Notes: generated from the sequence alone by a model not told the origin. 36,038 nt of DNA from Verrucomicrobiaceae bacterium (GCA_027487315.1 JAIYDW010000103.1:1-36038); one strand, 5' to 3'; positions 1 to 36,038 are shown, counted from the stretch's first letter. Made by a program: numbers and translations.

Positions 1-417
1 AAGGATGGGAAGTCGGTGAAGAAGTTCAGCACGAGTGGTGGGGCGAGTCACATGGACAACTGGTTGCAATCGATTCGAGAGGGGAAGGCGGTGTCGGCGA
101 ATCTCGATGTGGAGCACGGGCATGTGTCGGCGGGGTTGGCGCATCTGGCGAACATCTCGTATCGAGTGGGCAAGATGATGTCACCGGATGAGGTGAAGGA
201 GCGAATGGGCGGGGAGGCGATGATTCAGGAGACGCTGGTTGATTTTGATGGAAACTTGAAGGCGAACGGGATTGATGTGGCGGTGGAGCAGGCGGTGCTG
301 GGGCCTTGGTTGACGGTGAATCCGGAGACGGAGCGGTTTGAAGGGGAGTTTGCGGAGGAGGCGAACGGGTTGCTGGACGAGCGTTACCGGAAGGGGCATG
401 AGTTGCCGGTGATTTGA
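1..417 (+). CDS. Gfo/Idh/MocA family oxidoreductase, C-terminal part (5' end outside window)
   Basis: The reading frame is open from base 1 (K-D-G-K-S-V-K-K-F...), so the GTG at 16 is not a start and the gene begins upstream of the window. The visible ~138 residues match the C-terminal substrate/dimer domain of the Gfo/Idh/MocA NAD(P)-dependent oxidoreductases as found in Verrucomicrobia and Planctomycetes: a segment H-M-D-N-W-L-Q-S-I-R-E-G-K followed by the E-H-G-H-V-S-A-G-L-A-H-L-A-N-I-S-Y-R helix. The Rossmann domain and catalytic EKP motif are outside the window, so the substrate cannot be named; family members usually act on sugars or inositols. It ends at TGA 415-417, 68 bases before a sulfatase in the same direction. 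That pairing is common in polysaccharide-degrading Verrucomicrobia and suggests carbohydrate catabolism, which is inference. Confidence 0.85.
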   Translation, partial: KDGKSVKKFSTSGGASHMDNWLQSIREGKAVSANLDVEHGHVSAGLAHLANISYRVGKMMSPDEVKERMGGEAMIQETLVDFDGNLKANGIDVAVEQAVLGPWLTVNPETERFEGEFAEEANGLLDERYRKGHELPVI

Positions 418-485
418 GGAGGGGGAGCTTTTTCGACTGGATTGCAGGATTGACGGGATGGGGGTGGGTGGGGTGTAGTAGGGGG

Positions 486-1946
486 ATGCGATTTGTTTTG
501 ATTTTGATGCTTGGGTTGGGTTTGGGGCTGAGTGCGGAGGCGCGGAAGCCGAATGTGGTTTTGTTTTTGGTGGATGATTTGGGGTATTCGGATGTGGGGT
601 GTTTTGGGGCGAAGGGGATCAAGACGCCGAGGCTGGATCAGATGGCGAAGGAGGGGATTCGGTTGACGGATTTTTACGTGGCGCAGGCGGTTTGCAGTGC
701 GTCGCGCGCGGCGTTGATGACAGGGTGTTATGCGAATCGGGTGGGGATGCAGGGAGCGCTGAATCACACGAGCAAGGCGGGGTTGCATCCGGATGAGTTT
801 TTGCTGCCGGAGTTGTTGAAGCGAGAGGGGTATGCGACGGGGATTTATGGGAAGTGGCATCTGGGGACGACGGCGATGTTTCATCCGATGAAGCATGGGT
901 TTGATGATTATTTGGGGCTGCCGTATTCGAATGATAACAGCAAGTATCATCCGTCATTGGCGGCTGAGATGCCGCCGTTGCCGCTGTATGACGGAGAGAA
1001 GGTGGCGGAGGTGGATCCGGATCAGAGTCAGTTTACGAAGCGGTTTACGGAGCGGGCGGTGGCGTTCATGGAGCAGCACCGGGAGGAGCCGTTTTTTGTG
1101 TATCTGCCGCATGTGATGCCGCATGTGCCGATCTTTGCGAGTGAGGCCTTCAAGGGGAAATCGGAGGCGGGGTTGTATGGGGATGTGGTGGAGGAATTGG
1201 ACTGGTCGATGGGGGTGATTTTGGACACGATCAAGAGGCTTGGGTTGGACGAGAATACCTTGGTGATGTTCTTCTCGGACAACGGGCCGTTTTTGTCCTA
1301 TGGCGAGCATTCGGGTCATGCGGTTCCCTTGAGGGAGGGCAAGTTGACGAGTTATGAGGGAGGCGTGCGGGTGCCGTTTATTGCGCGTTGGCCGGGGAAG
1401 ATTCGGGCGGGGTCGGTGAGTGCTGAGCCGGTGATGGAGATTGATTTGTTGCCGACGATGGCGCGGTTGTTGGGGGCGGAATTGCCGAAGGAGCGGGTGA
1501 TTGATGGGATGGATGTGAGTGGTGTTTTGATGGGGGAAGAAGGGGCGAAGTCGCCGCATGAGGTGCTGGGGTTTTGGGCGGGGGATGAGTTGCAGGCGGT
1601 GCGATCGGGGAAGTGGAAGCTGCACTTTGAGCACTCGTACATCACGGTGCATGGAGAGCCGGGGAAGGGCGGTAAGCCTTCGAATTGGGAGAACATGAAG
1701 CCGCAGGCGATCACGCAGAGTGGGATTGCGGGGATTGCGTCGCGACACGGGTATCGAGTGGAGCAGCAGAAGCTGGCGTTGTATGATTTGGAGAGTGATC
1801 CGGGTGAGAGTCGCGATGTGGCGGCGGGGTATGCGGAGGTCGTTGATAGGCTGAAGCGGTTGGCGGTGCCTTTGAGAAATGCGTTGGGGGATGCGTTGAC
1901 GGGGGTGAAGGCGGGGGAGGCGCGGCCTTTGGGGATGGATGAGTGA
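486..1946 (+). CDS. Secreted sulfatase (arylsulfatase A-like, Cys-type)
   Basis: Predicted 486-residue sulfatase that hydrolyses sulfate esters, probably on polysaccharides in the periplasm or outside. I chose ATG 486 because it opens a signal peptide (residues 1-18, MRFVLILMLGLGLGLSAEA) directly before the first strand K-P-N-V-V-L-F-L-V-D-D; an in-frame TTG at 414 would add an unconvincing 24-residue leader. Visible motifs: metal-binding D30-D31; the formylglycine signature C70-S-A-S-R74; G-K-W-H-L-G with K123 and H125; metal ligands D265-N266 in F-S-D-N-G-P; and H209/H213 in the segment HVMPHVP. The signature has Ala where Pro is usual (C-x-A-x-R). Cys-type signatures with Ala are accepted by the radical-SAM maturase anSME; no maturase gene is in the window. 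Length is normal for the family. Confidence 0.93.
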   Translation: MRFVLILMLGLGLGLSAEARKPNVVLFLVDDLGYSDVGCFGAKGIKTPRLDQMAKEGIRLTDFYVAQAVCSASRAALMTGCYANRVGMQGALNHTSKAGLHPDEFLLPELLKREGYATGIYGKWHLGTTAMFHPMKHGFDDYLGLPYSNDNSKYHPSLAAEMPPLPLYDGEKVAEVDPDQSQFTKRFTERAVAFMEQHREEPFFVYLPHVMPHVPIFASEAFKGKSEAGLYGDVVEELDWSMGVILDTIKRLGLDENTLVMFFSDNGPFLSYGEHSGHAVPLREGKLTSYEGGVRVPFIARWPGKIRAGSVSAEPVMEIDLLPTMARLLGAELPKERVIDGMDVSGVLMGEEGAKSPHEVLGFWAGDELQAVRSGKWKLHFEHSYITVHGEPGKGGKPSNWENMKPQAITQSGIAGIASRHGYRVEQQKLALYDLESDPGESRDVAAGYAEVVDRLKRLAVPLRNALGDALTGVKAGEARPLGMDE

Positions 1947-2066
1947 TGGGCTGGCTTGGGTGCGCATGATGGCGGGCCGATGGTGGGTTCAAGCCAAGCG
2001 AGTGCCAGGAATTGGATGGTGCGAGTTGGTTCTTGATGCGTTATAGCATGGGTGGTAACACCTCGC

Positions 2067-2297
2067 ATGATTCACGAGCTCAAGCTTCGCAAAATTGGCA
2101 ACTCAGTCGGCGTCGTGTTTCCCCAAGAGGTGCTCACCGTGCTCAAGGCTCAAGAAGGCGACAGTTTGCAAGTGACTGAGGCTGCGGATGGCAGTATCCG
2201 GCTAAAGACTGTTAAGTTGGAGGTGAGCAAGCGGATGAAGATCGGCCAGGACATCATGGAGCGGTATCGCAGCGCCCTTGGTGTACTGGCCAAATGA
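2067..2297 (+). CDS. AbrB/MazE-type antitoxin, apparently orphan
   Basis: A 76-residue protein starting M-I-H-E-L-K-L-R-K-I-G-N-S-V-G-V-V-F-P, the swapped-hairpin AbrB/MazE/SpoVT DNA-binding fold (residues 1-50), with an acidic/basic C-terminal tail (residues 50-76) that would normally bind a toxin. A GTG at 2052 would add five residues, but ATG 2067 matches the usual N-terminus of the family. Such genes are normally followed within a few bases by a Doc/Fic or MazF toxin. Here the next 19 bases lead into an inverted repeat and no toxin frame follows. A short PIN-toxin remnant lies about 360 bases downstream, but it may come from another module. I read this as an orphan antitoxin left after loss of its toxin; DNA binding is inferred from the fold. 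Confidence 0.8.
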   Translation: MIHELKLRKIGNSVGVVFPQEVLTVLKAQEGDSLQVTEAADGSIRLKTVKLEVSKRMKIGQDIMERYRSALGVLAK

Positions 2298-2316
2298 GCT
2301 GGCCTGGTTGGGGGCT

Positions 2317-2406
2317 AACCTGAACTCCGAAGTTGGAGGCACCTGATGGGCTTGAGCAGCCAAGCCTCTGCGCCTCTCAAGCACCTCGAACTTCGGAATT
2401 CGGGTT
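2317..2406. repeat. Imperfect inverted repeat, MITE-like or hairpin element
   Basis: Left arm 2317-2339 (aacctgaactccgaagttgg + agg) and the reverse complement of right arm 2384-2406 (aacccgaattccgaagttcg + agg) agree at 20 of 23 positions. An inner stem, gcttgag at 2350-2356 with ctcaagc at 2376-2382, continues the fold, so the RNA or single strand would form one long two-part hairpin. It begins 19 bases after the antitoxin stop codon. It has no T-tract, so a terminator role is weak; a small mobile repeat is as likely. The arms contain tccgaagtt, a string I associate with intergenic repeats of Verrucomicrobia (from memory). Confidence 0.7.
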
Positions 2407-2634
2407 GTGGCGGTAGAGGAAGAAGTTGGTTGGGGCGTAAGGCATTAGGGTCGATGCAAAGGAAGAAGTTCGGCAAGCGTGGTGGGGAGTTGCTGGCGCG
2501 CCGTCGAGCAATGGACGGATTGGTCTGGTGAGAGAGCCGTCTGGATAGGGAGTAGGCTGACTTCAATCATTGATTTGGAGGTGTTTGGTGGGTGTTGAAG
2601 GGAAAAGATGAGGTTTAGTGGAAATGGAGATTTT

Positions 2635-3001
2635 GGGAAAATGTCTGGCATCTTTTCGGCATCTTTTCGTTTATGTTGCCACGGCTATCGAGTTGGGGGC
2701 GATGGCGTTCCTGACGTTTGATTGGATCCAGAAAAAGCTCGCGGAAGCCGAAGGGCTTGTCGTGCCCGTCTGACGGGGAGTGGAGCCTCTTTGAATCGCG
2801 GCACTCAGGTTGAGTGGTTTAATCTGCCTGCGAAAGTCAACGCGTCGCCGGTGAGGTTGGGACAACCGGGTTAAGCGGGTGCTTTCTGGCGGGAATTGGT
2901 GCTGTAAATTGCGGATTGTGAGGGCGTTGAGGAGTTTTTGAGAAAGGGGGGGTATTGGGGTTGCAAGGGGGGATGGGAAAATGTCTGGTATCTTCTTTTG
3001 G
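2635..3001 (+). repeat. Two direct copies of a 26-27-base sequence (2635-2660; 2975-3001)
   Basis: Both copies read gggaaaatgtctggYatctt followed by a T-rich end. The first copy is followed by a second ggcatcttttc unit (2648-2668), a small tandem duplication, and then the PIN remnant. The second copy stands 140 bases before the helicase operon. The 340 bases between carry the PIN remnant and nothing else recognisable. The arrangement suggests a duplication or insertion between the copies. Confidence 0.6.
2660..2773 (+). pseudogene. C-terminal remnant of a PIN-domain (VapC-like) toxin
   Basis: In the frame ending at TGA 2771-2773 the translation reads H-L-F-V-Y-V-A-T-A-I-E-L-G-A-M-A-F-L-T-F-D, followed by W-I-Q-K-K-L-A-E-A-E-G-L-V-V-P-V. 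This closely resembles the end of VapC-type PIN ribonucleases, where the pattern is x-H-V-A-T-A-L-E-L-G-A-x-x-F-L-T-F-D-x-x-Q-x-x-L-A-x-x-x-G-L. The final acidic residue of the active site (D in L-T-F-D) is present. The first ~90 residues with the other catalytic acids are missing: upstream there is a repeat and then stops in this frame. So it is a relic, not a functional toxin. The match is by eye. Confidence 0.65.
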
Positions 3002-3143
3002 CTTTCATTAGGTAGGGACGGCAGATTGTCTTGGATCTTTGTGGGGGGAGAAGGCCTAGAATGGCAGGGATTCTTTTCTTGGGAAAGTGAATGGCGCTTG
3101 CGAAAAATTGAGTTTCTGGCACGGTCGATTTTGTTTTGCTATT

Positions 3144-3746
3144 ATGGACTCCGCCCTCGTGCCTATGCATATCGTCTCAATCGTGTTGTGTGTGACGCTA
3201 CTGGTGCTTATTTTAAGGATCGGGGCGCGAATAACAAAGGCACACACAGATTTATCGACTTTAGGGGACGCAAACAGATTAGCTGTTGAGCAGATCCGTG
3301 TTGAAATCGGACAGATATTGGCGACAAAATTCGGCGAGAATGCAGTGAGAGTGGAGAAGCTGCTTCAAAATCACGATACGAGACATCAGGCGGACATGTC
3401 GAATTTGCAGAAGGCAGTGGAATCACGGATGGGTTATTTGGTCGAGCATATCACGGTGGTTGAGGGCGCGCTGAAAGAGTATTTCAAGACGTTCGGGGAG
3501 GCGAGCTGCGAAAATCAAAAAGAGCAATTGCGGATACTGGAGGCGGGGCCACTTGCAGGGCTGAGGGTGAGCGTAGGGGACGTAAATGAAGGAATTAAAC
3601 AGCTGGGGGAAATGAACCTTAACCTGAAGGGGTTAGTGCTTTCGGGGAATGAGGAGGTAGCTCGGAAACTGGGGGAAGCGATGGAGGTACAGGGAAAGCA
3701 AATTCGAGAGGTACTCGACAAAATTGACGAACCCATTGATATTTAA
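3144..3746 (+). CDS. Single-pass membrane coiled-coil protein of the helicase-nuclease module
   Basis: A 200-residue protein of no family I can name. The N-terminus holds one hydrophobic helix (about residues 8-30, M-H-I-V-S-I-V-L-C-V-T-L-L-V-L-I-L-R-I-G), followed by a long amphipathic, heptad-like region rich in E, K, Q and L (about 45-200) with no catalytic motif. I prefer ATG 3144; an earlier ATG at 3087 adds 19 atypical residues, and ATG 3165 would also keep the membrane helix. It ends six bases before the helicase gene, so the two are almost certainly co-transcribed and probably translationally coupled. Base composition is visibly more AT-rich than flanking genes. Plausible role: membrane anchor, sensor or oligomerisation partner of the helicase-nuclease. 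That is inference from context only. Confidence 0.8.
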   Translation: MDSALVPMHIVSIVLCVTLLVLILRIGARITKAHTDLSTLGDANRLAVEQIRVEIGQILATKFGENAVRVEKLLQNHDTRHQADMSNLQKAVESRMGYLVEHITVVEGALKEYFKTFGEASCENQKEQLRILEAGPLAGLRVSVGDVNEGIKQLGEMNLNLKGLVLSGNEEVARKLGEAMEVQGKQIREVLDKIDEPIDI

Positions 3747-3752
3747 TGTGTG

Positions 3753-6700
3753 ATGCCAAACACAACAGATGCCGTTAATGAAAACCGAGTATCGTCATAC
3801 CTTCGGTATCTTAGGGATGTGACGCGCAAAGTGTTGATTCGAAGTGGAATTAAGAATGTGCTGAAAGGTACGAAGGCGAATCCAACGCTCTATTTTAACT
3901 ACTCTGAACACAGTGAATTTCATCTAAAGAGTTACCTGAAGCAGGCGCGTATCCGTCTTCAGAGAGATACATCGAAGCAGCTCTTCATGGGCTTTGGGTT
4001 GGTTGTTGGGGGGAGTCGGAGCAGTGGAGGCAGTGGCGGGTCGGCTAAGGTTGCCGCTCCCATCTTTTACCTGCCAATACTTTTAGATGGTGAGGCAAGT
4101 GTGGATGAGTTGAAGTTGGATTGGGACGCTGTGCAACTAAACTTGGAACTACTTGCCGATTTCGTGGGAAAGGAGAATAACGAGGTTGAGAACGAGGGTA
4201 ATAGTCATGCGGATGCCTTGTTCGCTGATCCTGTAGGAAGGGATGTGCAGCAATTACTGGCAGAAGCGGACGACGCTTTGGAAAGTAAGTGCAAGGATAT
4301 GAATTGGAGGGGAAAGCTGCTATCGAACGCTTCCGAGTGTGGGAAATGTCTGGAGTCCTTTTTCCGCACGGAATTGTATCAAAGAATAAATGACATTCGA
4401 CACAAGATTCATGTGGTAAGCGCCGACGGTGCTGACAAGTTTAACGTGCGATTCGACTACAAGCCTGGAGACCGAAATTTGGAGAGAAAACTAAAGGACC
4501 TGTACGGGTCCGGAAAGGTTTATTTTTTCCCGCAAGCGTTCATTTTTTCGTCAACGGTGCCTGCAGAGATTAGTACCTATAGCGCGATTAAAGAGCTCAT
4601 AAATGAGTGCGAAAGCCATGGCATTCAAAATGAACTGCTTCGCAAGATGGTGGGGGGACTCGTGTCGAATAAGAAAATCGAATTGCGGGTGGGGCTTGAG
4701 AAACGAGAGAAAATTGAGGAGGCGATTCGTAAGGTCCCTTTGCCGCTTTCTGCTGAACAAAAAGAGGCTGTTATTCATGCGTGGGAGCAAGAAGTTTCCT
4801 ATATCGAGGGACCTCCAGGGACAGGGAAGTCACATACAATCACTGCGCTCATGCTTTCTGCACTAATTATGGGCAAAAGTGTCTTGTTGGTGTCTCACAA
4901 GCGGGACGCGGTGCGAGTGGTGAGAATGATGGTTCAAAAGTATTTGGGGTCGCACAGGGTGATATATGCGGGTGAAGATCCAGAGGGCCGACGAGAAATG
5001 CAGGAGTATTTGACAGGTGTTGCGAACTTAATTGCGAGGCCAGATTACATTGCCCGCCAACGTGCAGTCAAAGATAACGTGACCGCAAACCTAGATAACT
5101 TGACATCGAAGTTGCGGATTCTAGATATTCAAGAGTCGCAAATTGCGGGTCACGTTGGAAAGGAACGTGTTTTTGCTGAGGAACACACTGAGTTTGTCAG
5201 AAGTAGGGGGCGGCTTACTGGTGATATACCGCTGGGTTATGACTTTTCTGAAACGCGACATATCAAGGATCCTGCCAAGATGGAGCGCCTATTGCAGAAA
5301 ATGGAGGCTCTTTATTCTGAGGTTTATGTTGAACGGGGATACAAATTGACTCACGCAGAAAAAATCTCTTTGCGCAAAGTGCTTTTGATGTTGCGTGATG
5401 ACTTCAACATAGACGCCGAACGCCTGAAACAGGAGCATGAAGAACGGTCCGTGCTTCTTGCTCGCAAGACACTGGAACTTGTCACCCAGTGGCAGAGTGC
5501 GAACAAGCAGGGAGCAAAGATAGCGCCTGGAGCATTGCGAGTCGCGAGAGAACGTAGCGAGCACATGGCGCATGACCTGCAGAGGTTCCAACAAAAGCAT
5601 CTTGAGGCAGTTGTAGACGACCACGTGCTGCGGCACAGTAAATATGTCGAGGAAGATCTCAAGCCTCTCGCTAAGCTGTGGTATTGGAGGAACCCTGATC
5701 GGATACGAGAGATCATGGATGGTCTTGATTATGAAGGACTAGTGGAGGCGTTTCCCCTCTGGGCGGGTGAGATGCGACATTTGGGTGGCTATCTGCCGTT
5801 TGAGGCGGGTATGTTTGACTTGGTCATTGTTGATGAGGCATCGCAGGTGAACATTGCGGAGATTCTGCCCGCGCTCTATCGGGGGAAACAATTTTGTGTG
5901 GTCGGAGACAAAAAGCAATTAGGGCTTAATTCAGCAGGATTGTTCAGTGTGAACCGCACTTTCGAGCAGTTGATTTGGAACCGTTACTGTGGACAGGATA
6001 CATTCGTCGCGGCATTGGAGAAGAAGATGATCCTGAGTAAGGATTCCATTTTGGATTTCATTACAGAAGCAAATGGATTCTCCATGAAATCGACGCTCCT
6101 GACCGAGCATTTCCGGTCGATGCCCGCGTTGGCTGCTTTTACAAGCCGAAAATACTACGAGGACAGATTGCGCTTAATGAGAGAGACGCCGCAATATGTG
6201 AGACTGCGTTGCTTCTCAGCAATTGCAACGGGTGGGAGGCGGGGGCGGCGTGATGAAGATGGTGTTTTGTTAGGCCAAAAAGTAGTAGAAGAAGAAGTGG
6301 CGAAGGTCTTGGAGATTTTGGTGCAACTTATTCGAGAGCGTGCATGGCTAAAATTGGAGCACTTGAAGGAGCATGGCTTCACTGAAGAAAAACCTCCGTC
6401 GATTGGGGTTATTTCGTTCACAACGGATCAAAGAAACTACTTGAAAGAACGTATCGAAGACGAGGATTTTTTTGACCAGACAGAGCGTGGAATGCATGAG
6501 CTTTTCATCGGGACTCCAGAGGAGTACCAGGGTAGTGAACGCAATATTATAATTCTGACCCTTGCTCATGATGGCGAAGCTGCATACGCGCGAGGGCATT
6601 ATGAAGATTCGCGCCGGCTGAACGTGGCGACTAGCCGAGCAATCAACTACACGTATTTTGTGTACGGTGGTCTTCCGTCTAATGCGATAGCGTTTAAAGG

Positions 6701-7238
6701 ATACTTGAGGCACTTCGGAGTCGAGATTGCGACTACGCCTGTGGAGCCTGAGGAGCCTGAGGAGTCCGGCACATTAACAATTCGCAACTATCGGTGGGAC
6801 TTTAATCGCTGCCGTTACAGCGACGCTGCCATTGAATCTGAATTTGAACGGAAAGTAGCAGAATATCTTGAGGAGTATCGTGATGACCGAAGTGGTTATG
6901 GGGTGGAACTCTACAATCAAGTGGGTGCAGGGACATCAATTAACAGCTGTGGGCAAAAGCGGCTAGATTTTGTGTTATATTCCAAACAAACGCTGCGCTG
7001 CGTTGCCGTGGAGGTAGATGGGAAACATCATTTTGAGCAGAGCTCTGGAAAGCAATACGGCGAGGCGCACCTTGAAAGGGTGGAAATCCTGAAGCGTGCT
7101 GGGTGGCAAATTGTTCATATTCCATATTATGAATGGTATCAAGGCGGGTGGCTTTGCAATCAGGCAGATAGTTTGAAATTTCAGCGATCTTGGAAGAGGA
7201 CAAAGGAACAATTGGATGTTGGGTTAGGCATTCATTAA
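3753..7238 (+). CDS. SF1 (UPF1/DNA2-like) helicase fused to a PD-(D/E)XK nuclease
   Basis: A 1161-residue predicted nucleic-acid helicase and nuclease; ATG 3753 is preferred over the adjoining GTG 3750. Order of parts: an unassigned N-terminal region (1-325); a Q-motif-like segment P-L-S-A-E-Q-K-E-A-V (about 332-343); Walker A G-P-P-G-T-G-K-S (353-360); a long alpha-helical insertion (about 430-640); Walker B V-D-E-A-S with D694-E695; G-D-K-K-Q-L-G (motif III); E-H-F-R-S (motif IV); E-E-Y-Q-G-S-E (motif V); R-R-L-N-V-A-T-S-R-A (motif VI). The C-terminal domain carries R-L-D-F-V and V-E-V-D-G-K-H-H-F: D1072, E1087-x-D1089-x-K1091, followed by R-A-G-W-Q-I-V-H-I-P, as in DUF559/Vsr-like PD-(D/E)XK nucleases. 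All catalytic residues look intact. Codon use is unlike the G/T-skewed neighbours, suggesting acquisition. Helicase-nuclease fusions are common in phage defence. Confidence 0.9.
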   Translation: MPNTTDAVNENRVSSYLRYLRDVTRKVLIRSGIKNVLKGTKANPTLYFNYSEHSEFHLKSYLKQARIRLQRDTSKQLFMGFGLVVGGSRSSGGSGGSAKVAAPIFYLPILLDGEASVDELKLDWDAVQLNLELLADFVGKENNEVENEGNSHADALFADPVGRDVQQLLAEADDALESKCKDMNWRGKLLSNASECGKCLESFFRTELYQRINDIRHKIHVVSADGADKFNVRFDYKPGDRNLERKLKDLYGSGKVYFFPQAFIFSSTVPAEISTYSAIKELINECESHGIQNELLRKMVGGLVSNKKIELRVGLEKREKIEEAIRKVPLPLSAEQKEAVIHAWEQEVSYIEGPPGTGKSHTITALMLSALIMGKSVLLVSHKRDAVRVVRMMVQKYLGSHRVIYAGEDPEGRREMQEYLTGVANLIARPDYIARQRAVKDNVTANLDNLTSKLRILDIQESQIAGHVGKERVFAEEHTEFVRSRGRLTGDIPLGYDFSETRHIKDPAKMERLLQKMEALYSEVYVERGYKLTHAEKISLRKVLLMLRDDFNIDAERLKQEHEERSVLLARKTLELVTQWQSANKQGAKIAPGALRVARERSEHMAHDLQRFQQKHLEAVVDDHVLRHSKYVEEDLKPLAKLWYWRNPDRIREIMDGLDYEGLVEAFPLWAGEMRHLGGYLPFEAGMFDLVIVDEASQVNIAEILPALYRGKQFCVVGDKKQLGLNSAGLFSVNRTFEQLIWNRYCGQDTFVAALEKKMILSKDSILDFITEANGFSMKSTLLTEHFRSMPALAAFTSRKYYEDRLRLMRETPQYVRLRCFSAIATGGRRGRRDEDGVLLGQKVVEEEVAKVLEILVQLIRERAWLKLEHLKEHGFTEEKPPSIGVISFTTDQRNYLKERIEDEDFFDQTERGMHELFIGTPEEYQGSERNIIILTLAHDGEAAYARGHYEDSRRLNVATSRAINYTYFVYGGLPSNAIAFKGYLRHFGVEIATTPVEPEEPEESGTLTIRNYRWDFNRCRYSDAAIESEFERKVAEYLEEYRDDRSGYGVELYNQVGAGTSINSCGQKRLDFVLYSKQTLRCVAVEVDGKHHFEQSSGKQYGEAHLERVEILKRAGWQIVHIPYYEWYQGGWLCNQADSLKFQRSWKRTKEQLDVGLGIH

Positions 7239-7369
7239 GAGTTGGCCAGGGCTAGGTGAAACTGGTTACAGCCACAGAATGAGGTCAATGGGGGCAATGT
7301 TTGAGGCAGCGGTGGAAAAAGTGGAGGACTCTCCCGCCGGAATCGGACCAGTGCCATGGTAAGCCAGCG

Positions 7370-8311
7370 CTAGCGGCTGAGTTCGAGCATGCGGAGGAGG
7401 GGTTTTTCGGCTCGGGAGCGGAGGTCTTCGGGCATGGTGACTTGGGGGGCCAAGTTTAACAGGGCGTCGTGGAGTTTTTGGAGGGTGTTCATCTTCATGT
7501 AGCGGCAGTCGGCGCAGGCGCAGTGGCCGGTGGGGCCGGGGATGAAGCGTTTGTTGGGGACTTCGCGCTCGAGGCGGTGGAGCATGCCGGATTCGGTGAC
7601 GATGATGAAGGTATTGGACGGGTGGTCGCGGCAGTAGTGGACCATTTTTTCGGTGGAGCAGACTTCGTCGGCGAGCATACGGACGGCGTAGGTGCACTCG
7701 GGGTGGGCGACGACGGTGGCGTCGGGGTATTGCTCCTGGATGGCGGCGATGCTGTCGCGGGTGAACTCGACGTGGACGTAACAGGAGCCTTTCCAGAGCT
7801 CCATTTGGCGGCCGGTTTGTTCCATGACCCAGGCGCCGAGGTTTTGGTCGGGGACGAAGAGGATGGGGCGGTCCTGGGGGGCGGCGTTGACGATTTTGAC
7901 GGCGTTGCCGCTGGTGCAGATGCAGTCGCTGAGGGCTTTGACGTGGCCGGAGCAGTTGATGTAGGCGATGACGTAGTAGTTTTTGTCGGCGTTGGCTTTG
8001 AGGAAGGCTTCGAGTTGGGGACCGGGGCAGCTTTGTTCGAGGGAGCAGCCGGCGTTGGCGTCCGGGAGGATGACGGTTTTGGTGGGGTTGACGATTTTGG
8101 CGGTTTCAGCCATGAAGTGGACGCCGCAGAAGGCGATGACGTCGGCGTTGGTTTCTTTGGCTTTGTAAGCGAGGCCGAGGGAGTCGCCGACGAAATCGGC
8201 GATTTCCTGGATGTCGCGGGTTTGGTAGTTGTGGGCGAGGATGACGGCGTTGCGCTCTTTTTTGAGGCGCAGGATTTCGTTTTGGATGGAAGGGGCGGCG
8301 GTGGCGGGCAT
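7370..8311 (-). CDS. nadA: Quinolinate synthase A (NadA)
   Basis: Makes quinolinate from iminoaspartate and dihydroxyacetone phosphate in de novo NAD synthesis; a cytosolic [4Fe-4S] enzyme. The 313 residues contain the family hallmarks: A-H-N-Y-Q near 26-30, D-I-Q-E-I-A-D-F-V-G-D-S (33-44), F-C-G-V-H-F-M-A-E (61-69), P-D-A-N-A-G-C-S with C89, I-C-T-S-G-N-A-V (131-138), K-G-S-C-Y-V-H with C177, H-P-E-C (203-206) and the C-terminal cluster C264-A-C266-A-D-C269. C89, C177 and one of the C264-269 cluster are the expected cluster ligands. No nadB or nadC lies in the window. The gene stands alone between the helicase island and a tandem-repeat tract; its upstream region is largely simple repeats, and I see no convincing promoter. 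Confidence 0.96.
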   Translation of the reverse strand: MPATAAPSIQNEILRLKKERNAVILAHNYQTRDIQEIADFVGDSLGLAYKAKETNADVIAFCGVHFMAETAKIVNPTKTVILPDANAGCSLEQSCPGPQLEAFLKANADKNYYVIAYINCSGHVKALSDCICTSGNAVKIVNAAPQDRPILFVPDQNLGAWVMEQTGRQMELWKGSCYVHVEFTRDSIAAIQEQYPDATVVAHPECTYAVRMLADEVCSTEKMVHYCRDHPSNTFIIVTESGMLHRLEREVPNKRFIPGPTGHCACADCRYMKMNTLQKLHDALLNLAPQVTMPEDLRSRAEKPLLRMLELSR

Positions 8312-8340
8312 GGGGAGGGGGGGCGCTGACGCGCTGGGGA

Positions 8341-8411
8341 GTGATCAGTAATCAGTAATCAGTAATCAGTGAGTAGTGAGTAGTCAGTGGTCAGTGGTCA
8401 GTGGTCAGTGG
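8341..8411. repeat. Degenerate 7-bp tandem repeat (atcagta, then gtcagtg units)
   Basis: The tract starts with near-perfect atcagta heptamers (8344-8370), passes through gagtagt variants (8371-8385) and ends with gtcagtg heptamers (about 8385-8411). It lies just upstream of nadA on the minus strand. The same heptamer family is common in intergenic DNA of Verrucomicrobia and Planctomycetes (from memory). No CRISPR-like spacing is present. Confidence 0.85.
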
Positions 8412-8498
<87 letters not shown>

Positions 8499-8500
8499 CG

Positions 8501-9673
8501 TTAGGGGGCGGGGGGAGTTGGGGTGGGTTTGGGGCGGACGATGTTCATGGCGCCGTTGAGTTCGCCGCCCGGGTCGATGGTGACGGAGCGGGCGGTGACG
8601 TCGCCATTGACGGAGCCGTAGAGGCCGATGGTGATTTTGCCGGTGGCGCTGAGGGTGGCGGTGATGCGGGAGTTGATGAACATGTCGCCGGCTTTAACGG
8701 GGTCGGTGAATGTGATGTCGGCGCCTTTTTCGATGGTGAGTTTGGCGCACTGGACGGGGCCTTTGATGGTGCCTTCGGTGCGGAAGGTGGCTTCGCCATG
8801 GCAGTCGATTTCGGCTTCGATGAGGCCGAGGCAGCGGAGGTCTTTGCACTCGACCTTGGAGGTGATGATCTGGCCGGGTTTGCGGACGATGACGTCACCG
8901 CGGGTGCGGATGGGTTCGGTGTGGCGAAGGTTGATGTCGAGGTCTTCGAGGCAGATGAGGGACTGGCACTGGGGGCAGTCGGTGAATTTGGAGGAGCGGC
9001 TGACTTTGATTTTGTGGCCGCACTCGAAGCAGTCGATGTCTTTGAAGTATTGATGGCGGTAGGCACTCTGAGATTTCATTTTCTCCAGGGTGCTGTTGGG
9101 CGGGGTAGCGGGAACCGAGGGGGCCGGGGGAGCGGAGGGAACGGCGGGTTCCGGGCGCGGTTTGATGAGGGGGAGGTGGGGGTGTTCGGCGGTGGGAGCC
9201 GGGGTGGGGGGCTCGGGGAGGGGTGTTTGTTTGGTGGCGGCCTGGAGGAAGGCGCCGAAGCCGGCCTGGGCGGCTTCTTCTGCGGGGATGTGTTCGGGCT
9301 CGGGAGGGAGGGCGGCGGAGGGGGTGGGGTCCGGCGATGGGAGTGGCTCAGCGTGGATGAGGGTGAGGAGGGACTCGGGCTGAGCGGGAGGTGGGGTGGG
9401 TGCGGTCGCGGGAGGGGTGGCGGCGGCGGCGGGTTTGGGGGTGGGGTTTTCCCAGAGGTCGTTGATGCCGACGGCGCCGCTGCGGGTGACGGAGGAGGCG
9501 GTGACCTTCTTTTTTTCGATGGTGAGGTGGACGCCGCAGGCTTTGCAGAAGGTGGAAACGACGAGGCGCGGCTCATACTGAGCCGCGCCACAGGCGGGAC
9601 AAGCTACTTCAATCTGGTTCTTCGGCGGAGGCGGAAGAATCGAGGGTTTCGTGCCGAAGAGACCTCGAAGCAC
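8501..9673 (-). CDS. Bactofilin with two N-terminal zinc-ribbon motifs
   Basis: A 390-residue protein whose last ~130 residues (about 250-377) have the repetitive, hydrophobic/Gly pattern of bactofilins, polymer-forming beta-helical cytoskeletal proteins (for example T-R-G-D-V-I-V, I-E-K-G-A-D-I-T, V-N-G-D-V-T-A-R-S-V-T-I). Unusually, it begins with C25-P-A-C28...C43-K-A-C46 and, after a long Pro/Ala linker (about 75-195), has a second set C215-F-E-C218...C233-P-Q-C236. Both are typical of zinc ribbons. The start is GTG 9673: an in-frame TAA directly precedes it, and M-L-R-x-x-x-G repeats the N-terminus of the upstream bactofilin gene. It lies 20 bases after that gene, so the two form an operon. 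Likely role: scaffold for cell shape or protein localisation, with ribbons recruiting partners (inferred). Confidence 0.85.
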   Translation of the reverse strand: MLRGLFGTKPSILPPPPKNQIEVACPACGAAQYEPRLVVSTFCKACGVHLTIEKKKVTASSVTRSGAVGINDLWENPTPKPAAAATPPATAPTPPPAQPESLLTLIHAEPLPSPDPTPSAALPPEPEHIPAEEAAQAGFGAFLQAATKQTPLPEPPTPAPTAEHPHLPLIKPRPEPAVPSAPPAPSVPATPPNSTLEKMKSQSAYRHQYFKDIDCFECGHKIKVSRSSKFTDCPQCQSLICLEDLDINLRHTEPIRTRGDVIVRKPGQIITSKVECKDLRCLGLIEAEIDCHGEATFRTEGTIKGPVQCAKLTIEKGADITFTDPVKAGDMFINSRITATLSATGKITIGLYGSVNGDVTARSVTIDPGGELNGAMNIVRPKPTPTPPAP

Positions 9674-9693
9674 TTAACGAAGTAGGGAAAGGT

Positions 9694-10206
9694 TTACTGA
9701 CCGGCGGGTTTTGGGGCCGAGGCACCAGCGGACTTGGCCGAATCGGCCTTGCGACCGACGGAGGAGCGACCGTCGAAGGTGGCGCCTTCCTCGATGGAGA
9801 GGGTGCCAGCGGCGATGTCGCCGATCAAGATGGCGTTGCTTTTGAGTTCGCAGCGTTCCTGGACGATGATATTGCCTTCGACCTTGCCGAAGATGACGAC
9901 GGTGCGGGTTTTGATTTCGCCCTTGATGTTGGCGTTTTCGCCGACGGTGAGCGCGCCGTCGGAGTGGACTTCGCCTTCGATGCGTCCGTCGATGATGAGG
10001 TCGTGGGAGAACTTGATGGAGCCTTTGATTTCGACGTCGTTGGAAAGTACGTTTTTAGTGGATGTCATGGGGGAGGAGGAGGCGCGTTGGGGTTGCTGTG
10101 CAGGGGGGGTAGGGGTAGACAGGGAAGGGGCGCTTGGGGCCTGTGGTGGCCGCGAAGCAACGTCTTTTGAGCCCTCGTTGGGTTGACCGATGATTTGCCT
10201 TAACAT
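9694..10206 (-). CDS. Bactofilin family cytoskeletal protein
   Basis: A 170-residue bactofilin. Residues 1-46 are a Pro/Ser/Ala-rich disordered head and residues 150-170 a similar tail; the core (about 47-148) has the beta-helix repeats, seen as I-K-G-S-I-K-F, I-D-G-R-I-E-G-E-V, L-T-V-G-E-N-A-N-I-K-G-E-I, V-V-I-F-G-K-V-E-G-N-I and I-L-I-G-D-I-A-A-G-T-L-S-I-E-E-G-A-x-F-D-G. These proteins self-assemble without nucleotide into filaments under the membrane. It is the first gene of a two-bactofilin operon. A strong sigma-70-type promoter lies right before the ATG, so the transcript may be almost leaderless; an internal ATG at 10068 (M-T-S-T-K-N-V) is the alternative start and would remove the disordered head. 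Confidence 0.92.
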   Translation of the reverse strand: MLRQIIGQPNEGSKDVASRPPQAPSAPSLSTPTPPAQQPQRASSSPMTSTKNVLSNDVEIKGSIKFSHDLIIDGRIEGEVHSDGALTVGENANIKGEIKTRTVVIFGKVEGNIIVQERCELKSNAILIGDIAAGTLSIEEGATFDGRSSVGRKADSAKSAGASAPKPAGQ

Positions 10207-10214
10207 GGGACTGC

Positions 10215-10244
10215 TATATAGCGATCAAAAGAAAGGGCTGTCAA
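10215..10244 (-). promoter_or_regulatory. Sigma-70-type promoter of the bactofilin operon
   Basis: On the minus strand a perfect -35 box TTGACA (10244-10239) is followed after 18 bases by TATATA (10220-10215), inside the palindrome gctatatagc. Expected transcription start is about 10208-10209, two or three bases before the bactofilin ATG at 10206. No Shine-Dalgarno sequence is possible for that ATG on such a transcript. Confidence 0.7.
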
Positions 10245-10330
10245 TGTCAGGGTAGAAAAACTTCCGACCTTTGTGCGAGCGGGGATTTGGGGGGACGGGA
10301 TTGGGGAAGAGGGCATTCTGGCGAATGCTT

Positions 10331-11767
10331 TTATTTTGGTGGGATTTGGTCGGCGAGTTCTTCGGCGGGGTAGGTCCAGATTTCGGAGAGGGTGGGGTGG
10401 TAGTGGGGGATGCGGGCGAGGGTGGCGGCGGTGGAGCGGAAGTGCATGGCAACGACGACTTCGTGGATGAGTTCGGTGGCTTCCGGGCCGACGCAGAGGG
10501 CGCCGAGGATTTCGCCGGTTTCGGCGTGGGCGAGCATTTTGACGAAGCCGTGGGTTTCGCCCATGGTCATGGATTTGCCGTGGTCGTCGAAGGGGTAGGA
10601 GGCGGAGAGGAAGGGGATTTTTTGGGCGAGGAGTTCGGACTCGGAGGCGCCGACGGCGGCGACTTGGGGGTGGGAGAAGACGCCGAAGAGGCGGAGGCGG
10701 TAATGGATGTGTTCGAGGGGCTGGGTGGAGTGGGTGAGGAGGCGATGGGCGTTGCGGGCGGCGATTTCTCCCTGCTCGATGGCGAGGTGGACGACGTCGA
10801 GGGGGCTGGCGACGTCGCCGGCGGCGAAGATGTGGGGCTGGGTGGACTGTTGGGTGGGCTGGACGACGATTTTTTGATGGGAGAGGGAGACGCGGGCGGC
10901 GGCGAGGTTGAGGGAGCCGGTGTTGGGATGGCGGCCAAGGGCGACGAGGATTTGGTGGGCGGAGAGGTGGTGGTCGCCGGTGCCGTCGGTGAAGTGGATT
11001 TGTTTGAGGCCGTCCGGGGTGGTGTGGATGCGATGGATTTGGGTGCCGCAGTGGGTGGTGATGCCGCGCTGGGCGTAGGCGGTGCGGAGGACGTTGCTGG
11101 CTTCGGGGTCGAGTCCAGTGAGGAGCTGGTGGTTGCGCTGGATGAGGGTGGTGCGGGTGCCCATGGCATCGAGGTAATGGGCGAGTTCGAGGGCGATGGC
11201 GCCGCCGCCGAGGACGATGCAGGAGGCGGGGAGGGAATCGGCGTCGAGGATGTCGTCGCTGGTCCAGTAGCCGGTTTCGGCGAGGCCGGGGATGGGGGGG
11301 ATGCTGGCGATGGAGCCGGTGGCGACGCAGAAGGAGCGAGCGGTGAGGGAGAAGGCGGGTGAGGCGTCGATGGGGGTGACGGAGAGGGTGTGGGCGTCGA
11401 GGAAGTTGGCGGTGGCGCGATGGAGGGTGAACCGGCCGTCTTCGAGTTGGCCCTGGCGGTAGCTGGCGAAGTCGGCGATGAGGGTGCGTTTGCGGTCGCG
11501 GATGGTGGGGATGCTGGGCGGGCCGGGGTGGGCGGAGAGGCCGAATTCGGAAGCGCGGCGGAGGGTGATGGCGCGGTTGGCGGATTCGATGAGGGTTTTG
11601 CTGGGCATGCAGCCGCGGAGGATGCAGAGGCCGCCGAGTTCGGGGGCGCCGTCGATGACGGCGGTGGTGAGGCCGAGGGAGGCGGCGGTGCGTGCGGCGG
11701 CGTAACCGGCGCTGCCGCCACCGATGACGATGAAGTCAAAATCGAACGAGGCCGGAGGGGGCATCAT
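10331..11767 (-). CDS. FAD-dependent pyridine nucleotide-disulfide oxidoreductase (dihydrolipoamide/mercuric reductase family)
   Basis: A 478-residue flavoprotein of class I disulfide reductases. Visible: FAD-binding I-G-G-G-S-A-G-Y-A-A-A (15-25), redox disulfide C48-I-L-R-G-C53 in G-G-L-C-I-L-R-G-C-M-P-S-K, a second Rossmann motif V-L-G-G-G-A-I-A-L-E (NAD(P)H), the A-A-G-D-V segment of the FAD site, and the C-terminal H-Y-H-P-T-L-S-E with the catalytic His-Glu pair from the partner subunit. No N-terminal lipoyl or heavy-metal domain and no E1/E2 genes nearby, so assignment as lipoamide dehydrogenase is not supported; the substrate is unknown. Its ATG overlaps the stop of the glycosyltransferase gene by four bases (ATGA), so the two are translationally coupled. 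A second ATG follows immediately. Confidence 0.9.
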   Translation of the reverse strand: MMPPPASFDFDFIVIGGGSAGYAAARTAASLGLTTAVIDGAPELGGLCILRGCMPSKTLIESANRAITLRRASEFGLSAHPGPPSIPTIRDRKRTLIADFASYRQGQLEDGRFTLHRATANFLDAHTLSVTPIDASPAFSLTARSFCVATGSIASIPPIPGLAETGYWTSDDILDADSLPASCIVLGGGAIALELAHYLDAMGTRTTLIQRNHQLLTGLDPEASNVLRTAYAQRGITTHCGTQIHRIHTTPDGLKQIHFTDGTGDHHLSAHQILVALGRHPNTGSLNLAAARVSLSHQKIVVQPTQQSTQPHIFAAGDVASPLDVVHLAIEQGEIAARNAHRLLTHSTQPLEHIHYRLRLFGVFSHPQVAAVGASESELLAQKIPFLSASYPFDDHGKSMTMGETHGFVKMLAHAETGEILGALCVGPEATELIHEVVVAMHFRSTAATLARIPHYHPTLSEIWTYPAEELADQIPPK

Positions 11768-12975
11768 GATTTTTTTGGGGCGAGGGTTTGGTAGAGCGAG
11801 AGGGTGCGTTTGGCGATGGAGGTCCAGCTGAAGTGGTCGACGGCGCGCTGGCGTCCGGCGATGGCCATGGACTGGCGCATTTCGGGGTGGGCCATGAGGA
11901 GGTTGATGGACTCGGCGAGGTCTTTGGCGAATTGTTCGGGGTCGAGGGCTTCGAAGGGGCTTTCGGCTTGTTGCTGGACGTTGACGAGGAAGCCGGTGAC
12001 GTTGTTGATGACGACCTCTTTGATGCCACCGACGGCGCTGGCGACGACGGCGGTTTCGCAGGCCATGGCTTCGAGGTTGATGATGCCGAAGGGTTCGTAG
12101 ATGGACGGGCAGCAGAAGACGTCGGCGTGAGAGTAGAGGGCGATTTTTTCCTCGGTGGAGACCATTTTATCGATCCAGACGATACCGGGTCGGACAGCTT
12201 GAGCGGCGGCGACGGCGGCGTGCATTTCGGCGGCGATTTCGGGGGTGTCGGGGGCGCCGGCGCAGAGGACGATCTGGAAGCCGGGGTTGAGGTGCTGGAT
12301 GGCGCGGACGAGGTGGACGATGCCTTTTTGACGGGTGATGCGACCGACGAAGAGGACATAGGGTTGAGAGGGATCGACGCCGTTTTTTTCGAGAAGGTCG
12401 GGGCGGTCGACCTTGTGGTATTCGTCGGGGTCGATGCCGTTGTGGATGACGTGGACGCGGTGGGGGTTGACGTTGAAGAGGCGGAGGATGTCGGCCTTGG
12501 TTTCTTCCGAGACGGCGATGACGGCGTCTGACATTTCGATGGCGGTGCGTTCGAGCCAGACGGTGAAGTCGTAGCCGCCGCCGAGTTGCTCGCGCTTCCA
12601 GGGGCGGAGGGGTTCGAGCGAGTGGACGGTGAGGACCATGGGGATGCCGTAGTTTAGCTTGGCGAGGATGCCGCCGAAGTGGGAGTACCATGTGTGGAGG
12701 TGGACGAGGTCGGCGTCGATGGTGCGGGTGTTGAAGTCGAGGCAGCGCTGGACGGCACCGAAGGCGGACTGGAGCATTTTGGGCGCGGTCCAATCGGTGG
12801 CGTCGAGGGAGACGCCGGTGGCGGTGAGGTTGGGTTGATGGAGGTCCTGGTCACCGAAGCAACGGACTTCGATGTCGATGAGCTTGGAGAGTTCGCGGGT
12901 GAGGTAGTCGACGTGGACGCCGGCGCCGCCGTAGATGTTGGGGGGGAATTCGTTGGTGAGGAAGAGGGCCTTCAT
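11764..12975 (-). CDS. Glycogen synthase-like GT4 glycosyltransferase (GlgA/GlgM actinobacterial type)
   Basis: A 403-residue retaining glycosyltransferase of the two-Rossmann (GT-B) fold. It opens M-K-A-L-F-L-T-N-E-F-P-P-N-I-Y-G-G-A-G-V-H, the glucan/donor loop of the GlgA 'Corynebacterium-type' (GlgM) group. The donor domain shows F-V-G-R-I-T-R-Q-K-G and the E-P-F-G-I-I-N-L-E motif (E-x7-E). ATG 12975 is chosen because AGGAG lies seven bases upstream; an upstream frame extension to 13011 lacks support. Related enzymes use ADP-glucose to extend glycogen or make maltose-1-phosphate; which applies here cannot be read from sequence. Coupled to the FAD oxidoreductase gene by a four-base overlap, an unusual pairing whose logic is unclear. 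Confidence 0.85.
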   Translation of the reverse strand: MKALFLTNEFPPNIYGGAGVHVDYLTRELSKLIDIEVRCFGDQDLHQPNLTATGVSLDATDWTAPKMLQSAFGAVQRCLDFNTRTIDADLVHLHTWYSHFGGILAKLNYGIPMVLTVHSLEPLRPWKREQLGGGYDFTVWLERTAIEMSDAVIAVSEETKADILRLFNVNPHRVHVIHNGIDPDEYHKVDRPDLLEKNGVDPSQPYVLFVGRITRQKGIVHLVRAIQHLNPGFQIVLCAGAPDTPEIAAEMHAAVAAAQAVRPGIVWIDKMVSTEEKIALYSHADVFCCPSIYEPFGIINLEAMACETAVVASAVGGIKEVVINNVTGFLVNVQQQAESPFEALDPEQFAKDLAESINLLMAHPEMRQSMAIAGRQRAVDHFSWTSIAKRTLSLYQTLAPKKS

Positions 12976-13030
12976 GTGGTGCTCCTGTAACGTGGGGTTT
13001 GGGGGGTGCAAGTGAAAGGAGGGGAGGGGG

Positions 13031-13062
13031 ATTGCGGAATGCGGATTGCGGATTGCGGATTT
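13031..13062. repeat. Short attgcgga/atgcgga repeat cluster
   Basis: Four or five 7-8-base units (attgcgga, atgcgga, ttgcgga, ttgcgga) sit between the cytochrome and glycosyltransferase genes. The same unit family recurs at 18306-18434. These dispersed clusters are typical of intergenic DNA in Verrucomicrobia and relatives (from memory); function unknown. Confidence 0.8.
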
Positions 13063-13098
13063 TCGGGGCGGAGTTGATTTGGGGACGAGGACGGGGAG

Positions 13099-13839
13099 TT
13101 AGGGGAGGGAGAGGGATTGGATGTGGGCGACTAGGGACCAGATGGTTTCTGGGGGGAGGAGGGTGTGGTAGGCGGTCATGGGGGTGCCGTCGAGGCCGAG
13201 GGCGATGGTGCGGTAGAGGTCCTGGGGGCGGGGGCCGCTTTTGCGGTGGGGTTTTGTGAAGTCGGCGGGTTTGACGGGGTGCTGCCAGAGGTCGATGAGG
13301 GAGGCGGCAGCGGGGCCGTCGCCTTTGCCGGAGGTGCCGTGGCAGGTGGCGCACATGGCTTGGAAGAGCGGGGCGGCCTGGGTGGCGTGGGTTTGGAGTG
13401 AGGCGGGGTCTTGGAACCAGTCGGGGAGGTCGGGGAGGGGGAAGGGGAGGTGGTAGTTTGCGGGGTCTTTCCAGCGGGGCGAGAAGGTGCGGATGTAGGT
13501 GAGGATGGATTTCAGGTCGTGGTCACTGAGTTGGGTGAAGGCGGGCATCATGGTACCGGAGATGCCGGTGCGGAGGGTGCGTTCGAGGTCGGCTGCGGTG
13601 GGGAGGAATCCGGGAGGGGTGGTGCGGAATTTGAAGGTGCCGGAGCGGAAGTTGCGGGGTTGGTCGGGGACACCTTTGGCCCATTCGCCATCGCCGCGGC
13701 CGGTGCGACCGTGGCAGGGGGAGCATTGTTGTTCGAAGACGGAGCGACCCTGGAGGTAGAGGCTGATGTCGGGGATGGTTGGGCCTTCTTGGGCGGAGAG
13801 GAGGGAGGTGAGGAGAACGAGGAGGAGGGCGGCGCGCAT
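13099..13839 (-). CDS. Secreted diheme cytochrome c
   Basis: A 246-residue periplasmic electron carrier: signal peptide 1-16 (M-R-A-A-L-L-L-V-L-L-T-S-L-L-S-A) then two class I cytochrome c domains. Heme sites are C39-S-P-C42-H43 and C163-A-T-C166-H167. Likely axial methionines are M97 or M98 (G-T-M-M-P-A-F) and M221 (G-T-P-M-T-A-Y), both in the usual M-x-A-[FY] surroundings. Each domain starts with the R-G-D-G or K-G-D-G-P segment seen in cbb3- and alcohol-oxidase-linked cytochromes. No oxidase or dehydrogenase gene is adjacent, so its partner is unknown; it could serve in respiration or accept electrons from a periplasmic dehydrogenase. It stands alone on the minus strand. Confidence 0.93.
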   Translation of the reverse strand: MRAALLLVLLTSLLSAQEGPTIPDISLYLQGRSVFEQQCSPCHGRTGRGDGEWAKGVPDQPRNFRSGTFKFRTTPPGFLPTAADLERTLRTGISGTMMPAFTQLSDHDLKSILTYIRTFSPRWKDPANYHLPFPLPDLPDWFQDPASLQTHATQAAPLFQAMCATCHGTSGKGDGPAAASLIDLWQHPVKPADFTKPHRKSGPRPQDLYRTIALGLDGTPMTAYHTLLPPETIWSLVAHIQSLSLP

Positions 13840-13955
13840 GGGGGGCGGGGAATTTAGCGCGTGGATTGGACTGGGAGAGGGGAAAAGATGGGCGGATTTT
13901 GTGGTGGTGTGGAGGCTTGACGGGGAGGGGTGGGGGTGGCTGAATGGGGTGGGTT

Positions 13956-14354
13956 ATGGCTGAGGAGCATTCTGGACTTCGAATCGATAAATGGCTGCAT
14001 CATACCCGGGTGTTTAAGACCCGGTCGGTGGCGGTGCAGGCTTGTGCGAAGGGGAATGTGAAGGTGGGGCGGCAGGTGGTGAAGGCGGCGCGGTTGGTGC
14101 GTGTGGGTGAGGTGATGGAGGTGGAGAAGGAGGGGTTGGTGCTGGAGTTGAAGGTGAAGGGGTTGCCGGAGCGACGGGTGGGAGCGCCGCTAGTGGGGGA
14201 TTTTTTGGAGGATTTGACGCCTGCGGAGCGGCGGGAGAAGGCGGCGGCGGTGAGACGGGAGGAGGCGCTGGTGAGGCCGAGGGCGCATGAGATGGTGGCG
14301 AAACCGAACAAGCAGCAGATGCGGGAGATTCGGGCGTGGCTGGGCGAGCAGTAA
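13956..14354 (+). CDS. S4-domain RNA-binding protein, Hsp15-like
   Basis: A 132-residue protein with an S4 RNA-binding domain at residues 9-70: L-R-I-D-K-W-L-H-H-T-R-V-F-K-T-R-S-V-A, then G-N-V-K-V-G-R-Q-V-V-K-A-A-R-L-V-R-V-G-E. The rest is a basic/acidic helical tail (residues 85-132). This matches Hsp15 (HslR), which in E. coli binds 50S subunits carrying stalled nascent chains. Start: ATG 13956 (M-A-E-E-H-S) is preferred because the homologous region begins soon after; ATG 13944 adds four residues and cannot be excluded, since neither has a clear Shine-Dalgarno sequence. It is divergent from the cytochrome gene and followed by the PQQ-propeller gene after 80 bases. Confidence 0.88.
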   Translation: MAEEHSGLRIDKWLHHTRVFKTRSVAVQACAKGNVKVGRQVVKAARLVRVGEVMEVEKEGLVLELKVKGLPERRVGAPLVGDFLEDLTPAERREKAAAVRREEALVRPRAHEMVAKPNKQQMREIRAWLGEQ

Positions 14355-14434
14355 GAGTCGACCCAATCAGAGCGGATAGGGAAGGTTTTGGTTTTGGGGG
14401 TTGCTGAGGTGAGGAGTTGAGGGATGGTGAGGGG

Positions 14435-15652
14435 ATGAAACGGCTTTCTCTTTTGACTCTGATGGTTGGCGCGCAACTGGGCGGCGATGTGGTGATGGGA
14501 GCGGACTGGGGGATTTATCGAGGGAGCAATCACGATGGGATTTCGAAGGAGACAGGATGGTCAGCGGAGTTTGACGGGGATGGGCCGAAGGTGCTTTGGG
14601 AAGCAGAGGTGGGGATTGGGTTTGCGTCGTTCACGGTGGTGGAGGGGAAGGTTTATACGACAGGCCATGCGGAGGATCAGGACACGGTTTTTTGTTTTGG
14701 GGCAGCGGACGGGAAGTTGATATGGAAGTACTCGTATGCGGCGGATTTGGGAGACAAGTATTATGAGGGGGGGACGAGTGCGACGCCGACGGTGAGCGGG
14801 GGGAAGGTGTATCATTTGAGCCGCTGGGGGGATGTGTTTTGTTTTGAGGCGGCGACGGGAAAGGTGGTGTGGAGCAAGAATGTGCAGAAGGAGACGGAGG
14901 CGAAGATTCCGGACTGGGGTTTTGCGGGGTCGCCTTATGTGGCTGGGGACTTGGTGATTTTGAATGTGGGGCAATCGGGGATGGCTTTGAAGAAGGGGGA
15001 CGGGAAAACCGTGTGGTCGAGCGGGAAGGAATCGGCGGCTGGGTACTCGACGGCTTATCCTTTGGCGGGTGACAAAGGGATCGTGGTGCTGGCGGCTGAG
15101 GATGCTTACAATGCGGTGGAGGTGGCGACGGGGAAGGTGGTGTGGTCGCTGCCGTGGAAGACGCGATATGGGGTGAATGCGGCGTCGCCGATTCAGAGTG
15201 GGGACAAGCTGTTTATCTCATCGGGATACAACCGGGGATGCGGGTTGTTTCAACTGGGGGAAGGGACGCCGACGGCGATCTGGGAGAACAAGAATCTGAG
15301 GAATCAGTTCAACAGCAGTGTGCTCATCGATGGGCATGTGTATGGAATCGATGATGACGAGAACAAGAAGGCGTCGCTGCGGTGTGTGGCGTTGGCGACG
15401 GGGGAGGTGAAGTGGACGGAGAAGGGCATCGGGTTTGGTGCGCTGATGGCAGCGGACGGGAAGTTGATTGTGCAAACGGACAAGGGGGAGTTGGTGGTGG
15501 CGAAGGCGACTGAGGAGGCGTTTGAGGAGATCTCGAGGGCGCAGGTGTTGAGTGGTCGGTGCTGGACGACGCCGGTGCTGGTGGACGGTCGGTTGTATGT
15601 GCGCAATGCGGAGGGCGCGGTGAAGTGTTTGAATCTGAAAAAGAAAGGATGA
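14435..15652 (+). CDS. Secreted PQQ-type beta-propeller repeat protein
   Basis: A 405-residue exported protein: signal peptide about 1-23 (M-K-R-L-S-L-L-T-L-M-V-G-A...V-M-G-A), then W-G-I-Y-R-G-S-N-H-D-G, the opening common to PQQ-like propellers of Planctomycetes and Verrucomicrobia. About seven blades follow, each with G-x-V-Y...D-G-K-x-x-W patterns (A-D-G-K-L-I-W, A-T-G-K-V-V-W twice, G-D-G-K-T-V-W, A-T-G-E-V-K-W). No heme motif or complete set of PQQ/Ca ligands is visible, so it is more likely a scaffold or binding protein than a quinoprotein dehydrogenase. ATG 14435 is chosen over TTG 14417 because it opens the signal peptide. Its stop overlaps an upstream ATG of the glutaredoxin gene, so the two are coupled. 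Confidence 0.88.
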   Translation: MKRLSLLTLMVGAQLGGDVVMGADWGIYRGSNHDGISKETGWSAEFDGDGPKVLWEAEVGIGFASFTVVEGKVYTTGHAEDQDTVFCFGAADGKLIWKYSYAADLGDKYYEGGTSATPTVSGGKVYHLSRWGDVFCFEAATGKVVWSKNVQKETEAKIPDWGFAGSPYVAGDLVILNVGQSGMALKKGDGKTVWSSGKESAAGYSTAYPLAGDKGIVVLAAEDAYNAVEVATGKVVWSLPWKTRYGVNAASPIQSGDKLFISSGYNRGCGLFQLGEGTPTAIWENKNLRNQFNSSVLIDGHVYGIDDDENKKASLRCVALATGEVKWTEKGIGFGALMAADGKLIVQTDKGELVVAKATEEAFEEISRAQVLSGRCWTTPVLVDGRLYVRNAEGAVKCLNLKKKG

Positions 15653-15657
15653 TGTCG

Positions 15658-15888
15658 ATGAAAGTGCGATTGTTTGTGAAGCCGGGGTGTCCGTGGTGTG
15701 ATGAAGCGACGGATTGGCTGGACCGGAAAGGGGTTCGGTATGAGATGCTGGATGTGATTCGCAATGCGGAAGCGCGGGCGGAGATGCATCGGTTGACGGG
15801 GCAGGGGAAGGCGCCGTGCATTGAGGTGGATGGGAAGGTCTTGGCGGACTTTGGGGCGGATGAGTTGGCGGCTTGGTGGAAGTGGTGA
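15658..15888 (+). CDS. Glutaredoxin-like thiol-disulfide protein
   Basis: A 76-residue thioredoxin-fold protein, M-K-V-R-L-F-V-K-P-G-C11-P-W-C14, with the C-x-x-C redox site, a V-R-Y-E-M-L-D-V strand, K-A-P-C-I-E in the cis-proline position, and V-D-G-K-V-L-A-D-F-G. Family length is normal. Three in-frame ATGs occur (15649, 15652, 15658); I choose 15658 because AAAGGA (15644-15649) stands eight bases before it, while it is too close to the others. The first ATG overlaps the TGA of the propeller gene, so the two are co-translated. It has an extra cysteine next to the cis-Pro (A-P-C-I-E) where T-V-P is typical, so substrate choice may differ. Probable role: reduction of disulfides or glutathione-type mixed disulfides. 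Confidence 0.88.
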   Translation: MKVRLFVKPGCPWCDEATDWLDRKGVRYEMLDVIRNAEARAEMHRLTGQGKAPCIEVDGKVLADFGADELAAWWKW

Positions 15889-15917
15889 CGGGGGAGAGCG
15901 GGCGGTGGTTTTTTGGG

Positions 15918-15954
15918 ACAGGATTTACAAGATTAATTGGGATTAACAGGATGG
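15918..15954. repeat. acaggatt-type intergenic repeat
   Basis: The sequence acaggatttacaagattaat plus tgggattaacaggatgg is a run of related units (acaggatt, acaagatt, taacaggat). It is a widespread intergenic repeat of Verrucomicrobia and Planctomycetes (from memory). It follows the glutaredoxin gene. The remaining bases up to the ECF42-type promoter at 16045 show no gene. Confidence 0.7.
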
Positions 15955-16044
15955 GGAAGAGGTGTTGTTTTGGAGGTGGATGGGAGTGGCAGTTTGGAGG
16001 GTGTTTTTTTGGGGTGGAAATTTTTTTGGAAAATTGGGGTGGGA

Positions 16045-16071
16045 TGTCGATTGGGGGGATTTCGGCACGAC
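16045..16071 (+). promoter_or_regulatory. Probable ECF42 sigma factor target promoter
   Basis: TGTCGA (16045-16050), a 17-base spacer, then CGAC (16068-16071), 62 bases before the YCII gene start. The ECF42 group described in actinobacteria uses TGTCGA at -35 and CG(A/T)C at -10 (from memory). The match, correct spacing and position in front of the YCII-ECF42 operon suggest autoregulation. Confidence 0.65.
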
Positions 16072-16133
16072 AACTGATTGAACAGCGATGTTTCGCTGGG
16101 CAGTGAACCTCTCAAATTGAATCAAAAAATCTT

Positions 16134-16496
16134 ATGGAATACATGCTTATCTTCACAGAGTCGGCGGCGGATTTTGCCAAACGAAATGATCCGAACGAGG
16201 CGCCGGCGTATTGGGGCGCGTGGTCGGCGTATGCGGGTGCGGTTGCGCAATCGGGCATCATGGTGAGCGGGGCGGGTCTGCAACCGCCGGAGACGGCGAC
16301 GACGGTGCGGATTCGGGATGGCAAGCGGACGCTGCACGATGGGCCGTATGCGGAGGCGAAGGAGATGCTGGCTGGTTTTTTTGTGATTGAGGTGCCGGAT
16401 TTGGATACGGCTCTGGAATGGGCGGCGCGGAGTCCGGCATCGAGCTATAGTTCGACCGAAGTGCGGCCTGTGATGCCTACTCCTTCGAAGTCTTAA
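16134..16496 (+). CDS. YCII-related (DGPF-domain) protein linked to ECF42 sigma factor
   Basis: A 120-residue single-domain protein of the YCII/DGPF family: M-E-Y-M-L-I-F-T-E at the start, the signature H-D-G-P-Y-A-E-A-K-E (about 68-77), then G-F-F-V-I-E-V-P-D-L-D-T-A-L-E-W-A. The fold is a ferredoxin-like dimer; the biochemical activity of DGPF proteins is not established. These genes are the standard neighbours of ECF42 sigma factors and are their usual regulon members. Here the sigma gene follows after 20 bases, and a TGTCGA-N17-CGAC promoter precedes. ATG 16134 is the first plausible start and matches the family N-terminus. Confidence 0.93.
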   Translation: MEYMLIFTESAADFAKRNDPNEAPAYWGAWSAYAGAVAQSGIMVSGAGLQPPETATTVRIRDGKRTLHDGPYAEAKEMLAGFFVIEVPDLDTALEWAARSPASSYSSTEVRPVMPTPSKS

Positions 16497-16516
16497 TCTT
16501 GATCTGATCGTCGTCA

Positions 16517-17746
16517 GTGAAAGCCTCTGCTTCGGAGACGTTGGATGCCACGGTTCGTCGATCGTATGCGACCCTGCTTGGTTATCTGGCGTCCCGGGCA
16601 GGGGGTGATCTGGCGGGAGCGGAGGATGCGTTGAGCGAGGCCTTGCTGGCCGCAGTGAAGCAGTGGCCGGAGCAGGGTGTTCCGGAACGACCTGAGGCGT
16701 GGCTGCTGTCGGTGGCGCGTCGTCGTTTGATTGATGATCAGAGGAAAAGTCAGGTGCGCGAGCGGTTTTCGGAGTCGATTCAACAGGCGCTCGAAAGTGC
16801 GGATGAATTGGCGGGAAGCGGTGAAGGGTTTCCTGACGAGCGGTTGAAATTGCTGTTTGTGTGCACGCATCCTGCCATCGATGAGGCGATGCGGACGCCG
16901 CTGATGTTGCAGACGGTCCTGGGGCTTGATGCGACATTGATCGCGTCGGCTTTTCTGGTTTCACCGGTGGCGATTGCTCAGCGACTGGTGCGAGTGAAGG
17001 CCAAGATCAAGGCGGCGGGGATACCGTTTGAGGTGCCGGAACGAGAGCAGTGGGACGAGCGATTCAGTTTTGTGCTGGATGCGATTTATGCGGCGTTTTC
17101 GTGTGGTTGGCAGTCGTCGTTTGAGAGTCAAACGAGAGGCGAGATGGCGGTTGAGGCCATCCGACTGGGTGATTTGGCGGTGGCGCTGGTGCCTGGGGAG
17201 CCTGAGGCCTTGGGATTGCTTTCGCTGATGCTGCACTGTCATGCCCGGAGGCCTGCGAGGGTGGATGCGACAGGCGGCTATGTGCCATTGGACGAGCAGG
17301 TGATTGCTTTGTGGGATCACTCGATGATTGATCGGGCTGAGAGGGTCTTGAAGACGGCGGGAGAGATGGGCCGACCGGGGCGGTTTCAGATCGAGGCGGC
17401 GATTCAATCGGTGCATGCGCAGCGGCGGGTGACGGGGCGTGTTGAGTGGCTGGTGATTGCCCAGCTCTATGAAAGTCTTTTGACCTTCACGGGGGCGCTG
17501 GGGGCGAGGATCGGGCATGCGATTGCGGTGGGGCATGCGTATGGGGCTGAGCAGGGTTGGGCCTTGCTGGATGCCTTGCCGATGGATCGGTTGGAGGAGC
17601 ATCAGCCATATTGGGCGGCTAGAGGTCATTTGCTGAAGCAAACGGGACGAGTCGAAGCGGCGAGGGAGGCTTATGATCGGGCGATCGGGCTTTGCGATGA
17701 TGCGGCAGTCCGGGGGTATCTGATGGGGAGAAGGAATGCTGAATGA
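16517..17746 (+). CDS. ECF42-group RNA polymerase sigma factor with C-terminal TPR-like extension
   Basis: A 409-residue extracytoplasmic-function sigma factor. Region 2 lies at about 15-75 (A-E-D-A-L-S-E-A-L, then R-P-E-A-W-L-L-S-V-A-R-R-R-L-I-D-D-Q-R-K) and region 4 at about 110-165 (L-M-L-Q-T-V-L-G-L, then S-P-V-A-I-A-Q-R-L-V-R-V-K-A-K-I). The remaining ~240 residues form the long C-terminal domain characteristic of ECF42 (DUF6596 plus TPR-like helices), ending Y-D-R-A-I-G-L-C-D-D-A-A-V-R-G-Y-L. In this group no anti-sigma factor is encoded; the C-terminal domain is thought to be required for activity. The start is GTG 16517, 20 bases after the YCII gene. Likely function: transcription of its own YCII operon in response to an unknown signal. 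Confidence 0.94.
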   Translation: MKASASETLDATVRRSYATLLGYLASRAGGDLAGAEDALSEALLAAVKQWPEQGVPERPEAWLLSVARRRLIDDQRKSQVRERFSESIQQALESADELAGSGEGFPDERLKLLFVCTHPAIDEAMRTPLMLQTVLGLDATLIASAFLVSPVAIAQRLVRVKAKIKAAGIPFEVPEREQWDERFSFVLDAIYAAFSCGWQSSFESQTRGEMAVEAIRLGDLAVALVPGEPEALGLLSLMLHCHARRPARVDATGGYVPLDEQVIALWDHSMIDRAERVLKTAGEMGRPGRFQIEAAIQSVHAQRRVTGRVEWLVIAQLYESLLTFTGALGARIGHAIAVGHAYGAEQGWALLDALPMDRLEEHQPYWAARGHLLKQTGRVEAAREAYDRAIGLCDDAAVRGYLMGRRNAE

Positions 17747-17815
17747 AAAGTGGGGAGGGGAGCGAGGGTGAATGAACGTTTTTGTTGGACGAAGCGTCTA
17801 TTTGGGAGTGATTGA

Positions 17816-18301
17816 ATGACGATGAATGCGTTTCTTTTGTTTCGAAGGGTTGGGGTTGCTGGATTGAGCTTGCTGGCCGCGATGTTTTTGAGTCAGTGTG
17901 CTTCGACGGTGGAGCGGCGGATTGAGAAGAATCCGGCGATTTTCGCGAGTCTTTCGCCAGCGGATCAGGAGTTGGTGAAGCAGCGGAAGTTGCGGGAGGG
18001 GATGGCGAAGGATGCGGTGTTTTTGGCGGTGGGGCGGCCGGATCGGGTTTCGATGGGGAGAAAGGCGGGGAAGGATTTTGAGCGATGGTCCTACGAGGGG
18101 ACGCATACGGTGACGACGCAGACGTTTGGGATGGGGTTCGGGGGATGGGGCGGCTGGGGATTTGGGGGAGGTGCCTGCGGGCCGTTTTTTGATCCCTTTT
18201 TGATGGGCGGGCCGATGGTGACGTATGTGCCGTATGAGGCGGCGTCGGTGGATTTTGTGAATGGGAAGGTGGTGGGATGGGAGACATCGCCGGGGCGGTG
18301 A
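17816..18301 (+). CDS. Predicted lipoprotein with BamE/OmlA-like region
   Basis: A 161-residue exported protein. The N-terminal segment is a lipoprotein signal (hydrophobic G-L-S-L-L-A-A-M-F-L then S-Q-C at about residues 26-28); Gln before Cys is unusual for a lipobox. The middle (about 50-95), L-R-E-G-M-A-K-D-A-V-F-L-A-V-G-R-P-D-R-V followed by F-E-R-W-S-Y, resembles the SmpA/OmlA/BamE fold ('G-M-x-x-x-x-V-x-x-x-x-G-x-P' then W-x-Y). A Gly/Trp/Phe-rich stretch follows (about 103-125), then V-D-F-V-N-G-K-V-V. ATG 17816 has GGGAG eight bases upstream. Likely an outer-membrane-associated lipoprotein; a true BamE role is unproven and similar small proteins are common in Verrucomicrobia. Confidence 0.78.
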   Translation: MTMNAFLLFRRVGVAGLSLLAAMFLSQCASTVERRIEKNPAIFASLSPADQELVKQRKLREGMAKDAVFLAVGRPDRVSMGRKAGKDFERWSYEGTHTVTTQTFGMGFGGWGGWGFGGGACGPFFDPFLMGGPMVTYVPYEAASVDFVNGKVVGWETSPGR

Positions 18302-18305
18302 TTCG

Positions 18306-18434
18306 ATTGCGGATTGCGGAATGCGGATTGCGGAATGCGGATTGACGAGGCCCTCCGGCCTCGCCCTGCGGGCAGCCTGTGGCTGTCTGACTCGCTCCGC
18401 TCAGCTGCGGGTTGCGGATTTTGGAATGCGGAAT
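18306..18434. repeat. attgcgga repeat cluster interrupted by a hairpin-rich 68-base block
   Basis: Units attgcgga/atgcgga run from 18306 to 18343 and resume at 18411-18434. Between them is a block with two clear hairpins, gaggcc-ctcc-ggcctc (18347-18362) and cagcc-tgt-ggctg (18373-18385), and a weaker one ctga...tcag (18387-18404). It starts right after the lipoprotein gene and ends 50 bases before the dehydrogenase gene. It looks like a structured element inserted in a repeat array; the first hairpin could also end lipoprotein transcription, though it lacks a T-tract. Confidence 0.75.
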
Positions 18435-18484
18435 CGGGGAGCTGGTGCTTGACGGGGGTGGGGGGATGGGGGTGATATGTTGGG

Positions 18485-19606
18485 ATGAGTGAAATGGTGA
18501 CGGCATTGGCGGCGGTTCTTTATGAGGCGGGGAAACCGCTGGTGATTGAAGAGGTGGAGGTGGCGGCGCCGCAGGCGGGGGAGGTGCGGGTGCGGATGAA
18601 GGCGGCGGGGATTTGTCACAGCGATCTGCACGTGATGAAGGGGGATTTGCCGATGCCGTGCCCGATCATTCCGGGGCATGAGGGGGCGGGGATTGTGGAA
18701 AGTGTGGGGGAGGGTGTGACGAGTGTGCAGGTGGGGGATGCGGTGATTCCGATCTGGCGGGCGTCGTGCGGGCGGTGCGTGTATTGTCTGAATGGCAAGC
18801 CAGCGCTTTGTGATATGGGGACGGCGATGCGGTTTACGGGGTTGATGCCGGATGGGGGGACGCGGTTTCGGACGCGGCGTGGGGAGGCGGTGAAGCACTA
18901 TGCTGGGGTATCGACCTTTGCGAGTCTGTCGACGATGCCGGAGGCGGCGGTGGTGAAATTGGAGGGCGGGTTTCCTTTGTGGAAGGCGGCGCTGATTGGG
19001 TGCGGAGTGATCACGGGGATCGGGGCGGTGCTGGAGGCGGCGAAGGCGCGGGCGGGGGATGTGGTGGCGGTGTTTGGGTGCGGGGGAATCGGACTGAATG
19101 CGATTCAGGGGGCGAAGATGGCTGCAGCGGGTCGGATCATTGGGGTGGATGTGGAGGCGGGGAAGGAGGCGAAGGCGCGGGAGTTGGGCGCGACGGATTT
19201 TGTGGATTCGTCGAAGGTGGATCCGGTGGCGGCGATTAAGTCGCTGACGGGAGGCATGGGGGCGGAGGTGGCGATTGAGGCGATTGGAGATCCCGTGGCG
19301 ATGGAGCAGGCGTTTGATTGTTTGCGCAAAGGCGGGACGTGCGTGGTGGCGGGGATCACGGGGCAGTCAGCGCGGGCGCGGATCAATACGAATCAGTTGG
19401 TGTATGCGGAGAAGACACTGAAGGGGACGCTTTATGGAAGCATGAAGCCGAGGGTGGATTTGCCGAGGTTGGTGGCGCTGCATGAGCAGGGGGCGTTCAA
19501 GCTGGAGGAGTTGCTGACGCGGACGTATCGGCTGGAGGAGATCAATGAGGCTTATGAGGACTTGCAGGCGGGGCGGTTGGCACGGGGGTTGGTGGTTTGG
19601 GAGTGA
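18485..19606 (+). CDS. Zinc-dependent alcohol dehydrogenase (class III-like, MDR family)
   Basis: A 373-residue cytosolic NAD(P)-dependent dehydrogenase. Catalytic zinc site: C44-H45 in G-I-C-H-S-D, and H65-E66 in G-H-E-G-A-G. Structural zinc cysteines C95, C98, C101 and C109 (C-G-R-C-V-Y-C...L-C-D). Cofactor motif V-F-G-C-G-G-I-G-L-N near 196-205, with an acidic residue D218 in G-V-D-V-E suggesting NAD+. Overall layout resembles class III ADH/S-(hydroxymethyl)glutathione and NDMA-dependent types rather than short-chain alcohol enzymes. No pathway partner is adjacent. ATG 18485 (M-S-E-M-V-T-A-L) is chosen; it follows the repeat block, and no clear promoter is seen. Confidence 0.92.
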   Translation: MSEMVTALAAVLYEAGKPLVIEEVEVAAPQAGEVRVRMKAAGICHSDLHVMKGDLPMPCPIIPGHEGAGIVESVGEGVTSVQVGDAVIPIWRASCGRCVYCLNGKPALCDMGTAMRFTGLMPDGGTRFRTRRGEAVKHYAGVSTFASLSTMPEAAVVKLEGGFPLWKAALIGCGVITGIGAVLEAAKARAGDVVAVFGCGGIGLNAIQGAKMAAAGRIIGVDVEAGKEAKARELGATDFVDSSKVDPVAAIKSLTGGMGAEVAIEAIGDPVAMEQAFDCLRKGGTCVVAGITGQSARARINTNQLVYAEKTLKGTLYGSMKPRVDLPRLVALHEQGAFKLEELLTRTYRLEEINEAYEDLQAGRLARGLVVWE

Positions 19607-19731
19607 GGGGGGGAGGGCAGGTTGTGAGCGCTTGAGAGTGTGACCACGCGTATCCTTCACCCTGAGCAGACTGAAGTGTGAACGTAGAGTGTATGCACCG
19701 GCGGTAGCGAGCCCGAACTCAACAAGGGACG

Positions 19732-20094
19732 TTATTGCCGGTTGCCACGAGCGTCTTCGCTTTGGTTTTCTGGGTTGAGTGCGTCACATAGATGAGACAA
19801 GCCTTCCCTCTTCAGTCGCGTGAGAATTACTGGATCAGTTCCACAATATCGAATGGCCTGCACGCAAGAGCCTGCCATCGCTTCGTAGACAGTCTCGAAT
19901 TCAGCCTCCGTCTGCGGTTGCTTAAACACGTGGCAATACATGTCGCTGGGATTGGGAGCGCGCTTCATCCTGATGCACTTGGGTGCGAGTTCTGGAGGAA
20001 AGTCACAAATGATACACTGATTCTTGACGACGTAAAAGGGACCAGGCACGGCATCGGCCTCTCGGTCGTATAATGGTGCAACCAGTTTGTCCAT
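19732..20094 (-). CDS. Small ferredoxin-like cysteine-rich protein
   Basis: A 120-residue protein with seven cysteines. The segment V-P-G-P-F-Y-V-V-K-N-Q-C27-I-I-C30-D-F-P-P-E-L-A-P-K-C40, then Y-C54-H-V-F-K-Q-P-Q-T-E-A-E-F, and C77, C84, C103. The pattern G-x-F-Y-V-x-x-x-x-C-x-x-C-x-x-P-x-x-x-A-P followed by C-x-V-x-x-Q-P-x-T and A-I-R-Y-x-G-x-D-P-x-I belongs to a group usually annotated 'ferredoxin' or '4Fe-4S domain-containing' in bacterial genomes; iron binding is likely but unproven. It lies alone in a small AT-richer island between long host genes and is bounded by direct repeats gacgttat (19728-19735, overlapping its stop, and 20134-20141). TATAAC at 20142-20137 could be its -10 box. 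Confidence 0.75.
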   Translation of the reverse strand: MDKLVAPLYDREADAVPGPFYVVKNQCIICDFPPELAPKCIRMKRAPNPSDMYCHVFKQPQTEAEFETVYEAMAGSCVQAIRYCGTDPVILTRLKREGLSHLCDALNPENQSEDARGNRQ

Positions 20095-20133
20095 TTGCAG
20101 ATCGCGTCCAACGGTGTGATTTTGTTTTTAGCT

Positions 20134-20207
20134 GACGTTATAGGCCATGCGGCTCCAGAGCAAGCGCCGAAAATTGATCAGACGGCTTCCTCGGCGTCGC
20201 ATGTGCC
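20134..20207. repeat. Long nested hairpin beside a gacgttat direct repeat
   Basis: The outer stem pairs ggc-catgcg (20143-20151) with cgcatg-t-gcc (20198-20207, one bulged base). The inner stem pairs cgccga (20165-20170) with tcggcg (20191-20196). An octamer gacgttat at 20134-20141 precedes it and recurs at 19728-19735 beyond the ferredoxin-like gene. The length, bulge and position between two small same-strand genes resemble an integron attC site, but the canonical GTTRRRY/RYYYAAC cores are not both present. Confidence 0.5.
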
Positions 20208-20230
20208 GACTTGTTCTGCATATATATTAT

Positions 20231-20518
20231 TTAGTCGGGGGGGATGGCGTCTCTCTCCGAAAACTCATTGAGATAGCCAATCATCAAATCTGTGTAGCAT
20301 TCGCGCCAATCTTTGTTCTTTCTCCAGCTGCTCGGATACTTAATTAGATGCTGCATCTCATGGAATTCCGCTCCAGTGAACCACTCCCAGTTGTCACCTA
20401 TTGTTTGTTCGAGTTGTTTAGCGGTATCCTCCCAAGTCGCTATATCTTCTTTCGATTCGAAGGGAAGGACTAGGAGCATTGAGAGCAATTCACTCGCGGG
20501 CTTGAGCTCGGGTCTCAT
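20231..20518 (-). CDS. Hypothetical small protein
   Basis: A 95-residue frame from ATG 20518 that I do not recognise. It reads M-R-P-E-L-K-P-A-S-E-L-L-S-M-L-L, then D-N-W-E-W-F-T-G-A-E-F-H-E-M-Q-H-L-I-K-Y and D-W-R-E-C-Y-T-D-L-M-I-G-Y-L-N-E-F. Amino-acid composition is protein-like (Trp, Tyr and charged residues well mixed), unlike the Arg- or Pro-rich shadow frames nearby, and the DNA is AT-richer than the host genes. The frame stays open upstream (…S-K-H-R-S-Q-R-Y-W-S-A-L-I-T), so a non-ATG start further up is possible. H-E-M-Q-H is metal-protease-like at first glance but lacks H-E-x-x-H, so no activity is claimed. It shares the strand and small island of the ferredoxin-like gene. Confidence 0.5.
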   Translation of the reverse strand: MRPELKPASELLSMLLVLPFESKEDIATWEDTAKQLEQTIGDNWEWFTGAEFHEMQHLIKYPSSWRKNKDWRECYTDLMIGYLNEFSERDAIPPD

Positions 20519-20700
20519 TTCTTTGCAGAACGGTGTTATCAGTGCACTCCAATATCGCTGGGAGCGATGTTTTGACTTCTTGGAAAGGAATAATGATGCG
20601 GCTGGGGGCCTGGATTGACAAAGCTTTTTTGGGGGTCGGTTTGGCTCTTGAAATGATTGGGTTCTATGGGAAGTGCGGCTGCGCCGGTGGGATCGGGGGA

Positions 20701-20751
20701 GTGCAAGCAAGATGCTTGCACCACCTTGGGAGGTGCGACCTAGCCGGTCGC
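20701..20751. terminator. Two adjacent hairpins after the surface-protein operon
   Basis: A perfect 9-bp stem gtgcaagca-aga-tgcttgcac (20701-20721) is followed by gcgacc-tagcc-ggtcgc (20735-20751). They lie 13 bases beyond the end of the large surface protein gene on the minus strand and could end its transcription, though no T-tract follows. gtgcaagca...tgcttgcac palindromes recur in Verrucomicrobia genomes (from memory), so this may be a repeat element instead. Confidence 0.55.
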
Positions 20752-20763
20752 TCCACGGGGGCT

Positions 20764-22977
20764 TCAGTAGTGGATGGCGGTGATGGCGTCTAGGTCGAAG
20801 CCGGAGCTGGAGGTGCCGGTGGTGGCACCCAGGCTGGTGGGGTGCTGGACGGGGTGACCGCCGAAGTCGTCGCGGAGGACGTTGTGGCCGGTGGATTGGA
20901 TTTTGATGTATCGGACCCAAGTGAGGCCGGGGATTTTGAGTGCGCTCAGGTCGAAGGAGTCGCCGCCGCTTTGTTGGGGGTCGGTGGGGTTGCTGCCGGT
21001 GGTGGCGTTGCGTCCGGCGAAGCCGCGATTGTAGTAGAAGGGGTCGGTGGTGGGATTGGTGGAGGAGGTGGTGGCGGGGGGGACGATGTCGATGGGGAAG
21101 CGATACCATTGGTCTTCGAAGAGGGCGACGGAGACGATGGCGGGTTCCATGAAGCGCTGGTTGGGATCGCCATTGATGAAGAAGACGTTTTCGAAGACGG
21201 TGAAATCTTCGCCGGGGCCGTTCTCGATGAGGTTGTCCTCGAAGGCGAGGGTGATGGAGCCACCGAAGGGGTCGGGGTTGGCTCCTGGGGTGCCGATGCG
21301 GGCGTGGAGGGAGAGGACGTGGTCGGGGTTGGAAGCGGGAGCGAAGGTGCCGGTGCCGTCGGGGGGGCCGGTGACATTGCCAGGGACGAAGCCGGACCCG
21401 TGACCGCCGTTGGACAGGGGGCGGAAGATTTTGACAGCGTCGGCATGAGGGTCGGCGAGTTGGCCGGGTCTGCCTCGGGCGGTGGTGAAGGGTCGGAGAG
21501 TTGCGGTGGTGGTGGCAATGGGGATGGGTGGACCGCTGGGAGGGTGGGCGTGGAGGGTGTAGAAGTAGGTGGCGGTGGTGGCGAGGCCGTGGTCGACGAA
21601 GTTGGTGCCGCTGCCCTGGTATACGACTTGGGGGTTGGCGCCGTCGGGGGTGAGGGTGCGGGTGACGGTGTAGGCGCGGGCGGGGGAACCGATGAGAGCG
21701 GCGATTTCTCGTGGGTGCCAAGCGAGGCCGGCTTTTTCGCGGCTTGGGAGGACGATGAGGCTGCGGCGGATAGGGAGGGTGAAGGTTTTGCGGGAGGTGA
21801 TTCCGGTGGCGTCTTGAGCTTCGAGAGTGAAGCGGTGGGTGCTGTCGATGAGGGAGGCTTGGCCGGAGAGGATGCCTTCGGGCGAGAGGGTCCAGGGGGT
21901 AGATTGGGGGTCGAGAGGAAGGTTGCCTTCGGTGAGGGACCATAGGAAGGGAGCGGTGCCGCCTTCGGTGGTGAAGGTGATCTGATAGGGGGCACCGGGG
22001 GCAGCGGGGAGGAGATTGTTAGGAGTGGTGATTTCGAAGGGGGCTTCGATGCGGAAGGGCAGGGTGGCGGTGGTCTCCTGGCTGACGGCATCGGTGACAC
22101 GGAGGGTGATTTCTTGATCGAAGCCGGTGGTGGCGGTGAGGCCGGAGAGGAGACCTGAGGTGGGGTCGAGGGTGAAGCCTTCGGGGAGGGTGGTCTCGGT
22201 GGACCAGGTGTAGGGTGGGGTGCCACCGGAGGCAGTGAGGGTGGTTTCGTAGGGGGTGCCGATGGTGCCGAGTGGAAGTTCGGTGGTGGTGAGGGTGAGG
22301 GGATCGGTTTGGCTGATGCGGAGGGTGTAGAGAGCGGAGTCTTCGGCACCGGTGGCGTCGGTGACGTGGATGGCGAGGGGGAGGGAGGTGGGTTCGGGGT
22401 GTTGGCCGGTGAGGACGCCGGTGGAAGGATTGATGGAGAAGCCCTCGACACCGAGGACCATGCGCCAGCGGTAGGGCGGAGTGCCGCCGATGGCTTCGAA
22501 GGGGTAAGTTAGGTTTTGGTTAGGTGGAGTGATGGGAGGGGTGGGCGAGGTGATGTAGAGGGGGACTTTGGTGGTGTCGGTTTTTTCAGGATCGGCGTTG
22601 GCGGCGTTGGAGCCGGGAGAGAAGACGGGGAACCAGACGCCAGCGCGGCGGACGGCGCGGTGGATGCCCTGGCCGCCCTGGCCTTCGAGGGAGAGAAGGT
22701 CGAAGGGGAGTTGGGTGGAGTCGAGGGAGGGGAGAGTGGGGAGGGCGGTGATGGAGGGAGCGTCGGGGTCCTTGGGGAGTTCCGCAATGCCAAGGGGGGT
22801 GAAGGGAGAGCGGGTGGAGTCGGCCTGAGGGTTCAGGCCGATCCAGTCGGCGAGCGATTTGAGCCAGGGGGCACCGCCTGGGCGGGCGGAGTCGAAGCCG
22901 ATGAAGAGAGCGGCGAAGCCAAGGGCCGCCAGCACCGTGACGAGCACGGTGTGGCGGGGGGCTTGACGGACGGACAT
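20764..22977 (-). CDS. Large membrane-anchored surface protein with Ig-like (He_PIG) domains
   Basis: A 737-residue protein. Residues 10-28 are a hydrophobic signal-anchor. A Pro/Asp-rich stretch follows, then three putative-Ig (He_PIG) repeats (about 142-225, 227-313, 316-405), each with G-G-T-P-P-Y-x-W or equivalent and a later S-G-x-L-x-G. A fibronectin-like part (about 410-495) carries Y-F-Y-T-L-H-A. The C-terminal domain (about 505-737) has G-S-I-T-L-A-F-E-D-N, G-P-G-E-D-F-T-V-F-E-N-V-F, E-P-A-I-V-S-V-A and S-F-D-L-S-A-L. This last pattern occurs in cell-surface proteins of several phyla and may bind calcium or a ligand. The gene follows the 899-residue secreted protein by 33 bases, so both likely belong to the cobalamin-riboswitch-controlled transcript. 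Function unknown. Confidence 0.85.
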   Translation of the reverse strand: MSVRQAPRHTVLVTVLAALGFAALFIGFDSARPGGAPWLKSLADWIGLNPQADSTRSPFTPLGIAELPKDPDAPSITALPTLPSLDSTQLPFDLLSLEGQGGQGIHRAVRRAGVWFPVFSPGSNAANADPEKTDTTKVPLYITSPTPPITPPNQNLTYPFEAIGGTPPYRWRMVLGVEGFSINPSTGVLTGQHPEPTSLPLAIHVTDATGAEDSALYTLRISQTDPLTLTTTELPLGTIGTPYETTLTASGGTPPYTWSTETTLPEGFTLDPTSGLLSGLTATTGFDQEITLRVTDAVSQETTATLPFRIEAPFEITTPNNLLPAAPGAPYQITFTTEGGTAPFLWSLTEGNLPLDPQSTPWTLSPEGILSGQASLIDSTHRFTLEAQDATGITSRKTFTLPIRRSLIVLPSREKAGLAWHPREIAALIGSPARAYTVTRTLTPDGANPQVVYQGSGTNFVDHGLATTATYFYTLHAHPPSGPPIPIATTTATLRPFTTARGRPGQLADPHADAVKIFRPLSNGGHGSGFVPGNVTGPPDGTGTFAPASNPDHVLSLHARIGTPGANPDPFGGSITLAFEDNLIENGPGEDFTVFENVFFINGDPNQRFMEPAIVSVALFEDQWYRFPIDIVPPATTSSTNPTTDPFYYNRGFAGRNATTGSNPTDPQQSGGDSFDLSALKIPGLTWVRYIKIQSTGHNVLRDDFGGHPVQHPTSLGATTGTSSSGFDLDAITAIHY

Positions 22978-23010
22978 GGAGCAGGGCCTGAGGCAGGCGT
23001 GGTTATGGGT

Positions 23011-25710
23011 TTAGGGTGCTCTGGGGTCAAGTGTGAGTAGGCCGGTGAGGCTGGTTCCTCGGGTGGTGGTGGGGAGGGTGAAGTGGCCGATGCCGGTGGA
23101 GGCGAAGGGGGCGGCGAGGTTGCCGGTGGGGATGAGGAGGGCGCTGAATGTGGCGGTGCGTTTGTCAGGGCCGTTTTCCAGAGGGAAGGAGCCACTGATG
23201 AGGCCGGTTCTGTTGTTGATCGACAAGCGCGAAGGAGATTCGATGCCAACGGTATTGGCATTGAAGATGGATACGTTGGCGTTTCGAGGGTTTGAGCCGA
23301 AGGCAGCGACGCCTCCGTCGCGAAGTGCGAGGATGGCGTTGCTGTTCTGAGATGGGAGAACATCCATAGGAAGTGAGGCTCCTGCGGCTGGACGGTAGCG
23401 GCCGCCTTTGACGAGGGTGAGGGTGATAGGGGTGTTCCAGCCGGTGCGGTAGAGAGCGCCCGAGGTTTGAGAGGGTTTGCTCCAGGTTAGGTTGCCGGAG
23501 ATGGCTTGAGTTAGGTTGTTGGCGATGTTGAGGATGCCGCAGAAGGTGCCGGGAGCTTTGTAGAGGGATTGGTAGATGAGGAGTTCGCCATTTTTTCCGA
23601 GGGCGGAACTGGAGGTGAAGGCCGTGCCATCGGCGGTGCGGCCGGCGATTTTGGTTAGGCCACGAGCCGGGATGTTGAGGGAGCCGTGGCTGGCGCCTTG
23701 GGGGCGATCCACGGGAGGGGTGGGGCTGGAGGCGGCGAAATTGCAGACGCCGACGCGGTCGGTTTGGGGGCGGTTGGGCCAGCCAGTGAGGGCGGCGCTG
23801 AGAGTGCTGCCGAGAGGGGAATTGCCGATGATGGCACCGGTGTTGGAGTCGATGGTGAACAGGATGGCATTTCCTAACACGCTGATGGTGGCGGAGGGGT
23901 TAGCGCCGGTGGTGGTGAGGAAGCCTCGGGAGGTGGTTCTTGTTGTGCCGACGGTGACGGTGGCGGTGTAGGCGCCGGTTGAAGTCGTTACGAGATCGAG
24001 ACGGCCACCGAGGCCATTGGTGGTGGAGCCTGAGCGGTCGAAGAAGCCGGTGAAAGCGCCGATGGCAGCAAGCGGGAAGGGTTGGATGCTGATGATGTAG
24101 GCGGTTGAAGTGGATCTGCCGAACTGGTTGGTGGCGGTGATGAGGACGCGGTCGAAGTCGCCAGCGGTGGTGGGGGTGCCGGAGATGAGGCCGGTGGTGC
24201 GATTGATGGTGAGGCCGGGAGGAAGGCCTGTGGCGGTCCAGGTGGCTGGGAAGGTGGTGTTTAGGATTTGAACTTGATGGCCGGCAGGAGAGCCGACCCG
24301 GAAGTTAGTGGGGAAGCTTTGGTCTCGGACCAAGAGAGGTGCGACATCGTTGTCGATGATGGTGAGGGTGAAGGTGTCTGTATTGAGACGTCCGAGTCCG
24401 GCATCATCATGAGGGGTGGGGCGACCGAGAGAGAGGATGAGGGTTTCGTTGGGCTCTTTGGTGACAGTGTCGTCAACGATGGGGATGGTGATGGAAGCGG
24501 TGGTGGTGTTGGCAGCGAAAACCACGTTGGGGAGTGGTGTGGTGTAATCCACGTTGGGGGTGGCGGTGCTTTCGCTGGAGATGGAGAAGGGTACGGTGAT
24601 CTCGTTCGGTGAAGGAGAAGACAGGGTTAGGTTGATGGTGGCTGTCGCAGATCCTTCGATGGTGGTGGATCGGGCGGAGGCGAACTCGATGGACCGGCTC
24701 TTGACATCAGCGGTGGCGGAGTGGCCGAGGACGAGGTCGGAGTTCTCGGCGAAGAAGCTGTCGTTGGCGAGGAAGCTGATGCGGCCGATGCTGGATTCGG
24801 TGAAGGATTTGACTTGGTAATTGGGCAAGCCGGAGTAGTTCGTTGGGGGCGTAACGATGGGTGCTACGCGCCGAAGAATGCCAAGGGTTGGGTCCCAAAG
24901 CTGGATGTATGGAATCTGATAGCCACCAATCCAGACGCGGTTTTGACCGTCCACGGCGAGGCTGCCGGAAGCTGCAGCTTGGAAGACGGTGGCAGCGCTT
25001 GAAAGCGGGATGGGAGCGGCGTTGCCGCTGATGACAGCGGCGATGGCCGAGTCGATTTGGTCGACCGTGAAGCGGATGACCAAGTTGTCTCCGGGGATAG
25101 GGAGGAAATCGGAACCCAAGTTGGTGAGGGCGGTGAGCACATCGCCATTGGGAGCGACGGCGAGACCGCCGCTATTGGTGCTCAGGGCTGAAGTGATCCA
25201 GCCGAGGTAGGTGCCGTCACTGGAGATAAAGTAGAGGTTGTTTTGACCATCGGCATTGAGGCCTGAGAAGATCCAGCCACGCCGACCCGAGGTCGGGTGC
25301 TGCCACCAGACACCCGAGTAGGCGCTAGGGTTTGGAGACGTGACGGATTCGGCGATATTGGTCAGGGGGGAAGAAGGATCGAATGGGAAAAGTCCTTTAT
25401 TGGTGGCGAAGCCACCGCCGCCGATGAGGCCGGAGGTGGCGTCACGGATGGCGATGAAAGCGGGGTCGAAGTCGTAATTGTTTGGATTTGAGACCGAGCT
25501 GAAGGTGTTTGTGCCAAAGGTGATTTGGATGTTAACAGTGCCGCCCTGGCCGAAGATGAATCGGCCATCGGGGTGGTGGGCGTGGGTGAAGGAGCCGCTG
25601 GTGCGGGGGGCGACGACGAAGGTGGTCCAGTCGGCTTGGGCGGTGGAGGTGACGAGGGTAAGAGCGGAGGCTCCAATGACCACCGCCTTTTTGAGTAGGC
25701 TGAGTTTCAT
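23011..25710 (-). CDS. Secreted beta-propeller / Calx-beta / Ig multidomain protein under a probable B12 riboswitch
   Basis: An 899-residue exported protein. Signal peptide 1-26 (cleavage likely after A-Q-A). Residues 27-335 have NHL- or YncE-like propeller traits (G-G-L-A-V-A-P-N-G-D-V-L; S-L-A-V-D-G-Q-N-R-V-W-I-G-G). Residues 340-455 are a Calx-beta domain (V-D-Y-T near 388, I-P-I-V-D-D-T-V-T-K-E-P-N-E-T-L near 409-424, ending I-I-D-N-D). Residues 462-542 are a He_PIG Ig-like domain (G-L-P-P-G-L-T-I-N-R-T-T-G-L-I-S-G-T-P). Residues 545-899 form a long region with repeated G-x-F-x-G-x-x patterns typical of verrucomicrobial surface proteins. Upstream lie a stem-loop and a cobalamin riboswitch-like RNA. 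A cobalamin-related surface role (compare the BtuG propeller of Bacteroides) is inference. Confidence 0.85.
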   Translation of the reverse strand: MKLSLLKKAVVIGASALTLVTSTAQADWTTFVVAPRTSGSFTHAHHPDGRFIFGQGGTVNIQITFGTNTFSSVSNPNNYDFDPAFIAIRDATSGLIGGGGFATNKGLFPFDPSSPLTNIAESVTSPNPSAYSGVWWQHPTSGRRGWIFSGLNADGQNNLYFISSDGTYLGWITSALSTNSGGLAVAPNGDVLTALTNLGSDFLPIPGDNLVIRFTVDQIDSAIAAVISGNAAPIPLSSAATVFQAAASGSLAVDGQNRVWIGGYQIPYIQLWDPTLGILRRVAPIVTPPTNYSGLPNYQVKSFTESSIGRISFLANDSFFAENSDLVLGHSATADVKSRSIEFASARSTTIEGSATATINLTLSSPSPNEITVPFSISSESTATPNVDYTTPLPNVVFAANTTTASITIPIVDDTVTKEPNETLILSLGRPTPHDDAGLGRLNTDTFTLTIIDNDVAPLLVRDQSFPTNFRVGSPAGHQVQILNTTFPATWTATGLPPGLTINRTTGLISGTPTTAGDFDRVLITATNQFGRSTSTAYIISIQPFPLAAIGAFTGFFDRSGSTTNGLGGRLDLVTTSTGAYTATVTVGTTRTTSRGFLTTTGANPSATISVLGNAILFTIDSNTGAIIGNSPLGSTLSAALTGWPNRPQTDRVGVCNFAASSPTPPVDRPQGASHGSLNIPARGLTKIAGRTADGTAFTSSSALGKNGELLIYQSLYKAPGTFCGILNIANNLTQAISGNLTWSKPSQTSGALYRTGWNTPITLTLVKGGRYRPAAGASLPMDVLPSQNSNAILALRDGGVAAFGSNPRNANVSIFNANTVGIESPSRLSINNRTGLISGSFPLENGPDKRTATFSALLIPTGNLAAPFASTGIGHFTLPTTTRGTSLTGLLTLDPRAP

Positions 25711-25716
25711 AGGCTA

Positions 25717-25763
25717 ATAAGTGATGTCTCTGAGTTAAGGTCTGCGAGAGACGGATCACTTAT
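25717..25763 (-). promoter_or_regulatory. Start-proximal inverted repeat, possible expression platform
   Basis: ataagtgat-gtctct (25717-25731) pairs with agagac-gg-atcacttat (25747-25763), about 15 base pairs with a two-base bulge and a 15-base loop. It ends seven bases before the ATG at 25710 of the 899-residue protein. No Shine-Dalgarno sequence is visible between hairpin and start. The stem could block ribosome access, or form the switch partner of the upstream riboswitch. Confidence 0.6.
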
Positions 25764-25824
25764 CCCGATGGAAACGGGACAGCCGAGCGCGACTCCCACT
25801 CTTCATTTTGTCGATGAAGGTGAA

Positions 25825-25852
25825 CCCGGTGTTCGTCACACGACGGACCGGG
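25825..25852 (-). repeat. Hairpin between riboswitch core and expression platform
   Basis: cccggt (25825-25830) pairs with accggg (25847-25852), with an inner cgtc...gacg stem. It follows the conserved AGTCCGAACATC...CTGC segment of the riboswitch candidate on the minus strand. It may be a transcription pause or terminator-like stem, but no T-tract follows. Confidence 0.45.
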
Positions 25853-25859
25853 AGTGAGC

Positions 25860-26060
25860 GTTTGCAGTGAGATGTTCGGACTCCGGGTTTGTGAACGGTG
25901 TGAGCGTTCGCCTTGCCTCCGCCTTCACCAGCGGTTTGACGCGCCGATTGGCTTTGCTCCAGGGGTGAGCCTGAATGGAGGGTTGTGACCCGATACCGCA
26001 GCGCAACTGTGGCCGGTTCTAACGGCCTTCCCTGCATCTGCAAACGTGATGTTTGATAAA
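25860..26060 (-). ncRNA. Cobalamin (B12) riboswitch candidate
   Basis: Minus-strand order: stem CATC...GATG (about 26051-26034); the invariant GGGAA (26032-26028); stem GGCCG-TTAGAA-CCGGCC (26027-26011), matching the P5 hairpin; then CACAGTTGCGCTGCGGTATC (26012-25993), which fits the conserved core C-x-C-x-G-T-x-G-C-G-C-x-x-C-G-G-T-A-T; and, after a variable region, GGAGTCCGAACATC...CTGC (25884-25863), matching the 3' box AGTC(A/C)GGAxACCTGCC in pattern. All parts come in the right order and spacing for the family, upstream of and co-directional with the secreted protein gene at 25710. Identified by eye; a covariance-model search would decide. Confidence 0.68.
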
Positions 26061-26235
26061 GAGCCAGCTTCGGGTGAGGCTGGATGGAGGGGTGTCTACG
26101 CTTGAATGGGCTTGGCGGCAAGAGAATTGCCGCGAATGAGCCACTGATATGGGGTAAACGCCCATGCGGTCTAGCGACGAAGGAAAGGCAAGAGAATCAG
26201 GGCTAATGGGGGCGAAAAGGCGGGGAATCGTCAGC

Positions 26236-26263
26236 TTGCGGATGGCTCTGCGAAAAGTATGAT
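26236..26263 (+). promoter_or_regulatory. Promoter of the UPF0175/PIN toxin-antitoxin pair
   Basis: TTGCGG (26236-26241), a 16-base spacer and TATGAT (26258-26263) give a good -10 and weak -35. The predicted transcription start is at or next to the antitoxin ATG (26270), implying a leaderless mRNA. Confidence 0.5.
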
Positions 26264-26269
26264 TGTTTC

Positions 26270-26533
26270 ATGACTCTCGTTCTCGAACTACCCGACTCGT
26301 GGGAACGCCTGCTTGGCCTCGACAAAGCCGATGCGGCAGATCGTGCCCGGCAGATGCTCGTTACGGAAAGCTACCGTGAAGGGCGGCTATCGAGGGGGCA
26401 GGCCGCTGAGATGTTGGGGCTGGGGTTTCATGAGGCGGAGGCGTTCTTCAAGCGCCACGGCGCAGAGCAACAGCCGACTTGGGAGGAGATGGAGGTCAGT
26501 GGGGAAAAACTTCGCGCCGCTCTCCAAGCATGA
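26270..26533 (+). CDS. UPF0175 family antitoxin
   Basis: An 87-residue protein of the UPF0175 family, the usual antitoxin partner of DUF3368 PIN toxins. Visible: L-V-L-E-L-P-D at the start, then R-A-R-Q-M-L-V-T-E-S-Y-R-E-G-R-L-S-R-G-Q-A-A-E-M-L-G-L (about 25-52), a helix-turn-helix-like region that probably binds the operator, and an acidic C-terminal arm. Length is typical. Its TGA overlaps the toxin's ATG by the ATGA arrangement, so the antitoxin is made first and coupled to the toxin. Codon use lacks the strong G/T skew of flanking genes, suggesting horizontal acquisition. Confidence 0.88.
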   Translation: MTLVLELPDSWERLLGLDKADAADRARQMLVTESYREGRLSRGQAAEMLGLGFHEAEAFFKRHGAEQQPTWEEMEVSGEKLRAALQA

Positions 26534-27033
26534 GGGTGCAAGGGGTGGTAGTGGCGGATACGACGCCGCTGAATTATTTGATCCTGATCGGCCAAGTGGA
26601 GTTACTGCGGGAGCTTTTTGGCAAAGTCATGATTCCCGAGGCTGTGCTGGCCGAGTTGAGTCATCCAAAGGCGCCGTCCTCTGTTACCGACTGGCTTCTG
26701 CGTCTCCCGGATTGGCTGACGGTGGAGAAAGTGGATCACCTTGATCCAACCATCCAACTCGGGCGCGGCGAAAACGAAGCGATCAGTCTCGCGGTTGAGC
26801 GACACATTTCGATCGTGCTCATGGACGAGCGCCGTGGCCGCTTGGCGGCAGAGACTCGTGGCCTGCTGCCGGTCGGCACCTTGAACCTTCTCGATCTCGC
26901 CGATGAACGCGGGTTGGTCGATGGAGTTACGATGCTTGAAGCCCTCAAGCACACCACTTTCAGAGCGGACATGGAATTGATCGAACGCTTCGGAGCTCGA
27001 ATCAAGGCACGAAAGTCATTTGGGAAGCATTGA
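26530..27033 (+). CDS. DUF3368 PIN-domain toxin (VapC-like ribonuclease)
   Basis: A 167-residue PIN-domain protein. Start ATG 26530 overlaps the antitoxin stop; the frame is open further upstream but that part lies over the antitoxin gene. PIN motifs: V-V-A-D-T-T-P-L-N-Y-L (first Asp), I-P-E-A-V-L-A-E-L (Glu), G-R-G-E-N-E-A-I-S-L-A (Glu), V-L-M-D-E-R-R-G-R (Asp), then the V-G-T-L-N-L-L strand typical of DUF3368. The catalytic acids are all present, so it should be an active metal-dependent RNase, probably cleaving tRNA or rRNA. The pair appears intact, in contrast to the decayed TA relics at 2067-2773. Confidence 0.9.
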   Translation: MRVQGVVVADTTPLNYLILIGQVELLRELFGKVMIPEAVLAELSHPKAPSSVTDWLLRLPDWLTVEKVDHLDPTIQLGRGENEAISLAVERHISIVLMDERRGRLAAETRGLLPVGTLNLLDLADERGLVDGVTMLEALKHTTFRADMELIERFGARIKARKSFGKH

Positions 27034-27152
27034 GCGACGAAGCCTTTGCGACTCTCACGCACCTCGAATGTCTGACACCGGGTTCATGTCGACTTATCGC
27101 CAAAACTCATGACTCGCCTAAACGGCGATTGAAGATCAATTCGTCGATTCGA

Positions 27153-29717
27153 CTAGCGGCGGGTGACGCGGACGGTGAAGGCTTTTCTGGGGTGGAGGAA
27201 GGTGCGGGCGGCGGCTTGGATGTCGGCGGGGGTGACGGCGGCGACGAGGGCTGGGAGGCGCTGGTAGTGGTCGTGACCGAGGCCGTTGAGTTCGTTCCAG
27301 CCGGTGACGTCGGCCATGGGGCCGTTGCCTTGCTGGGAGCGAAGCCAGGAGGATTTCCAGGTGGTGCGGGCGCGGTCGAGTTCGTCGGGAGAGAGGCCTT
27401 TTTCGGCGAGGTCTTTGATGAGGATGGTCATTTCGGCCTCGGCCTGATCGAGTTGATGAGGGGCGGTGCCGACGTAGAAGTAGAAGGCGCCGCAGGAGAG
27501 GGCGCTGAAGGTTTGGGCGCCGACGTAGTAGGCAAGGCCGAGCTCTTCGCGGATGCGATTGAACAGGCGTGAGCCCATGTCGCTGCAGGCTTCGTCGATG
27601 AGGCTCAAGGCGACGGAACTGGGGTGGTGGAGGTCGACGGTGCGGAAGCCGATGACGAGCACGGCTTGTTCTTTGTCGAGTTTTTCCTGCCAGCGTCCGG
27701 GCTTGGAGCGGGAGGTGTGGGTGCGGCGTGGGTCGTAGGCGGGTTTGCCGTGAGGGAGGGTGTGGAAGGAGGCGGCGATTTGGTCGCGGATGGCTTTGGG
27801 ATCGACATCGCCATAGACGGTGATGACGCCGTTTTCGCGGTTCAGGGTGCGGGCGAGGGCGCTGCGGCAGGCGGGGATGTCGAGGGCTTTGACGGAGGCT
27901 TCGGTGCCGTTGGCCGTGCGGGCGAAGGGTTTGCCGCTGAAGACTTCGGCGCGGGCGCGACGGAGGGCGACGGTGAGGGGGTCTTCTTTTTCTTCGCGGA
28001 TGGAAGCGAGTTGATGTTTTTTGACGAGGGCGAGGCCGTCATCCGGAAGGGAAGGGTGGAGGATCAGATCGGCGAGGAGGTCGATGGCGGTGGCTTCATC
28101 GCCACGCATGACTTCGGCGCCGAGGACGCGGCGATGGGCGTCGGCGGAGCATTGCAGGCTGCCACCGAGGTTTTCGAGTTCGGACTGAATTTGAGCGGCG
28201 GGGCGGTTGGAGGTGCCTTTGAGGAGGAGTTGGCTGGAGGCGAGGGTGACGCCTGCGTGGGCATCGGATTCGGCGAGGACACCGGCGAGGAACTGGGCGC
28301 GGAGGGAGACGAGGGGGAGGCGGGGGTTGGGTTTGACGAGGAGTGTGAGGCCGTCGAGGTCGTAGCGTTGGGGGCGGGTGGAGGTGCGGCTGCGGAGGCT
28401 GACCTGGGAGCGTTTGGCGGGCTTGGATTTGGTTTTGGGGCCGACGGAGACGACGCAGACGTTTTCGGGGGGGAGGTAGTGGCGGGCGACTTCGCGGACA
28501 CGACCGGGGGTGAGGTCGCGCACGGCTTGCAGGTAACGAGCGGCGAGGTCGAGGGTGCCGGAGATGAGCCAGGAGTTGCCGATGGAGGCGGCTTGGCCTT
28601 TGGTGGAGACGAGGCTGCGGAGTTGGCCGTTGAGGGTGGCGCGAACGGCTTTGGCGAGTTCGTCGGGCTGGGGGCCTTCCTCCTGGAGGGTGGCGATGAC
28701 TTCGAAGAGAGCGGAGCGGGCGGCGTCGGCGTCGGAGGGATCGCACTGGGCTTCGACCTGGAAGAGGCCGCATTCCTGGACGCACCAGGTGCCGGCCCAG
28801 ACGTCGTGGGCGAGGCGGCGTTTTTCGCGGAGTTCCTGGTAGAGTCGGGAGGAGCGACCGGAGCCGAGGAGGAAGCCGATGACATCGAGAGCGGCTTTGT
28901 CGGGGTGGGCTTCGCCGGGGGCCTGCCAGCCGAGGGAGACGCGGGTTTGGTCGGTGGGGAAGGTGCGGAATTCTTCGCGGCGGCCTTTGAGGGGCGGTTC
29001 GGAGGGGAGGTGAACGGGTTCGAAGGGGCTGCGTTTCCAGTCGCCGAGGAGTTTGGTGGCGGCTTTGAGGATTTTTTGGGAGTCGAAAGCGCCGGTGATG
29101 ACGACGAAGCAATTGTTGGGGACGTAGTGGCGGGCGATGAAGGCGGCGACGTCGGCGTGGGAGACTTGATCGAAGACGGCGCGGTGGCCGATGATGGGGT
29201 GGCCGAGGGGGTGTTTGCGGAAGGCGGTGGCCTGCATGAGGTGGTGCAGGGTGGAGTCCGGGTCGTCATGGTCCATGGCCATTTCACGGCGGATGACGTC
29301 CTGTTCGCGGGCGAGTTCGGCGGGGTCGAGCCGGGTGTTGCGGACCATGTCGGCGAGGATGTCGAGGTAGCCTTCGGTGTGTTCGGCGAGGCCGTCGATC
29401 CAGTAGACGGTGCGGTTGAAGGAGGTGTAGGCATTGACGTAGCCGCCGCGTTCCTGGATGTGTTTGGTGATGTCTTCGGCGGAGCGTTTTTGGGTGCCTT
29501 TGAAGAGCATGTGTTCGACGCAGTGGGCGAGGCCGGCACCGGTCCAATTTTCCTCGTGGATGGAACCGGCGCGAATCCAGAACTGAACGGAGACGAGGGG
29601 GTGATCGGCATCTTCACGGAGGAGGATTTCGAGGCCGTTGGGGAGGGTGTGGACCTGGGCGTCGAGGCGGGGGATGTCGAGGGAAGGTTCGGAGAGGGTT
29701 GGGATCAGGGCAGGCAT
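27153..29717 (-). CDS. M16 family zinc metallopeptidase (insulinase/processing peptidase-like)
   Basis: An 854-residue double M16 protein. The first half carries the inverted zinc motif H65-C-V-E-H69 with the distal ligand E145 in V-I-R-R-E-M (75 residues later, as in the family), followed by the R-x-Y-x-Y-like region L-Y-Q-E-L-R-E-K-R-R-L-A (about 287-299). The second half (about 440-854) repeats the fold but lacks H-x-x-E-H, as expected for the non-catalytic domain; it contains L-F-N-R-I-R-E-E-L-G-L-A-Y-Y-V-G. No signal peptide is visible at M-P-A-L-I-P-T-L-S, so it is probably cytoplasmic. Likely role: degradation of small peptides. It lies 72 bases downstream of the Minf_1886 gene on the same strand and may be co-transcribed. 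Confidence 0.94.
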   Translation of the reverse strand: MPALIPTLSEPSLDIPRLDAQVHTLPNGLEILLREDADHPLVSVQFWIRAGSIHEENWTGAGLAHCVEHMLFKGTQKRSAEDITKHIQERGGYVNAYTSFNRTVYWIDGLAEHTEGYLDILADMVRNTRLDPAELAREQDVIRREMAMDHDDPDSTLHHLMQATAFRKHPLGHPIIGHRAVFDQVSHADVAAFIARHYVPNNCFVVITGAFDSQKILKAATKLLGDWKRSPFEPVHLPSEPPLKGRREEFRTFPTDQTRVSLGWQAPGEAHPDKAALDVIGFLLGSGRSSRLYQELREKRRLAHDVWAGTWCVQECGLFQVEAQCDPSDADAARSALFEVIATLQEEGPQPDELAKAVRATLNGQLRSLVSTKGQAASIGNSWLISGTLDLAARYLQAVRDLTPGRVREVARHYLPPENVCVVSVGPKTKSKPAKRSQVSLRSRTSTRPQRYDLDGLTLLVKPNPRLPLVSLRAQFLAGVLAESDAHAGVTLASSQLLLKGTSNRPAAQIQSELENLGGSLQCSADAHRRVLGAEVMRGDEATAIDLLADLILHPSLPDDGLALVKKHQLASIREEKEDPLTVALRRARAEVFSGKPFARTANGTEASVKALDIPACRSALARTLNRENGVITVYGDVDPKAIRDQIAASFHTLPHGKPAYDPRRTHTSRSKPGRWQEKLDKEQAVLVIGFRTVDLHHPSSVALSLIDEACSDMGSRLFNRIREELGLAYYVGAQTFSALSCGAFYFYVGTAPHQLDQAEAEMTILIKDLAEKGLSPDELDRARTTWKSSWLRSQQGNGPMADVTGWNELNGLGHDHYQRLPALVAAVTPADIQAAARTFLHPRKAFTVRVTRR

Positions 29718-29789
29718 GGAAGGAAAGGGGATGGGGCGTTGGGCTCAACGCGGCTGGGGGGAGAGGGGATAGGTGATGGGGAGCGCCGA

Positions 29790-30197
29790 CTAGGGAGTGG
29801 TGCCGGGGCTGGATTGGCGGTCTTTGGCGGGAAGGAAGGGTTCGGTGAAGGCGGTATTGAAGTCGTAGCCGCCATCGAAGTCTTCGAGGGAGTCGCCCTC
29901 ATTTCTGCCGAAGTAACCGATTTCGATGAGATTGTAGACGATGTGGCCGACGTCGAGACCGCGGTAGAGGCCCCATTGATTGAGGAGGGTGAGCGACATG
30001 GGGCCGAACTCTTTGATGACGTAGTCGCGGAAACCTGCGAGCAGTTCCTGGCCGGAGACGTGTTGGTCTTCCTGACCTTGGCGGAACATTTCGGAGGCGT
30101 GGTTGAGGGCGACGCGGACGAGGTCGTAGGCTTCTGGACGGTAGCGGTCGTCACGCTGGATGGCGTGGTGGACAGCTTGGGCGAACAGAGGGGACAT
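29790..30197 (-). CDS. Minf_1886 family protein (Verrucomicrobia/Planctomycetes-restricted)
   Basis: A 135-residue protein of the Minf_1886 family, named after a Methylacidiphilum gene and known only from Verrucomicrobia and Planctomycetes. Hallmarks: A-I-Q-R-D-D-R-Y-R-P-E-A-Y-D-L-V-R-V-A-L near 13-32, H-V-S-G-Q-E-L-L-A-G-F-R-D-Y (about 46-59), F-G-P-M-S-L-T-L-L-N-Q-W-G, and D-V-G-H-I-V-Y-N-L-I-E-I-G-Y. ATG 30197 (M-S-P-L-F-A-Q-A-V) is chosen because the family starts there; the frame runs open to 30251 without similarity. Function unknown. It is a useful phylum marker and is divergent from the epimerase gene. Confidence 0.94.
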   Translation of the reverse strand: MSPLFAQAVHHAIQRDDRYRPEAYDLVRVALNHASEMFRQGQEDQHVSGQELLAGFRDYVIKEFGPMSLTLLNQWGLYRGLDVGHIVYNLIEIGYFGRNEGDSLEDFDGGYDFNTAFTEPFLPAKDRQSSPGTTP

Positions 30198-30364
30198 GGT
30201 GGGGGTGAGGTCGGGAAGATTAGAACGTAGGGGGCGGGGAATGTGGCGCAAAGTTGGAGAGGGTCAATGGAGGAGGCGAGTTGGGGGACAGGGGGCATTT
30301 TGTGCTTTCGTTTGGTGAAGTCCGTTTTTTGGTGGAGGATTGGTGAACTCCTTTTGACATTGAT

Positions 30365-31057
30365 ATGCACCCTGAAAGCGCGACATCCCATGAGACTTGT
30401 TTGATTTTGCCTTCGTTACTGGCCTCGGATTGGTCACGAGTGGGCGATGAGGTGCGGCGGGCGGAGGCGGCGGGGGCGCGGTGGTTGCATTTGGATGTGA
30501 TGGACGGGGCGTTTGTGGACAACATTTCGTTTGGTCCCCAGATGGTGCAGACGGTGAGGAAGGTGACGGATCTGTATTTGGATGTGCATTTGATGATTCA
30601 CCGGGCGGATCACTATTTGGAGCGGTTCATCAAGGCGGGGGCGAACAACATCACGATTCATGTGGAGGCGAATTATGATTCGTCGGTTGGGGAGACGCTG
30701 AAGCGGATTCGGGCGGCGGGGTTGCAGTGCGGGCTGGCGTTGCATCCGGACACGCCGTTTGAGGCGGCGTTGCCTTATGTGAGGGAGATTGATTTGCTGC
30801 TGGTGATGACGGTGGTGCCTGGGTTTGGCGGGCAGCCGTTCATGGAGAAGGAGACGATGCCGAAGCTGGCGGCGGCGAGGGACTACCGGGAGGCGAACGG
30901 GTTGAAGTATCATTTGGAGGTGGACGGTGGGGTGTATGTGCATAGCGCGCCGATTGCGCGGCGGAACGGAGCGAACCTGCTGGTGTGCGGGACGTCTTCG
31001 TTTGGGCCTGCGGACATGAAGGGGGCGATGGCGGAATTGCTGGCGGCGGCGGGGTGA
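30365..31057 (+). CDS. rpe: Ribulose-phosphate 3-epimerase
   Basis: Interconverts ribulose-5-phosphate and xylulose-5-phosphate in the pentose phosphate pathway. The 230 residues show the family set: I-L-P-S-L-L-A-S-D (S and D near 17-22), H-L-D-V-M-D-G-x-F-V-D-N (metal-binding H and D, about 42-53), L-D-V-H-L-M-I (about 72-78), V-M-T-V-V-P-G-F-G-G-Q-x-F (about 142-154), E-V-D-G-G-V (catalytic Asp, about 184-189) and V-C-G-T-S-S-F (about 208-214). Length is normal. ATG 30365 adds about a dozen residues before the first strand; other starts are not better. It is followed by a medium-chain dehydrogenase after 56 bases. Confidence 0.96.
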   Translation: MHPESATSHETCLILPSLLASDWSRVGDEVRRAEAAGARWLHLDVMDGAFVDNISFGPQMVQTVRKVTDLYLDVHLMIHRADHYLERFIKAGANNITIHVEANYDSSVGETLKRIRAAGLQCGLALHPDTPFEAALPYVREIDLLLVMTVVPGFGGQPFMEKETMPKLAAARDYREANGLKYHLEVDGGVYVHSAPIARRNGANLLVCGTSSFGPADMKGAMAELLAAAG

Positions 31058-31113
31058 GGTGATTCGAGGGCTTGCATCGGGGTGGTATCTCGGGAGGGTG
31101 TGGGCTTACTGAT

Positions 31114-32250
31114 ATGAAAGCACTTGTTCTGACCGGCCCTTCTGAGTTCCAATTTGACACCGTCTTCCCTGATCCTGAGGTGGGGGCGGGCGAGGTCTTG
31201 GTGCAGGTGAAGGCCTGCGGGATTTGTGGGAGTGACATTCATGGAATGGATGGGCGGAGCGGGCGGAGGCAGATGCCGATTGTGATGGGGCATGAGGCGG
31301 CGGGTGACATCGTGGCGGTGGGAGCAGGTGTGGTGGATTGGAAGGTGGGGCAGCGGGTGACGTTTGATTCGACGGAATACTGCGGGGAGTGTGACGAGTG
31401 TGAGCGCGGGTATGTGAATCTTTGTTCGAACCGGAAGGTGTTGGGGGTCTCGCCGGGGACGTATCGGAGGCATGGGTGTTTTGCGGAGTTGATTGCGCTG
31501 CCGACGCGGATTTTGTATGCGATTCCGGATGAGTTGAGCTATGAGAAGGCGGCGTTTGCGGAGCCGGTGAGCATTGCGCTGCATGCGGTGAACTTGGCGG
31601 ACGGGATCGATGTGGGAGAGGCGTTCACTCAAGATGATGAGGGGCATGAGCATGGCTGCGGGGATGAGTCGTGCGAGGGATGCGAGAGCCATGGGGAAGG
31701 TGTGGAAGATGAGGGCGGGACGGCGGTGGTGGTGGGAGCGGGATTAATCGGGCTGCTGGTGGTGCAGGCGTTGAAGGCGCGGGGGTGGGAGCGGGTGATC
31801 GCGGTGGATTTGGATGATGGGCGGTTGGAGTTGGCGAAGAAGCTGGGGGCGAGTGAGGCGTTCAATGCGAAGCAGGAGGGCTTGGCGGAGCACCTGAGGG
31901 AGCTGTGTGGAGGGGATGGGGCGGATGCGAGTTTTGAAGTGGTGGGAGCGGCGGCGCCGTTGGATTTGGCGATTCGGAGTGTGCGCAAGGGTGGGCAGGT
32001 GATTTTGGTGGGCAACTTGCAACCGAATACGCCATTTCCCCTACAAGAAGTCGTGACACGGCAGATCACCTTAAAGGGGTCATGCTCGTGTGCGGGGGAG
32101 TATCCGGAGGCGATTCGGAGGATTCAGGATGGGAGCATCCAGGTGGAGCCGCTGTTGAGTGCTGTTGCGTCTTTAGATGAGGGCGCAGGCTGGTTTAAGC
32201 GCCTGTATGACAACAAGGAAGGATTGATGAAAGTGGTTCTCAAGCCCTAA
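31114..32250 (+). CDS. Medium-chain zinc dehydrogenase (sorbitol/threonine-type) with His/Cys-rich insertion
   Basis: A 378-residue NAD(P)-dependent polyol or sugar dehydrogenase. Catalytic zinc region: C38 in G-I-C-G-S-D and H60-E61 in G-H-E-A-A-G-D. Structural zinc cysteines C90, C93, C96 and C104 (C-G-E-C-D-E-C...L-C). Rossmann motif V-V-V-G-A-G-L-I-G at 205-213. Between the catalytic core and the Rossmann fold, where relatives have a short loop, lies an acidic segment (about 163-202) with H178, H180, C182, C187, C190 and H193, resembling a metal-binding loop. ATG 31114 is chosen (M-K-A-L-V-L-T-G); the upstream frame is unrelated. Neighbouring rpe hints at sugar metabolism, but the substrate is not deducible. 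Confidence 0.9.
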   Translation: MKALVLTGPSEFQFDTVFPDPEVGAGEVLVQVKACGICGSDIHGMDGRSGRRQMPIVMGHEAAGDIVAVGAGVVDWKVGQRVTFDSTEYCGECDECERGYVNLCSNRKVLGVSPGTYRRHGCFAELIALPTRILYAIPDELSYEKAAFAEPVSIALHAVNLADGIDVGEAFTQDDEGHEHGCGDESCEGCESHGEGVEDEGGTAVVVGAGLIGLLVVQALKARGWERVIAVDLDDGRLELAKKLGASEAFNAKQEGLAEHLRELCGGDGADASFEVVGAAAPLDLAIRSVRKGGQVILVGNLQPNTPFPLQEVVTRQITLKGSCSCAGEYPEAIRRIQDGSIQVEPLLSAVASLDEGAGWFKRLYDNKEGLMKVVLKP

Positions 32251-32349
32251 GGTGAGGAAAGTGGGATTGGGTCGAGTTGCCTTTTTTCCCTAGATTATAG
32301 TTGCGTTAGGCGACTGTTCTTCTAGGGGTGGGTGTAGTCTCCTTAGCGC

Positions 32350-32535
32350 ATGCGTTTTTCTTTAGAGTTTGAATCTGATGAGTCTTTTGACGGGCGAGGT
32401 TTTTTTGTCTCGCCTGAGGAGGTCGTGCGTGCGGGTAGTTTGGCGGATGGCAGACAGGGAGTGGAGTCAGCGCATTGGATGGCTTTTGCGGAAGCTCTTG
32501 CGGGCGTGCTTGAAGAGACAACTGGGGAAGGTTAG
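32350..32535 (+). CDS. Possible small hypothetical protein
   Basis: A 61-residue frame M-R-F-S-L-E-F-E-S-D-E-S-F-D-G-R-G-F-F-V, acidic, ending G-V-L-E-E-T-T-G-E-G. It fills the gap between the dehydrogenase and the convergent dinG-type gene, whose stop it overlaps by four bases. Composition is protein-like and codons are G/T-skewed as in neighbouring + strand genes, but there is no recognised family, no clear ribosome-binding site and the frame is short, so it may be spurious. Confidence 0.35.
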   Translation: MRFSLEFESDESFDGRGFFVSPEEVVRAGSLADGRQGVESAHWMAFAEALAGVLEETTGEG

Positions 32536-34538
32536 GGCATTACTTCCCGGGGGCATTCGGGGAGGGAGGCGAGGAAGGCGCGGCCGTAGGGTTTGGAGAG
32601 GATGCGATTGTCGAGGATGGCGCACATACCTTTGTCCTTGCGGCTGCGGATGAGGCGGCCGACGCCCTGGCGGAGTTTGAGGATGGCTTCAGGGACGGAG
32701 TATTCCATGAAGGCGTTGATGCCTTGTTTCTCGAGGTGTTCGATGCGGGAGGCGGTGACGGGGTGGTCGGGGACGGCGAAGGGGAGGCGGGTGATGATGA
32801 CGTTGCTGAGGGCTTCGCCGGGGACGTCGACGCCGGTCCAGAAGCTGTCGGTGCCGAAGAGGACACTGTGGGTGTCTTCTTTGAATTCTTTGAGCATTTG
32901 ATGGCGGGCCATGCCGCGGCCCTGGACAAGGAGTTGCCAGTCCTGGCGGGCGCAGTGGTCCTCCAGGAGGTCGGCCATGGTCTGCATCTGGCTGTAGCTG
33001 GTGAAGAGGACAAAGGCGCGGCCGTCGGAGAGGTCGAGGAAGTGGCGGATGCGTTCGCAGAGGGCGGGCTCGAAGTCGGGGGTGCCGGGCTGGGGCATCG
33101 ACTTGACGAGGTAGAGGCGCATTTGCTTGTTGAAGTCGAAGGGGCTTTCGATGCAGGCGGCGGTGCAGTTTTCGGCGCCGACGCGGCGGCGGAACCAGCG
33201 GAGTTCGGAGTCGTCGCCGACGGAGAGGGTGGCACTGGTGAAGACGCAGGCTTTGCCGGGTTGGAAGAAGATGTCGCGCAGTTTGGGTGAGACATCGATG
33301 GGAGCGCTGTGGAGGGCGAGGGTGCGGTTTTCGCCGCCGGTGCGTTCGGCCCAGTAGACGTGTTCTTCGGGTTCCTGGTTGATCCAGGCTTTGATGCTGG
33401 CGGAGACGGCGATGAGTTTTCGGCCGAGGTCGTGGACTTCGCTTTTGGTGTTTTCGTTTTTGGCAGTGTCGCCCGCGCGTTCGGCGACTTTGGCGATGCG
33501 GAGGAGTTCCTGAGTGAGGGTGTCGGCGATGAAGTCGGGTTCACGGACCCGGAACTCGCGGGCGTAGGTGGAGAATTTGCAGCGGTTTTCGGCGGCGCGG
33601 AAGAAGCCGTCGACGGTGGACATGGCGGTGAGGACGAGTTCGACGCCTTCGCGTTCGCCGAGCAGGGAGAAGAAACCTTTGCGGGTTTTGGGATTGTGGA
33701 GGCGGCTGAGTTCGAAGCGGATGTTGGACTCGCTGACGTGGATCCCGAAGGCTTTGGCAGCGATGTTTTCGATGGTGTGGGCTTCGTCTAGGATGACGAA
33801 GTCACGAGGGAAGAGGAAGTTGCCGTCTTCGGGGAGGGTTTCCTCGTTGGAGGAGAGGAGGGTGAAGAAGAGGGTGTGGTTCATGACCACGACATCGGCT
33901 TCGGCGACCTTGCGGCGGGCGGCTTGATACCAGCAGTTGGAGCCGGGGCCGCATTTGCGTGGAGTGCAGGCGTGGGCCTCGCTGCATACCATGGACCAGA
34001 CGCGGGCGGTGGGGGAGAAGGTGAGGTCGCTGAGGGTGCCGTCGCGGGTGGACTCGGACCACTCGAGGAGTTTGGTGAGTTCGGCGGCTTCGAAGGCAGT
34101 AAAGAGGTCGCCGGTTTCGGCGAGGGCGCGTTTGAGGCGGGTGGGGCAGAGGTAGTTGGAGCGGCCTTTGAGGAGGACGGCTTTGAAGTCGCCGACGAGT
34201 TTCTGGATGATGGGGATGTCTTTGTGGATGAGTTGCTCCTGGAGATTGATGGTGTGGGTGGTGATGACGGCTTTGCGTTTGGAGTCGAGGGCGCGGCGGA
34301 TGGAGGGGAGGAGGTAGGCGAGGGATTTGCCGACGCCGGTGGCGGCTTCGACGACCAGGGGTTGTTGTTTTTCCAGGGCGATGCCGACGAGTTCGGCCAT
34401 GCGCTGTTGTTGCGGGCGATATTCGAAGTCGCGGGAGCTGGAGAAGAGGCCGGTCTCAGAGAAGGCATCGTGCATTTCCTGGGCCAGGGAGGGTCCTGGT
34501 CCAGTGCTGCCTGTGCTTTCATCGGCAAGGTGGATCAT
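32532..34538 (-). CDS. DinG/XPD-family ATP-dependent DNA helicase
   Basis: A 668-residue 5'-3' SF2 helicase for DNA repair and resolution of R-loops or replication conflicts. Motifs: Q-region Y-R-P-Q-Q-Q-R-M (40-47), Walker A A-A-T-G-V-G-K-S (65-72), Walker B I-L-D-E-A-H (DEAH), and late motifs V-L-F-G-T-D-S-F-W-T-G-V-D-V-P-G-E and Q-G-V-G-R-L-I-R-S. Four cysteines for a [4Fe-4S] cluster are present in the expected place: N-Y-L-C and, after M-V-C-S-E-A-H-A, C-T-P-R-K-C-G-P-G-S-N-C-W-Y. No N-terminal exonuclease domain, so it is the DinG rather than the Bacillus DinG-Exo type. ATG 34538 begins M-I-H-L-A-D-E-S. It faces away from the squalene-synthase-like gene. Confidence 0.94.
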   Translation of the reverse strand: MIHLADESTGSTGPGPSLAQEMHDAFSETGLFSSSRDFEYRPQQQRMAELVGIALEKQQPLVVEAATGVGKSLAYLLPSIRRALDSKRKAVITTHTINLQEQLIHKDIPIIQKLVGDFKAVLLKGRSNYLCPTRLKRALAETGDLFTAFEAAELTKLLEWSESTRDGTLSDLTFSPTARVWSMVCSEAHACTPRKCGPGSNCWYQAARRKVAEADVVVMNHTLFFTLLSSNEETLPEDGNFLFPRDFVILDEAHTIENIAAKAFGIHVSESNIRFELSRLHNPKTRKGFFSLLGEREGVELVLTAMSTVDGFFRAAENRCKFSTYAREFRVREPDFIADTLTQELLRIAKVAERAGDTAKNENTKSEVHDLGRKLIAVSASIKAWINQEPEEHVYWAERTGGENRTLALHSAPIDVSPKLRDIFFQPGKACVFTSATLSVGDDSELRWFRRRVGAENCTAACIESPFDFNKQMRLYLVKSMPQPGTPDFEPALCERIRHFLDLSDGRAFVLFTSYSQMQTMADLLEDHCARQDWQLLVQGRGMARHQMLKEFKEDTHSVLFGTDSFWTGVDVPGEALSNVIITRLPFAVPDHPVTASRIEHLEKQGINAFMEYSVPEAILKLRQGVGRLIRSRKDKGMCAILDNRILSKPYGRAFLASLPECPREVMP

Positions 34539-34626
34539 GGGTTATCTTCCCAAGGTGGGAGGGCGGGTCAACAGGTGGTTGGGTGAGGGCTTGCGTTGGA
34601 GGGGAAGCGATGGCTTGGTAAGTTTA

Positions 34627-35670
34627 ATGAGCCAGGACGAAGAGAGTGTGTATGAGAAGGAGCTGGGCGGGAAGTTGCTGGCGTCGGTATCGCGTTCGTT
34701 TTATCTGACGCTGAAGGCGCTGCCGAAGGCGTTGCGCGAGCCGATTTCACTGGCGTATTTGCTGGCGCGGACGGCGGATACGATTGCGGATACGGTGGAG
34801 GTGCCGGAGGCCTTGAGGATGGAGTGTTTGCGTGCGTTTGATGAAGTCATTCGGGTGCCGGATCGGGAGGCGGAGGTGAGGTTGGCGGAGCGATTGGCGA
34901 AGGCGTTTGCGGCTTATCAGACGGATGCGGCGGAGAAGCGTTTGATGGAGGTGGTGGGTGAATCGCTGGCGTGGTTGGGGACAATGCGTGGGGAGGCGAG
35001 GGTAGCGGTGTTGGAGGTTTTGGAGCGGATCATTGCGGGGCAGATTTTGGATATTGAACGGTTTCCGGGCGATGGTCGGTTGAGGAGTTTGAAGACGGCG
35101 GAGGAATTGGATGATTACACGTGGCGGGTGGCGGGATGTGTGGGGGAGTTTTGGACACGGTTGTGTGCGAGTGAACTGGAGGCAGCGTTTGAGGAAGGGG
35201 TTTCGGTTGATGAGATGGTGGTGGATGGGATTGGCATGGGGAAGGCGCTGCAGTTGATCAATATTTTGAGGGATGTGGGCAAGGACATGAAGTTGGGCCG
35301 GTGTTATTTGCCGGAGGAGGAGTGGATGGAAGCGGGGATCGAGTCGGCGGAGCAGATTCGGGCGGAGAGTGGGAAGTTGAAGCCAGTGTGGGAGCGCTGG
35401 GCGCGGGAGTGCGACGGGCATTTGGAGGCGGGGTTGCGTTATGTGTGCCGGTTGCAGGAGGCGAAGCTGCGGTATGCGACGGCGTTGCCGTTGATGCTGG
35501 CGTTTGGGACGTTGAGGAAGTTGCGGGCGGCTTCGTGGGAAGAGGTGCTGGGTGGGGTGAAGATTTCGCGGCTGGATGTGGCGCGGTTGCTGACGGAGAC
35601 GCTGGTGACGAGTCGGAGTGCGTCGGGGTTGATGGCGCAGGCGGGGCGTTGGGGTCGAGTGGTGGGGTGA
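34627..35670 (+). CDS. Squalene/phytoene synthase family protein
   Basis: A 347-residue head-to-head prenyl synthase that condenses two farnesyl- (or geranylgeranyl-) diphosphates to squalene or phytoene. Two Asp-rich Mg/diphosphate motifs: D51-T-I-A-D55 and D215-V-G-K-D219 (in L-I-N-I-L-R-D-V-G-K-D). Also R-S-F-Y (23-26), Y-L-L-A-R-T-A-D, and Y-T-W-R-V-A-G-C-V-G near 163-172. The Y-T-W-R-V-A-G-C-V-G-E-F-W segment and D-x-x-x-D second motif resemble squalene synthases; a hopanoid role is plausible but no shc/hpn genes lie in the window. The frame is open upstream to 34327, over the helicase gene; ATG 34627 (M-S-Q-D-E-E-S) is chosen since homology begins there. Confidence 0.92.
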   Translation: MSQDEESVYEKELGGKLLASVSRSFYLTLKALPKALREPISLAYLLARTADTIADTVEVPEALRMECLRAFDEVIRVPDREAEVRLAERLAKAFAAYQTDAAEKRLMEVVGESLAWLGTMRGEARVAVLEVLERIIAGQILDIERFPGDGRLRSLKTAEELDDYTWRVAGCVGEFWTRLCASELEAAFEEGVSVDEMVVDGIGMGKALQLINILRDVGKDMKLGRCYLPEEEWMEAGIESAEQIRAESGKLKPVWERWARECDGHLEAGLRYVCRLQEAKLRYATALPLMLAFGTLRKLRAASWEEVLGGVKISRLDVARLLTETLVTSRSASGLMAQAGRWGRVVG

Positions 35671-35713
35671 AGGAGCGGGGATGAAACTTTCTTGCGGAAG
35701 AATGACTTTTCGG

Positions 35714-35741
35714 TTGCGTGGGGGTGGGTGCCCGCTAGGTT
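35714..35741 (+). promoter_or_regulatory. Possible tRNA-Asp promoter
   Basis: TTGCGT (35714-35719) and TAGGTT (35736-35741) with a 16-base spacer lie 21 bases before the tRNA. The match to consensus is moderate, but position and spacing fit a stable-RNA promoter. Confidence 0.35.
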
Positions 35742-35762
35742 CCCGGCTCACAAAACGAGTCT

Positions 35763-35839
35763 GGAGCGGTAGTTCAGTTGGTTAGAACGCCAGCCTGTCA
35801 CGTTGGAGGTCGCGGGTTCGAGCCCCGTCCGCTCCGCCA
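35763..35839 (+). tRNA. tRNA-Asp (anticodon GTC)
   Basis: Full cloverleaf. Acceptor stem ggagcgg (35763-35769) pairs with ccgctcc; D-arm agttcagttggttagaac; anticodon stem ccagc/gttgg with one G-T pair; loop ctgtcac with anticodon GTC at 35797-35799; T-arm with ggttcgagcc; and an encoded CCA end at 35837-35839. The reverse strand carries a well-known false frame. Confidence 0.97.
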
Positions 35840-35862
35840 CTTGTTTTGTTAGGGTAGGTCCC

Positions 35863-35878
35863 CGGAGCGTTTGCTCCG
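35863..35878 (+). terminator. Hairpin after tRNA-Asp
   Basis: cggagc-gttt-gctccg, a perfect 6-bp stem with a four-base loop, 24 bases after the tRNA. A T-rich run lies before it (ttgttttgtt), not after, so the terminator role is uncertain. The bases beyond it to the window end show only the promoter candidate at 35964. Confidence 0.4.
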
Positions 35879-35963
35879 AGCAGCAAAGGACCTCGATTGG
35901 GGGGAATGACTTTAAAAAGTGAGGGTGGGAACGATGCAAATGACTTTCTGTGTGAGAGAGGGT

Positions 35964-35991
35964 TTGACAAGCGGGGGACAGGTTTTAAGTT
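35964..35991 (+). promoter_or_regulatory. Possible promoter reading out of the window
   Basis: A perfect -35 TTGACA (35964-35969) and, after 16 bases, TAAGTT (35986-35991) as a weak -10. No gene is visible before the window ends at 36038. Confidence 0.35.
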
Positions 35992-36038
35992 CTCACCTGA
36001 AGACGCAAGTAACGCGCTTCATTCGAAGTTAAACATCT

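Follow-up and report, generated by a model that had tools for sequence, protein, structure and literature searches.

A conserved, as yet unnamed bacterial gene pair encoding a predicted membrane anchor and a UPF1-like helicase with a PD-(D/E)XK-type domain

Helicase-nuclease proteins account for a large share of bacterial immunity and are mostly pictured as free in the cytoplasm. In a 36,038-nucleotide stretch of bacterial DNA, analysed here at full length as the window, a gene for a protein of this kind follows a gene for a small membrane protein, raising the question of whether the two form one system and what that system would do. The initial annotation had described a two-gene module, and the ORF coordinates agree with it in layout, in gene lengths and in the 6 bp between the stop of the small gene and the start of the large one.

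3144..3746, + strand: small membrane protein gene, 200 aa, ATG at 3144 to stop at 3746
3753..7238, + strand: large helicase gene, 1161 aa, ATG at 3753 to stop at 7238

The pair is on the strand opposite to that of the host genes. It is AT-rich, as had been noted, with a GC content of 0.484 vs 0.612 in the remaining window, where the lowest other 4095-bp segment has at least 0.584. The host GC skew had been called absent; it is reduced but still present (0.23 in the pair, 0.39 in the rest, 0.27-0.48 in other segments). Of the repeats said to lie beside the pair, there is a weak 21-nt repeat upstream, but it does not flank the two genes.

The large protein can be divided as follows.

3753..7238, + strand: 1161-aa UPF1-like SF1 helicase whose C-terminal domain is PD-(D/E)XK-type (RAP/Vsr-like), from Pfam and fold search
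3753..4607, + strand: N-terminal region, residues ~1-285, which overlays in part the beginning of the helicase core of UPF1/DNA2
4809..4832, + strand: Walker A motif GPPGTGKS, residues 353-360, catalytic K359
4980..5675, + strand: long insertion, helical in the structure model, residues 410-641, with helices at 432-487 and 594-641
5832..5846, + strand: motif II (Walker B) DEASQ, residues 694-698
6510..6641, + strand: motifs V (GTPEEYQG, 920-927) and VI (NVATSRA, 957-963)
6840..7142, + strand: RAP / MTES_1575 nuclease-fold domain, residues ~1030-1130, from Pfam
6966..7025, + strand: catalytic-type residues D1072, E1087 and D1089, with K1091 variable in relatives

The SF1 motifs lie at the residues given for them earlier, motif III (GDKKQ) occupying 718-722; the one difference concerns the lysine of Walker A, which is K359 rather than K360. 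AAA_11 and AAA_12 both score above the Pfam cut-off. A single-chain structure model, built from 12 alignment rows, has a mean pLDDT of 74.5 and a pTM of 0.72, the N-terminal region being weakest (pLDDT about 45-75). The helical insertion recognised between Walker A and B is found in this model at the residues listed, where its two long helices are predicted to form a coiled coil. The closest solved folds are UPF1, DNA2 and IGHMBP2 (2xzo, 5eax, 4b3f; Z 20-22 over ~440-460 residues), from a search that barely covered the protein beyond residue 1010. Because these are its nearest solved folds, we place the large protein in the UPF1-like clade, and by both motifs and fold it is a UPF1-like SF1 helicase. 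At the C-terminus, RAP matches residues 1086-1130 (E=6.6e-11, 42.5 bits, Pfam cut-off 24.2), and MTES_1575 matches at 31.3 bits, under its cut-off of 38.2. D1072, E1087, D1089 and K1091 are all present in the window protein, as had been stated. The PD-(D/E)XK fold is common to RAP and Vsr-like domains, and on the RAP match and the D...ExD motif the C-terminal domain is a predicted PD-(D/E)XK domain of RAP/Vsr-like type.

Whether the two genes belong together was addressed by comparing orthologues. An alignment search for distant relatives gave the first one, L035, in Ignavibacteria UBA7675 (aligned 1-1141, E 2e-155). L117 is on an IMG/VR contig classed as viral, and L134, L135, L139, L140 and L141 came from phylum and class genomes drawn around L035 and G659. 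L145, 56% identical, is from a second Acidobacteriota genus in the host family. With the window copy these make a set of nine. Orthologues score at least 741 bits, vs at most 195 for everything else in the same phylum and class search; the closest outsiders are from Chloroflexota, at 284 bits with a different model. In a tree of the motif II-VI regions the nine form a single clade with 100/100 support on a long stem. Sister helicases of Bacteroidota and Chloroflexota were considered as members and rejected, having lower scores, a degenerate nuclease motif and no clear transmembrane partner. Pattern scans with single proteins through genome and viral collections returned no orthologue, the patterns having been placed on unconserved stretches.

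A small helical gene with an N-terminal transmembrane segment lies immediately upstream in all nine clade members, and its stop codon falls between -17 and +4 nt relative to the start codon that follows. By the same test only 3/76 relatives outside the clade have such a gene, and two of those three resemble fragments of multi-pass membrane proteins; no clear transmembrane partner gene was seen in nine further Chloroflexota relatives. The difference gives a Fisher p of 5e-10, a value that ignores shared descent. The pairing therefore exceeds chance, since every orthologue keeps the small gene, and the possibility that homologues never co-occur with it, raised earlier as a refutation, does not describe these genomes. 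The two genes very probably constitute one system.

The small protein had been called a membrane sensor. Its features in the window are:

3144..3746, + strand: small protein, 200 aa, with an N-terminal transmembrane helix, ~170 helical residues and a conserved C-terminal tail LDKIDEPIDI, from sequence prediction
3171..3227, + strand: transmembrane helix, residues 10-28, predicted N-out/C-in, hydropathy peak 2.72

This hydropathy peak has no second, and helix is predicted throughout. The nine small proteins span 75 to 200 aa and are barely alignable, yet their plan is similar. They begin M-[DE] (MTLTLE in L135), and the transmembrane helix follows at once, with merely a few residues before it in all nine. 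In most, K or R stands just past the helix, followed by a charged helical body, which is predicted to be cytoplasmic because of the positive-inside rule. Three end in a tail LEES[VI][KR]F; others have related acidic or amphipathic ends. An anchor topology is thus likely from these predictions. Almost no part of the protein would be extracytoplasmic in any of the nine, the remainder being predicted cytoplasmic helix, and since no outside domain is left to act as a receptor we replace "membrane sensor" with "membrane anchor". A role as anchor or scaffold appears to suit the small protein better than one as receptor.

The helicase core of the large protein is better conserved than its nuclease domain across the nine orthologues. 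In L135, L139 and L141 an ORF of its own, 240-256 aa long, encodes the N-terminal region (residues 1 to ~285), and the following ORF starts M[AP]F[DEN]N with its start codon at the stop or 1 bp beyond. An assembly or sequencing error was considered and set aside as unlikely, because three genomes break at the identical junction. In these three genomes the system comprises three genes. D1072, E1087 and D1089 are kept in 6/9 (the window, L145, L134, L140, L139 and L141), and one or more of them is changed in L035, L117 and L135. The description of the large protein as a nuclease engine therefore needs qualifying, the catalytic motif being altered in three of the nine. By this comparison K1091 probably lacks a catalytic role, being replaced by Q in L145 and L135.

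The flanks of the pair were examined next to those of a sister genome of the same genus, L146.

2029..2316, + strand: MazE-like antitoxin relic, its Fic/Doc partner missing here and intact in L146
2673..2870, + strand: PIN (VapC) toxin, reduced here to a C-terminal remnant; the L146 copy is intact

L146 has matching flanks without the pair, in the order MazE-like/Fic, PIN toxin, DUF433 gene and nadA. The window retains the MazE-like gene and the PIN remnant, with the pair ahead of nadA. The toxin-antitoxin relics reported earlier are real, since the MazE/Fic and PIN genes are intact at the same place in L146, and because that genome shares the flanks and lacks the pair, we regard the site as a variable spot with decayed toxin-antitoxin genes. 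Elsewhere, the L135 large gene abuts a DruE-like (Druantia) gene (325 bits), L145 has an adjacent WYL regulator, with integrase and T5orf172 genes in its vicinity, and L141 has an MqsA-like gene and tRNA-Thr upstream. From reading the ORFs, we take two small paired genes at L134 to resemble RelE/Phd, and this locus lies among what are presumably uvrC and rsmI; L035 is surrounded by genes that we take to be the housekeeping genes thrS, a metallopeptidase and rho.

Distribution of the pair is patchy. It occurs in 2/142 genomes of the host order, being absent from G1406 of the same genus, and in 4/197 genomes of the class of G659. A first survey of 388 Acidobacteriota genomes returned the window copy alone, and a denser draw of the order gave one more. 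Searches of two other phyla, run without a positive control, gave 0/299 and 0/145. A search of 50,697 phage records returned no match, plasmids gave no full-length match, and no mobile genes were recognised beside the window copy. Sparse spread, the toxin-antitoxin hotspot beside nadA and the DruE, WYL, integrase and T5orf172 neighbours count for a defence reading; the housekeeping surroundings of L035 and L134 and the altered catalytic motif in 3/9 count against it. The comparison supports a resemblance between the genomic context of the pair and that of defence genes.

Does the pair correspond to a named system? The closest curated families in PADLOC and NCBIfam are all defence proteins (ProA, Hhe, MkoA and PDC-S37). 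Their matches are partial, those in NCBIfam far under the cut-off, so that neither collection named a system for the pair. Nor was a description of it found in the literature searched, which covered few subscription journals. The earlier view that it matches no named system holds up: Hhe, ProA, Mokosh and type III-B CoCoNuT each share part of the architecture. Hhe (NF042953, a DUF4011-domain anti-phage protein) has in common an N-terminal region followed by an SF1 helicase, with a partial HMM match of 89.7 bits. However, its cut-off is 2000 bits and its model has 1797 positions, vs 1161 aa here, and the window pair has no DUF4011 hit and a constant small membrane partner. In Hhe, a Vsr nuclease comes after the helicase. 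Kinship with Hhe alone does not imply defence, because all P. aeruginosa isolates have, as a core gene, one for a large DUF4011 protein (PMC10250203), possibly of related kind. ProA (NF058533) is the best curated match, over residues 680-1130 from motif II through the nuclease domain, but at 144.2 bits it falls far short of the 1500 cut-off of a model 1903 long. The PADLOC check proposed earlier returned partial matches to MkoA and MkoC of Mokosh (88-114 bits), which share the UPF1-like helicase core. The nuclease of Mokosh is a PLD, whereas the one here is RAP/Vsr-type; Pfam gave no PLD or kinase hit in either protein, and the identified neighbours of the window pair, the MazE relic and NadA, include no adjacent PLD. 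UPF1, DNA2 and IGHMBP2, the best structural matches (Z about 22), are eukaryotic RNA/DNA helicases that lack both this partner and this C-terminal domain.

The nearest described anatomy is that of type III-B CoCoNuT. In the available text of its description, the UPF1-like CnuH carries an N-terminal wHTH and, past Walker A, a coiled-coil insertion, and is fused to a Vsr-like nuclease; CnuA is a separate coiled-coil protein (PMC11090510). The order helicase, insertion, Vsr is shared, and the window protein has both the coiled-coil insertion (model helices 410-641) and the Vsr-like domain (RAP/MTES hit). CoCoNuTs are defined in that text by their McrB/McrC partners, CnuB and CnuC (PMC11090510), whereas the window operon has two genes and neither a McrB-type GTPase nor McrC alongside; the small protein here is predicted to be membrane-anchored, and the same portion of the source describes no transmembrane helix for CnuA. 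Shield ShdA, as described there, likewise combines a transmembrane helix and a long coiled coil with a defence nuclease (PMC11090510). The pair is a real, conserved, as yet unnamed module of the helicase-nuclease kind.

On genomic context, a role in defence is reasonably probable. As a working model we give slightly better than even odds to an immune module, unnamed and sparsely distributed, in which a helicase-nuclease tethered to the membrane attacks invader nucleic acid. One N-terminal helix would insert the small protein in the inner membrane, leaving next to nothing of it outside; the long helices on the cytoplasmic side would probably form oligomers, and the conserved tail at the C-terminus may hold the large protein. 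The UPF1/DNA2-type helicase would engage nucleic acid at single-stranded gaps or ends and translocate by ATP hydrolysis, passing the strand to the C-terminal PD-(D/E)XK-type domain, which would cleave it. An enzyme so placed would most likely attack invader nucleic acid on entry, or during replication or transcription near the membrane. L035, L117 and L135, with their altered catalytic residues, may only unwind or bind their substrate, or may rely on a nuclease from elsewhere. The substrate may be DNA or RNA.

Other functions could be served by the same parts. A membrane-tethered UPF1/DNA2-like enzyme might trim RNA or DNA ends in surveillance or repair of its own cell, with no immune role, as its nearest solved folds and the housekeeping neighbours of some orthologues would suggest. 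However, a gene pair found in so few genomes of its order and missing from a congener, low in GC, set in a variable toxin-antitoxin spot and elsewhere beside DruE, integrase and WYL genes makes this unlikely. The large protein could instead be an abortive toxin that, once the cell is infected, harms the RNA or DNA of the host and at rest is restrained, antitoxin-like, by the small membrane protein. The small gene stands first in a coupled operon, like many toxin-antitoxin operons, its product has a conserved C-terminal tail, and toxin-antitoxin remnants adjoin the window pair. An antitoxin would have no need of the membrane helix that all nine small proteins have, though, three orthologues have altered active sites, and the size and helicase are unlike those of toxin-antitoxin toxins; we consider this quite improbable.

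It is very improbable that the pair is a reduced type III-B CoCoNuT, with CnuH and CnuA kept and McrBC (CnuB/CnuC) lost. The shared domain order and separate coiled-coil protein, as far as the available text describes them (PMC11090510), fit this origin, but there is no McrB or McrC beside any locus whose flanks were read, the small proteins have a transmembrane helix in 9/9, and the orthologues are a clade of their own on a long stem. A function for a mobile element, in superinfection exclusion or element maintenance, could explain the integrase near one orthologue and the copy on a viral contig; the empty phage search, the lack of a full-length plasmid match and the absence of recognised mobile genes beside the window copy leave it very improbable as well.

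We return to the reading of the pair as a membrane-tethered immune module. In a broader and more tentative form, to which we give somewhat less than an even chance, it would represent an unnamed family of immune systems, thinly spread across distant bacteria, in which a UPF1-type helicase-nuclease is tethered to the inner membrane and meets the nucleic acid of invaders there. The N-terminal domain would be either part of the large protein or a third subunit of its own, and some members would work without an intact nuclease. If this is true, a constant minimal-anchor partner would make membrane capture of invading nucleic acid directly testable, and would provide a localisation mechanism for prokaryotic UPF1-like proteins. 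The natural ORF splits and active-site losses are ready material for dissecting which parts are required.

At three loci of orthologues of the helicase-nuclease, the large protein is encoded by two ORFs, one N-terminal and the other carrying the helicase-nuclease, and the break point is identical in all three genomes:

L135:3878-7166, split large protein
L139:8276-11613, split large protein
L141:9259-12503, split large protein

This two-ORF form is a natural fusion/fission. In L135, L035 and L117, catalytic-type residues of the C-terminal nuclease domain are changed, despite which the surrounding fold residues, AGW..PY..W, are still conserved. The nuclease motif is degenerate (IDLVGYPG or IACDG) in a sister family of compact UPF1-like proteins of about 900-1100 aa from Bacteroidota, Chloroflexota and others (L002, L031, L036-L043, L110, L112 and L161-L168), and no clear partner gene was found at these loci.

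Upstream of nadA lies a toxin-antitoxin hotspot (window 2029-2870; L146:1857-5179) whose MazE/Fic and PIN toxin genes are decayed in the window but intact in L146, a same-genus genome. The pair is located downstream of both copies of a 21-nt direct repeat, TGGGAAAATGTCTGG(C/T)ATCTT, which are 95% identical:

window 2634-2654, repeat copy
window 2974-2994, repeat copy

In the host-family locus L145 (2487-7739), the pair has island-like surroundings, with a tyrosine integrase, a T5orf172/GIY-YIG-type gene and a WYL regulator beside it. A DruE-like gene (L135:134-3883; Druantia type I, 325 bits) is convergent with the helicase gene; because the contig begins there, the remainder of any Druantia-type system is beyond view. 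The L117 contig (IMG/VR UViG_3300047323_000673, 180.8 kb), classified as viral, encodes a permuted-type tmRNA, a phenylalanyl-tRNA synthetase and many DUF4116 repeats; possibly it is not viral but a fragment from an endosymbiont-like bacterium.
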